Part shown: positions 1 through 64,000 of the stretch, piece after piece
How positions within the stretch are numbered: position 1 is the first letter of the stretch
Layout: each line of letters begins with the position of its first letter
Assembly (NCBI RefSeq): GCF_001678675.1
Contig: NZ_LZRN01000008.1
Coordinates: 62,001 to 126,000 of the forward strand
Direction of reading: 5' to 3'
DNA length: 64,000 nt
From: Gelidibacter algens
GTDB taxonomy: Bacteria > Bacteroidota > Bacteroidia > Flavobacteriales > Flavobacteriaceae
Notes under the pieces: generated by a model
What the model saw: only the letters and a program-made list of their open reading frames with translations
What the model was told of the DNA's origin: nothing
The model's database searches: none
Program-made: the position numbers and the translations under genes

Positions 1-1406
1 AATCGGATGACTTGGTGGCTATAGCCATATTCATTATCATACCAAATGTACAGAATGGCATTTTTGCCATCAGGTCTTACAATCGTGGCCTTACTGTCAT
101 AAATTGAGGGGGCTGAACAGCCCACAATATCGCTAGACACTAACTCATCACTCAACTCATATTTTATTTGCTCTACAAGATGGCCTTCTAAAGCGTACTT
201 TTTCATGATTTTATTGATTCCATCGATTGATGTTGGTTTTTCCAATACTAAATTCAAAATTGCCAAAGAGCCGTTCGGAACCGGGACACGAATAGCATTT
301 GATGTCAATTTACCTTCCAGAGATGGCAATGCTTTTGCAACGGCACTTCCTGCACCGGTTTCAGTAATCACCATATTTAATCCTGCAGCGCGACCACGAC
401 GGTATTTGTCGTGAAAATTATCAACTAAATTCTGATCATTGGTATACGCGTGAATGGTTTCCAGATGGCCATATTTCACACCCAATGTCTCTTCAATGGC
501 CTTCAATATTGGAGTGATTGCATTTGTTGTGCAAGATGCTGCTGAAAATATATCAATTTTATCAGGATCGTGCTCCAAATGATTCACACCGTGTACAATG
601 TTGGGAATGCCTTTAGCGGGAGCTGTTAACAACACTTTACTAACACCTTTTGATTTAAGGTGTCTGCTCAACGCTTCATGATCCCTGAAGGCACCTGTAT
701 TGTCAATCACGAGCGCGTCTTTAATTCCGTATGCAGTATAATCAATATCTTCAGGAGCATTGGCTGAAATGATATTCACTGTAGTTCCATTAATTATTAG
801 GGCACTATTTTCCAAATCGGCAGTTACAGTTCCAGAAAAGTCACCATGTACAGAATCGTTACGCAACAAGGAGGCTCTCTTTTCTAAAACGGTTTGGTCA
901 ATCTTCCCGCGGGTGACGATGGCTCTTAGTCGCATTTGACTGCCTTTACCAGTTTTGGTCATCAATTCTCTAGCTAACAATCTGCCAATCCTCCCAAACC
1001 CGTAAAGAACAACGTCTTTAGGTTTTATGGAGTCATTCTTACTAGCACCTTTAAGTTTGTCAGCTACAAAGGCGGTGGCATTGGAATATTTTTGATCTTC
1101 CAAATGGTACTCATACGTAAGTTTTCCAATATCTAATTTTGCAGGCGGTACATCTAGGGTTTTGATGGCCTGTGCAATTTCAACGGAATCGAAAATTGAA
1201 ATTGGTTTTTGAACAAATTCACCTGCATATTCATGCAAATTTAGAATCTGACTGACATTCTTATCAATTAACTGATTTCTAAATAATACCAGCTCAATAG
1301 ATTTGTCATACCAAAGGTCGCTTACTATTTTAATAAATTCAACTGTTGCCTTTCGTCTATCTGCTTGAAAAGCCAATTCGTTCTCATAAGTTCCGTTCAA
1401 ACTCAT
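1..1406 (-). CDS. gap: Glyceraldehyde-3-phosphate dehydrogenase, large Bacteroidetes type (C-terminus cut by window edge)
   Basis: Glycolytic enzyme converting glyceraldehyde-3-phosphate to 1,3-bisphosphoglycerate with NAD(P). The minus-strand frame is open from the ATG at 1404-1406 to the window edge (about 468 codons seen). The first ~130 residues form the N-terminal extension typical of the large Bacteroidetes enzyme. They are followed by the Rossmann start (GFGRIGRLLAREL), the catalytic SCTTN cysteine motif and, near the edge, WYDNEYGYS, so only about 15 residues should be missing. A TAnnTTTG promoter box lies at 1475-1482, and a hairpin sits at the predicted 5' end of the mRNA. Confidence 0.95.
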   Translation of the reverse strand, partial: MSLNGTYENELAFQADRRKATVEFIKIVSDLWYDKSIELVLFRNQLIDKNVSQILNLHEYAGEFVQKPISIFDSVEIAQAIKTLDVPPAKLDIGKLTYEYHLEDQKYSNATAFVADKLKGASKNDSIKPKDVVLYGFGRIGRLLARELMTKTGKGSQMRLRAIVTRGKIDQTVLEKRASLLRNDSVHGDFSGTVTADLENSALIINGTTVNIISANAPEDIDYTAYGIKDALVIDNTGAFRDHEALSRHLKSKGVSKVLLTAPAKGIPNIVHGVNHLEHDPDKIDIFSAASCTTNAITPILKAIEETLGVKYGHLETIHAYTNDQNLVDNFHDKYRRGRAAGLNMVITETGAGSAVAKALPSLEGKLTSNAIRVPVPNGSLAILNLVLEKPTSIDGINKIMKKYALEGHLVEQIKYELSDELVSSDIVGCSAPSIYDSKATIVRPDGKNAILYIWYDNEYGYSHQVIR

Positions 1407-1456
1407 TATGTAAAGATTTAGTGTCTGCGTTATTAACAGAGTGGTTGTTTGTCTCC

Positions 1457-1482
1457 CCCGAACTTTCGGGTGTGCAAAAGTA
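1457..1482 (-). promoter_or_regulatory. gap promoter -7 box with hairpin at the predicted transcript 5' end
   Basis: On the minus strand TACTTTTG (1475-1482) fits the flavobacterial -7 consensus TAnnTTTG. Just downstream the palindrome CCCGAACTTTCGGG (1457-1470) would form a GC-rich hairpin at or very near the first transcribed base, about 50 nt before the gap start codon. No clear TTG -33 element is seen at normal spacing. The promoter call is inferred from consensus only. Confidence 0.5.
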
Positions 1483-1522
1483 ATATATTTCAATCGTTTT
1501 CGTAAAGTTTTCCTTCAATAAA

Positions 1523-1556
1523 AAACCCTTCGGAAACGTATTGTGCCAAAGGGTTT
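1523..1556 (-). terminator. Intrinsic terminator after the HtrA gene
   Basis: AAACCCTT (1523-1530) and AAGGGTTT (1549-1556) form an 8-bp stem. Read on the minus strand it is followed by a T-rich run, 23 nt after the stop codon of the HtrA-type protease gene. Confidence 0.65.
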
Positions 1557-1578
1557 AAATTATCTAAGTGGGTGGAGC

Positions 1579-2994
1579 TTACCTAAAAATAAAACTTTCT
1601 TTTTGTCCTGAACTTGTTATAACAGATAGTTTTTTGATGTTCTCCTCCAAAGCGTCCCCATACTTAAGTTTTAGTTTCATTACATCATCTACATTTTTAA
1701 TAGTCTGATCGTTGATTGCTGTAATAATATAACCTGTGTTGATTCCTAAATTCTTATAAAGTGCATAGTTTCCATTTTTGATAACCGCGACACCATTGCT
1801 GATATTACTGCTTTCTTTGACATCATTAGGAATGTTTCTCAGTTGCATTTCTAAAAATTCTATGGTGAGAATTTCGCTTTTAGACAAGGTTACCGGGATG
1901 TTCTTTTCGGATCCATTTCTTATGACCATCAAATTAACTACATCTTTAGGTCGTTTTGTGCTCAAATAACCGCTCAAATCAGAGAATTTTGAAATGGTAA
2001 TATTATCAATTTTCTTGATGATATCTCCTTTCTTGATACCCGCTTTTTCTGCTCCAGAGCCTTCTTCAATTTCGCTTACATAAAAGCCTTGCGTAGCATT
2101 TACCTCAAAGGACTCAGCAGATTTACTATTCAGTTCACCACCTCTAACGCCCAAGATACCGTTTTGGACATTGCCAAACTCCATAATATCTTCAACAACT
2201 TTTCGCGCAATGTTACTAGGTACGGCAAAAGAATATCCTATGTAAGAGCCAGTTTGTGAGGATATGGCCGTATTGATGCCAATTAGCTCTCCACGTGTAT
2301 TGACCAGTGCACCGCCTGAATTTCCTGGGTTTACGGCAGCATCTGTCTGTATAAAGGACTGCGAGTTGATACCTGATAAATCTCTAGATTTGGCACTAAT
2401 AATTCCTGCAGTTACTGTAGAGGTTAAATTGAAAGGGTTTCCTACTGCCAGTACCCACTCACCAACTTTGGCCTGATCTGAATCTCCAAATGTTGCAAAT
2501 GGTAAATCGTCTCCTGCGTCAATTTTCAATAATGCGATATCGGTTTTTTCATCGGTCCCAATAAGTTCAGCATTATAGATCTTATTATTATTTAAGGTGA
2601 TGGAAAGCTGTTGAGATCCATTAATAACGTGGTTATTGGTAATAATATAGCCATCTGGTGAAATGATCACACCACTTCCTGTGCCCACTTGAGCGCGCTC
2701 TGGGCTTCTACCCATATATAAATCTTGTAGCGTCAATGGCGCTTTGCTAATTGTGGTATTCTTAACGTGCACCACGGCATGAACAGCATCCTCAGCAGCT
2801 ACCGTGAAATCTGGAGCGGTCATGTTGCCATAAGTTGTTACCGCCTTGTTGCTTGTTTGAAAATAAGACAGTGCAGAATCAGAGTCGGTAACAGTTACAA
2901 GGCTATCTTGTTCTTCTAGAAACAATTTGTAGGTAGAGAGTGTCATGACTCCACCTAGTGCAGATGCTAAAATTAGGGTTAAAATTTTTTTCAT
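1579..2994 (-). CDS. HtrA/Deg-type periplasmic serine protease
   Basis: Envelope quality-control protease of the trypsin/PDZ (HtrA, DegP/DegQ) family, 471 aa. An N-terminal hydrophobic segment (residues 4-22) acts as signal or anchor. The catalytic triad is readable: His122 (TNNHVI), Asp152 (TDIALLK) and Ser226 (NPGNSGGAL). A PDZ domain follows at about 278-375, and a second, weaker PDZ-like region ends the protein. It runs divergently from dapF across 177 bp holding a series of TTTAACG repeats. The start ATG gives a normal signal sequence. The exact paralogue (DegP, DegQ or DegS-like) cannot be decided. Confidence 0.93.
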   Translation of the reverse strand: MKKILTLILASALGGVMTLSTYKLFLEEQDSLVTVTDSDSALSYFQTSNKAVTTYGNMTAPDFTVAAEDAVHAVVHVKNTTISKAPLTLQDLYMGRSPERAQVGTGSGVIISPDGYIITNNHVINGSQQLSITLNNNKIYNAELIGTDEKTDIALLKIDAGDDLPFATFGDSDQAKVGEWVLAVGNPFNLTSTVTAGIISAKSRDLSGINSQSFIQTDAAVNPGNSGGALVNTRGELIGINTAISSQTGSYIGYSFAVPSNIARKVVEDIMEFGNVQNGILGVRGGELNSKSAESFEVNATQGFYVSEIEEGSGAEKAGIKKGDIIKKIDNITISKFSDLSGYLSTKRPKDVVNLMVIRNGSEKNIPVTLSKSEILTIEFLEMQLRNIPNDVKESSNISNGVAVIKNGNYALYKNLGINTGYIITAINDQTIKNVDDVMKLKLKYGDALEENIKKLSVITSSGQKESFIFR

Positions 2995-3045
2995 TTTAAA
3001 TATAGTTTACTAATGATTTATGAAATTAAGTGAATTTGAATGTCT

Positions 3046-3131
3046 ATCGTTAACGATTAAAAATAATTTTTTATTGAGTGTCAATTCTTCTTTTAACGAT
3101 ATTTAACGCCAACTTTAACGCTGGTTTAACA
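3046..3131. repeat. Palindrome and four phased TTTAACG repeats between htrA and dapF
   Basis: A perfect 12-bp palindrome ATCGTTAACGAT lies at 3046-3057. TTTAACG occurs at 3092-3098, 3102-3108 and 3114-3120, with TTTAACA at 3125-3131. The starts are 10, 12 and 11 nt apart, close to one helical turn, and the palindrome shares the TTAACG core. The position between two divergent genes suggests a protein-binding region. No known regulator site is recognised. Confidence 0.5.
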
Positions 3132-3155
3132 CTCCAAAAAACCATCAAGTTTTCT

Positions 3156-3163
3156 TATATTTG
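3156..3163 (+). promoter_or_regulatory. dapF promoter -7 box
   Basis: TATATTTG fits TAnnTTTG and ends 8 nt before the dapF ATG at 3172, so the transcript would have almost no 5' leader. No convincing TTG -33 element is seen. Confidence 0.5.
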
Positions 3164-3171
3164 CCAAACTT

Positions 3172-3945
3172 ATGAAACAGACCTTTTACAAATATCAAGG
3201 AACTGGAAATGATTTTGTGATGATTGATAATCGTCTCTTAACATTTGACAAAAACGATGCCAGACATGTTGCGTTTTTATGTGATAGACGATTCGGGATT
3301 GGTGGAGACGGTTTGATCCTCCTTGAAAACCATAGTGAGGTCGATTTTAAAATGGTTTACTTTAATGCAGATGGAAATCAGAGTTCTATGTGTGGCAATG
3401 GCGGAAGATGTATTGTGGCCTTTGCGAAATTTCTCGGTATCATTGAAAGCGCCACAACCTTTGAAGCTATTGATGGAAAGCATCACGCTGAGGTTGAGAA
3501 AGAAGCTGTAAAACTTCAAATGCAAGACGTGAAGGTGCTGGAAAAATTTGATTCGCATGTCTTTTTAAACACGGGATCGCCGCATCACGTGCAACTGGAA
3601 GATGATTTGCGAAATCTCGATATTAAGGCCATAGGCAGCAAGATTAGATATGGAGCCCCTTATAATACCGAAGGAAGTAATGTCAACTTTGTTTCCAAAA
3701 TTTCAGAAGATGTCTTTTCTGTCAGAACATATGAACGCGGTGTTGAAGATGAAACATTATCTTGCGGCACTGGCGTAACCGCTGTAGCTTTAGCCATGAA
3801 CTATATGGGGCAGACTGATAAGAATCTGATCACCCTCGAAACCGAAGGCGGAACGCTTGTGGTATCTTTTGAGAAAGTAGGACAAGGGTATAAGAATATT
3901 TGGTTAACTGGTCCTGCTGTTCAGGTGTTTAAAGGAGAGCTATAA
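3172..3945 (+). CDS. dapF: Diaminopimelate epimerase
   Basis: Converts LL- to meso-diaminopimelate in the lysine and peptidoglycan pathway. It is a cofactor-independent two-cysteine racemase of 257 aa, normal for the family. Both catalytic cysteines are visible: Cys74 in SSMCGNGGRC and Cys198 in DETLSCGTG. It is the first gene of a plus-strand run, and its TAA overlaps the next ATG by one base (TAATG), which suggests translational coupling. dapA, from the same pathway, lies at 25622. Confidence 0.97.
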   Translation: MKQTFYKYQGTGNDFVMIDNRLLTFDKNDARHVAFLCDRRFGIGGDGLILLENHSEVDFKMVYFNADGNQSSMCGNGGRCIVAFAKFLGIIESATTFEAIDGKHHAEVEKEAVKLQMQDVKVLEKFDSHVFLNTGSPHHVQLEDDLRNLDIKAIGSKIRYGAPYNTEGSNVNFVSKISEDVFSVRTYERGVEDETLSCGTGVTAVALAMNYMGQTDKNLITLETEGGTLVVSFEKVGQGYKNIWLTGPAVQVFKGEL

Positions 3946-4469
3946 TGGAGACTTTAAAAGGAAAACAAATTTATTTACGTGCTTTGGAGCCTGAAGATTT
4001 AAGTTTTCTGCACAGTATTGAAAATGATGAACGGATTTGGGAACTGAGCAATACCCAAGTGCCATATTCGCACTATATCCTGAAACAGTATTTGTCAAAT
4101 TCACATAAGGATATTTTTGAGGTGAAACAGTTACGTTTAATCATTTCAAACTATCAGGGAAAAGCTTTGGGGATGATTGATCTGTTTGATTTTGATTTTA
4201 AAAACAGTCGTGCAGGGGTTGGAATTTTGGTTCAGGAGCTTGAAGACAGACAGCAGGGTTATGGAAAGGAAGCCCTTCAGCTATTGATTGCCTACAGCTT
4301 TACACATCTTAATCTCCATCAACTCTATTGCAACATTACGGAAGACAATCAAGCCAGCATTGAATTATTTACCAATCAGGGATTTGAAATGATAGGGCTG
4401 AAAAAAGATTGGATTTTCAGTAATAAAACTTATAAAAACGAATACCTTTTCCAACTTATCAATAAATAA
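3945..4469 (+). CDS. GNAT family N-acetyltransferase (RimJ/RimL-like)
   Basis: 174-aa acetyltransferase of the GNAT fold, nearest in style to ribosomal-protein or spermidine acetyltransferases (begins LKGKQIYLRALEPEDL). The acetyl-CoA binding region is around QQGYGKEAL (about residues 104-112), followed by the usual C-terminal helix NQASIELFTNQGFE. The substrate is unknown. It overlaps dapF by one base and abuts mltG, so the three are probably co-transcribed. Confidence 0.88.
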   Translation: METLKGKQIYLRALEPEDLSFLHSIENDERIWELSNTQVPYSHYILKQYLSNSHKDIFEVKQLRLIISNYQGKALGMIDLFDFDFKNSRAGVGILVQELEDRQQGYGKEALQLLIAYSFTHLNLHQLYCNITEDNQASIELFTNQGFEMIGLKKDWIFSNKTYKNEYLFQLINK

Positions 4470-5513
4470 ATGTATTTCAAAAAAATCTTTGTTGCCATCG
4501 CGCTTATCGGTTTAGTTGTGGCTGCCGTCATATCATACACCATCTATCAAACCATGTTTGTATCTAATACAGCCTTTAATAATGATAAGGCTTATGTGTA
4601 TATCCCTACCAATTCCAATTATCAGGATGTGAGAGAACAATTAAAGCCTCTTCTAAAGGATATTGATAAGTTTGATGCACTTGCTAAACGTAAAAAGTAT
4701 ACAACCAATATCAAAGCCGGTAAATATGCCATTAAGAATGGTATGAATAATAATGATATTGTTAATTCTATCAGAAGTAATAATATTCCGGTCAAGCTGT
4801 CTTTCAATAACCAAGAATCGTTAGAACGTTTGGCAGGACGCGTCTCTATCCAAATTGAAGCCGATAGTTTAGAACTGTATAAAGTCATGTCTTCTCCTGA
4901 GTTTTTAAAGGCGAATAATTTTTCAGATAAGACAGCTTTGGGAATGTACATTCCGAATAGCTACGAATTTTTCTGGAATACCTCTGCAGAACAGTTTAGA
5001 GAACGCATGCTCAAAGAATATAATCGGTTTTGGAATGCTGAGCGTTTGGCAAAAGCAAAAACCATTGGGCTAACTCCTGAGAAGGTTATGACCATGGCGT
5101 CCATTGTGCAAAAGGAAACTGCCAAGGTAGATGAGCGTAAAAGAGTGGCTGGCGTATACATGAATAGAATAAATATTGGCATGCCGCTTCAGGCCGACCC
5201 GACGGTTATTTATGCCATCAAGCATACGTCAGGTGATTTTGACCAGATCATCAAACGTGTTCTATATAAAGACTTAGTTATAGATTCGCCTTATAACACC
5301 TACAAATATGCAGGATTGCCGCCGGGGTTGATTGCCATGCCGGATATTAGCTCCATTGACGCCGTGTTAAATTATGAAAAACACGATTATTTCTACTTTG
5401 TGGCCGATGTAAAGAACTTTGGCTATCATAAATTTGCAAAGACCTTATCGCAGCATAATGTCAATAGACAGGAATATGTACGCTGGATCAATCAGCAAGG
5501 TGTAAATAGGTAA
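4470..5513 (+). CDS. mltG: Endolytic murein transglycosylase MltG
   Basis: Inner-membrane lytic transglycosylase (YceG/MltG family) that cleaves nascent glycan strands during peptidoglycan synthesis, 347 aa. One N-terminal transmembrane helix (about residues 5-26) is followed by a LysM-like region and the catalytic domain. Glu216 sits in the conserved SIVQKET motif and is followed by MPLQADPTVIYA. The ATG directly follows the stop of the preceding gene. Its grouping with dapF and a lysozyme-like gene points to a cell-wall cluster. Confidence 0.95.
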   Translation: MYFKKIFVAIALIGLVVAAVISYTIYQTMFVSNTAFNNDKAYVYIPTNSNYQDVREQLKPLLKDIDKFDALAKRKKYTTNIKAGKYAIKNGMNNNDIVNSIRSNNIPVKLSFNNQESLERLAGRVSIQIEADSLELYKVMSSPEFLKANNFSDKTALGMYIPNSYEFFWNTSAEQFRERMLKEYNRFWNAERLAKAKTIGLTPEKVMTMASIVQKETAKVDERKRVAGVYMNRINIGMPLQADPTVIYAIKHTSGDFDQIIKRVLYKDLVIDSPYNTYKYAGLPPGLIAMPDISSIDAVLNYEKHDYFYFVADVKNFGYHKFAKTLSQHNVNRQEYVRWINQQGVNR

Positions 5514-5515
5514 TA

Positions 5516-6427
5516 ATGGTCCGGTTTAAATGCATTCTAATTGTCCTCCTAACCCTTGCCTCACAGGCCTTTTCCCAATCAAAATTTGAAAGTTTTCTCC
5601 AACCTAGTGACACCTTAAATACGTCAAGGAGAACTTCGGTTTACATCTCTGAAGCTGCTATTGGCGGTCTGACCTTAATAGGACTGCACCAATTGTGGTA
5701 TGCAGATTATGAACAATCTGACTTCCATACGATAAATGATAGTAAAGAATGGCTACAGATGGATAAGATAGGCCATGTGTTTTCATCTTACCAATTGGGA
5801 AAAGTAGGGGCGAACGCCTTAAATTGGAGTGGCGCCAGTAAAAAAGAACAGCTGCTTTATGGGGCAACGCTTGGTTTTACATTCTTAACTGCCGTTGAGG
5901 TTTTTGATGGTTTTAGTAAAGAATGGGGTTTTTCTTGGGGAGATATGCTTGCCAATGCTTCAGGAACCGGACTTTATATTGGACAAGATTTGCTGTGGGA
6001 AGAACAGCGCATCACCTTGAAATATTCCTTTCATCAAACAAAATATGCAAGGTTGCGTCCTGATAAGTTGGGTGATGGATTTTTGGAAGAAGTTTTAAAA
6101 GATTACAACGGCCAAACCTATTGGCTCAGTTTTAATGTTCATTCCTTTATTAAATATGACCATATTCCTAAATGGTTGAACCTAGCCCTAGGCTATGGAG
6201 CAGATGGCATGGTCTTTGCTAACAGTGAGCCTGATAACATCTTTAGTGCCCGTAAAAACAGAAAACGACAGTTCTATTTGAGTTTGGATATAGATTTGTC
6301 GCGCATTGAAACACAATCACATGTGTTGAGATCCGTTTTTGATGTTTTGAACGTAATTAAAGTGCCTTTTCCAGCTTTGGAGTTTACCGATAAAAACGGC
6401 ATAAAGTTCCACGGCATCTATTTTTAG
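5516..6427 (+). CDS. DUF2279 family exported protein
   Basis: 303-aa protein with a cleavable signal peptide (about residues 1-20, ending QAFSQS). It matches by eye the DUF2279/YfiM-like family of predicted envelope proteins: a conserved DKIGHVFSSYQLG stretch, then glycine-rich segments (GFSWGDMLANASGTGLY) and a beta-rich C-terminal half. Function unknown. It starts 3 nt after mltG, so it probably belongs to the same cell-envelope operon. Confidence 0.75.
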   Translation: MVRFKCILIVLLTLASQAFSQSKFESFLQPSDTLNTSRRTSVYISEAAIGGLTLIGLHQLWYADYEQSDFHTINDSKEWLQMDKIGHVFSSYQLGKVGANALNWSGASKKEQLLYGATLGFTFLTAVEVFDGFSKEWGFSWGDMLANASGTGLYIGQDLLWEEQRITLKYSFHQTKYARLRPDKLGDGFLEEVLKDYNGQTYWLSFNVHSFIKYDHIPKWLNLALGYGADGMVFANSEPDNIFSARKNRKRQFYLSLDIDLSRIETQSHVLRSVFDVLNVIKVPFPALEFTDKNGIKFHGIYF

Positions 6428-6446
6428 AGAGCTTAAACGATTAATT

Positions 6447-6476
6447 TTGAGGGTTTAATAAATAGGGGTATCTTTG
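6447..6476 (+). promoter_or_regulatory. Promoter of the lysozyme-like gene
   Basis: TTG (6447-6449), 19 nt, then TATCTTTG (6469-6476) is an exact match to the flavobacterial TTG-N17-23-TAnnTTTG consensus. Transcription should begin near 6482. That leaves room for translation of the hydrophobic N-terminus encoded from about 6538. Confidence 0.65.
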
Positions 6477-6591
6477 CAGGCTGAAATTTAAGTCTGTTTT
6501 GAAGATTAAAGGCTTTAAAAAAAATTAGGAAAAATAGTTAAAAAAGATCACTAATTATTTTGTCATCCCTTTTGCAATTTGTGTCATTTTA

Positions 6592-7203
6592 GTGACGGCA
6601 CTTTTTCCAGAAAAAACGGTGGATATGACAAACTTCTCCACAGAAGGATTGGAATTAAACTATACAGTTTCTGAAGACATTGCACTTTTGGCTACCAACG
6701 AAACAATGGATCACAATATAAGTTACGATAGATACTTTCCGTATTTGGGCAAATCATACTTAGGGTTCAGAGAAGCACTCGCTTTTAAGGAGTCTCAAGG
6801 TAATTATTTTACGGTAAACGATTTGGGGTATTTAGGGAAATATCAGTTTGGTGCTGAAACCTTAAAGCTATTGGGGGTTTACAATCCTCAATTCTTTTTG
6901 TACACGCCGGAATTACAAGAAAAGGCATTTTTGGCAAATTCTGAGCGTAATAAATGGATCCTCAGGAAAGACATTTCTCGTTTTGTGGGTAAGGAAATCC
7001 ACGGTATTACCGTTACCGAATCTGGAATTCTTGCTGCTGCCCATTTGGCGGGGCCTGGAAGTGTGAAGAAATTTTTAAGAAGCTTCGGAGAATATAATTT
7101 CTCTGATGCTTACGGTACTTCCATCTCTTCTTATATGAAGCGTTTTTCAGGTTATGATACGTCCTTCATAAAACCCAACCAAAAAGCTAAAGCCAATTTA
7201 TAA
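6592..7203 (+). CDS. Lysozyme-like peptidoglycan-active protein (start uncertain, probably near 6538)
   Basis: The frame is open from the TAG at 6535-6537. The first standard start is GTG at 6592, giving 203 aa. The 18 codons before it (6538-6591) read LKKITNYFVIPFAICVIL, an evident signal/anchor segment with no ATG, GTG or TTG in it. The core has a lysozyme/transglycosylase look: FKESQGNY (candidate catalytic Glu), VNDLGYLGKYQFG, and AAAHLAGPGSVKKFL. Such genes follow mltG in flavobacteria. It ends exactly where the convergent methyltransferase gene ends, with no spacer. Confidence 0.75.
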   Translation: MTALFPEKTVDMTNFSTEGLELNYTVSEDIALLATNETMDHNISYDRYFPYLGKSYLGFREALAFKESQGNYFTVNDLGYLGKYQFGAETLKLLGVYNPQFFLYTPELQEKAFLANSERNKWILRKDISRFVGKEIHGITVTESGILAAAHLAGPGSVKKFLRSFGEYNFSDAYGTSISSYMKRFSGYDTSFIKPNQKAKANL

Positions 7204-7920
7204 TCAGTCTTTGTGAATGATAAAAATGGCCGGGCGTTTGTGCAAGTCTACTTTGATATGCTGCCAATCGTTAGCTGAATAGGTTTTTATGTATTCTGAT
7301 GGCAATGTAAGATCACATGCTACACAAATTCTGGTATGTGGATGCAGGGTAGCGTACAAATCTTCCAACATTTTATTATTCCGATAGGGAGTTTCAATAA
7401 AAAGCTGACTCTGGTTATGATCCTGTGACAGCTTTTCCAGACGTTTTATTTCTGATTTTCGTTCCTGTTTATCAATGGGCAAATAACCGTTAAAGGCAAA
7501 GCTTTGTCCGTTCATTCCTGAACCCATTAATGCCATTATAATTGAAGATGGACCAACCAGTGGCACCACTTGAATGTTATTCTGATGCGCCAGTTTTACA
7601 ATATCAGATCCAGGATCAGCAACAGCAGGACATCCCGCTTCTGACAATAGGCCGATAGGTTTTCCATCCTTACAAGCGTCTAAAAACGATACTTTCTCAG
7701 AGTCTTCGGTAAATTTGTTGAGCAATAGTAACTTTAAAGAAGGTTGTGATTTTTCTGGATGGATCTGTTTTATAAAGCGACGCGCTGTTTTCTCATTTTC
7801 CACGATATAATCATCAGTGAAATCTATTATTTTTTTTATTGAAATAGGCAAAACCTCCCATACAGGGTTGTCACCTAAATCTGTTGGGATTAAATAAAGT
7901 TTACCTAATTGGTTTTCCAT
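7204..7920 (-). CDS. RsmI-like SAM-dependent tetrapyrrole-methylase-fold methyltransferase
   Basis: 238-aa protein of the RsmI/YraL group (rRNA small-subunit 2'-O-methyltransferase fold). It begins GKLYLIPTDLG and has the SAM-binding stretches LLSEAGCPAVADPGSDIV and VPLVGPSSIIMAL. It is shorter than canonical RsmI (about 280 aa), as is usual for the Bacteroidetes form, so 16S rRNA C1402 as target is likely but not proven. Its ATG overlaps the stop of the preceding sugar dehydrogenase gene by one base. Confidence 0.85.
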   Translation of the reverse strand: MENQLGKLYLIPTDLGDNPVWEVLPISIKKIIDFTDDYIVENEKTARRFIKQIHPEKSQPSLKLLLLNKFTEDSEKVSFLDACKDGKPIGLLSEAGCPAVADPGSDIVKLAHQNNIQVVPLVGPSSIIMALMGSGMNGQSFAFNGYLPIDKQERKSEIKRLEKLSQDHNQSQLFIETPYRNNKMLEDLYATLHPHTRICVACDLTLPSEYIKTYSANDWQHIKVDLHKRPAIFIIHKD

Positions 7921-9323
7921 TAATTTTTGACGAATTTTCGGGTAGTTTTCTGTCCATCTGCATTATAAATCTCCATGAGATACATGCCCTTAGCCAAGTT
8001 CTCTGTGGAAATTTTTGACAAGTGGCTTTCAAAGGTAACCAATGTTTTTATTTGTTGTCCTTGAATGTTGTAAATATGCAATTTGGATATTGGGTTATTT
8101 TTACTTCCAAAATCTATAATAAGCTCTGCACCAGCAGGATTTGGATAAAGTTTCATATCAGGCAAGTCGGACTGCGCTATATGTAAATTAGGGTCTTTAA
8201 TTTTGTATATTGATCCTGAATTGATAGCGCCAATATATAACTCGCCTTTGTTATCTTCTCCAAACGTCGTCCAGTTATTCCCTTGAAAGGCTTCAGAAAA
8301 AGCCATGGTCCATACACCTTCTTTTTCTGTAAGCATTCCTATTTCAGAACTGCAAAAATCAGCAAAAAAATAAATTCCTGTAAAATTAGGCTGAGCTACA
8401 CCTCTATATCTATACCCCCCCGTAATAGAGCATTTTGGAACTCCACTGTTGATGTGTGAATATCCGGTAATGGGATACGTTAACGCGTCAACGTCTGAGC
8501 ATTCTATGTCTGTATAAAATTCGTTTCCTTCGTAACAGGGCCATCCATAATTGAGGCCTCCTTCTGTAGCAGAAACGTTATTGATTTCTTCGGAATTGCT
8601 CTGTCCTACATCTGCAATCCAAAGTTCATTGGTGACGTGATCAATAGAAAATTTCCAAGGATTTCTCAGCCCATATGCCCAAATTTCATCCAAAGCGTCA
8701 GGGTTGCCTACATAGGGATTGGTGTCGGGAATGCCGTAATTTTTCCCATCTTCTGGTTTATCGACATCTATTCTCAAAATCTTTCCTAAAAATGAATTGA
8801 GGTTCTGTGCTTTTTTATCGGGATCACCATCACCTCCGCCATCACCAAGTGCGATGTAGAGCAGTCCATCAGCATTAAAAACCAATTCGCCACCATTATG
8901 ATTGCTGTAAGGTTGTGGGATGATCATTAAAATGAGTTCTGAATTTGGGTCTGCCATTGAAGGATCTGCAGTGCTGCTAGTGAACCTGGAAATGATGGTT
9001 TCTAAATTTCCATTGACATAATTAACATAAAAATAACCGTTTGAGGTGTAATTGGGGTGAAAAGCCAAACCTAGCAGGCCGCGCTCATCTTGCGCATCAC
9101 TTACCCTATCTTTGATATCTAAAAAGGGAGCGTCGTTGACTTTACCATCCTCATTGATGATGTAGATGAGACCACGGAGATCCACAATAAATAATCGAGA
9201 ATCTCCCGCGTGCTTAATACTAACTGGATTAGGAACTCCCGAAACAAACAACTCAATTTCGATTTCCTGAGCAAAGCTATTAACACCACATAAAAAGCCA
9301 ATAAGGAATATAATATTTTTCAT
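7920..9323 (-). CDS. Secreted PQQ-dependent sugar dehydrogenase-like protein with type IX sorting tail
   Basis: 467 aa. Signal peptide (about 1-19, ending VNSFAQ). Then a six-bladed glucose/sorbosone dehydrogenase beta-propeller: GLLGLAFHPNY, HNGGELVFNADGLLYIALGDGG and AYGLRNPWKFS are family signatures. About 80 C-terminal residues (from LYPNPAGAEL to TTRKFVKN) form a Por-secretion, type IX sorting domain, so the protein should cross the outer membrane. Likely oxidises aldose sugars at the cell surface; substrate unknown. It probably co-transcribes with the downstream methyltransferase (TAATG overlap), an odd functional pairing. Confidence 0.9.
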   Translation of the reverse strand: MKNIIFLIGFLCGVNSFAQEIEIELFVSGVPNPVSIKHAGDSRLFIVDLRGLIYIINEDGKVNDAPFLDIKDRVSDAQDERGLLGLAFHPNYTSNGYFYVNYVNGNLETIISRFTSSTADPSMADPNSELILMIIPQPYSNHNGGELVFNADGLLYIALGDGGGDGDPDKKAQNLNSFLGKILRIDVDKPEDGKNYGIPDTNPYVGNPDALDEIWAYGLRNPWKFSIDHVTNELWIADVGQSNSEEINNVSATEGGLNYGWPCYEGNEFYTDIECSDVDALTYPITGYSHINSGVPKCSITGGYRYRGVAQPNFTGIYFFADFCSSEIGMLTEKEGVWTMAFSEAFQGNNWTTFGEDNKGELYIGAINSGSIYKIKDPNLHIAQSDLPDMKLYPNPAGAELIIDFGSKNNPISKLHIYNIQGQQIKTLVTFESHLSKISTENLAKGMYLMEIYNADGQKTTRKFVKN

Positions 9324-9383
9324 AGTCTTAGTTTTTAAATAGTTAAGTCTAAGCTACAAAAAAAATTGACGATGAATAGAAAG

Positions 9384-9836
9384 TCACTGAGTTAAATTTT
9401 TTGCTATGTTTTCACAAGCATCATTCAAAAGCGTGAAGACCTCATCAAAATCTTCAGAAGTACCCCAATAAGGATCAGGAACCTCTTGTGAAGACGAGGA
9501 AACATATTTTAGAATCAACTGGACCTTTGAGATATCATCTGAGTTTCTTGCCAATTTCACCACATTGTCATAATTGGAGTGGTCCATGACATAAATAATA
9601 TCATACGTGTCAAAATCTGATCGTTCAAATTGTCTACACCTTTGACCGGAAATATCGATGCCATTGGCTTTTGCTGTAGCAATAGAACGGTGGTCAGGTA
9701 ATTGCCCTATATGATAATCTCCTGTACCAGCAGAGTCTACCGTAAATTTATCAGAAGAAAGTTTAGATTCAAGAATGCCATGTGCTAATGGAGATCGGCA
9801 GATATTACCCAAGCAAACCATTAGTATTTTTGTCAT
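9384..9836 (-). CDS. Low-molecular-weight protein tyrosine phosphatase
   Basis: 150-aa cytoplasmic phosphatase. The P-loop CLGNICRS at residues 8-15 carries nucleophile Cys8 and Arg14, and the general acid Asp121 lies in VPDPYWG. Length and order are typical of the LMW-PTP family. It lies downstream of dnaA, separated by 98 bp, on the same strand. No adjacent tyrosine kinase or polysaccharide operon is present, so the substrate is open. Confidence 0.95.
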   Translation of the reverse strand: MTKILMVCLGNICRSPLAHGILESKLSSDKFTVDSAGTGDYHIGQLPDHRSIATAKANGIDISGQRCRQFERSDFDTYDIIYVMDHSNYDNVVKLARNSDDISKVQLILKYVSSSSQEVPDPYWGTSEDFDEVFTLLNDACENIAKNLTQ

Positions 9837-9934
9837 GATACTTTATTCTTTGTTAACGTTTAGAATCTATAGAAAATTGATGTTCACATAATAAGCGATG
9901 CACATAGGCCTCGGTTTTCATTCAATACTGTTTT

Positions 9935-11362
9935 CTAAAGGGCTAATTTTTTGGAAATATCCTCAACATATTTTCTAAACTGTTTGTCAGTAGAGGAGAG
10001 GTTGTCAACCGTTTTGCAGGCATGAAGTACTGTTGCATGATCACGTTTGCCAATTTGCGATCCGATACTCGCTAAAGATGCTTTTGTAAATTTTTTCGCA
10101 AAAAACATCGCTAACTGTCTTGCTTGAACAATGTGCCTTTTTCTGGTTTTGGATTGTAAAGTGTTGACATCCATTTGAAAGTAGTCAGAAACTACTTTTT
10201 GGATATAATCAATAGAAACTTCACGCTTAGTGTTCTTAACAAACTTCTCAACAATTTCCTTAGCAAGGTTTATCGTAATCTCTTTTTTGTTGAAAGACGA
10301 TTGTGCTATTAAAGAAATAATGGCGCCTTCCAATTCCCTAACGTTGGTTTTGATGTGCTTGGCAACATATTCAATAATATCATCCTCCATTTCAACGCCA
10401 TCACGATACAGTTTGTTTTTCAAAATAGACACGCGGGTCTCAAAATCAGGACTCTGTAATTCAGCTGAGAGTCCCCATTTGAATCGGGATAATAATCGCT
10501 GTTCAATATCCTGCATGTCTACAGGTGCCTTATCACTTGTTAAAATAACTTGTTTGCCGTTCTGGTGCAGGTGGTTAAAAATATGGAAGAATACGTCTTG
10601 CGTACCTGATTTTCCCGATAAAAATTGAACGTCGTCAATAATGAGGACATCAATAATTTGATAGAAATGAATAAAATCATTTCTGTTATTCTTCTTTACA
10701 GAATCGATATACTGTTGTGTGAATTTCTCAGCAGAGATATAAAGGACTGTTTTTTCAGGATATTTATCTTTGATATCAATACCAATGGCATGTGCCAAAT
10801 GGGTTTTACCAAGACCAACACCACCAAAAATCAATAGGGGATTGAATGAAGTGCCACCAGGTTTGTTGGCTACCGCCAGTCCAGCATTTCTCGCCAAACG
10901 GTTGGAGTCACCTTCTAAAAAGTTTTCAAAACTGTAATTAGGATTGAGTTGCGACTCAATCTTTACGTTTCTGATACCCGGAATGACAAACGGATTCTTT
11001 AGTTCTGGATTCTTGTTCTTTAAAGGAATATCAACATCTTGTGATTTTAAGGTACTTCTATTTGAGCTTGGTATTTTTTCTGTAAACGGTTGCTTATTGC
11101 CATAAGTGTTTTCCATCTTAATAACATAAACCAGTTTTGCCGTCTCTCCAAGTTCTTTATTAAGGGATACTTTTAAGATCTTGACATAATGTTCTTCAAG
11201 CCATTCGTAAAAGAATTTACTAGGGACTTGAATACTTAAAGCGTTGTCAGTAAGTTTGACTGCTGTAATAGGTTCAAACCAAGTTTTGTATGCTTGGGGT
11301 TGTATATTGTCCTTTATAAAAGACAGACAATTATTCCAAACCGATTGCGCAGTTACCTCCAT
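9935..11362 (-). CDS. dnaA: Chromosomal replication initiator DnaA
   Basis: 475-aa AAA+ initiator that binds DnaA boxes and opens oriC. Domain I is at about 1-85. A variable linker follows, then domain III with Walker A (FGGVGLGKTH, about 179-188) and Walker B (VLIIDDVQF, about 238-246). The C-terminal DNA-binding domain has the signature KRDHATVLHACKTV. No cluster of DnaA boxes (TTATCCACA-like) is visible on either side, so the origin is probably elsewhere, as is common in Bacteroidetes. Confidence 0.98.
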   Translation of the reverse strand: MEVTAQSVWNNCLSFIKDNIQPQAYKTWFEPITAVKLTDNALSIQVPSKFFYEWLEEHYVKILKVSLNKELGETAKLVYVIKMENTYGNKQPFTEKIPSSNRSTLKSQDVDIPLKNKNPELKNPFVIPGIRNVKIESQLNPNYSFENFLEGDSNRLARNAGLAVANKPGGTSFNPLLIFGGVGLGKTHLAHAIGIDIKDKYPEKTVLYISAEKFTQQYIDSVKKNNRNDFIHFYQIIDVLIIDDVQFLSGKSGTQDVFFHIFNHLHQNGKQVILTSDKAPVDMQDIEQRLLSRFKWGLSAELQSPDFETRVSILKNKLYRDGVEMEDDIIEYVAKHIKTNVRELEGAIISLIAQSSFNKKEITINLAKEIVEKFVKNTKREVSIDYIQKVVSDYFQMDVNTLQSKTRKRHIVQARQLAMFFAKKFTKASLASIGSQIGKRDHATVLHACKTVDNLSSTDKQFRKYVEDISKKLAL

Positions 11363-11553
11363 TATAAAAAGTTAATTTTTTGTTTGTAAGTCAGATTAGT
11401 AAAAAGAAGAGAAATTTGTGCTTTCCCTTGAATATTTTCTGAGACAAATATGTGAACAAAATTCTGAAAAAAAAAATCAAAAGCTATTGAATATCCAGTA
11501 TTTTTTTCCCATGTTTAAATCTTGATGAAAGTACGAAAAATAAATTAAAAAAA

Positions 11554-11964
11554 ATGTCAATTCCTTTATATTCCGATGAAATTGAACTTCGAGTTCGTTA
11601 TGGTGAAACTGATCAAATGGGTGTCGTTTACCACGCTAATTACGCCCAATACTTTGAGGTTGGGCGTGTTGAATGGTTAAGGAAATTTGGAGTTTCTTAC
11701 AAGCAAATGGAGGCCGACGGACTGATGCTGCCCGTGATAAAATTAGCTATAGAGTTCAAAAAGCCAGCCCTTTATGACGACTTAATTAAAGTGAAAACCC
11801 AATTGGTAAAATTGCCATCTGCCCGTATTGAATTTGACTATGAAATCACGAATAAATCTGGAGAAATTTTAACCTTGGGAAGCACCGTTTTGGTGTTTAT
11901 GGATGTTAAACAGAATAGACCTACAAGATGCCCAAAATATCTTTTAGATAAACTGCAGAATTAA
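11554..11964 (+). CDS. Acyl-CoA thioesterase, YbgC/4HBT hotdog family
   Basis: 136-aa hotdog-fold thioesterase. The 4-hydroxybenzoyl-CoA thioesterase signature is visible at residues 10-40 (VRYGETDQMGVVYHANY, then EVGRVEWLRKFG), with the catalytic Asp in ETDQMG. It is expected to hydrolyse short or medium acyl-CoA thioesters. It is a single gene, divergent from dnaA and convergent with yigZ, the last four bases overlapping. Confidence 0.9.
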   Translation: MSIPLYSDEIELRVRYGETDQMGVVYHANYAQYFEVGRVEWLRKFGVSYKQMEADGLMLPVIKLAIEFKKPALYDDLIKVKTQLVKLPSARIEFDYEITNKSGEILTLGSTVLVFMDVKQNRPTRCPKYLLDKLQN

Positions 11965-12581
11965 TCGTTCAAAACTTTTGCATCAACCCCGAAAATGGCT
12001 TCAAAAGCTTTCAAAACATCTTTCGCTTTTTTTAATCGGACAGAAATATTGATCGTGCAATCCAATTCTAAAGTTTGATTTTTGATCTTTAATTTTTTTT
12101 CTTTGATGATTCGCATAACCTTATTCATGTCTTTGTATTCAAATTTCAGTTCTATGTCTTGATTTATAGTTCTTGTGACAATTTTTGAATGTTCCAAGGC
12201 CAATTGCGCTGCCGTTTTATACGCCGAGATAAGTCCACCAACACCCAATTTCACGCCTCCAAAATACCTGACCACAACAATCAGCACATTGGTGACTTCA
12301 AAGGATTGGATTTGTCCGTAAATAGGCATGCCTGCGCTATTGTTGGGCTCACCATCATCATTGACCCTAAATTGGTAGTGGTTTTCTTGGGTTCCAATTT
12401 GATAGGCATAACACCAATGTCTTGCAGAGTGGTGCTGCTTTTTGAGAGCTTCAAGATGAATTTTGACAGCATCTTCAGAGGTTACGGGAAATGCATAACC
12501 AAAAAACTTGCTGTTTTTTTCTTTGTACAAGACGTCATCAGAAGGTTTGGATAGGGTTTTATAGGTGTCTTTTTCTATCAT
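11961..12581 (-). CDS. yigZ: YigZ/IMPACT family protein
   Basis: 206 aa counted from ATG 12581. An upstream in-frame TTG at 12590 is less likely because family members begin MIEKDTYKT. The N-terminal IMPACT domain has HSARHWCYAY, DDGEPNNSAGMP and VVRYFGGVKLGVGGLI; a smaller C-terminal alpha-beta domain follows. The family is thought to act in translation or ribosome-associated regulation, but the biochemical role is unsettled. It is the last gene of the minus-strand ribD operon, close behind the EamA transporter. Confidence 0.9.
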   Translation of the reverse strand: MIEKDTYKTLSKPSDDVLYKEKNSKFFGYAFPVTSEDAVKIHLEALKKQHHSARHWCYAYQIGTQENHYQFRVNDDGEPNNSAGMPIYGQIQSFEVTNVLIVVVRYFGGVKLGVGGLISAYKTAAQLALEHSKIVTRTINQDIELKFEYKDMNKVMRIIKEKKLKIKNQTLELDCTINISVRLKKAKDVLKAFEAIFGVDAKVLND

Positions 12582-12582
12582 C

Positions 12583-13446
12583 TTATGCAAACGTCACCAA
12601 ATATATTGAAATTAAGGCTAAACCAATCCCAGCCCAATTTTTTTTGCTTAACTGTTCTTTGAAAATTAAAAGACCTATTAATGTGGAAACCATAACAATG
12701 GCAACATTGTTTATTGTAAAAAGCGTTGAGCTTTCTGTATTGGGTAAGTTGAGGGCTTTAATAATAAAAAACAGAGACGCATAATTGACAATGCCCAAAG
12801 CTATACCACCAAGAATACTTTTGGGGTCAAATTGAAATTCTTTTCTAAAGAATTGAACGGTCAGGATTCCAATTCCAACAACTGCTGCAATTAAGAAGAT
12901 AGATGCTGAAAACAGAGAAATAGTATCTTCAGGAACATAATTATTCTGTAAATATTTGATGGAGGTATCAATAATTCCTGAGCCAAAAAAGAGTACCACA
13001 GGGAGCAGTAGATTTTTCTTGAAATTAACACTGGTCTTTGATTTTGCTGAGACTAGGTAAACGGAAATTAAAGCTAAAACAATTCCAATTATTTTCTGAA
13101 AGCCAATACTTTCCTCGTACAAATAGATGCCAAAAATAACAGGAATAATCACGCTCATCTTTGAAGCTACAGAAGCTACGGAAAGACCATTTTTTTGGGC
13201 GGTCCACGCCATAATATTAAAGATGCCTATAAACATGACTCCCAAAACAATACTGCCCAGAAACCATTGGGCTTCAAAAATACTTTGGATTGCTACAGGT
13301 TTTTGATTGATGAGCATACCACATGAAAAAGCCACTAAGTAATTAACCACAATGGATTGGAGCGTATTGACATTGAATTTCTCCAATAGTTTAAATACCA
13401 CAAAAATCAGTAAGGAAGCAGTAATGCTGAGGATGAGGTATATCAA
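12583..13446 (-). CDS. EamA/DMT family transporter
   Basis: 287-aa integral membrane protein with about ten hydrophobic helices arranged as two EamA repeats, typical of drug/metabolite exporters. The start is TTG, overlapping the stop of the upstream HAD gene by four bases (TTGA), which suggests coupled translation. Substrate unknown; a metabolite linked to riboflavin or sugar phosphates would fit the operon but is only a guess. Confidence 0.88.
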   Translation of the reverse strand: MIYLILSITASLLIFVVFKLLEKFNVNTLQSIVVNYLVAFSCGMLINQKPVAIQSIFEAQWFLGSIVLGVMFIGIFNIMAWTAQKNGLSVASVASKMSVIIPVIFGIYLYEESIGFQKIIGIVLALISVYLVSAKSKTSVNFKKNLLLPVVLFFGSGIIDTSIKYLQNNYVPEDTISLFSASIFLIAAVVGIGILTVQFFRKEFQFDPKSILGGIALGIVNYASLFFIIKALNLPNTESSTLFTINNVAIVMVSTLIGLLIFKEQLSKKNWAGIGLALISIYLVTFA

Positions 13447-14054
13447 AACAATTCACTTTTAGCTGAAAACAGTGTGGTGATGTCTTCAGTTTCCGGATTA
13501 ATATGCCAGGTGTGAATGCCTAATTTGGCAGCTGATAGGATGTTTTCTTCGGTATCATCAATAAATAAGGATTCCTCAGCGTTCATATTATTTTCCTTCA
13601 AAACGAATTCATAAATGTTCGCATTTGGTTTCCGTAATTGGATTTCGTGGGATAGGTAAAAAGCGTCAAAATTAGCTCTGAATTCTTCATAGAAACCTAT
13701 ATTTTCTTTGATCCAATTGATGTGCATTTCGTTGGTGTTGCTCAGTAAAATAAGTTTATACTTTTTATCGGCAGCCAGCTGTTGCACATATTCCAATCTG
13801 TGATTTGGAAAATCTCTCAAAATATAATTCCATGTACCAATAATTTCATCTCTGTCAAGGTTGGGGAAATTGTCCAAATAGAATTCCAGAAATTCGTCGG
13901 TAGACATCAATCCTTGTTCATAAAGTGCATTAATGGCATGAATTTCATCAGACAGCATATCCGTTCCAAATAGATTGAGTGCTCTGTCCAAGGCGCCTTT
14001 TTTATCAAGGTTAATGAACACATCGCCAAAATCAAATATCAAATTCTTAATCAT
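13443..14054 (-). CDS. HAD superfamily phosphatase (HAD-IA, YihX-like)
   Basis: 203-aa haloacid-dehalogenase-fold hydrolase. Motif I is FDFGDV, the DxG variant common in the YihX/epoxide-hydrolase-N branch. Motif II is LLSNTNEMH, motif III includes the Lys in RKPNANIYEFVL, and motif IV is FIDDTEENI. It overlaps ribD by 8 nt. Because the riboflavin pathway needs a HAD phosphatase for 5-amino-6-ribitylamino-uracil phosphate, a role after RibD is attractive but unproven; sugar-phosphate phosphatase is the alternative. Confidence 0.88.
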   Translation of the reverse strand: MIKNLIFDFGDVFINLDKKGALDRALNLFGTDMLSDEIHAINALYEQGLMSTDEFLEFYLDNFPNLDRDEIIGTWNYILRDFPNHRLEYVQQLAADKKYKLILLSNTNEMHINWIKENIGFYEEFRANFDAFYLSHEIQLRKPNANIYEFVLKENNMNAEESLFIDDTEENILSAAKLGIHTWHINPETEDITTLFSAKSELF

Positions 14055-15099
14055 TTACATATATTTTTAAAGTATCGTCTATAATTTTTTCCTCTGAAAT
14101 CAAATGTCCTGCGCATTCGGGCGCTTTTGTGCCAGCACCAAATTTTGCAGGCCCTGTGAAAATCCTAGCTTCATCCCAAAGATTTTCATCAATAAAAGTT
14201 TGAAGCGTTTGACGACCACCTTCAATAATAACGGAAGTGATATCATTGTTAAACAGGATTGCACAGATTTGTTGGGCAATTTTTTCATTCGAATCCCAAT
14301 TCAAAAAGTCAAAATTATAATCTAGCCTCTCCTTGTGTCTTGCATGGTGCCGATCACTTATTATGATTGTGGTTGCTTTTTGATCAAAAACAGCAGCATT
14401 CTTTGAGAGTCGTGAATTTTTATCCAAAACAATGCGTATGGGGTTTTTACCAGTCCAGTCCCTAACTGTCAAACTAGGATTATCTGCAATAACGGTGTTG
14501 GTCCCCACTAAAATGGATTGTTCTTCCGTACGCCATTTGTGAACCAATTGCCGAGAAATTCGATTGGTAATCCACACTGGCTTACGTTCATCTCTTGATT
14601 GAGGTGCAATAAAACCATCCGCAGTTTCTGCCCATTTTAAAATGATGTAGGGCCGTTTTTTATTGTGAAACGTAAAAAAACGCTTGTGGTGTGCTTTGAC
14701 TTCATCTTCCAAAACGCCAACTATCACTTCACATCCTGAGGATTTTAATTTTTCAACGCCTTTTCCACCCACTTTACTGTGCGTATCAATAGTACCTATG
14801 ACAACTTTTGGGATTTTAAATTTGAGTATGGCGTCAGCACAAGGTGGTGTTTTTCCAAAATGTGAACAGGGCTCTAAGGTGACGTAAAGTGTGGCCTGGT
14901 CCAATAACGATTTATTTTTGACATTATTGATAGCATTTACCTCGGCATGTGCGCCTCCATACGGACTAGTATATCCTTCGCCAACAATTTTTTGATCATG
15001 AACAATAACACAACCCACCATCGGATTTGGAGCTGTGGTGCCCAATCCATTTTTGCCAATGTCAATGCAGCGTTTTATGTATTTTTCATGTATATTCAC
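14047..15099 (-). CDS. ribD: Bifunctional riboflavin biosynthesis deaminase/reductase RibD
   Basis: 350-aa two-domain enzyme. The N-terminal deaminase (1 to about 145) carries the zinc motifs HAEVNAI and PCSHFGKTPPCADAI. The C-terminal reductase (about 150-350) includes GTNTVIADNPSLTVR and IIEGGRQTLQ. It catalyses steps two and three of riboflavin synthesis. The start is GTG at 15099, because family members begin near HEKYIKRCI. No other rib genes are adjacent. A TAnnTTTG box ends only 5 nt before the start codon. Confidence 0.97.
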   Translation of the reverse strand: MNIHEKYIKRCIDIGKNGLGTTAPNPMVGCVIVHDQKIVGEGYTSPYGGAHAEVNAINNVKNKSLLDQATLYVTLEPCSHFGKTPPCADAILKFKIPKVVIGTIDTHSKVGGKGVEKLKSSGCEVIVGVLEDEVKAHHKRFFTFHNKKRPYIILKWAETADGFIAPQSRDERKPVWITNRISRQLVHKWRTEEQSILVGTNTVIADNPSLTVRDWTGKNPIRIVLDKNSRLSKNAAVFDQKATTIIISDRHHARHKERLDYNFDFLNWDSNEKIAQQICAILFNNDITSVIIEGGRQTLQTFIDENLWDEARIFTGPAKFGAGTKAPECAGHLISEEKIIDDTLKIYVND

Positions 15100-15104
15100 G
15101 ACTG

Positions 15105-15112
15105 CAAAAATA
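15105..15112 (-). promoter_or_regulatory. ribD promoter -7 box in a 23-bp divergent gap
   Basis: TATTTTTG on the minus strand fits TAnnTTTG and leaves 5 nt before the ribD GTG start, implying a nearly leaderless mRNA. The gap to the divergent GNAT gene is only 23 bp, so upstream promoter contacts must fall inside that gene. Confidence 0.5.
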
Positions 15113-15122
15113 ACATAATATC

Positions 15123-15614
15123 GTGAGCAAAAACCCTATCCTGATCAGAGAAATTAAAACTGAAGATGATGCACAAGTTGCACAGGTCATTCGTGATGTG
15201 TTGGTTGAAATGGGTGCCCCAAAAGTAGGTACTGCCTATGCCGACAAAGCGCTGGATGAAATGACAGCTACTTATAATAAGGACAATGCCACTTATTTTG
15301 TGGTAGCTGATGGCGGTAAAATCATCGGAGGTGCGGGTATAGCTCCACTGGAGAATTATGAAGGGAGTATTTGCGAGTTGCAAAAAATGTACTTTTTACC
15401 CGAAGCTAGAGCTAGAGGCTTAGGGGCTGAAATGATGGCGGTATGCTTAAAAAAAGCCAAAGCTCTTGGTTTTGAAAAATGCTATTTGGAAACCCTGCCG
15501 TATATGAAAGACGCCACAAAACTTTACGCTAAAACAGGTTTTGAAAATTTGGATGGCCCAATGGGAGATACAGGACATTATTCCTGCAATGTTTGGATGA
15601 TAAAATCTTTATAA
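15123..15614 (+). CDS. GNAT family N-acetyltransferase
   Basis: 163-aa GNAT acetyltransferase with a GTG start. Recognisable parts are the central strand YFVVADGGKIIGGAGIAPL, the acetyl-CoA loop EARARGLGAEMM (about 97-108) and the C-terminal KLYAKTGFENLDGPMG. Substrate unknown. Its stop overlaps the prmC ATG by one base (TAATG), so prmC expression probably depends on it. Confidence 0.88.
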   Translation: MSKNPILIREIKTEDDAQVAQVIRDVLVEMGAPKVGTAYADKALDEMTATYNKDNATYFVVADGGKIIGGAGIAPLENYEGSICELQKMYFLPEARARGLGAEMMAVCLKKAKALGFEKCYLETLPYMKDATKLYAKTGFENLDGPMGDTGHYSCNVWMIKSL

Positions 15615-16489
15615 TGCTATTAAAAACTCTACGCGACCAATTTTATACGGAATTAACGGAACACTATCCGGAAACGGAAATTCAGTCTTTTTTTAATTTA
15701 TTATCCGAATGTTTTTTAAAAATGAAAGGTCACGAGGTGTCTTTAAATTTGTACGCCCCCATTTCAGGAAAGAAAACTGAAAAGTTTGAAAATGCTATCA
15801 AACGACTCAAAAAGCATGAGCCTATTCAATACATCATTGGTACTACTGAATTTTATGGACTACCTTTCAAAGTTACAGAAAGTACGTTAATACCCCGACC
15901 TGAAACGGAAGAGTTAGTACAGTGGGTGACAGACGTATCAACATCTAAAACTGAAAATTTTTCCATTCTTGATATTGGAACAGGATCAGGATGTATTGCT
16001 ATTTCTCTAGCAAAAAGCAGCCCTAATGCCACCGTATACGCTATAGATGTCAGTAAAAAAGCGTTGATTATTGCTAAAACCAACGCAAAATTGAATAAGG
16101 TAGACGTGGAATTTGTTGAATTGGATATCCTGAATTGGCAAAATGAACCTTGGAATATGGAATTTGAAGATGTAAAATTCGACATCATTGTCTCCAATCC
16201 GCCGTACGTTAGACAATTGGAAAAAGCTCAAATGAGTGCCAATGTATTGCGGCATGAACCTGGTCTCGCATTGTATGTTGAAGATGATGAGCCACTTGTT
16301 TTTTATAAAACCATAGCTGAATTTGCAACAGCACATCTTAAAGACCAGGGGCAACTTTTTTTTGAGATCAACCAGTATTTAGGTACTGAAATGATTGAAT
16401 TCCTCGAGGGCTCTAATTTCAAGGACGTTGTGCTCAAAAAAGATATCTTCGGAAATGACCGCATGGTTTCTGGAATCAAAATGTCTTGA
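15614..16489 (+). CDS. prmC: Release factor glutamine methyltransferase PrmC
   Basis: Methylates the GGQ glutamine of peptide release factors. 291 aa from ATG 15614. A longer reading from 15593 would overlap the preceding gene and adds no family sequence. It has an N-terminal helical domain, then a Rossmann methyltransferase with ILDIGTGSGCIAI (SAM motif I) and the substrate motif NPPYV. It converges with the beta-mannosidase gene; the two stop codons touch without any spacer. Confidence 0.95.
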   Translation: MLLKTLRDQFYTELTEHYPETEIQSFFNLLSECFLKMKGHEVSLNLYAPISGKKTEKFENAIKRLKKHEPIQYIIGTTEFYGLPFKVTESTLIPRPETEELVQWVTDVSTSKTENFSILDIGTGSGCIAISLAKSSPNATVYAIDVSKKALIIAKTNAKLNKVDVEFVELDILNWQNEPWNMEFEDVKFDIIVSNPPYVRQLEKAQMSANVLRHEPGLALYVEDDEPLVFYKTIAEFATAHLKDQGQLFFEINQYLGTEMIEFLEGSNFKDVVLKKDIFGNDRMVSGIKMS

Positions 16490-18959
16490 TTACAAATCCT
16501 CTTCTGGCTGTGTAAACTCATTCAACGTTTTAATTTTCAAATCTTTCAAAGAAGAGGCGTTGGTTTCAAAATCAATTTTCACTTTTTGATTAGGCAAAAG
16601 ATCAAAAAAGTTATCGCTGAAGTGTCCTTTTTCTTTAGTGAATAGAAACACCCCTTTTTGAAGCGATGCAGAAGACAGTTCAATAGTAAATCCTTTCTCA
16701 GATTTCATAATTGTTTTTTGAACACTTGCTTTTCGGAGATGGAGATCTTTAGGTCTTGCTAAATAAAAATAAGAAGTTTCCTCATTGAATGTGGAAACAA
16801 TCACAACACTATTCCTGTCCAATTGCAAACTGTTCAAATTTAAAACATGCTTGATTTCGCTACTGTTTTTAGTAACCTTGATCTCTTTTGAAACCGACCA
16901 CAATTCATTCCCGTTAAAATCTAAAATTTGAATGTTGAGCTTGCCGTTTTGCGGCTTTAGTTCGTCATTGATGATAAAGGTTTGTAAGGTGTCATTTTTG
17001 ACATAAGAAGAAATCAAGACATTTTCAAATGCTTTTCTCGCCGTGTAATGCAGCGCTTTCCAATTGCCTAAATAATCAAGACTTGCCCACGACACTGAAG
17101 GCCAAACATCATTGAGTTGCCAATATAGCGTACCCATGTTATAAGGTCGGGCACGCCTATGTGCTTCAAAACCTTTGTTCATTCCGTAGGCTTGCAATAA
17201 TTGACTCATATACACATAATCTTCAGGTTGATCAGGCACGGGGAAGTCTCGTTGCATGTATTCTTTGATCAATTCAAAACCTTGGTTGTGCTTTTGATGG
17301 GATAAAAACCCAGTAGAAGAGATGCTAATGTCTTCCGATTGGTTAACAAAACGGATCGCTTCATAACTTGGAAATCCTTGAAACCCGAATTCGCTCATAA
17401 ATCGCGGGACATTCTCTTCCAGATACTCAAACGGATACGCACTATGCCAAAGCCACCAATCATGTGCGTCACCTTCTGTTTTGTATAAAGGGTTGAGGCG
17501 TCCGTGTTTTGGTGAGCTTTCCCAATAATCTGTTTTTGTATAGTTTTTTACAATGTTTGGCAATAGGGTATCAAAAACTTTGAGGTAATTGTTCCATATT
17601 TCTGTTTTTTCCTGTGTTGATCTTCCAGCTTGCCAGCCCCAATTATGCCATGCTTCGTTGTTTTCATTATTGCAGCACCAGAGCGCTATGGACGCATGAT
17701 TGCGTAACCGTTTGACATTGTCAATGGCTTCGTTTTTTACGTTTTCCAAAAATTCAGGATCACCAGGATACATAGCGCATGCAAACATGAAATCCTGCCA
17801 AACCAAGATGCCTTTTTCATCACATAAGTCATAAAAAATGTCATTCTCATAAATACCGCCGCCCCAAACGCGGAGCATGTTCATATTGGCATCCACAACG
17901 TTATTTATAATTTTTTCATAATCTGCTGTCGTCACCTGATCTTGTAAGCTGTGTTGTGGGATGTAATTGGCGCCTTTCATAAATACGTCTACACCGTTCA
18001 CCTTAAAGTAAAACGATTGTCCAATACTGTCCTTTTCAGAAATAAGTGCGATGGTACGAATCCCTTTTTTTACTAAAATGGTATCTAAAATATCATTTTT
18101 TTGTTTTGCGATGATTTTGATATCATACAGATAAGGCGTGCCCAAATTATGAGGCCACCATAATTTGGGATGTTCTATTTGAAAGGTGATTTCTGAGGAA
18201 TCACTTTTAGAAACTATAGCATTCAAGGTGTCGTTCACATAAATTTCATAGGATATTGGGGTTTTAATATCAGAAGAGACTTCCAAATCGACACTAAATG
18301 TTGCTAAATCTTCAGTGAGTTCTGTTTGCTCAATATAAGCATCACGTATTTTATAATCATTATAAGCGCTAAGGGTTATCGGTTTCCAAATTCCTGAGGT
18401 ATTGAGCACGGGTCCCCAATCCCAACCATATTGAAACTGTGCTTTTCTTGTAAATATGCGGTTGCCTTCAGGAAGCTCATAAGGCAATTTAGCTTTTTCA
18501 ATGGCTTCATAAGTGGACGTTTTCTCAAAAATGATGTGCAGATAATTGTCTTTTTTTAGAAGTTTCGTCACATCCACAGTAAACGTCCTGAACGCGTTGC
18601 TGGATTTAAGAATAATGCTGTCATTTAAATACACGGTGGCATAGGTGTCAAGCCCTTCAAAGTTGAGCTCAATATGTTTTTTACGCAACATTTTTTTAGG
18701 AATTTGAAATTCTGTTCTATATTCCCAATCAGTGTTAGAAATCCACTGTAACTCTAAGGCATTGCTGCCAATAAAAGGATCCTTGATTAAATTGTTCCTC
18801 AATAAATCAGAATGGACATTGCCTGGAACAATGGCTTTAGACCAAATAGAATCGGTATGGTTTTTAAATTCCCAGTGGTCGTGTAAGGTCAATGTTTGGG
18901 GTTGATTTTCTTTTTGACACCCATAACATACTAATAAACTGAGAAAAAAGGATAAGCGA

Positions 18960-18967
<8 letters not shown>
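16490..18967 (-). CDS. Beta-mannosidase-type GH2 glycoside hydrolase, lipoprotein
   Basis: 825-aa exported enzyme. The signal ends in a lipobox (LLVCYGC), placing it as a lipoprotein. The GH2 sugar-binding domain is at about 30-200, an immunoglobulin-like domain follows, then a TIM barrel. Acid/base Glu is in CCNNENNEAWH, and the putative nucleophile Glu is in FMSEFGFQGFPS. YQWQLNDVWP-like text (LYWQLNDVWPSVSWAS) is typical of beta-mannosidases. Predicted to trim beta-mannosides from glycans in the periplasm or at the surface. Its start overlaps the stop of an upstream cutC remnant by 8 nt. Confidence 0.9.
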
Positions 18968-21326
<2,359 letters not shown>

Positions 21327-21393
21327 AAATCTTACAAATCAATGAACTTCGTCGATTAAAAGCTTATTTAATCGCCTAATAGTTAAATTTATA

Positions 21394-21401
21394 TATATTT
21401 G
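21394..21401 (+). promoter_or_regulatory. -7 box upstream of the broken membrane-protein gene
   Basis: TATATTTG fits TAnnTTTG and ends 22 nt before the ATG at 21424. No TTG -33 element is clear. Confidence 0.4.
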
Positions 21402-21423
21402 TCTGAGGAATAGATTCTTTAAT

Positions 21424-22160
21424 ATGATTTTAACCAAAAATTTTAATAAGCTTGTTGATCGCGCTTTCAGTGGTTTTTATTGGCTTGCAAGTGTATCAAA
21501 TGGAAAATGAAGCGGCCGGTTTAAGAACATTATTATTTGTGCTTCTAACCACTCTCTACTATGTAAGGGTTAAAAATAAGCGCGTTTTTTTCTTTTCATT
21601 TTTGATAACGTTCACCATTGCCGAAATTTTGAATTTTCTGAGCTTTTTTGTTGATGTGCCACAATTGAACGACAGTGATACTATGTACTACCTAGTTAAT
21701 TCTGTATATATCATAGCATATGCGCTACTTATAACTCAAATTTTGAGTGCAATGAATGTGATAGAGATGGTGAAGAAATATCCCTTTCACTTACTGATAT
21801 TAATTGTACTTGATGTGTTTTGCGTGGTTGTAGTGACCAACACTGCCATTGGCAGATTGACTTATTACGCTTACTTTGTTGAACTTATTTACAATGCGGT
21901 AATTATGATTTTGTTGACGGTTACCTTAATTAATTATTTACATAGAGAAGATAAAAAAGCGATTAACTTGTTGATTGGTGCTATTTTTATATTTTTTTCT
22001 TGAGGTATTGCAATTGGCTTATTTTTACATTTCCAGTATCAATATCCTTAATGTTGCTTGTTCAATATGCTTGGTACTTGGATTTGCATTTTTCTATATG
22101 CAGTCAATATTGTCTTACGAATGGCGTGAAGAAATTTCATATAAGGACATAGCCGTCTAA
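21424..22160 (+). pseudogene. Polytopic membrane protein gene broken by two frameshifts
   Basis: From ATG 21424 the first codons read MILTK. Dropping one A from the run of five (21436-21440) joins this to ILISLLIALSVVFIGLQ, a perfect first membrane helix. The frame then runs to a TGA at 22001, just after a run of seven T (21992-21998). The next frame continues EVLQLAYFYISSINILN to 22160. Joined, this makes about 244 residues with several helices. It may be a diverged relative of the intact gene at 22567 (both have FS-D/E-VL in the same region). A YhhN-like fold is possible but unproven. Sequencing error is an alternative to true decay. Confidence 0.65.
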
Positions 22161-22533
22161 CCCGTGGTGTGAGTAATCCATATTTTTAAGTTTTAGTCTT
22201 TTAAAGCAGATGTGTCTCTTTGCAGATGATATATCTCTTCCCTTGCGTGCATTTCTATGCATTGATTCTTTCATTCAATTTTTTGCGATTCATTTGAATT
22301 TTACTTCTATGGATGCATCGTTTTACAAGTGATCTTACATTCCAAAGAGCAGACAGTCCTCTTACTTACTAGACTTCTTTATTGACATCAATAAAATTTC
22401 AATTGTAATGGCTATCAGATATATTGAAGGTTCCAAGATAATCAGAGGTCATAAAAGCATGATCTACAGTATTATTTTAACAATTAAATCGATGAAGCGC
22501 ACGAAATATGCGTTTAAAGTCGTTTTTTTTTGT
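22161..22533. other. Gap without recognisable gene
   Basis: An open frame on plus from 22408 runs into the next gene, but a promoter-like box inside it and its non-family sequence argue that the stretch before 22567 is untranslated. I see no RNA gene, repeat or strong hairpin here. Confidence 0.4.
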
Positions 22534-22541
22534 TATGTTTG
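22534..22541 (+). promoter_or_regulatory. -7 box that supports a start at 22567
   Basis: TATGTTTG fits TAnnTTTG and lies 25 nt before ATG 22567. It sits inside the longer open frame from 22408, so the long start would be upstream of the promoter. Confidence 0.45.
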
Positions 22542-22566
22542 TCATACCTACTTATACCAATCTATC

Positions 22567-23325
22567 ATGAAAATATGGCACGCCTTAATGCCCAACTGGG
22601 TAATATCAGTACTGTTGGCCCTAATCATTTCGCTCAACCTTATTTCTTTCCTCAATGGATTTCCACTTTTATCTAAAGTGACGGCGTTGATTGTGATTCC
22701 AGTGCTATTGGTCTTTTATTTTTACAAACAAAAATTAATGGCGACGGTTTTTTTTACGATTTTAATGCTCGCTTTTCTCAGCATTCTTTTTAGATCTTTT
22801 GATGGGTATGACTTACTTTCTAAATTTTCTGAATCAAGCATTTTAGCGGCCTATGTGTTAATCATATTCGTTATGCTTGGGAAGTTTAAGGATATAAAGT
22901 TTGAAGGACTCGTGTCCTGGTATCTCGTGCTGATATTATTGGTAAATACCTACTTGATGTATGCCATGTTCTCCTCAGTTAAAGATAGCTTTCAGGATAG
23001 TGTCATTTTAACATTGACAGTTAGTAGAGGAGTTGCTTTATTGATCATGGGGTTTTTAGCTTTTGCCATTTATCTCAGCCAAGAGTCCGCGCAATCCATA
23101 CTTTTCTTAACGGTAGTGTGCTGTTTTGTGTTTTCTGATGTGTTGGGCTTTATCACTACCATGTACGTTGATTTTTGGGCCTTTTCCGCAATACATGAAA
23201 TTCTTCAAGCTACAGGACTTTTCCTCTTTGTGTTGTATGTCTACAATCATCAGCAAAAATCAAAAGTAACTGTAGCGAGTAATGAAGCAAACGTTACTGT
23301 TCCCGCTAATCACGTCACAACGTAA
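22567..23325 (+). CDS. Polytopic membrane protein, possibly YhhN-like
   Basis: 252 aa from ATG 22567. Residues 10-240 consist of about eight hydrophobic helices. A late acidic residue within FSDVLG and an FSAIHEILQATGLF segment recall the YhhN (lysoplasmalogenase/TMEM86) layout, but I cannot confirm the family. The tail QQKSK onward is hydrophilic and cytosolic-like. The disrupted gene just upstream (21424-22160) may be a paralogue. It ends 7 nt before the convergent nucleotidase gene. The stretch 22408-22566 is excluded because a promoter box lies in it. Confidence 0.6.
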   Translation: MKIWHALMPNWVISVLLALIISLNLISFLNGFPLLSKVTALIVIPVLLVFYFYKQKLMATVFFTILMLAFLSILFRSFDGYDLLSKFSESSILAAYVLIIFVMLGKFKDIKFEGLVSWYLVLILLVNTYLMYAMFSSVKDSFQDSVILTLTVSRGVALLIMGFLAFAIYLSQESAQSILFLTVVCCFVFSDVLGFITTMYVDFWAFSAIHEILQATGLFLFVLYVYNHQQKSKVTVASNEANVTVPANHVTT

Positions 23326-23332
23326 GGAAATC

Positions 23333-24244
23333 TTAAACTAAAATAGAAACGCCTTCTGCCGATGTGTTCTTGTTATTGCCAAAATAGAAGTCTATTTTAC
23401 CAAGGTTAATCCCATAACAGCCCACTTGATTGACCAATACATTTTGATCCACACTATTTTTAACAATCGTAGGTTGTGGAAGAAAGGTATGTGTATGGCC
23501 TCCAATGAATAAATCAATATCCTTGGTGAGTTTAGCAAGTGAAAGATCACTAGGCTTGTCTTCATTATTTCGATAGTTATACCCTAAATGAGACAGACAG
23601 ATAATCAAGTCACATTTTTCATATTCCTTCAAAACACGAGACATGTCTTGGGCAATTTCAACAGGATTGAGATACACCGTTTCCTTGTACATGTTTTTGT
23701 CAACTAAACCTGCAAGCTCTATTCCTAAACCAAAAACGCCTATTTTGATACCATTTTTTACAAAGGTCTTATACGGTTTTGCATGTGTATCCATTATGGT
23801 GTTTGAGAAATCATAATTGGCACTTACAAAATCAAACTTGGCATGTGGCAATTGTGCGTACAGCCCCTCAAGTCCATTATCAAAATCATGGTTTCCAATG
23901 GTTGCTGCATCATATTTGAGCATGCTCATCAGTTTGAATTCCAATTCTCCACCGTAATAATTGAAGTAGGGCGTGCCCTGAAAAATATCACCGGCATCCA
24001 ATAACAAGGTGTTCGGGTTTTCAGCCCTAATACCTTCAATCAACGTCGCTCTTCTTGCAATACCACCTTGGTTTGGGTTTCTACCATCTTCAGGACCAAA
24101 AGGATCAATATGACTGTGCACATCGTTGGTATGTAAGATGGTAATTTTTTTTGGGGCGCTTGAAAATGATTGCAGGCCAAAACCTCCCAATCCAACCAAT
24201 GCTGTGGCTGCCGTTGTTTGTTGAATGAATTCTCTTCTTTTCAT
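23333..24244 (-). CDS. Metallophosphoesterase half of a split 5'-nucleotidase (UshA N-domain)
   Basis: 303 aa. A twin-arginine type signal (MKRREFIQQ, then a hydrophobic stretch) suggests Tat export. The calcineurin-like metal motifs are complete: HTNDVHSH, DAGDIFQGTP, GNHDFDNG, CLSHLGYN and GGHTHTFLP. The UshA substrate-binding C-domain is missing here and is encoded by the gene just upstream (24278-25036). Predicted periplasmic hydrolysis of nucleotides, with the partner protein supplying substrate recognition. Confidence 0.9.
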   Translation of the reverse strand: MKRREFIQQTTAATALVGLGGFGLQSFSSAPKKITILHTNDVHSHIDPFGPEDGRNPNQGGIARRATLIEGIRAENPNTLLLDAGDIFQGTPYFNYYGGELEFKLMSMLKYDAATIGNHDFDNGLEGLYAQLPHAKFDFVSANYDFSNTIMDTHAKPYKTFVKNGIKIGVFGLGIELAGLVDKNMYKETVYLNPVEIAQDMSRVLKEYEKCDLIICLSHLGYNYRNNEDKPSDLSLAKLTKDIDLFIGGHTHTFLPQPTIVKNSVDQNVLVNQVGCYGINLGKIDFYFGNNKNTSAEGVSILV

Positions 24245-24277
24245 AACTTCAAAAAATTTTGCTTCTAGGATGTGGAG

Positions 24278-25036
24278 TTAATCCTTTAATTGAATAAATC
24301 GGTCATCCATTACAGGGTTCAGAGTATCTGTTTTCATAAAATAATCAATTAATGCATTTCTTATTTTATAGTCCAACACAATCACCTCTTCGCTGGCCTT
24401 AAAAAAGTCCATCCCATCACCACCGTTAATAAGGTAGTCATTGGTGGCAATATAATAGGTCTTATTGAAATCTATCGGTAGTTTCTTTATAGAGCTCTCA
24501 ACCACATTGGCATCTTTGTCCAAAACTATTTTCAGTTGGGAGATAGGATGTGCACGTTTGGCCTTAGCTAAATAGTCTAAAAGTTCCTTTACCTGAGCTC
24601 CTGGTAATTTTGAAACCACGATTGAGTTTTCAAAAGGCATCATTTCAAAAGCAGTTCTTTTGGTAATTGGTCCTTTAGATATAATAGAACGGATGCCACC
24701 ATGATTTAATAGAACAAAGTCAATATGGGCTCCAGTTCTTTTAAAAAAGACAGGATCTGCTTCATCATAAACCACATCGGCCATCAAATTTCCTATAGCC
24801 GTGTTTAGATGTCCGTCACTTTTGGAATAGGTGTCTACTGCATAAGCTAAAATGCTATCCAGGTCTTTGTTAATATTTTCTCTGTACGGTTTGATGAAAC
24901 TTTCAATACTCGGTTTAGCTTGTATACTATCATTGACATTTACGTTTTTACCTTCAATTTTGTAAACATCTGAAGGTGTTTTACAGGAGAAGCTTAAAAG
25001 CAGTCCCAAAACCAGAAAAATATTTTTAAATTTCAT
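24278..25036 (-). CDS. 5'-nucleotidase C-terminal domain lipoprotein (other half of split UshA)
   Basis: 252 aa with a lipoprotein signal (LLLSFSCKTP). It matches the 5'-nucleotidase C-domain: GNLMADVV, LNHGGIRS, MMPFENSIV and the base-binding loop NGGDGMDFF. It lacks any metallophosphatase motif. It is the first gene of a two-gene operon, with 33 nt to the catalytic half. Here the two domains of one known enzyme are made as separate exported proteins, one a lipoprotein and one with a Tat-like signal. Confidence 0.88.
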   Translation of the reverse strand: MKFKNIFLVLGLLLSFSCKTPSDVYKIEGKNVNVNDSIQAKPSIESFIKPYRENINKDLDSILAYAVDTYSKSDGHLNTAIGNLMADVVYDEADPVFFKRTGAHIDFVLLNHGGIRSIISKGPITKRTAFEMMPFENSIVVSKLPGAQVKELLDYLAKAKRAHPISQLKIVLDKDANVVESSIKKLPIDFNKTYYIATNDYLINGGDGMDFFKASEEVIVLDYKIRNALIDYFMKTDTLNPVMDDRFIQLKD

Positions 25037-25080
25037 TGAATAACTCGTAAAATGTTAATGGATAAATGTAGCGTGTTTAC

Positions 25081-25102
25081 TACCTTTGCCAAAACAAAAG
25101 TA
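25081..25102. promoter_or_regulatory. Back-to-back -7 boxes with crossing start sites
   Basis: TACCTTTG (25081-25088, plus) points to the gene at 25104. TACTTTTG (25095-25102, minus) points to the split nucleotidase operon. Initiation about 6 nt beyond each box would put the two start sites within a few bases and slightly overlapping, so the promoters should exclude one another. -33 elements are weak on both sides. Confidence 0.45.
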
Positions 25103-25103
25103 A

Positions 25104-25622
25104 ATGATTTTAGAGGCTTTTAAGGAAAAATCCAATCAAAAATTCATTAATAAACTGTTAAACTCTAAAAATGTTGCCATCAGTAACAGGAAATTAGAAT
25201 CAGTTGGTGTTATTATTGATGCGAGTGAATTTTCTGACGCCGAAGCATTTAAACATTTTTTCAATGAATTGGGTGTTCAATTGCCAAAAATTAAAATCAT
25301 CGTTTTTGTTGAAGACGAAAAAAAGACAGAGAAATTGTGGGGCAACTTTTTCAGCAAAAAAGATTTCGGATGGCGTGGTGCTATCAAACACGCCGAGCTG
25401 AAGATGTTTTTGGATACTGAATTTGATGCCCTTGTAAGCTTCCATAAAAATGACGCCTTAGAATTGAAAATGGCAGCAGCAGTCTCAAAAGCCAATTTCA
25501 AAATTGGACTATCCAATGTAGATGACAGATTGTATGATTTTATATTGGACGTGACCACCAAAGATTTTGACGTGTTTAAAACAGAACTAAAAAAGTACTT
25601 AACCATATTAAACAAAATATAA
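25104..25622 (+). CDS. DUF6913 family protein
   Basis: 172-aa soluble protein without signal or membrane segments. It looks like the flavobacterial DUF6913 family that is regularly found just before dapA (opening [17 protein letters not shown]). Function unknown. Its TAA overlaps the dapA ATG by one base, so the two are translationally coupled. This suggests a link to lysine or peptidoglycan precursor synthesis, by position only. Confidence 0.7.
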
Positions 25623-26500
25623 TGACAAAATTTCTTGGAACAGGTGTTGCCCTAATTACACCGTTCAAATCTGATTTGAGTGTGGATCATGAAGCGCTTG
25701 CTGACATTGTTAATTACAATATTGACAATGGCACTGAGTATCTGGTTATTTGTGGAACTACTGCAGAAAGTGTGACGCTCACCAAACAGGAAAAGAAAGA
25801 CGTTACCAGTACTATAAAGCAAGCAAATAATGGACGATTGCCATTGGTCTTTGGTATTGGAGGCAGCAATACTGCAGACATTATTGAAGAAATCAAGACT
25901 ACAGATTTAGACGGAATAGATGCTATTTTATCAGTATCACCCTATTATACCAAGCCCACACAAGAAGGTATCTACCAGCATTTCAAAGCAATTTCAGAAG
26001 TGTCACCAAAACCGATCATCCTTTATAACGTTCCAGGGCGTACCGCCTCTAATATGTTGCCGGCAACCACCTTACGACTTGCCAATGACTTTGAAAACAT
26101 TATTGGAATCAAAGAAGCAGGAAATAACGTGGGGCAATATTTACAATTATTGAAGCACAAACCAGATGGGTTTTTGATTATTTCAGGAGATGATGATTTG
26201 GCTTTAGGTGTTGTTTTGGCTGGTGGTGCAGGCGTAATTTCGGTACTGGGTCAAGCGTTCCCTAAGCAATTTAGCAAGATGATCCGTCTTGGATTGGAAG
26301 GCAACGCAAAGGAAGCATATCCAATTCATTTTAAGCTAATGGATGTAACAGCTCAAATATTTGAAGAAAACAATCCTGCCGGAATCAAGGCTGTTTTTGA
26401 GGCACTTCAACTGGCAATGGATACGGTGAGATTGCCCTTAGTTGTGGCTTCAGATGGCTTGAAGGAAAAAATCAGGAATAGTGTAGCGCGTCTCAAATAA
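25622..26500 (+). CDS. dapA: 4-hydroxy-tetrahydrodipicolinate synthase
   Basis: 292-aa TIM-barrel enzyme condensing pyruvate with aspartate semialdehyde, the entry step of the lysine/DAP branch. The Schiff-base Lys164 is in IGIKEAGNN, Tyr135 is in ILYNVPGRT, and the GTTAES carboxylate-binding loop is at about 45-50. It works in the same pathway as dapF at 3172, though not in the same operon. Confidence 0.97.
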
Positions 26501-26572
26501 AGCAAGAAACGTTAAATATTACTTAAACGTCCACTTAGCCTTAATGCATCTGTTATTTTAGCTTAAAATTTT

Positions 26573-26606
26573 TTGTTTTATAATACGTTATAAATGTGTA
26601 CTTTTG
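26573..26606 (+). promoter_or_regulatory. Promoter of the bamD-rpoZ-coaBC run
   Basis: TTG (26573-26575), 23 nt, then TACTTTTG (26599-26606) matches the flavobacterial consensus in both elements. The start site should be near 26612, about 95 nt before the preferred bamD ATG at 26708. Confidence 0.6.
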
Positions 26607-26707
26607 CATTCTGTTTAAAAATGATCAAGTGCCATTAAAACATTCTATCTATGACTACATTTAATCAGGCATTCCATTTTAAAAACATAAAGAAGAACAA
26701 TTTTTGG

Positions 26708-27523
26708 ATGAAAAACATTTGTTATACGTTACTGATCGCTCTACTATTCTCCTCTTGTAGTGAATATCAAAAGGCCTTAAAATCTGAAGACATTGCCACG
26801 AAATTTAAAATGGGTACAGAACTTTTTGATGCTGGTAAATATAGTAAAGCCAATAAATTGTTTGCACAAATTGCACCACAATATAGAGGCAAGCCACAAG
26901 CAGAAAAATTGATGTACATGTATTCCACTTCATTTTACAAAATGAAGGATTATTATTTGGCCGGTTATCAATTTGAGCGCTTTGAAGATCAATATCCTAA
27001 AAGTGAAAAGGCTGAAGAAGCTGGTTTTTTAGGAGCGAAGAGCTTTTACTACTTGTCACCTGTTTACAGTAAAGAGCAAAAGGAAACCGTTACGGCCCTT
27101 GAAAAGCTGCAACTCTTTATCAATAAATATCCGGATTCAGAATATTTGCCTGAGGCCAATAAACTGATTCAGGAATTGGACTATAAATTGGAAAGGAAGG
27201 CTTTTGAAATTGCGAAACTTTACAATGAAATTGCCAATTTTGAGTCTGAAGATTATGAAGCGTCAATAAAAGCCTTTGATAACTTCCTTTTGGAGTATCC
27301 AGGAACAACTTTTAGGGAAGACGCCATGTACTACAGATTTGACGCTGCCTACAAATTAGGAATCAATAGTATTGAACGTAAGCGTCAAGACCGTTTAAAT
27401 ACAGCCTTAAAATATTACAATGCTTTTTATAAGGCATATCCAGAATCTCAGTACACTGCTGAGGCATCACTAATGAATACTGAATTGCAAACAGCAATTC
27501 AAAACTATACTACAAAAAGTTAA
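26708..27523 (+). CDS. bamD: Outer membrane assembly lipoprotein BamD
   Basis: 271 aa from ATG 26708, chosen because it gives a clean lipoprotein signal (MKNICYTLLIALLFSSCSE). An in-frame ATG at 26651 would bury the signal behind 19 polar residues. The rest is a string of TPR-like helices (KMGTELFDAGKYSKANKLF, YPKSEKAEEAGFLGAKSFY) as in BamD/YfiO. It helps fold outer membrane barrels as part of the Bam complex. It heads a run with rpoZ and coaBC, a familiar Bacteroidetes order. Confidence 0.93.
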   Translation: MKNICYTLLIALLFSSCSEYQKALKSEDIATKFKMGTELFDAGKYSKANKLFAQIAPQYRGKPQAEKLMYMYSTSFYKMKDYYLAGYQFERFEDQYPKSEKAEEAGFLGAKSFYYLSPVYSKEQKETVTALEKLQLFINKYPDSEYLPEANKLIQELDYKLERKAFEIAKLYNEIANFESEDYEASIKAFDNFLLEYPGTTFREDAMYYRFDAAYKLGINSIERKRQDRLNTALKYYNAFYKAYPESQYTAEASLMNTELQTAIQNYTTKS

Positions 27524-27536
27524 TTTTATATACACG

Positions 27537-27869
27537 ATGGATTTAAAAAAGACCAATGCTCCAGTAAGTTCTATAACTTACAACCGTAATGAAATTGATG
27601 AGCCAACAGGAAATATCTATGAGGCCATCTCTGTCATAGCCAGAAGAGCGGAACAAATCAATACAGACATCCGTAGAGAACTTGTTGATAAGCTTGAAGA
27701 ATTTGCGACTTATAATGATAGCCTTGAAGAGATCTTTGAAAATAAAGAGCAAATTGAAGTGTCTAAATTTTATGAGAAATTGCCAAAACCACACGCGCTG
27801 GCAGTTCAGGAATGGATAGATGACAAAATTTATTTCAGAAATACTGAAGACGATATTACAGAAGCATAA
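27537..27869 (+). CDS. rpoZ: RNA polymerase omega subunit, Bacteroidetes Rpb6-like form
   Basis: 110 aa. The conserved core is GNIYEAISVIARRAEQIN (about 26-43), equal to the Rpb6/omega signature, followed by an acidic helical tail. Binds beta-prime and aids RNA polymerase assembly. It is 13 nt after bamD and 5 nt before coaBC. Confidence 0.92.
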   Translation: MDLKKTNAPVSSITYNRNEIDEPTGNIYEAISVIARRAEQINTDIRRELVDKLEEFATYNDSLEEIFENKEQIEVSKFYEKLPKPHALAVQEWIDDKIYFRNTEDDITEA

Positions 27870-27874
27870 TTAAC

Positions 27875-29086
27875 ATGTCAATTTTAAGCGGCAAAAATAT
27901 ACTCGTAGGCGTTACTGCCGGTATTGCTGCTTATAAAACAGCAAACCTTGTTAGGTTATTTATAAAAGCAGGCGCTCACGTAAAGGTCGTGATGACGCCT
28001 GCTTCTAAAGACTTCATTACACCTTTAACACTTTCCACGTTATCTAAAAATCCCGTTTATTCTTCATTTGTCAATGACGATGATGAAAACGCCGTATGGA
28101 ACAACCATGTTGAACTCGGGTTGTGGGCAGATCTTTTTATTATTGCACCTGCAACCGCAAATACCATGGCTAAAATGGCCAACGGCGTTTGTGATAATTT
28201 GTTAATGGCTACCTATCTTTCAGCTAAATGTCCTGTTTATTTTGCGCCTGCAATGGACTTGGACATGTACAAGCATCAAAGTACCATCGCTTCTTTTGAA
28301 ATTTTAAAAAGTTTTGGTAATACCATGATTCCTGCAACTAGCGGTGAACTGGCAAGCGGTTTGGTGGGAGAAGGTAGAATGGCAGAACCTGAAGATATCG
28401 TGACTTTTATTGAACACGATGTTCTAGAGCAGTTGCCCTTAAAAGGAAAGAAAGTGCTGATTACTGCTGGCCCTACTTATGAAGCTATTGATCCGGTCCG
28501 TTTTATTGGTAATCATTCCAGTGGAAAAATGGGGTTTGAAATAGCTAAAGCAGCAGCCAATCTTGGTGCTGAGGTGATTTTAGTTTCTGGCCCAACACAT
28601 GAAACAGTTGTACACAGTCTTATAAAAAGAATTGACGTTGTGAGTGCTTCACAAATGTATGAGACCGTACATGACCATTTTGATGTGGTTGACATTGCTA
28701 TACTGTCTGCAGCAGTGGCTGATTATAGGCCTAAGAAAGTTTCAGACCTGAAAATTAAAAAGAAAGAGGCTACCTTTAGTATTGAGTTGGAGAAGACTCA
28801 AGACATTCTGAAGTCATTGGGAGCTATTAAATCACATCAATTTTTAGTTGGTTTTGCATTGGAAACCAATAATGAACTAGAGAATGCAAAAGGAAAATTA
28901 AATGCAAAGAATTTAAATTTAATTGTATTAAATTCGTTAAACGATCAAGGAGCCGGATTTGGAAGTTCAACCAATAAAGTGACTTTTATAACTGACGCAC
29001 AGGAGATCATTCAACACGACTTGAAATCAAAAAGAGAAGTGGCGGCAGATTTAATGAATCAAATTATAAAACAAATCCATGCGTAA
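27875..29086 (+). CDS. coaBC: Bifunctional phosphopantothenoylcysteine decarboxylase/synthase
   Basis: 403 aa, two steps of coenzyme A synthesis. The CoaC flavoprotein domain (1 to about 185) shows GVTAGIAAYKT, NHVELGLWAD and the PAMDLDMY substrate motif. The CoaB domain (about 190-403) has ITAGPTYEAIDPVRFIGNHSSGKMG and AAVADYRP. It overlaps the next gene by 8 nt. Another CoA gene, coaE, lies at 34899. Confidence 0.97.
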   Translation: MSILSGKNILVGVTAGIAAYKTANLVRLFIKAGAHVKVVMTPASKDFITPLTLSTLSKNPVYSSFVNDDDENAVWNNHVELGLWADLFIIAPATANTMAKMANGVCDNLLMATYLSAKCPVYFAPAMDLDMYKHQSTIASFEILKSFGNTMIPATSGELASGLVGEGRMAEPEDIVTFIEHDVLEQLPLKGKKVLITAGPTYEAIDPVRFIGNHSSGKMGFEIAKAAANLGAEVILVSGPTHETVVHSLIKRIDVVSASQMYETVHDHFDVVDIAILSAAVADYRPKKVSDLKIKKKEATFSIELEKTQDILKSLGAIKSHQFLVGFALETNNELENAKGKLNAKNLNLIVLNSLNDQGAGFGSSTNKVTFITDAQEIIQHDLKSKREVAADLMNQIIKQIHA

Positions 29087-29966
29087 ATTTATTTTCACAC
29101 TTTTCTTAGTCTGCAATACCGTTGTTTTTTCTCAAGAATTGAATTGTAATTTAGTGGTTAATGCACAACAAACAGGAAATGAAAATGTACAGGTTTTTAA
29201 AACTTTAGAGCGGCAATTGACTGAGTTTGTCAATAACACACAATGGACAGATAAAATTTTTAAACCTCAGGAGCGTATAGATTGTAGCATTATCATTAAT
29301 GTGATTGACTACAATAGTGATGTGTTCCAGGCTACCATTCAAGTGCAGTCTTCAAGACCTGTTTTTAATTCCTCCTATAGCACTCCAGTTTATAATTTTA
29401 ATGATAAAAATTTCACCTTTCAATATCTGGAGTTTCAAAATTTAGTGTACAATCCCACACAATTTGAATCTAATTTGGTTTCAGTACTGGCGTATCATGT
29501 ATTTATGATTTTAGGATTGGATGCGGATACCTTTGAATTGAACGGCGGAGATCCTTATTTTAAACAGGCGCAAACAATCACCAATTTCTCCCAGCAAGGA
29601 AATTTTAAAGGCTGGAAATTGGAAGACGGACAACAATCACGTTTCGCACTTATCGACAATGTGCTGTCTCCTACATTTAAAGAATTCAGAACGGTCATGT
29701 ATAATTACCATCGGAAAGGTTTGGATGTCATGGCAGACAATGACAAAATTGGAAAAGAGGCCATTGCTGGAGTTTTTGACAATTTGAGTACTATGAACAA
29801 CAGAAGGCCAAACTCATTTTTGATGCGTGTGTTTTTTGATGCCAAGGCCAATGAAATTCTCGATATTTTTAGCGATGGACCAAAAGTAAACGTCACGCAA
29901 ATTAAAGATGTTCTTAATAAGATAGCGCCTACACATGCCGATAAATGGCGTGAAATCAACTTCTGA
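29079..29966 (+). CDS. DUF4835 family exported protein
   Basis: 295 aa with a signal peptide (about 1-18, ending VVFSQE). The N-terminal text ELNCNLVVNAQQTGNENVQVFKTLE is the recognisable start of the DUF4835 family, which sits between coaBC and recN in flavobacteria. Function unknown; probably periplasmic. It overlaps coaBC by 8 nt. The gap to recN contains a 7-nt tandem repeat. Confidence 0.82.
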   Translation: MRKFIFTLFLVCNTVVFSQELNCNLVVNAQQTGNENVQVFKTLERQLTEFVNNTQWTDKIFKPQERIDCSIIINVIDYNSDVFQATIQVQSSRPVFNSSYSTPVYNFNDKNFTFQYLEFQNLVYNPTQFESNLVSVLAYHVFMILGLDADTFELNGGDPYFKQAQTITNFSQQGNFKGWKLEDGQQSRFALIDNVLSPTFKEFRTVMYNYHRKGLDVMADNDKIGKEAIAGVFDNLSTMNNRRPNSFLMRVFFDAKANEILDIFSDGPKVNVTQIKDVLNKIAPTHADKWREINF

Positions 29967-30027
29967 TATGTAATGTAGAAGCACTTTGGTGTAATTCCAA
30001 AAACTAATTTTATTACTAAACTGATAT

Positions 30028-30055
30028 CTCAAACCTCAAACCTCAAACCTCAAAC
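30028..30055 (+). repeat. Heptanucleotide tandem repeat, 4 x CTCAAAC, before recN
   Basis: Four perfect head-to-tail copies of CTCAAAC end 7 nt before the recN ATG. A 7-nt unit is not a codon multiple, and no frame uses it. It falls in the usual ribosome-binding or leader area of recN. Confidence 0.9.
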
Positions 30056-30062
30056 CCAAAGC

Positions 30063-31715
30063 ATGCTCATAGCACTTTCCATAAAAAATTATGCATTAAT
30101 TGATAGCCTCCAGGTTAATTTCAATAATGGCTTGACCATTATTACTGGAGAGACCGGTGCTGGTAAATCTATCCTATTGGGTGGATTATCTCTTATTCTT
30201 GGTAAACGGGCGGATTTGAGTAGTGTTAAGAATGCATCGGAAAAATGTATTATTGAAGCCACTTTTGATATTGCGAATTATAATCTGGAAACACTGTTTA
30301 AAGCAGAAGATTTGGATTATGAGCCGCAGACCATCATCCGTAGGGAAATTTTGCCTTCAGGTAAGTCGAGAGCTTTTGTGAATGACACGCCCGTCAATTT
30401 AGATAGTTTGCAGGTGTTGGGAGAGCGGTTGTTGGATATTCATTCACAACATCAAACCTTGCAGTTGACCAATGATGATTTTCAGTTTCAGGTGATTGAT
30501 GCTTTAGCTGACAATAGTAAGGTGCTCCAAGATTATGCTGAACAATTGCGGGCCTTCAAAGTGCTAAAATCAGAATTGAAAAAATTTCAGACTCAAAAAA
30601 TTGAAGCGGCCAAAGAGTTGGATTACAACTTATTTTTGCTCAAAGAATTGGAAGAAGCGAATTTGTTAGATGGAGAGTTGGAATCACTAGAAGAAGAGTA
30701 CGAAACCCTTAACAATATTGAAGAAATTGGTGAGCGTCTCACAACCACTCATGAGCTTTTGGGTAATCCAGAACTAGGTATAGTGACGCAGCTTACTGAG
30801 ATTAAAAATCAATTGACAAAACTCGCACCTTATTCAGCCGATTATAAACTGGTTTCTGAGCGCGTTGTAAGCAGCTTAATTGAATTGGATGATATATTTG
30901 CAGAAATAGAAACACTCCAAGAGGCCTTGGAAGCTGACCCCAACAGATTAAACACGGTCAATGCAAAATTGCAGGTAATTAATAATCTTTTACAAAAACA
31001 TGCTGTTGCTGAAGTTTCAGAGTTGATCCAAATAAAAAATGATCTCAGTGACAATGTATCATTCACAGAAAACTTGGATACGGTTATTGCAGATAAAGAA
31101 AAAGACTTGTTAAAAGTCGAAAATCAACTCAGCACATTCGCTACAAAAATCCATAACAATAGGGAAAAGGCAATTCCGGGTTTTATCAAACAGTTAGAAG
31201 TCCTTTTGGAAACGTTAGGCATGCCAAATGCGAGGTTCAATGTAGAATTGACCCATTCAGAAACCTTCTTAAGCAATGGTAATGATGAATTGAAGTTTTT
31301 GTTTTCGGCCAATAAAGGCGGACAATTCAATGAACTTAAAAAAGCAGCATCGGGAGGTGAGTTATCACGGATTATGTTGGCCATAAAATCTATTTTGACC
31401 AATTATACCCAACTCCCAACCATCATGTTCGATGAAATAGACACTGGGGTTTCTGGTGAAATTTCAAATAAAATGGCGTTGATAATGCAACAAATGAGTA
31501 AAACAATGCAGGTGTTTACCATCACGCATCTACCTCAAATTGCAGCAAAAGGAGATGTCCATTTTAAAGTCTTTAAGGAAGATGTGGAAGAGGTGACACA
31601 AACCCAATTAAAGCGTTTAAACCCTGAAGAGCGTATTGTGGAAATTGCCCAAATGTTAGGAGGCATCAACATGTCCAGTTCTGCTATTGAACATGCCAAA
31701 CAATTGCTCAATTGA
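30063..31715 (+). CDS. recN: DNA repair protein RecN
   Basis: 550-aa SMC-like ATPase acting in double-strand break repair. Walker A GETGAGKS is at residues 29-36, a long central coiled coil spans about 155-370, the ABC signature is in AASGGELSRIMLA, and Walker B is IMFDEIDTGVSGE. Length is normal. Four CTCAAAC repeats lie just before the ATG, which could affect expression. Confidence 0.97.
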   Translation: MLIALSIKNYALIDSLQVNFNNGLTIITGETGAGKSILLGGLSLILGKRADLSSVKNASEKCIIEATFDIANYNLETLFKAEDLDYEPQTIIRREILPSGKSRAFVNDTPVNLDSLQVLGERLLDIHSQHQTLQLTNDDFQFQVIDALADNSKVLQDYAEQLRAFKVLKSELKKFQTQKIEAAKELDYNLFLLKELEEANLLDGELESLEEEYETLNNIEEIGERLTTTHELLGNPELGIVTQLTEIKNQLTKLAPYSADYKLVSERVVSSLIELDDIFAEIETLQEALEADPNRLNTVNAKLQVINNLLQKHAVAEVSELIQIKNDLSDNVSFTENLDTVIADKEKDLLKVENQLSTFATKIHNNREKAIPGFIKQLEVLLETLGMPNARFNVELTHSETFLSNGNDELKFLFSANKGGQFNELKKAASGGELSRIMLAIKSILTNYTQLPTIMFDEIDTGVSGEISNKMALIMQQMSKTMQVFTITHLPQIAAKGDVHFKVFKEDVEEVTQTQLKRLNPEERIVEIAQMLGGINMSSSAIEHAKQLLN

Positions 31716-31913
31716 TTCAATGGGTTTTAAGAGTGTTATAAACTATGGGTAATTATATATTTTTCAATAGTTAACAATGTTGATTAGGACAAGATGTGCA
31801 CAGCTAAAAAATTTTCATTTGAGTACCTCTAACAAGGCAGTATCGGCTTGATAAAGTAAATTTTATAATGAAGATTTAGAAATCAAAACTGAACAATAAG
31901 TTCAAAGTTTTAT

Positions 31914-31921
31914 TAACTTTG
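31914..31921 (+). promoter_or_regulatory. fabI promoter -7 box
   Basis: TAACTTTG fits TAnnTTTG and lies 41 nt before the fabI ATG. No clear TTG -33 element. Confidence 0.4.
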
Positions 31922-31962
31922 ACTTTTAATTTGCTAGCATTAAATAAAAAACAATCAAAAAC

Positions 31963-32778
31963 ATGGCATACGATTTATTAAAAGGAAAACGAGGAATTAT
32001 TTTTGGAGCTTTGGATGAAAACTCAATTGCTTGGAAAACTGCAGAACGCGTTCATGAAGAAGGCGGTACATTTGTGTTGACAAATGCGCCAATAGCAATG
32101 CGTATGGGACAAATTGATCAATTGGCAAAAAAGACCGGTTCTGAAATCATTCCTGCAGATGCTACTTCTGTTGAAGATTTGGAAAACTTAGTAGCCAAGT
32201 CGGTAGAAATCTTGGGAGGAAAAATTGATTTTGTACTCCATTCCATTGGCATGTCTATTAATGTAAGAAAGGGCAAGCATTATACAAATCAGAATTATGA
32301 ATGGACCCAAAAGGGGACTGATGTTTCTGCAATGTCTTTCCATAAAGTGATGCAAACGCTTTATAAAGCCGATGCTATGAATGAATGGGGAAGTATTGTT
32401 GCGTTGACCTATATGGCTGCACAACGTGTATTTCCTGATTATAATGACATGGCAGACAATAAAGCCTATTTAGAAAGCATTGCCCGTAGTTTTGGATATT
32501 TCTTTGGGAAGGATAAAAAAGTAAGGGTCAATACCATTTCTCAGTCGCCAACTCCTACCACAGCAGGTCAAGGTGTAAAAGGTTTTGATGGATTTATTGC
32601 CTATGCTGATAAGATGTCGCCACTTGGTAACGCCACAGCATTAGACTGCGCCAATTATACGATAACCTTATTTAGTGACCTTACCAAACGAGTCACCCTT
32701 CAAAATCTCTATAATGATGGAGGTTTTAGCAATATGGGCGTCAGTGACCAAGTCATGGAAGCGTTTGTAAAAGAATAA
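31963..32778 (+). CDS. fabI: Enoyl-ACP reductase FabI
   Basis: 271-aa NADH-dependent reductase of the last step of fatty-acid elongation. The divergent SDR cofactor motif is IIFGALDENSIAWKTA at about 11-26. The catalytic Tyr/Lys pair lies in PDYNDMADNKAYLESIA, and the C-terminal [11 protein letters not shown] is FabI-like. It is a single gene with its own promoter and a strong terminator. Confidence 0.95.
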   Translation: MAYDLLKGKRGIIFGALDENSIAWKTAERVHEEGGTFVLTNAPIAMRMGQIDQLAKKTGSEIIPADATSVEDLENLVAKSVEILGGKIDFVLHSIGMSINVRKGKHYTNQNYEWTQKGTDVSAMSFHKVMQTLYKADAMNEWGSIVALTYMAAQRVFPDYNDMADNKAYLESIARSFGYFFGKDKKVRVNTISQSPTPTTAGQGVKGFDGFIAYADKMSPLGNATALDCANYTITLFSDLTKRVTLQNLYNDGGFSNMGVSDQVMEAFVKE

Positions 32779-32807
32779 TTTTATACTAATTTTAGAATAG
32801 ATCTAAG

Positions 32808-32840
32808 GACCCTTTCAAACTTTTGAAAGGGTCTTTTTTT
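32808..32840 (+). terminator. Intrinsic terminator of fabI
   Basis: GACCCTTTCAA (32808-32818) pairs with TTGAAAGGGTC (32823-32833) over 11 bp with a 4-nt loop, followed by seven T. Confidence 0.92.
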
Positions 32841-32909
32841 GAAGTCATTATAGATCATGTTGTGTAATTTCAACGATCACCTCGAGGTCGCTTTTTTGTT
32901 TTGATTCCT

Positions 32910-32917
32910 TACCTTTG
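32910..32917 (+). promoter_or_regulatory. -7 box that fixes the glycosyltransferase start
   Basis: TACCTTTG fits TAnnTTTG. Its last three bases are the upstream in-frame TTG (32915), so that codon cannot be the transcribed start. The ATG at 32924 is 6 nt beyond the box. Confidence 0.55.
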
Positions 32918-32923
32918 TATGTT

Positions 32924-33934
32924 ATGAAGCCATTGCATTTTTCATTTATCATTCCTGTTTTCAATAGACCTCATGAAATTCATGAGCTTTTGGAGAGCTT
33001 TACAAAACTTAAAGGTGATTTTGATTACAGCATTTGCATTATTGAAGATGGTTCAACAGTGCCATCTGATAAGGTGATTGAGCAGTTTGATCAGCAGTTG
33101 AAAATCTCCTATCATGTTAAGGAAAATTCAGGTCCTGGAGATTCAAGAAATTACGGAATGGCACGAGCAAAAGGTGATTATTTTATTATTCTAGATTCAG
33201 ATGTGCTACTGCCTGAAGATTATCTGCAAGTTGTTACAAAAAGATTGTCTGATAATTATACAGATTGTTATGGAGGTCCAGATGCTGCCCATGCATCTTT
33301 TTCAAAGCTTCAAAAAGCGATTAACTTTGTCATGACGTCTTTTATTACTACAGGAGGTATAAGAGGCGGGAAGGACTCAGAGAATTTTCAGCCAAGGAGT
33401 TTCAATATGGGACTTTCAAAAGAAGCGTTTCAGGCTTCCGGCGGTTTTGGAACGATTCATCCTGGCGAAGATCCTGACCTTTCACTGCGTCTTGCAAGTA
33501 TGGGGTATAAAAGCCAACTTATAAAAGAAGCTTATGTGTATCACAAAAGGCGTATTTCTTGGTCAAAATTTTATCAGCAAGTTTATAAATTTGGTTTGGT
33601 AAGGCCTATCTTAAATAGATGGCACCCAAAGTCAGAGCGGTTAATTTTTTGGCTACCCACATTATTCTCGATGGGATTTGTGGTGAGTATCCTAATGTTA
33701 GCGTTTAATGTCATGTGGTTGTTGTACATTTATCTTATCTATATGACGGTAGCATTTATAATGGCGCTTCTCAGTTCAAAAAATGTGGTCATTGGCGTTT
33801 TGTCCGTTATCGCAATATTTGTTCAGTTTTTTGGTTATGGTTATGGATTTTTTAAATCAACCTTAGCTATAAAATTTTTAAAAGTAAATCCTGAAAAAAG
33901 ATTTCCAAAATTGTTCTTTAAACATGTTCAATAA
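32924..33934 (+). CDS. Glycosyltransferase family 2 with membrane tail
   Basis: 336 aa from ATG 32924. GT-A domain: SFIIPVFNRPHEIHELLESF at the start, the metal-binding DSD in ILDSDVLLPEDY, and HPGEDPDLSLRL further on. Two or three C-terminal hydrophobic segments (about 240-315) anchor it in the membrane. It probably builds a glycolipid or polysaccharide; acceptor unknown. It overlaps the YbbR-like gene by 11 nt in a three-gene run with coaE. Confidence 0.88.
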   Translation: MKPLHFSFIIPVFNRPHEIHELLESFTKLKGDFDYSICIIEDGSTVPSDKVIEQFDQQLKISYHVKENSGPGDSRNYGMARAKGDYFIILDSDVLLPEDYLQVVTKRLSDNYTDCYGGPDAAHASFSKLQKAINFVMTSFITTGGIRGGKDSENFQPRSFNMGLSKEAFQASGGFGTIHPGEDPDLSLRLASMGYKSQLIKEAYVYHKRRISWSKFYQQVYKFGLVRPILNRWHPKSERLIFWLPTLFSMGFVVSILMLAFNVMWLLYIYLIYMTVAFIMALLSSKNVVIGVLSVIAIFVQFFGYGYGFFKSTLAIKFLKVNPEKRFPKLFFKHVQ

Positions 33935-34895
33935 ACTAAAAGCCACACTTTCTAAATCGATAAAAAGACAGAAAACTAAAATGTTTTTGGGTCTGTTTTT
34001 TTTGCTCTCTTTTTGTTTTTGGGCGTTGACAAAACTTTCAAAAAGCTACACCGAGACGATTACATTTGAAATTGTCTACAAAAACCTACCGGAACAGCAT
34101 CATGTAGATATTGACAGCAGTAAAAAAATAAAAGTTGGCGTCAAGGCTTATGGCTTCAATTTGCTTAAATATTACTTTTTTACCCCCAAATTCCAGATTG
34201 ACTTCAAATCTGATGTGGCGGTAAAAAATAAAATCTACGTATGGGATGCACGGCAAAATGCAACTAAGATCAATGAAAAGTTTAAAAATTCAATAGAGGT
34301 TATTTCTGTTCAACCAGATACAATACGCTTCCCTTATCAAGCCTTGGCAGTAAAGAAGGTTCCGGTTATAACGGATATTTCAATTGCCTACGCATCAGGA
34401 TATGATACGTCATCAACAATAAAAGTGATTCCTGATTCCGTCAGAATTATCGGTTCAGAAAAACTGATTGCTAAGATAAAAGAGGTCACCACAAAAAAGG
34501 TGGAGTTAAAAGATATCAATTCAAATATTGAGAAATCTTTAGAAATTGAAATGACTGATCTGCTTAAACAGTTAAAAATATCTGATAGAAATGTCATTAT
34601 TAAAGGTCAGGTTGAGAAGTTTACGGAAGGGACCTTTAATGTCCCCGTCACAATAATTAATCTACCGGCAGACACTAATATCAATTATTTTCCAAAAACA
34701 ATTCCAGTAGCTTATAGCTTGAGTCTTGCTAATTTTAAATTGGTCAAACCCTCTGATTTTAGGATTGAGTGCGATTATAAAGACATTAATAATACTGAAA
34801 AAACCTTTTTGATCCCGAAGTTGGTGAAAGTGCCAGAGATTGTTAAAAGCGCACGTTTAAAACAACACAAAGTTGAATTCATTTTGATGCAATAG
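33924..34895 (+). CDS. YbbR-like (CdaR-type) membrane-anchored protein
   Basis: 323 aa. One N-terminal transmembrane helix (about 20-37) is followed by extracytoplasmic beta-rich repeats of the YbbR type (e.g. VPVITDISIAYASGYDTSSTIKVIPDSVRIIGS). In Gram-positives YbbR/CdaR modulates c-di-AMP cyclase; no cyclase is adjacent here, so the role is open. It starts inside the glycosyltransferase gene and ends 3 nt before coaE. Confidence 0.78.
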   Translation: MFNKLKATLSKSIKRQKTKMFLGLFFLLSFCFWALTKLSKSYTETITFEIVYKNLPEQHHVDIDSSKKIKVGVKAYGFNLLKYYFFTPKFQIDFKSDVAVKNKIYVWDARQNATKINEKFKNSIEVISVQPDTIRFPYQALAVKKVPVITDISIAYASGYDTSSTIKVIPDSVRIIGSEKLIAKIKEVTTKKVELKDINSNIEKSLEIEMTDLLKQLKISDRNVIIKGQVEKFTEGTFNVPVTIINLPADTNINYFPKTIPVAYSLSLANFKLVKPSDFRIECDYKDINNTEKTFLIPKLVKVPEIVKSARLKQHKVEFILMQ

Positions 34896-34898
34896 CTT

Positions 34899-35492
34899 AT
34901 GAAAATTGTAGGATTAACAGGAGGAATAGGCAGCGGTAAAACTACGGTGGCCAAAATGTTTCAAGACTTGGGTGTGCCGTTATATATTGCAGATGAAAGA
35001 GCTAAAATATTGATGAATACTTCTAAAGATATCAAAAAACAACTCATAACATTGTTTGGAGACGAAGCTTATAACGACAAACAACTTAACCGTCCTTTCC
35101 TGGCATCTAAAATCTTTAAAAACCCCGATCTTTTAAAGCAGATGAATGCTATTGTCCATCCAAAAGTTGGGGATGATTTTACACAGTGGAAAGGGCAGCA
35201 AACGGCACCGTATGTGCTAAAAGAAGCGGCTATCATTTTTGAAAATGATTTGGCTTCGCACTATGATTTTATAATTACTGTGGTGGCAGATCTTGACCAG
35301 CGCCTAGCACGTGTAATGAAGAGAGACAGTACTACTGAAGACAAAATTATGGCCATTGTCAACAACCAATTAACCGATGATGAGAAAGCAAAACAATCAG
35401 ATTTTGTGATCACCAACCACGATCTTGATCAGACCAAAGACCAAGTACTCATAATTCATCAACATCTTCTACAAACCTTTGCTAAAAATTAA
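34899..35492 (+). CDS. coaE: Dephospho-CoA kinase
   Basis: 197-aa P-loop kinase, last step of coenzyme A synthesis. Walker A GGIGSGKTTVA is at about 8-18, the DxD-like motif YIADERAK follows, and QMNAIVHPKV is a CoaE signature. It starts 3 nt after the YbbR-like gene. Confidence 0.96.
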   Translation: MKIVGLTGGIGSGKTTVAKMFQDLGVPLYIADERAKILMNTSKDIKKQLITLFGDEAYNDKQLNRPFLASKIFKNPDLLKQMNAIVHPKVGDDFTQWKGQQTAPYVLKEAAIIFENDLASHYDFIITVVADLDQRLARVMKRDSTTEDKIMAIVNNQLTDDEKAKQSDFVITNHDLDQTKDQVLIIHQHLLQTFAKN

Positions 35493-35549
35493 AGCTTAGT
35501 AATGTGTTAAGGTAAGGTTAAACCAAGTTACTTCTAAATGTTAAAATCT

Positions 35550-35557
35550 TAAATTTG
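35550..35557 (+). promoter_or_regulatory. -7 box at the sensor kinase start
   Basis: TAAATTTG fits TAnnTTTG and lies 4 nt before ATG 35562 (an in-frame TTG precedes it at 35559). A nearly leaderless transcript is implied. Confidence 0.5.
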
Positions 35558-35561
35558 ATTG

Positions 35562-37136
35562 ATGGGCAGAAAGCTATTCATTTTGTTAGTTATTCTGATG
35601 AGTTTGTCGCTCATAGGAATAATTTTCGTACAGATATATTTTATTGACAATACTCTAAATAATGAGGAGAAGCAGTTTACTCTAAACGTCAAGCGTTCTC
35701 TGAGTAATGTTTCTAAATTAGTTGAAGATAGGGAGTTTAAGCTGTTTAGTGATAAGTATCAGGAAATGTTGAATAGCGGCAAAAGTCCTGATACCTCTAA
35801 TATTAGGGGAATTCTGTTGTACAGTTATGATGATATTTCCAATGAAACTACCATCTACCAAAATGGAATCCTTGAAGAGAGTTTTAAAGTTCCATCGCTG
35901 TTCTTTGACATTGGAGGTTTGGATAGCCTTAATATAAGTAGGATTACAAACCAAAAAGAAGTTAGGGTTTTTAAAAAAAACACCTTCGAAAATAACATCA
36001 ACATTGCGCCAGAAAAAACGGTAATGGAATACCGGAAAATGACGGAATTGGATAAGAAGATGTTTGAAATAAGTTATCGTGATCTTTTCAATAATTATCC
36101 AATTTACAAAAGAGTTTCTGATGATGATGTTGCGGCATATCTGTCCAGACAATTTAATGAGAATGGTATTGAAATTGATTTCGAATTCGCTATTTATGAT
36201 AAGGATTTGGCTACAAAGGTGCAATCTAGTAATTTTGAATTAAATCCGGCAACAACTTATGGGGTACCTATGTTCCTTAATAATAACAATGAAAGTGACT
36301 TTAAACTTTATGTTAACTTTCCGGAACGTAGAAAATTTTTGTGGTCGTCCATTTTGACAATGACCGTATTATCAATAATTTTTACAGTGATCATCATTTT
36401 AGCGTATACAAATGCCATTTATCAAATTATAAAACAACGTCAGATATCTCAAATCAAAACAGACTTCATCAATAATATGACCCACGAATTCAAAACTCCT
36501 ATTGCCACTATAAATTTGGCACTGGACGCAATGAAAAATCCTAAAATGATTAATGATAAGGAAAAGACAGCGCGTTATTTGAAGATGATCAAGGATGAAA
36601 ATAAGCGTATGCATGCCCAAGTTGAAAATGTATTGAGAATATCCAAGTTAGAAAGAAATGAACTCAATATTAGCAAAGATAGGGTCAAACTTCACAACTT
36701 AATTGAAGATGCCGTGACACATGTGGAGTTAATTGTAGAGGATAGGCAAGGTTACGTCAAATGTCATTTAAACGCAGAGAAATCATCAGTATTGGCAAAT
36801 GAAACGCACTTTACCAACGTGTTGGTTAATATCTTGGACAATGCCATAAAGTATTCAGATGATGCGCCAAAAATTGATATCACTACAGAAAATGTGGGGA
36901 ATAATGTTTTAGTAAAAATTGCCGATCACGGTAACGGTATGTCAAAACAGGTTCAGAAGAGAGTATTTGAAAAGTTTTATAGAGAACATACAGGAAATGT
37001 ACACAATGTTAAAGGTCATGGTTTAGGATTAGCCTATGTAAAGCGCATGGTTGATGATCACCAAGGACACGTAAGCGTTGAAAGTGAAAAAGGAAAAGGT
37101 AGCACTTTTATAATTAAACTACCATTAATATCATAA
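35562..37136 (+). CDS. Membrane sensor histidine kinase (RprX-like)
   Basis: 524 aa from ATG 35562. Transmembrane helices at about 4-26 and 265-287 bracket a periplasmic sensor region of about 240 residues. No HAMP domain is obvious. The HisKA box has the phospho-acceptor His in NNMTHEFKTPIATINLA. The HATPase domain has N box NILDNAIKYS, then ADHGNGM and GHGLGLAYVKRMV. The stop is 3 nt before the response regulator gene, so the pair forms one two-component system. It resembles Bacteroides RprX, but the signal is unknown. Confidence 0.9.
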   Translation: MGRKLFILLVILMSLSLIGIIFVQIYFIDNTLNNEEKQFTLNVKRSLSNVSKLVEDREFKLFSDKYQEMLNSGKSPDTSNIRGILLYSYDDISNETTIYQNGILEESFKVPSLFFDIGGLDSLNISRITNQKEVRVFKKNTFENNINIAPEKTVMEYRKMTELDKKMFEISYRDLFNNYPIYKRVSDDDVAAYLSRQFNENGIEIDFEFAIYDKDLATKVQSSNFELNPATTYGVPMFLNNNNESDFKLYVNFPERRKFLWSSILTMTVLSIIFTVIIILAYTNAIYQIIKQRQISQIKTDFINNMTHEFKTPIATINLALDAMKNPKMINDKEKTARYLKMIKDENKRMHAQVENVLRISKLERNELNISKDRVKLHNLIEDAVTHVELIVEDRQGYVKCHLNAEKSSVLANETHFTNVLVNILDNAIKYSDDAPKIDITTENVGNNVLVKIADHGNGMSKQVQKRVFEKFYREHTGNVHNVKGHGLGLAYVKRMVDDHQGHVSVESEKGKGSTFIIKLPLIS

Positions 37137-37139
37137 ATT

Positions 37140-37850
37140 ATGGAAGAACAAAACAAAAAGATTTTATTAGTAGAAGATGATCCAAACTTTGGAACTGTCC
37201 TAAAGGATTACCTTAACATGAACGATTATGATGTGGTTCATGCCAAAAACGGAATGGAAGGATTTGAAAAATTCAAAAAGGATGATTATGACCTTTGCAT
37301 TTTGGATGTCATGATGCCATACAAAGATGGATTTACCTTAGCAAAAGAGATTAGGGAAAAAAACAGTGATGTTCCCATTATTTTCTTGACGGCAAAAGCC
37401 ATGAAAGAAGATGTCTTAAAAGGTTATAAGGTAGGTGCAGATGATTATTTGAATAAACCTTTTGATAGTGAGGTGCTTTTAATGAAGATTAAAGCCATCA
37501 TGCAACGCAAGGCTACAGATACCGTTGCCGACAGTAAACAGTTTGAATTTAAGATTGGCAACTTTGACTTGAACTCTAAATTGCGCTTTCTAAAGTTTAA
37601 GGATGAAGATGCTGTTAAGTTGTCTCCTAAAGAAAATGAACTGTTGCGCTTATTGGCATTGCATGAAAATGACTTGATGCCACGTGAATTGGCCTTGACC
37701 AAAATATGGAGAGATGATAATTATTTCACATCTAGAAGTATGGACGTGTATATTGCTAAATTGAGAAAATACTTGAAACCAGATGAGCATGTCGAAATTT
37801 TAAACATTCACGGAGAAGGATTCAGATTGGTAGTGAATCAAAAAGATTAG
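37140..37850 (+). CDS. OmpR-family response regulator (RprY-like)
   Basis: 236 aa. The receiver domain (1 to about 125) has acidic residues EDD, the phosphorylated Asp in CILDVMMP, and the conserved Lys in LNKPFDSE. The winged-helix DNA-binding domain (about 135-232) includes SPKENELLRLLALH and TSRSMDVYIAKLRKYL. It is coupled to the upstream kinase and followed by a strong terminator. Confidence 0.93.
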   Translation: MEEQNKKILLVEDDPNFGTVLKDYLNMNDYDVVHAKNGMEGFEKFKKDDYDLCILDVMMPYKDGFTLAKEIREKNSDVPIIFLTAKAMKEDVLKGYKVGADDYLNKPFDSEVLLMKIKAIMQRKATDTVADSKQFEFKIGNFDLNSKLRFLKFKDEDAVKLSPKENELLRLLALHENDLMPRELALTKIWRDDNYFTSRSMDVYIAKLRKYLKPDEHVEILNIHGEGFRLVVNQKD

Positions 37851-37870
37851 TTCACATAAGAGCAAAAAAG

Positions 37871-37903
37871 AAGCCTATCATCGTTGATAGGCTTTTTTCT
37901 TTT
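37871..37903. terminator. Terminator between the response regulator and the convergent csp gene
   Basis: AAGCCTATCA (37871-37880) pairs perfectly with TGATAGGCTT (37885-37894) over 10 bp with loop TCGT. It is followed by TTTTCTTTT on plus and preceded by an A-rich run, so it may serve both directions. Confidence 0.92.
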
Positions 37904-37919
37904 AAAAAAATTGAAGCGA

Positions 37920-38111
37920 TTATATAACTTTTACGTTTACTGCGTTCAAACCTTTTTTTCCATCTGTAAGATCGAATTCAACTTCGTCGCCTTCACGAAC
38001 TTCATCGATTAATCCAGAAATGTGTACAAAATGCTCTTTGTTGTTGCCTTCTTCAGTAATGAAACCAAAACCTTTGGCGTCATTGAAAAATTTTACGGTA
38101 CCTTTAGTCAT
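37920..38111 (-). CDS. Cold shock domain protein
   Basis: 63-aa single-domain CspA-type RNA chaperone. RNP1 (KGFGFI) and RNP2 (HFVHIS) are both present. Slightly short but complete for the family. It is convergent with the response regulator gene and shares the terminator. A TAnnTTTG promoter box lies 26 nt upstream. Confidence 0.95.
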   Translation of the reverse strand: MTKGTVKFFNDAKGFGFITEEGNNKEHFVHISGLIDEVREGDEVEFDLTDGKKGLNAVNVKVI

Positions 38112-38137
38112 AATAAATATTAATGTTAATTAAGCAG

Positions 38138-38145
38138 CAAAGTTA
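38138..38145 (-). promoter_or_regulatory. csp promoter -7 box
   Basis: TAACTTTG on minus fits TAnnTTTG, 26 nt before the ATG. The upstream TTTTTC is at best a weak -33. Confidence 0.45.
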
Positions 38146-38222
38146 AGATTAATTAATTGAAAAACAGGTCTTTTCAATAAAATTTTGATTTTTTTTGAAC
38201 TTGGATTGGTGCTTGAGATTGT

Positions 38223-39131
38223 TTAAAGTATTTGTTGCGTGATGGTCTTTAAGATTTTTTCAAGAGGTGTTTGATAATCAAACCAAGTTGTGTCGGTTTG
38301 TTTTCCAAACCAGGTCAATTGTCTTTTAGCATATCGTCTCGTGTTTTTCTTGATTTCAGAAATGGCAAAATCCAAAGTCCATTCGCCGTTTAGAAATTTA
38401 AATAATTCACTATAGCCAACAGTATGAAGTGCATTCAAATATTGCAGATGTTGCAGGTTTTTGACTTCTTCCAATAAACCTTGTTGCATCATATTGTCCA
38501 CTCGTTTATTGATACGACTATAGATAACTTCTCTGTCCGCCGTTAAACCGATGGTAATTGTCTTAAACCGTCGTTGCAATTTATCTTTATTTAAAAAAGA
38601 AGAATAGGGGTGGCCACTCCCAATAGAAATTTCCAATGCTCTGATCACGCGGTGCGGATTGTCTAGAGCAATGGTGTCAAAAGATGTCGGATCTGATGTT
38701 TTGAGTTTGTCCTGTAAATATTCCAAGCCATGTGTAGCGAGTTCCTGGTTTAGTGCTTTACGTATTTCGGGAGCTACTTGTGGAAAATAATCAAGCCCCT
38801 TTGTAACCGCATCAATATAAAGTCCTGAGCCTCCAGCCATGACCACGACATTATGTTCCTGGAAAAGATTTTCCAGAGTATGAAGCGCATCTTTTTCAAA
38901 CGCGCCAACATTGTAATCTTCCAATACCGATTTGTGGTGGATAAAATGGTGCGGTGCTGCAGTAAGTTCTTCACTATTTGGAGCAGCAGTGCCTATTTGC
39001 AGCTCTTTGTAAAATTGTCGTGAATCGGCAGAAATAATTTCAGTATTGAAATGCTTCGCAAGGGCTATGCTTAGCGCAGTTTTACCTATCGCCGTAGGGC
39101 CAATAATACTGATAAGATATTTTTGATTCAA
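38223..39131 (-). CDS. miaA: tRNA dimethylallyltransferase MiaA
   Basis: 302 aa. Prenylates A37 of tRNAs reading UNN codons. The P-loop IGPTAIGKTALS is at the N-terminus. The substrate motif SADSRQFYKELQIGTA follows at about 36-51, and the C-terminal RRYAKRQLTWF is diagnostic. It is 24 nt downstream of the ion channel gene. Confidence 0.96.
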   Translation of the reverse strand: MNQKYLISIIGPTAIGKTALSIALAKHFNTEIISADSRQFYKELQIGTAAPNSEELTAAPHHFIHHKSVLEDYNVGAFEKDALHTLENLFQEHNVVVMAGGSGLYIDAVTKGLDYFPQVAPEIRKALNQELATHGLEYLQDKLKTSDPTSFDTIALDNPHRVIRALEISIGSGHPYSSFLNKDKLQRRFKTITIGLTADREVIYSRINKRVDNMMQQGLLEEVKNLQHLQYLNALHTVGYSELFKFLNGEWTLDFAISEIKKNTRRYAKRQLTWFGKQTDTTWFDYQTPLEKILKTITQQIL

Positions 39132-39155
39132 AACTTGCAGTTGTTATTGAGATGC

Positions 39156-40019
39156 TTAAGAATGAGGATTTAAGAGATGACCGCAATTATAACAAAATTT
39201 AGCTTTATCCTTATGTCTTTGAGCAGAGCAATTTGGACAAACTTCAGTGTTCATGTCAACCTCTGTATGAAGTGGCGCTTGAGGAACTCGGCCTTTGGTT
39301 TGAGACATATATTCTGCCGAGACAATTCCTGTAGGAACTGCAATAATGCCATAACCTAAAATCATAATAAGTGCGGCTATAAATTGTCCTAAAGGCGTGA
39401 TGGGCGCGATATCTCCAAAGCCTACTGTGGTTAAGGTTACAATACACCAATACACACTTACCGGAATGCTTGTAAAACCACTTGGTTCTCCTTCAATAAA
39501 ATACATAACGGTTCCAAAAATCACGCTGACAATCAATACCGCGAATAAAAAGACAAAAATTTTTGCTCTACTCGCCTTTAATGAATTGGCCAACAAATTG
39601 GATGCACCCACATATCTTGCCAATTTTAAGATTCTGAAAACTCTTAGAAGACGTAATGCGCGAAGTGCAATAAGCACTTGTGTACCTGCAAAAATTAGGG
39701 ATAGATACATCGGGATGGTGGACAGCAAATCAATAATACCATAAAAGCTAAAAATATATTTAAATGGTTTTTTTACGGATATGATCCTTAGAATGTATTC
39801 AATACTAAAAATGATGGTAATGACCCATTCAGCGAAAACTAAGAAGTAATGGTAATCTTTATCAAATTCCTTGATACTCTCTAGCATCACAAAAACAATA
39901 CTAGCGATAATTGCAATCAGAAGAATGACGTCAAACAGTTTGCCTGCAGGCGTATCAGCTTCATAAATGATTTCGTGAAGTTTGGCTCTCCAATTTTTTT
40001 TCGGCTGATTATCGTGCAT
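39156..40019 (-). CDS. Voltage-gated-type potassium channel with C-terminal zinc ribbon
   Basis: 287 aa. Six hydrophobic segments (about 25-235) make an ion-transporter domain. The arginine-rich fourth helix (ALRALRLLRVFRILKLARYV) is a voltage-sensor type, and the pore carries the K+ selectivity filter TVGFGD. The tail (about 262-282) has CPNC and CYNC pairs, a small zinc ribbon facing the cytoplasm. Bacterial channels of this kind more often end in coiled coils or RCK domains. Confidence 0.9.
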   Translation of the reverse strand: MHDNQPKKNWRAKLHEIIYEADTPAGKLFDVILLIAIIASIVFVMLESIKEFDKDYHYFLVFAEWVITIIFSIEYILRIISVKKPFKYIFSFYGIIDLLSTIPMYLSLIFAGTQVLIALRALRLLRVFRILKLARYVGASNLLANSLKASRAKIFVFLFAVLIVSVIFGTVMYFIEGEPSGFTSIPVSVYWCIVTLTTVGFGDIAPITPLGQFIAALIMILGYGIIAVPTGIVSAEYMSQTKGRVPQAPLHTEVDMNTEVCPNCSAQRHKDKAKFCYNCGHLLNPHS

Positions 40020-40023
40020 AAGT

Positions 40024-40031
40024 CAAAAATA
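40024..40031 (-). promoter_or_regulatory. -7 box at the ion channel start
   Basis: TATTTTTG on minus fits TAnnTTTG, 4 nt before the ATG. Another nearly leaderless arrangement. Confidence 0.45.
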
Positions 40032-40043
40032 CTAAAAGATTGG

Positions 40044-41999
40044 CTATTTCCTCTTTAATACCACTAATGAATTTCTTTGTACATCCAGCACTTTGTCAAC
40101 ATAGGCTTTGAATGTTCCATAATAATCAGCACTATATAAACTCTCCGTGAAATTCAACTTAAAAGTCAAGATCAATTTCTGCTCATTAACCGTCGTATAT
40201 AAAATGATATCTCCGCCGTCATTAGGGATTTTGGCATTGACTTCTTTTGGCACTTCAACCAGTTCATAAGTATCTCCGAAATCTATTTGAACACTATAGA
40301 GATATGATTTTTTATATCCAAAATCGATAGGATACGTGCGTTGTTGAAGTTTGAAAGGATTTTCTTCAAAAGACTTGTAGATAAATGGATTGATATAGAC
40401 CATATCATTGGTCGTGTTTTTATCATTTAATTCAATGTGATAGGTCTCGGCAAATTCTTCTGCATTTTTTTTAGTTACTTGAACCTCGTGATCGGTGATC
40501 GTGATTTCAGATTGAGCATTGGCAATGTGATCAATATAAGAGCTTTCATTTTCAAAATAATCCTTCTTTTTGTTTAATGCATCATATCCATAATATGTAG
40601 CCTTCACATTACCTTTGACCAATTGATCAGATATTTTCAGATCTACCTGATACTGTGAACCCGATGTTTTATTGGCCTCAATGGGAATCCATTCACTACC
40701 ATTTTTGAAATCGAGTAAGCGCCCATATTGATTCAAACACCTAAAAGGCAATTCTCCAAAGCTCAAATAAGGATCCGTAGCATCTAACAAGTAGGATTCG
40801 GTGCCTATTTTTGCCTGAACAATAAGATAGTTAAATTCAGAAATGACAGGAAATAATTGGGTAGGCAGGCCATTATCTCTTGTAGACATTAATACGGGCT
40901 TTACTTCAATACCATGCTCTTCAAGAAGGTTGTGAAGTAAAAGATTAATTTCAGAGATTTTGCCAGACTTTGTCTTGATGAGGTTTTTGACAGAAACATC
41001 GCTGAATATTTTGTATTCCCCATTCCAGACATAATGCTGCTGCACATAATTATAAATATCTTTTGCCACAGCTAGCCCATTCGCTTTATCTGATAAGACG
41101 TCAGCAATCACTTCTTCTAAAGACGTGCCTTTTCCTATTTGTCTTCCTAAGCTTTCATCTGATTTAAGCTCTTTGTCAGCATCTTTCCAGGACTTTGTAA
41201 TATTGTCCACGCTGCCATCAAAACCCCTAAACACCTTGAGTTCATATTCAAGTCTGGAGAGATAATTGTTTTTAGTAGTCATAAAATCTTCCTCGACAAA
41301 AGCAGGAATATTGGTCATGACATACGTTGTGTTGGCACAATCTGCAGAAGAACCATTGAAGGCATTCAGACATTTTTTTACCAACTTAGATTCGTTTTTA
41401 TCCAATTTTTGTGTGCCCACCAATTTAATACTATATTCATAATTGCCAGGAATACTGGTATTGTATGCGCTGTATAATGTAGGGATCTCATCCTGAAATT
41501 CCCAAGGGTGAAACTTGTAGATAAAAGGAGATTCTAGGAGATAGCTGTAAGTCAATACTGAGCCTTCCTGAATGTTGGGGAGTGTAAATTTTATGATGGT
41601 ATATTTGTCGTTGTATTTTTCTTCAAAGATATCATCAGATTTTAATTCTGTTTTGGTGATGGCACCATTTTCAATATTGTAAGTGGTTGCGAAAATACGC
41701 GATACCTTTTCTTTGCGTTTGCTGTCGCTATAGAGATAAATGCTGGTGGTAGCTCTATCAAAACCATGTCTTTTTAAAATTTTAATTTTTCTCTTGATCT
41801 CAGTTTTGAGCGTGTAGGTGTCTTTGTCAATGTAGCTGTTACCATCTTCATAGATAATCAATGCAGCCGCAGTGGAGTCTGTCTCAAAGGTATTGGTGGC
41901 AATGTCATTTCTACTTACTACATAAGTGTCAGAATTGAAAGACGATTGTGCAAAGGAGAATGCGGTAAGAAGTAGGGAGGCAAGATAGAGGTGTTTCAT
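40044..41999 (-). CDS. DUF3857/transglutaminase-like exported protein
   Basis: 651 aa with signal peptide (about 1-17, ending FSFAQS). The N-terminal DUF3857 region (about 45-210) is followed by a transglutaminase-like domain around 300-400 (VAKDIYNYVQQHYVWNGEY; LLDATDPYLSFGELPFRCLN), and a beta-rich C-terminal part. A clear catalytic Cys is not evident in the transglutaminase-like region, so it may be a non-enzymatic envelope protein. It overlaps the upstream nuclease gene by 4 nt. Confidence 0.82.
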   Translation of the reverse strand: MKHLYLASLLLTAFSFAQSSFNSDTYVVSRNDIATNTFETDSTAAALIIYEDGNSYIDKDTYTLKTEIKRKIKILKRHGFDRATTSIYLYSDSKRKEKVSRIFATTYNIENGAITKTELKSDDIFEEKYNDKYTIIKFTLPNIQEGSVLTYSYLLESPFIYKFHPWEFQDEIPTLYSAYNTSIPGNYEYSIKLVGTQKLDKNESKLVKKCLNAFNGSSADCANTTYVMTNIPAFVEEDFMTTKNNYLSRLEYELKVFRGFDGSVDNITKSWKDADKELKSDESLGRQIGKGTSLEEVIADVLSDKANGLAVAKDIYNYVQQHYVWNGEYKIFSDVSVKNLIKTKSGKISEINLLLHNLLEEHGIEVKPVLMSTRDNGLPTQLFPVISEFNYLIVQAKIGTESYLLDATDPYLSFGELPFRCLNQYGRLLDFKNGSEWIPIEANKTSGSQYQVDLKISDQLVKGNVKATYYGYDALNKKKDYFENESSYIDHIANAQSEITITDHEVQVTKKNAEEFAETYHIELNDKNTTNDMVYINPFIYKSFEENPFKLQQRTYPIDFGYKKSYLYSVQIDFGDTYELVEVPKEVNAKIPNDGGDIILYTTVNEQKLILTFKLNFTESLYSADYYGTFKAYVDKVLDVQRNSLVVLKRK

Positions 42000-43363
42000 T
42001 TAATAAGTTCAATACGTTTAACCTGTTTATTTTTTCTGAGGTAACTTTGAATAATGTGTTGGGTATCTCTATTATTGTCCATAGGTGTGATAATAGTTTC
42101 CAACACTTTTTTATTGGTAATTTGATAATTGAGATTATAAAAGCCGAGACCTTTAAAAATCCCATCTTCTATAAGAAGCACACTATGTTCATCAATGGCT
42201 CTTCCTTTATCGATTATAACCATATCCTGATTGTCATAACTGTTTTTGGCGATCATTTCTTGTACGCGTATATTGTAGTCTAGTGCGCTTTCTTCCTCTA
42301 TGCATGCCCCTTCACATTCTTTGACCTGGTATTTAAAACAACTTTTTTTAGCAGTGTCCAACCCCACTAATTTTGGACAGAGCTTAAAGTTATCAACGGC
42401 TTTAAACAGAAATTGCTTGCCGCTTTGGTAATTGGAAAATGTGGTAATGGGCATTTTTCTTCCGTCAGCACTGTCAATTTTCAAATTGAGATACCCATTT
42501 TCATCTGTAAAGCTATACAGCGCATGGGTAAATATGTTTCTTCTCATAGCCTTGTTAAAAGAAGGCTTGTTTCTTTTAATTTCAGCACTTTCCTTTAGCA
42601 GTGCCACTAATTCACTACCCGTAGCCTCATAAGTTACTGCGGCTACTTGATTTTGCATTTTTTTTGACTTGGGATTGGAACTCGTAAAATGCTGATTCAC
42701 CCTATTTTTAATGTTTTTGCTTTTGCCTATGTAAATGATTTTTCCGAAGGTGTCATGTAAATAATATACGCCAGTAATGGAAGGCAAATCCTCCATGATG
42801 GTTTTGAGGTTGGTTGCCATTTTGTATGTTGGCTCTGCTCTTACGGCATCTTGAATGATATGTTTATCGAGATCTTTTGCCAATAGTATTTTGAACAATT
42901 TCACTGTGGCCAATGCATCTCCAGAAGCCCGATGCCTATCACTTACAGGAATACCAAGCGCTCTGGTAAGTTTGCCCAAACTATACGATTCTTGCTCTGG
43001 CATAATTTCTTTCGCCAACTCAACGGTGCAAAGCGTTTTTCGCTTAAACTCAAAGCCGAGTCTGCTAAATTCTGTGCGTAGAATACGGTAATCAAATTCA
43101 GAGTTATGCGCTACAACGATGCAATCTTCAGTAATTTCAACAATGCGCTTGGCAACCTCATAAAATTTGGGGGCGGTAATCAGCATTTTACTGTTTATGC
43201 CGGTTAAATTGACTACAAAGGGTTGTATTTCCCGCTCCGGATTGACAAGGCTGATGAATTGATCAACAACCGTATGACCGTCAAATTTATAAATAGCGAC
43301 TTCAGTGATACCTTCCTCATTGAATTTGCCGCCAGTGGTTTCTATGTCTAATATTGCGTAAAT
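41996..43363 (-). CDS. DnaQ-like exonuclease / GIY-YIG endonuclease fusion, apparent ATT start
   Basis: About 455 aa if translation begins at ATT (43361-43363), reading (M)YAILDIETTGGKF. The first ATG (43184-43186) would remove the exonuclease catalytic DIETTGG motif. No ATG, GTG or TTG lies in frame between the stop at 43391 and that ATG. Domain 1 (1 to about 165) is a DEDDh exonuclease (DIETTGG, HNSEFDYRIL, HRASGDALAT). Domain 2 (from about 195) is a GIY-YIG nuclease as in UvrC/Cho (GVYYLHDTFGKIIYIGKSKNIKNRV). Probably acts in DNA repair. Confidence 0.85.
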   Translation of the reverse strand: MYAILDIETTGGKFNEEGITEVAIYKFDGHTVVDQFISLVNPEREIQPFVVNLTGINSKMLITAPKFYEVAKRIVEITEDCIVVAHNSEFDYRILRTEFSRLGFEFKRKTLCTVELAKEIMPEQESYSLGKLTRALGIPVSDRHRASGDALATVKLFKILLAKDLDKHIIQDAVRAEPTYKMATNLKTIMEDLPSITGVYYLHDTFGKIIYIGKSKNIKNRVNQHFTSSNPKSKKMQNQVAAVTYEATGSELVALLKESAEIKRNKPSFNKAMRRNIFTHALYSFTDENGYLNLKIDSADGRKMPITTFSNYQSGKQFLFKAVDNFKLCPKLVGLDTAKKSCFKYQVKECEGACIEEESALDYNIRVQEMIAKNSYDNQDMVIIDKGRAIDEHSVLLIEDGIFKGLGFYNLNYQITNKKVLETIITPMDNNRDTQHIIQSYLRKNKQVKRIELIK

Positions 43364-43498
43364 GGGCTTATCTTTTGTTAGACTCTCTTTTTACTCTTCG
43401 AAATTAAAGCTTAAAAAAGAGTGATGATTTAATTTATAATATGTTTTTTACTGGAATCTCCATGCAACTCTCATAGATTTTACGACAGAAGGAATTGA

Positions 43499-44167
43499 TC
43501 AATCGTAATTCCGTTCGCCAAAGATACTACTTCCAAGTCTAATCATGGTGCTGCCATTTTCAATAGCAATTTGATAATCGCCACTCATGCCCATACTTAC
43601 AGTTTTTAGGTTGCAGTTTTCAGACTCCACTTTTTTGAGTTGTTCCCAAATTGCTGTCAATCGATTAAACTCTTGCTTAATTTGTTGTTCATCATCAGTA
43701 AATGTTGCCATCCCCATCACGCCAACAATACAGATGTTTTTTAATTCTGAAAATTCTTGAGATTGTAAAATTTCTTGAGCTTCTTTGGAGCTCATTCCAA
43801 ATTTAGAATCTTCATCGGCAATTTTTATCTGAAGCAAACAATTGATCGTTCTGTCATGTTTATGGGCTTGTTTGTCAATTTCCTTCAACAGTTTAAGATT
43901 GTCAACACCGTGAATAAGGCTCACAAATTCTGCCATGTATTTGACTTTATTCCGCTGGACGTGGCCAATCATATGCCATTCGATATCTTTAGGCATTTGG
44001 GCTTCTTTCTCAACCATCTCTTGGATTTTATTTTCTCCAAAAATGCGTTGTCCGTCATCATAAGCTTCCATCAGATCGCTGACGGGTTTTGTTTTTGAAA
44101 CTGCTACAAGCGTAACATGTTCTGGCAGCGAAGATTTTATATGTTGAAGATTTTCTTGTATACTCAT
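43499..44167 (-). CDS. YggS family PLP-binding protein
   Basis: 222 aa from ATG 44167; another in-frame ATG is 6 nt upstream. TIM-barrel PLP homeostasis protein. The PLP Lys is in LVAVSKTKP, and there are conserved GENKIQEM, WHMIGHVQRNKVK, MGMATFTDD and MGMSGDYQIAIENGSTMIRLGSSIFG. Thought to buffer free pyridoxal phosphate. It lies downstream of the DUF1015 gene on the same strand. Confidence 0.93.
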   Translation of the reverse strand: MSIQENLQHIKSSLPEHVTLVAVSKTKPVSDLMEAYDDGQRIFGENKIQEMVEKEAQMPKDIEWHMIGHVQRNKVKYMAEFVSLIHGVDNLKLLKEIDKQAHKHDRTINCLLQIKIADEDSKFGMSSKEAQEILQSQEFSELKNICIVGVMGMATFTDDEQQIKQEFNRLTAIWEQLKKVESENCNLKTVSMGMSGDYQIAIENGSTMIRLGSSIFGERNYD

Positions 44168-44237
44168 GGTCATGTATTACTATTTTAATGTTTTTCGATC
44201 AGTTGTAATATTAACAAATCAAGAAAGAATTATCCTA

Positions 44238-45476
44238 TTAAAACTCATAGATGGTGACGCCACATCTTAATTTTGGTTCAATAAATGTGCTTTTTGGGGG
44301 CATTTTGAGTCCGTCATCAGCAATAGTTTTCATTTCTTCTATAGAGACAGGAACCATGCCAAAGCCAACTCTATAGTGGCCATGATCAATGGCACTTTTC
44401 ATGGATACAATGTCCTTTTTTCCGTTGATATAGCCAATTCGGTCTTCATTTCTCAAATCTTCAATTCCTAATATAGGTTGTAAAATGGTCTTGTACAAAA
44501 TTTGAGAGTCCAACGCATCTAAAGACGTCTGAATTTCATAACTCTTTTTTCGCAAATAGAGGGAATAAAATTCGCCATCCAAATACATACTAAAATGATG
44601 GTTTTTAGAAGGATGATAAGGAAGTAGTCCCCTGTTTTCAATCCGATAGAGCGTATCTAACTGAATCAAGAACTCTTCTTTGGTCAGTCCGTTCAAATCT
44701 GTGATGACACGGTTAAATTCATGAATTTTCAAATCAGATTCAGGAATCAGGAAACTCATAAAAAAGTTATAAGGTTCCTTGCCAGTGTGCTCTGGATTAT
44801 TAGCCTTTAAATCTTTGTACAGCAAATAAGAAGAGGCAGATCTGTGGTGGCCATCGGCAATATATAGGGTCTCCATGTTTTGAAACTCATGTGATATTTT
44901 TTGAATCAGCAGGTCATCTTCAACCTTCCAAAGCAAATGGGTGTCTCTGTAGGTTGTTGTGAATTCATATTCGGAACGCTCTTCTTGTACCTGTTCAATA
45001 ATCTGGGCAATCACGTCATTATCTGGATAGGTGAGAAGCACGGGTTCAGCATTAAAGCCTACAGTTTTCAGATAGTCCTTAAAAATAATCTCGCGATATT
45101 CAATGGTGTCTTCATGTTTCTTGATACTGTCATTTTCATAATCTTCAGCGCTAGCCGCGGCAATAATACCATTGAAGACCTGGTGGTCTCGATCTTTAAT
45201 TTGATACACATAATAACAAGGCTGCTCATCTTGAACAAAAATAGCATCCTCCTTAAATTCCAAATATCGGTTTCTTACAAGATTGTAGCGTGCCTCACCA
45301 GAAATTTGTTTGTCAAACTTGTAGCCAGGATTGACAATGTGCAAAAACGAAAACGGATTGTCCCTTAATCGCGACTCACGTTGCTCTAAAGTATAACTTT
45401 GATAGGAACGCGACGCTACCAAACTCACTTTGTCTCGCGTGGGTCTTACTGCTTTAAATGGGATGATGTTGGCCAT
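44238..45476 (-). CDS. DUF1015 family protein
   Basis: 412-aa soluble protein of the widespread DUF1015 family. Recognisable pieces are the N-terminal PFKAVRPTRDK, the central YIADGHHRSASSYLLYKDL and PESDLKIHEFNRVI. Function is not established; in other Bacteroidetes it often sits beside serine biosynthesis genes, which are absent here. A 7-nt-period inverted repeat separates it from the upstream dehydrogenase gene. Confidence 0.88.
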   Translation of the reverse strand: MANIIPFKAVRPTRDKVSLVASRSYQSYTLEQRESRLRDNPFSFLHIVNPGYKFDKQISGEARYNLVRNRYLEFKEDAIFVQDEQPCYYVYQIKDRDHQVFNGIIAAASAEDYENDSIKKHEDTIEYREIIFKDYLKTVGFNAEPVLLTYPDNDVIAQIIEQVQEERSEYEFTTTYRDTHLLWKVEDDLLIQKISHEFQNMETLYIADGHHRSASSYLLYKDLKANNPEHTGKEPYNFFMSFLIPESDLKIHEFNRVITDLNGLTKEEFLIQLDTLYRIENRGLLPYHPSKNHHFSMYLDGEFYSLYLRKKSYEIQTSLDALDSQILYKTILQPILGIEDLRNEDRIGYINGKKDIVSMKSAIDHGHYRVGFGMVPVSIEEMKTIADDGLKMPPKSTFIEPKLRCGVTIYEF

Positions 45477-45483
45477 GTTTTTG

Positions 45484-45558
45484 AGTCCTTAGTCTTCAGT
45501 ATCCAGTCTTCATTCCTCAGAAGGAATTTGACTGCCTACTGAGGACTGAACACTGTGA
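45484..45558. repeat. Inverted pair of 7-nt-period arrays between hydroxyacyl-CoA dehydrogenase and DUF1015 genes
   Basis: Plus strand heptads AGTCCTT, AGTCTTC, AGTATCC, AGTCTTC, ATTCCTC fill 45484-45518. ACTGCCT, ACTGAGG, ACTGAAC, ACTGTGA fill 45531-45558. The left array read on minus has the same NNNNACT form as the right array, so the two can fold into an imperfect hairpin. Confidence 0.75.
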
Positions 45559-45561
45559 AGA

Positions 45562-46449
45562 TTACAAAAATTGTTTTGCTACATTTTCAGCCTTTCTGCT
45601 TTCTGAATAGTCATAAAAACCTTCCCCAGATTTTACACCTAATTTTCCAGCGCGTACCATATTGACAAGCAATGGACAAGGCGCGTATTTTGGGTTTTTG
45701 AACCCTTCATACATGACATTTAAAATGGAAAGGCAAACATCCAATCCAATAAAATCAGCCAATTGTAATGGTCCCATTGGGTGTGCCATTCCCAATTTCA
45801 TTACGGTATCAATTTCGGTAACACCGGCAACACCGTTGTAAAGGGTTTCAATAGATTCGTTAAGCATTGGCATCAAAATTCTGTTGGCCACAAAACCTGG
45901 ATAGTCGTTGACTTCAACAGGGTCTTTTCCTAGCGTTTTTGACAGTTCCATGATGGTTTTGGTAACTTCATCACTAGTGTTATACCCCCGAATGATTTCA
46001 ACCAATTTCATAATCGGTACCGGATTCATAAAGTGCATTCCAATAACTTGCTTTGGTCGGGAAGTGACGGCTGCAATTTGGGTAATGGAAATAGAAGACG
46101 TATTGGTGGCCAAAATAGTGTCTTTGTCACAAACCTCGTCCAATTGCTTAAATATTTTGAGTTTTAAGTCGCTGTTTTCAGTAGCAGCTTCCACGACTAA
46201 ATTGGCGTTTTTGACACCTTTAGGGATGTCTGTAAACGTGGTGATATTACTTAAGGTGTCATTTTTTTGAGCTTCTGTAATACGTTCTTTGGCAACCATC
46301 CGATCTAAATTTTTCGTGATGGTTTCTATTCCTTTATGGAGCGATGCTTCGCTAATATCAATTAATTGAACTTTAAAACCACTTTGTGCAAAGGTATGCG
46401 CAATGCCATTTCCCATGGTTCCTGCTCCAATTACGGCTATGTTTTTCAT
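45562..46449 (-). CDS. 3-hydroxyacyl-CoA (hydroxybutyryl-CoA) dehydrogenase
   Basis: 295 aa. The N-terminal NAD-binding domain has GAGTMGNGIAHTFA at 7-20. The catalytic His is in GMHFMNPVPIMKLVEII, and the C-terminal dimerisation domain has GFVANRILMPMLNE. Oxidises 3-hydroxyacyl-CoA, in beta-oxidation or butyrate-type metabolism. No thiolase or crotonase gene is adjacent. Heptad arrays flank it on both sides. Confidence 0.95.
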   Translation of the reverse strand: MKNIAVIGAGTMGNGIAHTFAQSGFKVQLIDISEASLHKGIETITKNLDRMVAKERITEAQKNDTLSNITTFTDIPKGVKNANLVVEAATENSDLKLKIFKQLDEVCDKDTILATNTSSISITQIAAVTSRPKQVIGMHFMNPVPIMKLVEIIRGYNTSDEVTKTIMELSKTLGKDPVEVNDYPGFVANRILMPMLNESIETLYNGVAGVTEIDTVMKLGMAHPMGPLQLADFIGLDVCLSILNVMYEGFKNPKYAPCPLLVNMVRAGKLGVKSGEGFYDYSESRKAENVAKQFL

Positions 46450-46492
46450 TGAAATTTAGTTTTTATTTTCTCGAAGGAGGGAATCTTATTCT

Positions 46493-46537
46493 TATCCTTA
46501 ATCCTTTTCCTATCCTTAATCCTTTCCGAAGGAAAGG
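46493..46537 (+). repeat. Tandem TATCCTTAATCCTTTTCC duplication plus GGAAAGG hairpin
   Basis: TATCCTTAATCCTTTTCC (46493-46510) is repeated as a 17-nt copy (46511-46527) with one T fewer. Internally it steps by about 7 nt (TTATCCT, TAATCCT). It ends in CCTTTCC-GAA-GGAAAGG (46521-46537), a perfect 7-bp hairpin. It lies between the Gfo/Idh/MocA gene and the hydroxyacyl-CoA dehydrogenase gene, both on minus. Confidence 0.8.
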
Positions 46538-46632
46538 AAACTGTTATGTTACTATTTGTGTTTAATTATGTTCTTGCGTTAGTCTACTCCTCCAGAGCGT
46601 CTCCTTCCCTTTGGGCAGAGCTGGAGAATGGA

Positions 46633-47592
46633 TCAAAACTGATCAATAATCATCGTCGCTACACGCAAGGCTTCTGTGCCATCATGAAGCGTGACAATTG
46701 GTTTTGTGTTTGTGTTAATGGCGTCTGCAAAAGTTTCCAATTCGTCCAAAATAGCGTTGTTATTGGAAATTTCTGGATTGTCAAAGTAGATTTGCTTCTT
46801 TACACCTTCGGCATTTTGAAGAATCATATCAAAATCTCCAGGCGTGCTCGGCGCGTCTTTCATCTTGACCACTTCACATTTTTTCTCCAGAAAATCGACT
46901 GAGATATAAGCGTCCTTTTGGAAAAATCGCGTTTTACGCATATTTTTTAATGAAATTCTGCTGGCAGTTAAATTGGCGACACAACCATTTACAAATTCAA
47001 TACGCGCGTTAGCAATATCTGGGGTATCACTAATAACAGAAACCCCGCTTGCAGATATATTTTTGACTTTTGATTTCACGACACTTAATATAATGTCTAT
47101 GTCATGGATCATCAAATCCAAAACGACGGGCACATCAGTCCCTCGTGGATTGAATTCTGCCAGTCTATGGCTTTCAATAAACATCGGATTTTGAATTTGG
47201 TCTTTTACCGCTTTAAACGCAGGATTGAAACGCTCCACATGACCAACTTGGCCCTTTACCTGATTTTCAGCAACGAGAGATCTTAGGGTTTCAGCTTCCT
47301 CCACAGTATTGGTTATTGGTTTTTCAATGAAAATGTGCTTGCCTTTGGAGATTGCTAATTTTGCACAGTCGTAATGAGACAGGGTGGGGGTTACAATATC
47401 CACAACATCTACAGCATCAATAAGAGCTTCAATAGAATCGAAATACTTGTATCCTAACTCGGCCTCAATTTTTTTGGCATTGGTTTCGTCAGCATCATAA
47501 AATCCGATCAATTCAAATTTTTCAGATTGGTTTAGAAGGCGTAAGTGAATTTTTCCAAGATGACCAGCACCAAGAACTCCTGCTTTTAACAT
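46633..47592 (-). CDS. Gfo/Idh/MocA family oxidoreductase
   Basis: 319-aa NAD(P)-dependent dehydrogenase. The Rossmann domain has GVLGAGHLGKIH at 5-16, the conserved EKPIT motif is at about 94, and an alpha/beta substrate domain follows with HDIDIIL. Substrates in this family are sugars, inositols or related compounds; nothing nearby specifies which. It is divergent from pcm. Confidence 0.9.
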   Translation of the reverse strand: MLKAGVLGAGHLGKIHLRLLNQSEKFELIGFYDADETNAKKIEAELGYKYFDSIEALIDAVDVVDIVTPTLSHYDCAKLAISKGKHIFIEKPITNTVEEAETLRSLVAENQVKGQVGHVERFNPAFKAVKDQIQNPMFIESHRLAEFNPRGTDVPVVLDLMIHDIDIILSVVKSKVKNISASGVSVISDTPDIANARIEFVNGCVANLTASRISLKNMRKTRFFQKDAYISVDFLEKKCEVVKMKDAPSTPGDFDMILQNAEGVKKQIYFDNPEISNNNAILDELETFADAINTNTKPIVTLHDGTEALRVATMIIDQF

Positions 47593-47609
47593 GTGTAATA
47601 CGTTTTATA

Positions 47610-47617
47610 CAAAAATA
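47610..47617 (-). promoter_or_regulatory. -7 box upstream of the Gfo/Idh/MocA gene
   Basis: TATTTTTG on minus fits TAnnTTTG, 17 nt before the ATG. No good -33 element is visible. Confidence 0.4.
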
Positions 47618-47653
47618 GCTTTTTTTTAAGGCAGAAAAAAGAAAAAGTATATG

Positions 47654-47695
47654 GAAGTCCGAAGCTTGAAGTTGGAAGCATGGAGCCATAAGCGC
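47654..47695 (+). repeat. GAAGNNN heptad array (6 units) between the Gfo/Idh/MocA gene and pcm
   Basis: GAAGTCC, GAAGCTT, GAAGTTG, GAAGCAT, GGAGCCA and TAAGCGC follow head to tail with exact 7-nt spacing. The same consensus, including GGAG as the fifth unit, recurs at 60423-60464. Confidence 0.85.
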
Positions 47696-47793
47696 GTATC
47701 AAGAAACGGAAAGATAAAGCACCAAACATCTCACTAAAATCCTTGTAACTTCCTTTTGTTTGGGTTAATTTAGCCTACAAACTCACCACCGCT

Positions 47794-48435
47794 TTGAAAG
47801 ATACATTTAAACATAAGGGCTTGCGACAGCAACTTGTTGGCATTGTAAAAGATAAAGGAATAACTGATGAAAAAGTATTAAAGGCTATCGGTAAAATTCC
47901 GAGGCATCTTTTTATGGATTCCAGTTTTTTGGATCATGCTTATCAGGACAAGGCGTTTCCTATTGCTGCTGACCAAACTATTTCGCAACCTTATACCGTG
48001 GCGTTTCAAACAGAGCTTATGCAGGTCAAGCCTGGAGATACCGTGCTTGAAATTGGTACTGGAAGTGGCTATCAAACGGCCGTCTTATGCGATTTGGGCG
48101 CCAAAGTTTACAGTATAGAGCGCCAATTGGAGCTTTTTAAAATCACCAGTAAGTTTCTTCCTAAACTTGGGTATCGCCCTAAAAAACTAATTTTTGGAGA
48201 TGGTTATAAAGGACTCAAGGAAGAAGCGCCTTTTGACAGTATTATCGTAACTGCCGGCGCGCCTTTTGTACCGAAATCTTTAATGAGTCAGCTTAAAATT
48301 GGTGGCCGATTGGTGATCCCCGTGGGAGATCAGGTGCAGACCATGACCTTGTTTATTAGAAAAGGACCAAAGGATTTTGAAAAGCATGAATACGGCGAGT
48401 TTCGATTTGTGCCTCTTCTGGAGGATAAAAACTAA
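47794..48435 (+). CDS. pcm: Protein-L-isoaspartate O-methyltransferase
   Basis: 213 aa with a TTG start (no in-frame ATG nearby). Repairs isoaspartyl damage in proteins. The family motif FMDSSFLDHAYQDKAFPI and TISQPYTVAFQTELM precede SAM motif I VLEIGTGSGYQTA. The C-terminus is normal. It is convergent with the DUF5686 gene across a repeat-rich gap. Confidence 0.94.
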   Translation: MKDTFKHKGLRQQLVGIVKDKGITDEKVLKAIGKIPRHLFMDSSFLDHAYQDKAFPIAADQTISQPYTVAFQTELMQVKPGDTVLEIGTGSGYQTAVLCDLGAKVYSIERQLELFKITSKFLPKLGYRPKKLIFGDGYKGLKEEAPFDSIIVTAGAPFVPKSLMSQLKIGGRLVIPVGDQVQTMTLFIRKGPKDFEKHEYGEFRFVPLLEDKN

Positions 48436-48492
48436 TTTACTCAATTTTAGTTTAGTGCAAACTATGTAAAGTTAAGAGCGCATTTTTTTTAC

Positions 48493-48634
48493 CACTAATG
48501 TCACTAATTAGCACGAATAAATGAGCTGAGTTTATTTGAGATTCGTAGAATGATCAGCCGGAAATGATTACACTAATTTAAAAATCTAAAAATTTTTCAA
48601 AATTAGTGACTCTTCGAGTCACCCGCTTGAGCGG
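48493..48634. repeat. Repeat-rich convergent gap: CACTAAT units and two tandem hairpins
   Basis: CACTAAT occurs at 48493-48499 and 48502-48508, with CACGAAT at 48512-48518. CACTAATTT (48571-48579) is mirrored by AAATTAGTG (48600-48608). Two small hairpins follow head to tail: GTGACTC-TTC-GAGTCAC (48606-48622) and CCGC-TTGA-GCGG (48623-48634). All lie between the stops of pcm and the DUF5686 gene and may act in termination. Confidence 0.65.
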
Positions 48635-48719
48635 ACGGACAGGATTGTGGCCAATTATGTTTAATCTATTTATTTATATTGAATAATGGAGAACATTGTG
48701 GTCAAAACACATCTACCGT

Positions 48720-51200
48720 TTATTCAATAATATTCAAAAATTTCAACCCGAAAATTACCGCATCACCCTGATATCCGTTTTGATAAGAACGCACATAATC
48801 TAGGCGTAAAAACCTGAATTTTTTAAATCCGATGTTGTCAATTCCAATCGAAAATTCTTGGTAAGGTTTCTGGTTTTCGGTTGCGAAAGCATGTGCACCA
48901 ATCACCAAATTGTAATTGAGTTTGTTCAATAACGGCACGCGGCTTAAGAGAAAGCCTTTAAAGTCATGTTCCGCATGCATTTCCAAATACGAGGTGTTTG
49001 TACTTAGCGCATAATAAGGCAAGTTGTTGAACACGTTAAGATAGATGCTTGAGGTGCCCACATGGGTTTGGTTGCCATTTGGGTGGTAATAATCCATAAA
49101 ACCGATGTCATCGGCGCCAAAGAATGTGCCCGCCTTGAGGTTATATTTAAAATCCCCTTTATTGCCCACATTAAAGCTTTGTGTCAAACGTGCTTTGAGC
49201 TGGTCAAAATTGTATTGGCCTTCTGAAGCTGCAAATCCTTTTTCATAGCCCAGAAAGAGCGTTGGATAGTCGCTGTTTGGAATGTTTATCTTGCTATCTG
49301 GGTAACTCAAATATTCCTGTCCAAAATTAAAACGGGCATTGAGGTTGAATTTCAAAATATTATGCGTGTCAAAACTGGGGATGCCAAAAGCGTTTTCGTT
49401 CAACGGATTGTTGCTTGTGTAAGCATCATCTTCGTCATTAAAAAACACTTGATCTGTAGTATTGACTAAAGCTTTTCTACGTTCATAAGCCAAGGAGCTG
49501 TAAATGTTGATACCGTTTGAAAGTTCTTGGGAGTAGCCTACTTCTGCAAAGCTCTTATCATAAATCTTCATATAATTATTTTCAAAAAACAAGGAACTTA
49601 CGGAGTTGACCAAAGGCGAAATAGGCTGGGCTTCATTGAATTGCTGCGTTTCAACACCTCCTGAAAGTATTAAAAATGGCTTATTGATGTTGTTGAACTT
49701 ATATCTAAAAGAAGCTGTCGCTCTGAGGCGTTCATCGGAAATGCCATATTGTAAAGCCGCATTGGCAGAGAAAAAGCGGCGGAATTCATCTTGATTTTTT
49801 CGATAATAAAAATTCAATTTTGAATTGTAGCCTTGGACAGTATTAAATTGAAAGTCGGAGAGTGGAGAGCTATAACCGATCGACCAATCTTCAAAGGAAT
49901 TTTTATAATTGTAGCCGAACAGGATATCCTGGATTTTGAATGTATTGTTTTTGGCATCGATGGAATCCAGATATGGTCTCGACTCTCTAAGTGTCTGAAT
50001 GCTGTCTTTTACTAAATAGTCGCTTATTTCTTCATCTGTTAAAGGGACAGGACGGATGCTGTTCCAATAGGTTGAATCCTTTTTGTTGGCTTCATCAACA
50101 AATGATAAAATCTCCTTGCCGAATGATTTTTTTGTCAGTTCAGGATTAAAATTATAATCGCTGTACACGGCAGTGTAACGCCCATCGCCTTTAAATCCTA
50201 AAAGAGAATAACTGAAATCAAGACCTTGGGATCTCAACACCCAAAGTTGGTCTGTGTCTGAATACGAAAAGGTCTGTTTGATGGTGATGACTTCCGCTGG
50301 CGGAATTTGTGCCTGAATGCCAGTGATATCCAATTCTAACGCATAAATGGTCCATTGGTTGTCCACAATATAAATATTTCCAGAGAAGATCCGATCATTT
50401 TCACGTCTCGGAATGACCTTGATTTTATTGATGAGGTTGCCTTTGTCATCATAAAAAATACCCTCTAATTTATAGGTGTAATAGTTGAACGCATAATCGG
50501 CAATTGGCGAAATGATTTGGTTGCCCAATTCAATGGTATTATTATAAAAATTGTAATCCACATCGCTTGCCGTATTAAAACTGAAGCCGTTATTGTCTCC
50601 GCTCACTTTTGAAGCGATAATCTTTTCCTTGAGCTTATCTGGACGCAGGTATTCAATTTCGGAAATGGTTTCAGACAAGTACAGAATACCACTGCGCGTA
50701 GAATCGAGTCCTACCATAAAGTCATCCAATTCCTGACCCAAAAACTTCTCCGGGGCGTTCTTGATGCGGATCAAACCGCGAGAATAAAAGTTGGCCTTAA
50801 ATGCATCGATTTTCTCCAAATTTACCTTTCGAGAAGCGATGGCCTTTCTCATGATGATATCGGCAGGATTTTCATCAGAATTGATCACCACTTCATTTAG
50901 AGAGATTTCCTCTTCCATAAGCGTAGCATCCAATACATACGGAAATTTGGTGATGACAACTTCCTTTTTTACGGTTTTATAACCTAAAAACTGAAAAACT
51001 ACGGTGTAGGTTTGTGGCTTTGTAATGTTGAGTTCATAGTAGCCTTCATCATTACTTGTAGTTCCGGTAAATGTATTTTCTAAATAGATATTGACAAAGG
51101 GGAGGGCTGCATTTTTCTGATCTGTAATGCGGCCTTTAATTTGTGAAAACGCTTGTAAACTGATGGTAATAAAAAGAAGAGCGAGTAAATTTTTAGTCAT
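48720..51200 (-). CDS. DUF5686 outer membrane protein with carboxypeptidase-regulatory-like N-domain
   Basis: 826 aa. The signal peptide (about 1-19, ending LQAFSQ) is followed by a CarboxypepD_reg-like beta-sandwich (about 21-95: GRITDQKNAALPFVNIYLENTFTGTTSNDEGYY). A long DUF5686 region rich in alternating beta strands follows, ending in an aromatic-rich C-terminal strand, as expected for an outer membrane barrel. The domain order resembles SusC-type proteins, but no TonB plug is seen. Function unknown. Confidence 0.85.
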   Translation of the reverse strand: MTKNLLALLFITISLQAFSQIKGRITDQKNAALPFVNIYLENTFTGTTSNDEGYYELNITKPQTYTVVFQFLGYKTVKKEVVITKFPYVLDATLMEEEISLNEVVINSDENPADIIMRKAIASRKVNLEKIDAFKANFYSRGLIRIKNAPEKFLGQELDDFMVGLDSTRSGILYLSETISEIEYLRPDKLKEKIIASKVSGDNNGFSFNTASDVDYNFYNNTIELGNQIISPIADYAFNYYTYKLEGIFYDDKGNLINKIKVIPRRENDRIFSGNIYIVDNQWTIYALELDITGIQAQIPPAEVITIKQTFSYSDTDQLWVLRSQGLDFSYSLLGFKGDGRYTAVYSDYNFNPELTKKSFGKEILSFVDEANKKDSTYWNSIRPVPLTDEEISDYLVKDSIQTLRESRPYLDSIDAKNNTFKIQDILFGYNYKNSFEDWSIGYSSPLSDFQFNTVQGYNSKLNFYYRKNQDEFRRFFSANAALQYGISDERLRATASFRYKFNNINKPFLILSGGVETQQFNEAQPISPLVNSVSSLFFENNYMKIYDKSFAEVGYSQELSNGINIYSSLAYERRKALVNTTDQVFFNDEDDAYTSNNPLNENAFGIPSFDTHNILKFNLNARFNFGQEYLSYPDSKINIPNSDYPTLFLGYEKGFAASEGQYNFDQLKARLTQSFNVGNKGDFKYNLKAGTFFGADDIGFMDYYHPNGNQTHVGTSSIYLNVFNNLPYYALSTNTSYLEMHAEHDFKGFLLSRVPLLNKLNYNLVIGAHAFATENQKPYQEFSIGIDNIGFKKFRFLRLDYVRSYQNGYQGDAVIFGLKFLNIIE

Positions 51201-51261
51201 AAAGTTAGGTTTCTATTGTTATAGACGCATTTCATTATGGAATGGTTGCCTATACGCAATT

Positions 51262-51269
51262 CAAACTTA
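51262..51269 (-). promoter_or_regulatory. -7 box upstream of the DUF5686 gene
   Basis: TAAGTTTG on minus fits TAnnTTTG, 61 nt before the ATG; the -33 element is weak. Confidence 0.35.
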
Positions 51270-51426
51270 ACTATAAAAATGACTTGTGATTGTTATAAGA
51301 ATCCTAAAATAACGGATTTTGTCATTCAATAAAGAAAGCGCATTTCTAAAATTCAGGATTTATTTGAATTTGAAATTTTATTTTTTTGCTCCGGATAGCA
51401 AAGGGGATTGCTCCCTATTTAGGTCT

Positions 51427-51885
51427 TTAGTTGTAGATTTTCTTAACCCTATCGAGATTCCTCTTATTCTCACGGTCTCTAATGGTGTCCCGTTTATCAT
51501 AGAGTTTTTTACCTTTACCTAAAGCTATTTCCACTTTGGCAAAACCTCTGTCATTAATAAACAAACGTAACGGTACAATTGACAATCCTTTAATTTGGAC
51601 ATCTTTGTGTAAAGATTTGAGCTCGCGCTTATTCAAGAGAAGTTTGCGCTCAGCCTTAGGCCTGTGGTTGTAGTAATTTCCAAATGCATACTCCTCAATA
51701 TTCATGTTGATGACAAACAGCTCGCCCTTCGCATTAAACTCACAAAAACTTTCAGCAATGGAGGCTTTACTGTTTCTAATAGATTTTATCTCAGTACCTG
51801 TTAAAACAATGCCAGCCGTATATTTGTCCAATAGTTCATATTGAAACCGTGCTTTTCTGTTTTTTATATTGATGTTTTTCTGCAT
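51427..51885 (-). CDS. smpB: SsrA-binding protein SmpB
   Basis: 152 aa from ATG 51885, reading MQKNINIKNRKARFQYELL, the usual SmpB opening. An in-frame ATG at 51906 is rejected because a -7 promoter box (51893-51900) lies between the two. Core motifs: GIVLTGTEIKSIRNSKASI, ERKLLLNKREL, LYDKRDTIRDRENKR. It brings tmRNA to stalled ribosomes. The tmRNA gene itself is not in this window. Confidence 0.96.
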   Translation of the reverse strand: MQKNINIKNRKARFQYELLDKYTAGIVLTGTEIKSIRNSKASIAESFCEFNAKGELFVINMNIEEYAFGNYYNHRPKAERKLLLNKRELKSLHKDVQIKGLSIVPLRLFINDRGFAKVEIALGKGKKLYDKRDTIRDRENKRNLDRVKKIYN

Positions 51886-51892
51886 AGGAAGC

Positions 51893-51900
51893 CAAAGGTA
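51893..51900 (-). promoter_or_regulatory. -7 box that fixes the smpB start
   Basis: TACCTTTG on minus fits TAnnTTTG and ends 7 nt before ATG 51885. The longer reading from 51906 would be translated from DNA lying upstream of the start of transcription. Confidence 0.55.
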
Positions 51901-51943
51901 AAACATTTAAGATAACTTTTAAAGAACACGCATCTGTAATCTT

Positions 51944-51951
51944 TAAATTTG
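51944..51951 (+). promoter_or_regulatory. -7 box upstream of the DUF6503 gene
   Basis: TAAATTTG fits TAnnTTTG, 23 nt before ATG 51975, divergent from the smpB promoter about 45 bp away. Confidence 0.45.
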
Positions 51952-51974
51952 CAAGTTCAAATAAAAATCATGTT

Positions 51975-52736
51975 ATGTTTCGGAATGCTTTAATCTTAGT
52001 TGTGTTGCTGTCGTTTTTCAATTGTAAAGAAGAAGAAAAACAGACCTCTTCTCCAGAATCTGCTGAGGAGATCATTAAAAAGTCAATATCGGTTGCCGGC
52101 GGAGACGTGTTTGAGAGCTCAGACATTAGTTTTGATTTTAGGGATGTGCAATTTAAAGCAATTCGCAATAATGGGAAGTTTGAGCTAGAACGCCAATTTT
52201 TGGATTCACTAACAGAAATTAGGGATGTTTTAAAGAATTCCGGATTTGAACGTCATGAGAATGGCGAGCGTGTTGAGCTGACGGATTCTATACGCTCATT
52301 ATATGCTGCCTCTGTTAATGCGGTACATTATTTCTCGGTACTGCCTTACGGATTAAACGGGAAGGCGGTTCACAAAACCTATCTGGGCACTAAAAACATA
52401 AAAGGCAAGGACTATCATAAAATAAAGATTACATTTTCTGAAGATGGTGGTGGTGAAGATTTCGAGGATGAATTTATATATTGGATTGACCCAACCTCTT
52501 ATAAAGTAGATTATCTGGCGTATTCATATGAAGAAGTTGATGGCCAGGGATTTCGTTTTAGGGAAGCCTATAATCAAAGAATGGTCAACGGATTGCATTT
52601 TGCCGACTATAATAATTACAAACCTGCCTCGTCCACGATCAAACTTGAAGACTTGGATGCGCTGTTCAGTGCAGGAGAGCTGGAACTGCTTTCAAAAGTA
52701 GAACTCAAGAATGTAAAGGTTGAACACCTTAATTAA
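51975..52736 (+). CDS. DUF6503 family lipoprotein
   Basis: 253 aa. The signal ends at a lipobox-like VLLSFFNCKEEEK. The rest is beta-rich and resembles the Bacteroidetes DUF6503 family (SISVAGGDVFESSDISFDFRD; YWIDPTSYKVDYLAYSY), which looks like an outer-membrane lipoprotein carrier-type half-barrel. Function unknown. It converges with the histidine phosphatase gene, overlapping by 8 nt at the 3' ends. Confidence 0.72.
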   Translation: MFRNALILVVLLSFFNCKEEEKQTSSPESAEEIIKKSISVAGGDVFESSDISFDFRDVQFKAIRNNGKFELERQFLDSLTEIRDVLKNSGFERHENGERVELTDSIRSLYAASVNAVHYFSVLPYGLNGKAVHKTYLGTKNIKGKDYHKIKITFSEDGGGEDFEDEFIYWIDPTSYKVDYLAYSYEEVDGQGFRFREAYNQRMVNGLHFADYNNYKPASSTIKLEDLDALFSAGELELLSKVELKNVKVEHLN

Positions 52737-53238
52737 TCGTAAGTACTACGTCTGTAGCCCTTCCCTCTGTAAGGGTTACAATGTAAAGATTGCCGTTGTT
52801 GGCATCATCAATATGCTCATACTTTTTACTCCCAATTGCCGCATTTACAAATTCCGGAATGGTATTGCTATGACCAACAATCAGAACGGTTTTTCCTTTG
52901 GTTGCTGATTCAAAAGTGCTATCAAAATAGGTATCCGCATTGTAGGTAATAATTTCGAGATTGTTTTTAGTCGCTGTTGGCTGGCATGTTTCTTTGGTTC
53001 TGTAATAGTTTGTGGCGTAGATGGCGTCAAACTGGATGTGTTGCAAAATTATACTCCAATCTTGTGCTCTCTTATGGCCTTCTCCTGTAAGATGCGGATC
53101 TTTTTCTGAAGTATCACTGCGATCCTTTTCCGCGTGACGAATGAAAAAATAGGTAGTGACTTCAGAATTTGGTTCCTTTTGTGCAAAAGAACTTATTGAG
53201 ATTAGTGTGAAACAGATACTTATCAGATAGCGTGTCAT
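52729..53238 (-). CDS. Exported histidine phosphatase family protein (SixA/phosphoglycerate-mutase-like)
   Basis: 169 aa with an N-terminal signal peptide (about 1-19, ending SSFAQK). The phosphohistidine motif is FIRHAEKDRSD at about 31-41, and the second catalytic His is in VLIVGHSNTIPEF. Secreted members are usually broad phosphatases. It is last in a run deoC-deoD-this gene, so it may dephosphorylate nucleotides or sugar phosphates before uptake; this is inference. Confidence 0.88.
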   Translation of the reverse strand: MTRYLISICFTLISISSFAQKEPNSEVTTYFFIRHAEKDRSDTSEKDPHLTGEGHKRAQDWSIILQHIQFDAIYATNYYRTKETCQPTATKNNLEIITYNADTYFDSTFESATKGKTVLIVGHSNTIPEFVNAAIGSKKYEHIDDANNGNLYIVTLTEGRATDVVLTIN

Positions 53239-53263
53239 TGATGATGTGTTTAGACAGTTTAGA

Positions 53264-53962
53264 TTACGCCAATTCTAAGGCAATTTCAATCATCTCCTTA
53301 AAGGTCGTCTCTCTTTCTTGAGACGTGGTGTGTTCTCCAGTAACTAAAGAATCTGAAATGGTGAGGATGCTTAGGGCATTCACATTATGCTTGGCGGCCA
53401 GGGTGTAAAGACCGGCGCTTTCCATCTCAACGCACAGCACACCAAATTTTGACCATTTTTTATACGCTTCAATATCATCGCCATAAAACTCATCACTGGT
53501 CAATACGTTTCCTGCTTTTAATGCAATATTTTTAGCTTTGGCAGCGTCTACCGCTTTTTGAAAAAGGCCAAAATCGGCAGTAGGAGCAAAATCGGCGCCA
53601 CCAAAACGCAATTCGTTTATGCCAGAAGTCGATGAGGCGGCCATGGCCAATACAATATCCCTTATCTTGACGTGTTGTTGGTAGGAGCCCGCACTCCCCA
53701 CTCTGATGAGGTTTTTAACGCCGTAGTCAGTAATTAATTCATGTGCGTAAATGGAAATACTGGGTACGCCCATTCCCGTGCCCATAGTAGAAATAGGTTT
53801 GCCCTTGTACGTGCCTGTATACCCAAGCATGCCTCTGACGTTGTTAAAAAGTTTTGGATGATCAAAAAATGTATGTGCAATCCATTTGGCTCTCAATGGA
53901 TCTCCGGGAAGAAGAATGGTTTCAGCAATCTCTCCTTTTTTAGCTTCAATATGTAGGCTCAT
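53264..53962 (-). CDS. deoD: Purine-nucleoside phosphorylase DeoD
   Basis: 232-aa hexameric-type phosphorylase. Signatures: [14 protein letters not shown] at the start, [26 protein letters not shown], the substrate loop [14 protein letters not shown] and the active-site Asp in [10 protein letters not shown]. Splits purine (deoxy)nucleosides into base plus ribose-1-phosphate. It follows deoC by 29 nt, so this is a deoxynucleoside salvage operon. Confidence 0.96.
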
Positions 53963-53991
53963 TGGGTTGGTTTAAATACTAAAGATAAAGA

Positions 53992-54654
53992 TTAATATTT
54001 ATCTGAAGTAATTTTCTCTGTCATCATTGCAACCCCAGAAGAAGTGCCAATTCTGTCAGCGCCTGCATCAATATATTTTATGGCAGTCTCCAAATCTTTA
54101 ATGCCGCCAGACGCTTTTATTTTAGCGTTGTCCCTTACAATTTTTTTGATGATCTTAACAGCTGTAAGTGTGGCGCCACCTTTTGAGAAGCCTGTAGAAG
54201 TTTTTATGAAATCGACCTTTGCATCGATGCAAATTTCACAAGCTTTGACGATTTCGTTTTTAGAAAGTTCACTAATTTCAAGTATCACTTTAAGAGGCAC
54301 TTTACCAATCGCCATTTTAACATCAGAAAGGTCCTTAAATACTGCAACATAGTTTTTGCTTCTTAACATCCCAATGTTAATAACCATATCAATTTCATCA
54401 GCACCATTATTAATCGCGTTTTTAGCCTCAAAAACCTTAGCTTCTGTGGAAGGTGCTCCTAATGGAAACCCAATCACGGATACTATCTTGACCTCAGTGT
54501 TTGACAACAGTTGTTTGGCTAAGGTGACATAACAACCATTAACGCAAACAGCGTAAAAATTATATTTTTTTGCCTCATTGCACAAATCGATAATTTGTCT
54601 CTCAGTGGTACTTGGTTTTAGATGTGTGTGTTCTATAAATTGATTGATATTCAT
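53992..54654 (-). CDS. deoC: Deoxyribose-phosphate aldolase
   Basis: 220 aa from ATG 54654 (MNINQFIEHTHLKPST). A longer in-frame ATG at 54681 lies inside the promoter's -7 box. TIM-barrel aldolase. The Schiff-base Lys is in VDFIKTSTGFSKGGAT and the second Lys in IKASGGIKD. Cleaves deoxyribose-5-phosphate to acetaldehyde and glyceraldehyde-3-phosphate, working with deoD downstream. Confidence 0.96.
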   Translation of the reverse strand: MNINQFIEHTHLKPSTTERQIIDLCNEAKKYNFYAVCVNGCYVTLAKQLLSNTEVKIVSVIGFPLGAPSTEAKVFEAKNAINNGADEIDMVINIGMLRSKNYVAVFKDLSDVKMAIGKVPLKVILEISELSKNEIVKACEICIDAKVDFIKTSTGFSKGGATLTAVKIIKKIVRDNAKIKASGGIKDLETAIKYIDAGADRIGTSSGVAMMTEKITSDKY

Positions 54655-54678
54655 AACAATTTCATGGCTTAAGTGTCG

Positions 54679-54709
54679 CAAACCTACGATAAACGGCTAT
54701 TTCATTCAA
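54679..54709 (-). promoter_or_regulatory. deoC promoter
   Basis: On minus TTG (54707-54709), 20 nt, then TAGGTTTG (54679-54686) matches the flavobacterial consensus in both boxes. It is 24 nt before ATG 54654 and excludes the upstream ATG at 54681. Confidence 0.65.
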
Positions 54710-55118
54710 GATTAATTTCAATTATTAGATGAACGGTATAAAAGAAGTTTATTAATATTATTATTCATCTTAAAAAAAGATTGATAGAATTGGAACGGTT
54801 TCGAGATAGAGCGACATTAGAAAATATGTACGTTATGTTGTGGCAAAAAGACTACGACTTACTGGAAAATGGCCAAAATTTATGGTATGTTTAACATTAT
54901 GATCATGTTTATAAACTGTCTCTGTATTCAAGAGATAACAGCCGAGATTTAATCTTTATTTTGGTTTCTAAATTTTTTTAAAAAGATAAGGGCGGATTGG
55001 CTATGGCTCAACAGGACTTAATACATATTCTCAATACAATTCAATAACATTATTAAGTGATATTTAGGAATTATATATTTTTGCCTATGGAATAATAGGA
55101 CTCATTTTCAAGCGATGT
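54710..55118. other. Gap with no recognised gene
   Basis: About 410 bp of AT-rich DNA between deoC and a hypothetical gene. The only open reading of note is a TTG-started frame of 37 codons at 54781-54894 (contains NMYVMLWQKDYDLLENGQN), which has coding-like composition but no relative I recognise. No hairpin, repeat array or RNA gene is seen. Confidence 0.35.
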
Positions 55119-55502
55119 TCAGCTTTCAGTTTTGGCTATAAGGCTATGCGCCCACTCGATCGCGTTAGTTAAGTTGTCAAAAATCTCATACGGTTTGTCG
55201 TAGAATTTCAATTCGTATTCAGCATTTTTTCTCATGATGTCTGTTTTAGGAATAATTGCTATGGCAATTAAGTTTGGGATTTTTTCAGCCTCCTTGTAAA
55301 TTAGGGGATTTACCGAATAGGACTTTGCACGGTTTGAGATATAGACCATTTTTTTACCACTAAAATGTTTTTTTATACAGTCGTTTAAAAGGTCGTTATA
55401 TTTTGGTTCAACAATAACCCCTTCTTTAAACTGATTGATAATGAATTCATCAAAAACAAATGCTTCACTCACCTCAAAATTGTAATATTCTATAATGTCC
55501 AT
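55119..55502 (-). CDS. Hypothetical protein, possibly STAS/SpoIIAA-like
   Basis: 127-aa acidic soluble protein without signal or membrane helix. Its alternating hydrophobic strands and helices, the conserved-looking GKKMVYISNRAKSYSVNPLIY and the closing NLTNAIEWAHSLI suggest the SpoIIAA-like/STAS fold common in Bacteroidetes, but I cannot confirm this. Isolated gene on minus, with long non-coding DNA upstream and the clpB terminator region behind. Confidence 0.6.
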   Translation of the reverse strand: MDIIEYYNFEVSEAFVFDEFIINQFKEGVIVEPKYNDLLNDCIKKHFSGKKMVYISNRAKSYSVNPLIYKEAEKIPNLIAIAIIPKTDIMRKNAEYELKFYDKPYEIFDNLTNAIEWAHSLIAKTES

Positions 55503-55566
55503 ACATCCTTATTTTTGAATTGACTTTTATATTACAAAATATAAACGATATCTCTTGATTTAATTT

Positions 55567-55605
55567 AAAAAAACAGCACTCCTCTTTTTCAAGACTTGTG
55601 CTGTT
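55567..55605 (-). terminator. Terminator downstream of clpB
   Basis: AACAGCAC (55572-55579) and GTGCTGTT (55598-55605) form an 8-bp stem. On minus it is followed by seven T (55573-55567). It lies 80 nt past the clpB stop. Confidence 0.75.
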
Positions 55606-55684
55606 CCTAATTAACAAACCAACTATTATGAAAAATCCTCTCGGACTTTTTAAACGACGGCATTGAGAATGCCAACGTTTGCTG

Positions 55685-58294
55685 TTATTGGGCTTCGTCC
55701 ACTAAGTTTCCTTGGTTTCTAAAGACCAATTTATCGTTGAAGGAATCCAACAAAATAATACTATCTGTTTTGATGTTGCCGGATAGCAGCTCCTTACTTA
55801 ATTCATTCAATACTTCTTTTTGGATCACGCGCTTTACAGGTCTTGCGCCATATTCAGGATTGTATCCTTTTTCCGCTAAATAAGCCGTAGCTTCATTGGT
55901 AGCGTCAAAGGTGATGCCTTGTTTTGACAACATTCTTGTCAGACCTTTTAATTGTAAGCCTACAATTTCTACAATATTATCTTTTGATAAAGGTGTAAAC
56001 ATGATGATGTCGTCAATTCTGTTTAAGAACTCCGGACGAACACTTTGTTTCAATAACCCTAAAACCTCCACTTTTGCAGATTCCATGGCAGAATCAATAT
56101 CTTTTGTGGCCTCAAAACGCTGTTGTATAATATCACTTCCCATGTTTGAAGTCATGATGATGATCGTATTTTTGAAATCGGCAACACGACCTTTATTATC
56201 TGTTAAGCGGCCTTCATCAAGAACTTGTAATAAGATGTTGAAGGTATCAGGATGTGCTTTTTCTATTTCGTCAAGTAGCACTACGGAATATGGTTTTCTT
56301 CTAACGGCTTCAGTTAACTGTCCACCTTCATCATAACCTACATAACCCGGAGGCGCACCAACCAAACGGCTCACGCTGTGGCGCTCCTGATATTCACTCA
56401 TGTCAATACGAGTCATGGCATTTTCATCATCAAATAGATATTCTGCCAATGCTTTTGCCAGCTCTGTCTTACCAACGCCTGTGGTGCCTAAAAACAAGAA
56501 GGTGCCAATAGGTTTTTGTGCATTTTGTAATCCCGCCCGACTTCTTCTTACCGCATCACTGACTGCGATAATAGCTTCATCCTGTCCAACCACACGTTTG
56601 TGCAATTGATCTTCCAGTTTCAGTAGTTTTTCACGGTCGCTTTGTAGCATCTTGGTAACAGGAATTCCTGTCCATTTTGCCACAACTTCTGCAATGTCCT
56701 CATAGGTGACTTCCTCTTTGATCAAGGAGCTTCCAGATTGGTTTGCCTGTAACTCTTTCTGAAGTTTCTCAAGTTGCTCTTGGGCTTCCTTGATTTTTCC
56801 ATAACGAATCTCAGCTACTTTGCCATAGTCGCCATCACGCTCTGCGCGCTCTGCTTCCAACTTAAAATCTTCAATGCTGGATTTTGCGTTTTGGATATTG
56901 TCCACAACCTCTTTTTCGCTTTTCCACTTGGCATTAATTTCGTTGCGTTCTTCTTTGATATTGGCAAGCTCAGAACGGAGTGTTTTCAATTTAGATTCAT
57001 CCTTTTCACGTTTAATAGCTTCAATTTCAATTTCCAACTGCATGACCTTTCTGTCCAAAACATCAAGTTCTTCAGGTTTTGAATTGATTTCCATTCGCAA
57101 TTTAGAAGCGGCTTCATCCATAAGATCAATCGCTTTATCTGGTAAAAATCTATTGGTTATATAGCGTTCCGACAATTCAACCGCGCCAATAATGGCTTCA
57201 TCTTTAATACGTACTTTATGATGGGTTTCATACTTTTCCTTGATTCCACGAAGGATGGAGATTGCACTTTCAGTATCAGGCTCGTTCACCATTACTTTTT
57301 GGAAACGACGCTCTAATGCTTTATCCTTTTCAAAATATTTTTGGTACTCATCAAGTGTTGTTGCTCCAATAGCACGCAATTGGCCTCTTGCTAAAGCTGG
57401 TTTTAAAATGTTGGCCGCATCCATAGCGCCTTGTCCACCACCGGCGCCTACAAGGGTGTGAATTTCGTCAATAAATAAAACAATATCGCCTTCGCTGGAA
57501 GTGACTTCTTTTATAACGGCTTTCAGGCGTTCTTCAAATTCTCCTTTATATTTGGCACCAGCAATTAATGCGCCCATATCCAAAGCAAAAACTTGTTTGT
57601 TCTTTAAGTTTTCAGGAACGTCACCATCCACAATGCGGTGCGCCAACCCTTCAGCAATGGCGGTTTTACCTGTGCCAGGCTCCCCAACAAGAATGGGATT
57701 ATTTTTGGTACGACGTGTAAGGATTTGAAGGATTCTTCTAATCTCTTCATCACGACCAATAACAGGATCCAATTTGCCATCCTTCGCCATTTGGTTGAGG
57801 TTTTTTGCGTACTTATTTAGGGCATTGTAGGTTTCTTCCTGACTTTGGGAGGTCACGCTTTCTCCTTTGCGCAATTCGTCAATGCCGGCGGTCAATGCTT
57901 TTTCAGTTACGCCCTGATCTTTCAGCATTTGCGCAATCTTACTGTCTGATTTAAAAACAGCCAGGATCAGATGTTCAATGGATACGTAATCGTCCTTCAT
58001 CTTTTTAGCTATGATGGACGCTTCATTAAGCGTTTTGTTGGCTTCACGTGAGAGCATGATATCGCCCCCGGTAACCTTGGAATAGCTTTCCAATTGTTTG
58101 TCCAACGTCTGTTTTAATAAGTTTTCGTTGACGTTCAGTTTTTTAAGAAGAAACGGCAATACATTCTCGTCAACTTCAGAAATAGCTTTAAAAATATGCT
58201 CATTTTCTATTTGTTGATGCCCATGACTCTGCGCTAGCTGTTGTGCTTGCTGGATAGCCTCTTGTGATTTTATAGTATAATTGTTAAGATTCAT
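55685..58294 (-). CDS. clpB: ATP-dependent chaperone ClpB
   Basis: 869-aa disaggregase. N-domain (1 to about 145). AAA-1 has Walker A GEPGTGKT near 200. The middle coiled-coil domain (about 400-530) marks ClpB rather than ClpA/C. AAA-2 has GTTGVGKT near 605, and the C-terminus is complete. Works with DnaK to rescue aggregated proteins. The 344-bp upstream region has no CIRCE-type repeat; a small palindrome TGACG-TTC-CGTCA lies at 58468-58480. Confidence 0.97.
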
Positions 58295-58638
58295 AATATT
58301 GTCCCTAGAAACGGGTAGCTGTTTTATAGGTTAGTAACTTTTATTGTGGCTTTCTTATCTGTATTTGATAGAAGTTTTTTTAAATTCGTGGTTATTACTA
58401 TATATAAGTCAATTACCTTACCAATAGCAAACGGACGACAAAAGGTCATCTAATCTCAGTAATAGCGTGACGTTCCGTCAGTTTGTAAGCTTTTAAATAG
58501 GTTGCGACTTATATTCTAAAGATAGTTAAAAACGAACTGTCCTTCCGTTAACGCAAGTTTAAAAACAAAGGTTATAACTTAAAAATTTCGCGCCAATCTG
58601 ATCATGGACAGGTTCGGACAGATAAAAAATAGAAGACA
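58295..58638. other. Divergent intergenic region of clpB and the YtxJ-like gene
   Basis: 344 bp with no gene. The hairpin TGACG-TTC-CGTCA at 58468-58480 could be an operator. No full TAnnTTTG promoter is visible for either gene, which would fit an alternative sigma factor for clpB; this is inference. Confidence 0.35.
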
Positions 58639-59028
58639 ATGGGATTATTTGATAAATTATTTAGTGGTTCAAACGAACCGAAACAAGAAGACGCCACACC
58701 TTGGATTGATTTGAATACTTTAGAACAATTGGAAATGATAAAGGAGCGTTCCAAAACAAAAACACAATTCGTTTTTAAGCACTCTACACGCTGCGGTATT
58801 AGCAGAATGGTCATTAGTCAATTTAAAAGAGATTATCAGCTTTCAGAAACTGAGGCTGATCTTTATTATTTGGATTTGTTGAATTACAGAGAAATTTCTT
58901 CTGCGATTGCTGAAACATTTAAGGTGATGCATGAATCGCCACAACTACTCATTATTAAGAATGGAGTAGTGGTAGCCAATAAAAGCCATGGCGGAATTAA
59001 TGAGTTGGACTTGCAGAAGTTTGTTTGA
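58639..59028 (+). CDS. ytxJ: YtxJ-like thioredoxin-fold protein
   Basis: 129 aa. Matches the bacillithiol-associated YtxJ family: KTKTQFVFKHSTRCGISRMVI with a single active-site Cys (TRCGIS, about residues 51-56), then SPQLLIIKNGVVVANKSHGGI. The fold is thioredoxin-like and lacks the second Cys. It suggests the organism uses bacillithiol, as several flavobacteria do, though no bsh biosynthesis gene is present here. Confidence 0.85.
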   Translation: MGLFDKLFSGSNEPKQEDATPWIDLNTLEQLEMIKERSKTKTQFVFKHSTRCGISRMVISQFKRDYQLSETEADLYYLDLLNYREISSAIAETFKVMHESPQLLIIKNGVVVANKSHGGINELDLQKFV

Positions 59029-59139
59029 TGCAATTGTGATGATTGATAGTAGTGACTTAGAGACAGGACCTCAGGAATGATTATCTCATATAGGCTTTTA
59101 ACATCATAAATTTTTAAAGAACATTGTATAAGAATACAA

Positions 59140-59167
59140 AAACTCCCAAATCAAATTTTGGGAGTTT
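59140..59167. terminator. Bidirectional hairpin between ytxJ and the lipoprotein gene
   Basis: AAACTCCCAAA (59140-59150) pairs with TTTGGGAGTTT (59157-59167), 11 bp. On minus it is followed by a short T run, 13 nt after the stop of the gene at 59180. It can serve both convergent genes. Confidence 0.85.
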
Positions 59168-59179
59168 CTCATTTTAGGC

Positions 59180-60355
59180 TCAAATTTTATAAGTACTGAT
59201 AATCTGTTTTAGTTTCAGTTTTAGGTCTTCACCGGTATCATAAACCATATCGGCATCAGAAGGGAAGCGGAGACGCTTGTTTTGTAGTAAATCAAGATCG
59301 TTCTGGTTCAGCGCACGTTTGTCGCCCTTTACAATAGCATAGAAGTTTTCGAAAACGAATTCACTTGAAATTGGAAACACATCCAAAGTTTGGTTGTTTC
59401 TCAAGTCCAAATAGACGATATCTGCAATCACTTGGGTCGACTTCAATTGGTGATATTCAAAATATCTGGCTCTCGCCTGAACTATCTTGTCAATTTTGAT
59501 GTCATTGCCCAGGCTGTCTTTGGCCACATTGCCAGCACGATCCAACTTGTAGTTCCAGCCGTCAACAAATTCCTTTTCTCTCAGTACTTCTTTTTCGTGA
59601 AGCTTTTCTGGAGACACATTGATGCGTTTTAGTTGTAGAACCATGGCATAATCGTAGTCAAGATCCTGTGCAGGATTAGCGTGATAAACCGTCCAAAATT
59701 GGTTCAAACCGTAAGTGTCAAAATTTAAGAGGTCATCTTCCAGTCGCTTTGGTATTATTTGGTCGGTTTGATTCTCAATGGTTACAATAATGTAGTCAGT
59801 TCCACGCTTGTGTGACGCTTCCATTAAATTGCGAGTGTCTTTATACTTAGGGTTGATGTGATCAATATATTGAAAGGTGCTGTACGCTTCCTTAAGATCG
59901 TCCTTAATGTCAGAATCTAGGAGGGCCAGTCCATTCTTGTACATATGCTCAGAAACTGCAAGGCGTGAATCAACAATAGCATTGCTGTAATCAGTAAAGC
60001 TAAATTGTATGTTTTTACCATTAACCTTTAATGGCAATACCGGTTTTATGGCTTCCTGACGTGCATCCAAATTCAGATAAAGGTCATAAATAGCTTTGTA
60101 ATGTTCTGGATTGCCATCTTTTTTAAGGTGATTGATATTTTTTAGATCGCGTTCAGCAGCTTTTTCATAGGCAGTTTTAAGTAGTACTACAAAATCTTGC
60201 TTACGGTCTTTATCCTTGTTGTTTTCAAGTTTTCGTAACGCCTCCCCAATGGCTTGGTTATAATTTCCAGAATGAAGGGCCTGCGCAATTTGTTTTTTAC
60301 CGCTACAAGAAACGAGCAGTGTTACAAGTAGTGTAAAGAGTAGAAATTTTTTCAT
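59180..60355 (-). CDS. Predicted lipoprotein with TPR-like N-terminal half
   Basis: 391 aa. Lipoprotein signal (LVTLLVSCSGKK). Residues about 25-185 read like helical repeat pairs (LHSGNYNQAIGEALRKLENNKD; ALLDSDIKDDLKEAYSTFQYIDHINPKY). A beta-rich region follows (YIIVTIENQTDQIIPKRLEDDLL), with charged, regularly spaced strands. No family recognised beyond hypothetical Bacteroidetes lipoproteins. The 5' gap holds a GAAGNNN heptad array. Confidence 0.72.
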   Translation of the reverse strand: MKKFLLFTLLVTLLVSCSGKKQIAQALHSGNYNQAIGEALRKLENNKDKDRKQDFVVLLKTAYEKAAERDLKNINHLKKDGNPEHYKAIYDLYLNLDARQEAIKPVLPLKVNGKNIQFSFTDYSNAIVDSRLAVSEHMYKNGLALLDSDIKDDLKEAYSTFQYIDHINPKYKDTRNLMEASHKRGTDYIIVTIENQTDQIIPKRLEDDLLNFDTYGLNQFWTVYHANPAQDLDYDYAMVLQLKRINVSPEKLHEKEVLREKEFVDGWNYKLDRAGNVAKDSLGNDIKIDKIVQARARYFEYHQLKSTQVIADIVYLDLRNNQTLDVFPISSEFVFENFYAIVKGDKRALNQNDLDLLQNKRLRFPSDADMVYDTGEDLKLKLKQIISTYKI

Positions 60356-60422
60356 AATTCTGGATTTAGTGGGGGTTTATTGATGGTGAAAACCAAAAGA
60401 TGTGCCAAACGTGAAAAGTTAG

Positions 60423-60535
60423 GAAGCTTGACGCTTGAAGCCTGAAGTGTGGAGAGCGAAGAACAATTTAGTTAAAACAGAAAAAAGCACGAAAATAAGT
60501 TGCTACCAATCTTCGTGCTTCCAGCTTCTAACTTC
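60423..60535. repeat. Inverted pair of GAAGNNN heptad arrays
   Basis: Plus strand 60423-60464: GAAGCTT, GACGCTT, GAAGCCT, GAAGTGT, GGAGAGC, GAAGAAC. Opposite strand 60535-60508: GAAGTTA, GAAGCTG, GAAGCAC, GAAGATT. Every unit is exactly 7 nt. The two arms face each other across about 43 nt and could form an imperfect hairpin between fumarylacetoacetase and the lipoprotein gene. Confidence 0.85.
60481..60520 (-). terminator. Terminator after fumarylacetoacetase
   Basis: AAGCACGAA (60485-60493) and TTCGTGCTT (60512-60520) form a 9-bp stem with an 18-nt loop. On minus it is followed by six T. It overlaps the right arm of the heptad array. Confidence 0.65.
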
Positions 60536-60542
60536 TTTCTAA

Positions 60543-61838
60543 TTACTTCTTCTTTTTCTTCTGATTATAAATGGGCAACAACTGTGTGGAGACTTCACCA
60601 AAACCAATTCTGGTGCCATCTTTTTCACAATGTCCCCTCATTATAACCGTGTCATAGTCATTGATAAATTTACGTTCTGAACCATCTTTCATTTTCAACG
60701 GTTTCTCGCCGCGCCAGGTCAATTCCAACATAGAACCAAAGGATTCTTCTGCAGGACCAGAAATGGTACCGCTACCCATCATATCACCTGAATTCACAGG
60801 ACATCCATTCACGGTGTGGTGGGCCAATTGCTGTGACATATTCCAATACATATATTTGAAATTGGACTTGCTCACAATAGTTTCCTTCGCATTTTTTGGA
60901 CGGATTGCGACCTCTAAATTGATATCATAACCTTTTTTTCCTTTAGATTGTAGATAAGGCAAAAGAGGTTTGATAGGCTTCGGACTCTCTACTTTGAAAG
61001 GCTCAATGGCATCAAGGGTTACAATCCAAGGCGACATGGAAGAGGCGAAATTTTTAGCCAAGAACGGTCCTAAAGGTACATATTCCCATTTTTGAATATC
61101 GCGTGCTGACCAATCGTTAAAAAGAACCAGTCCGAAGATATATTCTTCCGCTTCATTAACAGGAATTGGTTCACCCAAATCGTTGGCATCTGTGGTAATG
61201 AACGCCATCTCCAATTCGAAATCGACCAAATTGGAAGGCCCAAAAACAGGTTCTTTCGCACCATCGGGCATTGTTTGTCCCTGAGGCCTGTGTACAGGAA
61301 TTCCCGAAGGAATAATTGAAGAACTACGGCCATGATATCCTACAGGAATGTGCAACCAGTTTGGCATGAGCGCATTTTCAGGATCTCTGAACATCGTCCC
61401 TACGTTTTTGGCATGTTCTATGCTCGAGTAAAAATCAGTGTAATCACCAATTTGAACAGGCAATTGCATTTCAATTTCATCCAATCTAAAACAAACGATT
61501 TCCTTTTGTTTGATATTATTTTTTAATGTGGTGTTGTTGCTGTCAAAAACTTCAGCGATTCTATCCCTAACGGCACGCCATGTTTTACGGCCATCGGCAA
61601 TAAAATCATTTAAGGTGTCTTGAAGAAAAATATCGTCAGTAAGTGGGATACCCTCAAAATAACCAAGCTGATGTAAAGCACCAAGATCAATGGCGGTGTC
61701 ACCAATACGTGTACCAATGGTAATGATGTCATCTCGAGTTAAAAAAACACCAAATGGGATGTTTTGTATAGGGAAATCTGAATTCTTTCCAACGTGAAGC
61801 CAAGATGTTCTATCGGGATTATTTGCTGATAAAGGCAT
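60543..61838 (-). CDS. fahA: Fumarylacetoacetase
   Basis: 431 aa. Last step of tyrosine/homogentisate breakdown, giving fumarate and acetoacetate. The N-terminal SH3-like domain includes NPDRTSWLHVG, IPFGVF and DTAIDLGAL. The C-terminal catalytic domain has YTDFYSS, HIPVGYHGRSSS, DFELEMAFI and GSGTISGP. It ends in a run of five lysines, unusual but possibly neutral. No homogentisate dioxygenase gene is adjacent. Confidence 0.96.
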   Translation of the reverse strand: MPLSANNPDRTSWLHVGKNSDFPIQNIPFGVFLTRDDIITIGTRIGDTAIDLGALHQLGYFEGIPLTDDIFLQDTLNDFIADGRKTWRAVRDRIAEVFDSNNTTLKNNIKQKEIVCFRLDEIEMQLPVQIGDYTDFYSSIEHAKNVGTMFRDPENALMPNWLHIPVGYHGRSSSIIPSGIPVHRPQGQTMPDGAKEPVFGPSNLVDFELEMAFITTDANDLGEPIPVNEAEEYIFGLVLFNDWSARDIQKWEYVPLGPFLAKNFASSMSPWIVTLDAIEPFKVESPKPIKPLLPYLQSKGKKGYDINLEVAIRPKNAKETIVSKSNFKYMYWNMSQQLAHHTVNGCPVNSGDMMGSGTISGPAEESFGSMLELTWRGEKPLKMKDGSERKFINDYDTVIMRGHCEKDGTRIGFGEVSTQLLPIYNQKKKKK

Positions 61839-61873
61839 AATGTTGCTGTTATTTAGTATTTATTAAATGAATT

Positions 61874-61881
61874 CAAACGTA
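61874..61881 (-). promoter_or_regulatory. -7 box upstream of fahA
   Basis: TACGTTTG on minus fits TAnnTTTG, 35 nt before the ATG; no clear -33 element. Confidence 0.4.
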
Positions 61882-61981
61882 CATTATTTTTTTTAAATTT
61901 AAAAACTAAAAAAAGACTTAAAATTGCGTTGTTTTTGATCAAATTTCAATTCGATTATTTTCAGATAGAAAAAATCGTATT

Positions 61982-62015
61982 TTGTCTTAATTAAGTATTG
62001 TATTTAGTACTTTTG
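61982..62015 (+). promoter_or_regulatory. glyA promoter
   Basis: TTG (61982-61984), 23 nt, then TACTTTTG (62008-62015) matches both consensus boxes. Start of transcription should be near 62021, giving a leader of about 50 nt. Confidence 0.6.
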
Positions 62016-62073
62016 GAAAAAATAAAAGCATTTGTAAAATTACTTTTCAAGACGACTAAATAAACACACAATT

Positions 62074-63345
62074 ATGCAACGCGACCAACAGATATTTGAG
62101 CTTATCGAGGCAGAAAAAGAAAGACAATTACACGGTTTAGAACTTATTGCTTCAGAAAATTTCGTCAGCGATCAGGTGATGGAAGCCGCAGGATCAGTTT
62201 TGACCAATAAATACGCCGAAGGGTATCCTGGAAAGCGTTATTATGGCGGTTGTGAAATTGTAGATGAGGTGGAGCAAATTGCTATTGACCGCGCCAAAAC
62301 GTTATTTGGTGCCGCGTATGCCAACGTGCAACCACACTCGGGAAGTCAAGCAAACACTGCGGTGTACTCTATGTGCTTAAAACCTGGTGATAAAATTCTT
62401 GGATTTGATTTGTCCCACGGTGGGCATTTAACCCATGGGTCTCCCGTGAATTTTTCAGGTAAACTCTATAACCCTTCGTTCTATGGTGTTGATAAGGCCA
62501 CAGGATTGATTGATTATGATCAATTGGAAGCGACTGCTAAAAAGGAAAAGCCTAAAATGATTATTGCCGGAGCATCTGCATATTCTCGTGATATGGATTT
62601 TAAAGTGTTCAGACAAATTGCGGATCAGGTAGGAGCTGTGTTGTTGGCAGACATTTCCCATCCTGCAGGTATGATTGCCAAGGGTATTTTGAATGATCCA
62701 ATGCCGCATTGTCATGTGGTGACCACCACTACCCATAAAACCTTAAGAGGTCCTAGAGGTGGAATGATTATGATGGGAGAGGATTTTGAAAACCCATTCG
62801 GGATGAAAACTCCAAAAGGCGATTTGAGAATGATGTCTTCCGTTTTGGATTCTGGTGTTTTTCCTGGAAATCAAGGTGGACCTTTGGAGCACATTATTGC
62901 TGCAAAAGCGATTGCGTTTGGCGAGGCGTTGACCGATGAGTTTATGCATTATATGTTACAGGTTAAGAAAAATGCCGCTGCTATGGCAAAAGCATTTGTT
63001 GACAGAGACTATCACATCATCTCTGGCGGAACAGATAACCATATGATGTTGATCGATTTGAGAAACAAGAATATTACCGGGAAAGATGCGGAACAAGCTT
63101 TGGTAAAAGCAGATATTACGGTCAATAAAAATATGGTTCCTTTCGATGACAAATCCCCATTTGTGACTTCCGGAATCAGAATAGGAACGCCTGCAATTAC
63201 AACTAGAGGATTGAAAGAAGCAGATATGGATACTATTGTTGGGTTGATTGATGAGGTGATCAAAAATCACGATAATAAAACCAAGCTCGATGCTGTTGGT
63301 GAAAAAGTGAATGCGATGATGAAAGGGATGCCTTTGTTTGCTTAG
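62074..63345 (+). CDS. glyA: Serine hydroxymethyltransferase
   Basis: 423-aa PLP enzyme linking serine, glycine and the folate one-carbon pool. Signatures: [11 protein letters not shown] near the start, [25 protein letters not shown], and the PLP-binding Lys in [13 protein letters not shown]. Full length, with its own promoter and a strong terminator. Confidence 0.98.
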
Positions 63346-63387
63346 TTAGTAGCGTACGTCTTTCTAGAAAAAGAATAATAGTAGATC

Positions 63388-63424
63388 AAACCTTTCAGGT
63401 TTTAAAAACCTGAAAGGTTTTTTT
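63388..63424 (+). terminator. Intrinsic terminator of glyA
   Basis: AAACCTTTCAGGTTT (63388-63402) and AAACCTGAAAGGTTT (63406-63420) form a stem of about 15 bp followed by four further T. Confidence 0.93.
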
Positions 63425-63480
63425 ATGTCCGGTTGTTCTAGCCATTTTAGAAGTCAATAAGAACCTTCGCAATTAGGTAA

Positions 63481-64000
63481 TCATTCCTCAAAAACTACAT
63501 GTTGGTATGCCCCCAAATCTGGAGAAGCGTTTCGAGATACTTTCAAAATATCAAACGGTACTTGATTTGAAAATACATTATTTCCAATCACATTTATAGC
63601 TGCAGATGCTTCTCCAATAATCAATTTGTTCTTTGAAGGGTCCTTAAAATTAGGATCTTCATTGAATACAATATTCTCATATAAAGCAGGATTGCTAAAA
63701 TCATAATTGGGATCAGATCCAAACCTGTTGTTTGAATCTTGAAACCTGATCAAACTATTGGTGAATTTAAAGTTGAAATCGGCAGCTTCTTCCTGTTCTA
63801 AAAGAAACTCTGGATTGTCATTTCCATAAATGATGCAGTTGTTAAAGTTGGCTGCAGTTAGCGGATTGGTCACTACGGTTTCGTCTTCTAATATTAAGAA
63901 GTTGTTGAGGTAGAGCGCAGGAAACTGTCTAAAACTACTGGACCAGTAATTGGCAATCGTGCAATGGGTAAGATTGTATGCACCGCCATAAGTGCCTGCA
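63481..64000 (-). CDS. C-terminal part of a right-handed beta-helix surface protein (cut by window edge)
   Basis: The minus-strand frame is open from the edge at 64000 to TGA at 63481 (173 codons). It shows short repeats of a parallel beta-helix: NLTHCTIANYW, NFNNCIIYGNDNPEF, FKFTNSLIRFQDSNN. It ends DILKVSRNASPDLGAYQHVVF, the closing motif of choice-of-anchor Q proteins. A standard GTG at 63873 is internal, not the start. Probably exported; the N-terminus lies outside. Confidence 0.82.
   Translation of the reverse strand, partial: AGTYGGAYNLTHCTIANYWSSSFRQFPALYLNNFLILEDETVVTNPLTAANFNNCIIYGNDNPEFLLEQEEAADFNFKFTNSLIRFQDSNNRFGSDPNYDFSNPALYENIVFNEDPNFKDPSKNKLIIGEASAAINVIGNNVFSNQVPFDILKVSRNASPDLGAYQHVVFEE

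Follow-up and report, generated by a model that had tools for sequence, protein, structure and literature searches.

Outward-reading GAAGNNN heptad arrays at gene edges in Gelidibacter: a dispersed intergenic repeat family in which whole units are probably gained and lost

The STRR of cyanobacteria are tandem intergenic units of 7 nt that are dispersed over the genome. They differ from the repeats described here in unit sequence and phylum, as judged from their general description. Rehm and colleagues described heptad repeats in Xanthomonas, GGGAATC or (GGGANTN)n, and in Nostoc, GGGGA(C/T)T, and linked them to G-quadruplexes (PMC4692102). In these heptads positions 1-4 are conserved, and the arrays are near-exclusively intergenic and adjoin open reading frames whatever the direction, lying on the sense strand after stop codons and on the antisense strand before starts. 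They form convergent pairs, are few in divergent regions, overlap stop codons, and are found at the same loci with different lengths in related species (PMC4692102). TAACTGA heptamer repeats occur in Beggiatoaceae, in Cyanobacteria and in a few Bacteroidetes, where they are accompanied by other heptamers, and a possible origin by slippage has been discussed for them (PMC4679880). As cited in PMC4679880 and PMC4692102, Mrazek et al. 2007 found that in genomes rich in long simple sequence repeats (LSSR) heptanucleotides outnumber the other classes, and proposed polymerase slippage.

In this article we describe a family of GAAGNNN heptad arrays in Gelidibacter and compare it with these systems. 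Like the Xanthomonas and Nostoc heptads, the family is built of tandem 7-nt units in which a purine core of 4 nt is conserved. It differs from them in phylum, in the core itself (GAAG versus GGGA or GGGG, with no run of three G, such that quadruplexes are not expected), and in having three variable positions, with the tail preference Y-W-N, instead of two (PMC4692102). It shares with the TAACTGA repeats the character of 7-nt intergenic direct repeats; however, TAACTGA is invariant and in its main species mostly lies shortly before start codons, toward which it is directed, whereas GAAG units are degenerate and read outward (PMC4679880). LSSR are defined as exact repeats, a definition that would overlook or fragment most GAAGNNN arrays, given their degenerate tails. 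Searches of open-licence papers found no name for a GAAG family, and searches with the array sequences returned unrelated primer matches alone. The remark in the original prediction that no such repeat was known to be named for flavobacteria needs correction, as the same architecture is on record for heptads of Xanthomonas and Nostoc (PMC4692102) and heptad arrays are on record for a few Bacteroidetes (PMC4679880). The gene-edge layout of heptads is already known in Xanthomonas and Nostoc, and the GAAG version without G-tracts adds a different core.

The analysis started from a 64-kb stretch of DNA, referred to as the window, in a 4.5-Mb draft Gelidibacter genome (G000), the fahA gene of which is 94 percent identical to that of G. 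salicanalis and 93 percent to that of G. mesophilus, the nearest named relatives. Arrays were scanned for with a simple unit score and a threshold of 12. When the 64-kb window was simulated 120 times with a first-order Markov model, the best score averaged 8.2 and reached at most 12.8. Two facing GAAGNNN arrays had been predicted between fahA and a lipoprotein gene, and both are present, with scores well above the simulated maximum (Table 1). The left array consists of the units GAAGCTT, GACGCTT, GAAGCCT, GAAGTGT, GGAGAGC and GAAGAAC. The right array has four exact units, GAAGTTA, GAAGCTG, GAAGCAC and GAAG, read on the minus strand from 60535 to 60511, which corresponds to G000:C8:122511-122535, and weaker units extend it out to 60549. 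The third array (GAAGTCC, GAAGCTT, GAAGTTG, GAAGCAT, GGAGCCA, TAAGCGC) lies in a divergent intergenic region and points outward from the 5' side of the Gfo/Idh gene. Beyond these three, no GAAG array scored above 12 in the window. When at least three GAAG at a fixed spacing were sought at periods 4-12, period 7 was found solely at the arrays of the original prediction, and the sole other case was one triplet at period 9.

Table 1. Coordinates of the heptad arrays and neighbouring features in the window
Feature	Position	Strand	Remarks
Left heptad array	60423..60464	+	six 7-nt units; score 24.3
Right heptad array	60508..60549	-	sense strand of fahA, overlaps fahA stop codon; score 23.3
Third heptad array	47654..47695	+	score 23.3
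fahA, fumarylacetoacetase	60543..61838	-	TIGR01266, 566 bits
Predicted lipoprotein, family-less	59180..60355	-	ORF call
Gfo/Idh/MocA-family oxidoreductase	46633..47592	-	PF01408; adjoins third array
Protein-L-isoaspartate O-methyltransferase	47794..48435	+	PF01135, NF001453; adjoins third array
fahA intrinsic terminator	60481..60520	-	AAGCACGAAG-loop-TTCGTGCTTTTTT
Conserved TTTGGCAC-N-TTTTGG box, -24/-12-like	60393..60409	-	upstream of lipoprotein gene

The three arrays of the window belong to a dispersed family of repeats whose period is truly 7 nt; such a family had been proposed from the facing arrays taken with the third one. Exact (GAAGNNN)4 gives 136 overlapping matches in G000, and the same pattern at period 8 gives none. 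In the eight congeners the counts are 26, 5, 16, 5, 3, 15, 9 and 16, such that all nine genomes of the genus contain the family, and the period-8 control gives 1 match in these eight combined. Period 8 served as the control because GAAG reversed is again GAAG, which makes a reverse-pattern control uninformative. Across the family Flavobacteriaceae 87 of 299 genomes have a match, as do 90 of 395 in a phylum-wide sample. The spread in Bacteroidota is patchy, with dozens of matches in some genera and zero in most, and the favoured tails differ by genus. The longest perfect GAAG run in G000 has 20 units (L040), and longer mixed arrays are also present. A motif-free scan of loci preselected for GAAG arrays found 114 arrays at period 7 compared to 0-12 at periods 5, 6, 8, 9 and 10, and also detected the heptads GAAGACT, GACGGGT, GAACACT, GAAAATA and GAATAAC. 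The longest heptad array encountered spans 677 bp and has about 97 units, which are GAATAAC or differ little from it (L045:1484-2160, G000:C16). An array of five CTCAAAC units lies in the window immediately upstream of a plus-strand gene (30021-30060); at this site the congener G003 has, instead of (CTCAAAC)5, a GAAG array after the stop codon of the upstream gene. Also in G003, a GAAG array occurs within an apparent ribD-like reading frame, in a variable linker (L213:2012-2046), and the orthologue in the window has no array.

Periodicity was also assessed in a sample that was blind to arrays, consisting of twenty 20-kb stretches picked irrespective of arrays (400 kb) and the window, with 240 regions following stop codons. 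In these regions AG is followed by AG 96, 86 and 76 times at lags 7, 14 and 21, compared to 50.6 +/- 5.3 at other lags; other Flavobacteriaceae have a weaker peak, at 7 alone. Over the whole intergenic part of this sample, distances of 7, 14 and 21 between GAAG and GAAG were counted 11, 12 and 10 times versus about 2, and overall identity at lag 7 is slightly raised. The original prediction named two outcomes that would speak against a repeat family, a lack of 7-nt excess in intergenic DNA or absence from close relatives. The excess is present, in the array-blind sample as AG-AG peaks after stop codons, and all congeners are positive. The prediction also held that the unit combines a kept 4-base core with a freely varying tail. 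Four of the six units of the left array have an exact GAAG. The tail is not free: among 294 units, 242 have C or T at position 5 and 239 have T or A at position 6, which gives the consensus GAAG-Y-W-N.

The placement of arrays was analyzed for 86 distinct intergenic GAAG arrays from G000, congeners and other genera relative to mechanical gene calls. Loci entered the polarity count if one or the other strand had GAAG in four exact units, a selection that favours neither direction. Arrays on the sense strand lie a median of 7 nt from the stop codon, and within 15 nt of it in 41 of 57 cases, while antisense arrays lie upstream of starts at a median of 68 nt and often just outside the promoter. 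Of 55 arrays in Gelidibacter, 47 have GAAG pointing away from the nearest gene and 8 have it pointing inward (p = 8e-8); 29 of the outward arrays are on the sense strand after a stop codon and 18 are antisense and upstream of the gene. Other genera contribute 12 outward and 3 inward arrays. Among neighbouring arrays there are 9 pairs of type '+-', 7 of type '++' and none of type '-+'. Facing arrays are the rule because each array points away from the gene beside it, and the layout noticed at the fahA locus is not a chance arrangement of one locus. Divergent regions contain 3 of the 86 arrays, though they make up 17 percent of the sample regions. A purine strand that starts near a reading frame in either direction (47 versus 8) and convergent pairs (9 versus 0) are further features in common with the heptads of PMC4692102.

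The polarity is not a general property of heptads, because homogeneous arrays of the GAAGACT subtype have no clear polarity (5 outward versus 8 inward) and no clear bias was found when polarity was looked for in non-GAAG heptads. Base composition was considered as its source and rejected, since single GAAG and CTTC occur at about equal frequency after stop codons. Growth that creeps directionally toward the gene, which predicts one sharp and one soft edge, was also rejected; the edges of Gelidibacter arrays decay alike on both sides.

At the fahA locus the right array is continuous with an intrinsic terminator (fold MFE -25 kcal/mol, z -2.6), the 5' arm of which is GAAGCAC-GAAG and overlaps the array in the same heptad register. 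The terminator, with its hairpin AAGCAC...TTCGTGCTTTTTT and T-run, is kept in all eight Gelidibacter genomes examined (L051-L058), with or without an array. It stands alone downstream of fahA in G001, G004 and G006 and is accompanied by one weak extra unit in G005, and in G000, G002, G003 and G007 two to five heptads immediately precede it, in register with the stem; the length difference between G003 and G007 is exactly 7 nt. Because these heptads are in register with the stem and vary across congeners, the right array is best described as a heptad extension of the terminator arm. The left array is on the antisense strand of the lipoprotein gene that follows it; 68 nt separate the array from the start codon of this gene, and it lies just upstream of the promoter-like box. 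This box is kept in orthologous intergenic regions of the whole genus and also of two further genera (L051-L061); the array starts on its far side and has degenerate counterparts in G002, G003 and G005. The box resembles a sigma-54 -24/-12 promoter (TTTGGCAY-N5/6-TTGRA). The lipoprotein gene, which has zero Pfam or NCBIfam matches, is found beside fahA throughout the genus. In G002 and G003 (L056, L057) the region has an extra palindrome-like insert of the type CTCGGGG...CCCACGAGG between the terminator and the lipoprotein promoter, possibly another dispersed repeat.

Array lengths were compared at orthologous sites, one genome per species, where the flanks could be aligned to within 10 nt. 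Among 13 non-zero length differences nine are multiples of 7 (35, 21, 7, 14, 35, 14, 14, 14 and 28), with a nominal p of about 1e-5 for comparisons that are not all independent. The other four are not multiples of 7, which counts against turnover by units, and several comparisons gave zero length change. At the site next to the L184 gene G003 and G007 differ by 14 nt, as do G002 and G008; at the L043 site G003 and G008 differ by 14 nt. The third array of the window is exactly 35 nt, or five units (47660-47694), longer than the clean site in G001 (L177) and G006 (L171), which retain a single GGAAGT, and in G002, G003, G007 and G008 this site is occupied by heptad arrays that differ in sequence. 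The proB site has GAAG heptads in G000 and G003, (TATTAAG)n in G007 and GATTAGG-like units in G008. Such swaps of heptads and the 7-nt steps are as expected if arrays at a tolerant site lengthen and shorten repeatedly by events of the slippage type. The variation of copy number per site by whole units among relatives (9 of 13) is also what is seen in heptanucleotide SSR that evolve by slippage. The original prediction had listed relics of slippage among its options, and this option fits best, as orthologous arrays mostly differ by whole units. The Mrp-site arrays, with no length change among five congeners, count against it.

The main fact that plain slippage leaves unexplained is the retention of the core with varied tails. 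At the L184-gene site, in seven congeners, GAAG is intact in about 30 of 32 units while the tails are widely different (counted by eye). Under plain slippage the tails should become uniform, or else core and tail should drift to the same extent, so the core retention at this site counts against it. At the Mrp site the core is struck by 2 of 3 substitutions, also counted by eye. Protection of the core, as judged from these alignments, is suggested but not established, because one site keeps its core while the other does not.

Several other explanations have to be weighed against turnover of tolerated repeat units. Facing arrays could form a stem-loop or cruciform, or arrays could be parts of transcription terminators; we consider such a structural role very improbable. 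It agrees with the right array at fahA, which runs into a conserved terminator stem, with the complementary cores of facing arrays, and with facing pairs that fold better than shuffled sequences (z down to -3.6 in some), but the partner that it requires exists for a minority of arrays (9 pairs among the 86), and the facing pair of the window itself has a fold z of just -1.3 to -1.8. RNA hairpins, which the original prediction had offered, are not supported as a general explanation: the folding excess of facing pairs is modest (z between -0.7 and -3.6), and most arrays are single. Terminators were likewise rejected except at fahA, as a terminator-like hairpin lies near 8 of 107 arrays compared to 54 of 400 control positions; a stem-loop followed by a T-run is associated with the right array at fahA and is not enriched across arrays. 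Rfam searches gave sub-threshold matches alone, to eukaryotic microRNAs and a snoRNA, and no known RNA family. Quadruplexes were rejected too: the GAAG core has no G-tracts, with at most an occasional GG or GGG at unit junctions, and therefore quadruplexes cannot be the general cause of the layout. Transposition or template switching could instead have inserted ready-made arrays of mixed tails beside genes, as might be suspected from identical unit strings that recur at unrelated loci and from the third array, where 35 nt with already differing tails are set against a clean site. We regard such copying as highly unlikely, since no target-site duplication and no common flanks were seen. The clean-site comparison has no visible duplication beyond the unit itself, and in a comparison with REP/BIME or MITE the 7-mer ladder is all that the loci inspected have in common. 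Moreover, other congeners have arrays at the same site, therefore loss in G001 and G006 is as likely as gain.

Two further explanations assign a function to the strand that is transcribed. The arrays might be boundary elements: RNA that enters from outside would carry the CTTC strand, could load Rho and would stop read-through or antisense transcription before the gene, whereas RNA leaving the gene would carry GAAG and be unaffected. The outward polarity regardless of gene direction, the rarity of arrays in divergent regions, and array positions kept across the genus with conserved cores are in line with this, and the CTTC strand is C-rich and G-poor (C 0.33, G 0.13, one TC per 7 nt), therefore a directional shield that loads Rho is conceivable from composition. 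We nevertheless judge it unlikely, as many arrays are just 25-45 nt, short for a rut site, and orthologous sites without arrays are common (fahA in G001, G004 and G006; the third array's site in G001 and G006). An RNA ladder in the 3'-UTR, with a single-strand RNA-binding protein such as a cold-shock or RRM protein bound to GAAG every 7 nt past the stop codon, appears quite unlikely. The 3' arrays are on the sense strand, with the stop codon on one side and the terminator on the other (the terminator comes after the array in 9 cases, overlaps it in 1 and precedes it in 0), therefore where a terminator follows, they should be transcribed as GAAG RNA, and the largely intact cores at the L184-gene site would suit such a protein. 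A ladder of this kind does not explain the outward arrays that are antisense and upstream of a gene, about a third (18 versus 29), nor the orthologues, of which many are missing the array, nor the unprotected core at the Mrp site. A broader proposal is that outward purine-core heptad ladders are a convergent, orientation-specific signal of gene boundaries, at least in Bacteroidota and Xanthomonas, with the core under selection and quadruplexes irrelevant, and that conserved machinery, for example Rho or an RNA-binding protein that takes 7 nt per unit, reads transcripts that cross the gene edge. Taken as a whole, we hold this proposal to be possible but doubtful.

The reading that we consider probable, though by no means secure, is that GAAG-Y-W-N arrays are dispersed heptanucleotide intergenic tandem repeats that gain and lose whole units and are tolerated at gene edges. 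Arrays would persist in unconstrained DNA beside genes, either on the sense strand after the stop codon or on the antisense strand just outside the start codon or promoter. The gain and loss of 7-nt units would proceed via replication slippage, with the short GAAG core as the anchor for re-pairing, and arrays with different tails could therefore still slip. More tentatively, the outward polarity may stem from transcription as it moves out of the gene, in which case the purine-rich GAAG strand would be the one that is RNA-like. At fahA the array is joined, without a break in register, to the 5' arm of an intrinsic terminator; this terminator is probably the older of the two and may have seeded the array, and the facing left array probably had an independent origin at the edge of the lipoprotein promoter. 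Most arrays would need no function.

A slippage-evolving repeat tolerated at gene edges is thus the most likely interpretation, and the polarity and the possible protection of the core are its interesting parts. GAAG arrays are copy-number markers for strain typing, and their existence cautions against taking a seven-base periodicity in intergenic DNA of Bacteroidota, on its own, as a sign of regulation. The combination of a heptad, a 4-nt purine core, outward reading and facing pairs is now found in two distant phyla with different cores, and therefore an explanation other than G-quadruplexes is needed for the shared layout. The alternatives are that a strand-polar mutational process acts generally at the edges of genes or that the arrays have a boundary function in common, and the nine genomes of the genus, in which the same sites are empty, short or long, make both directly testable.
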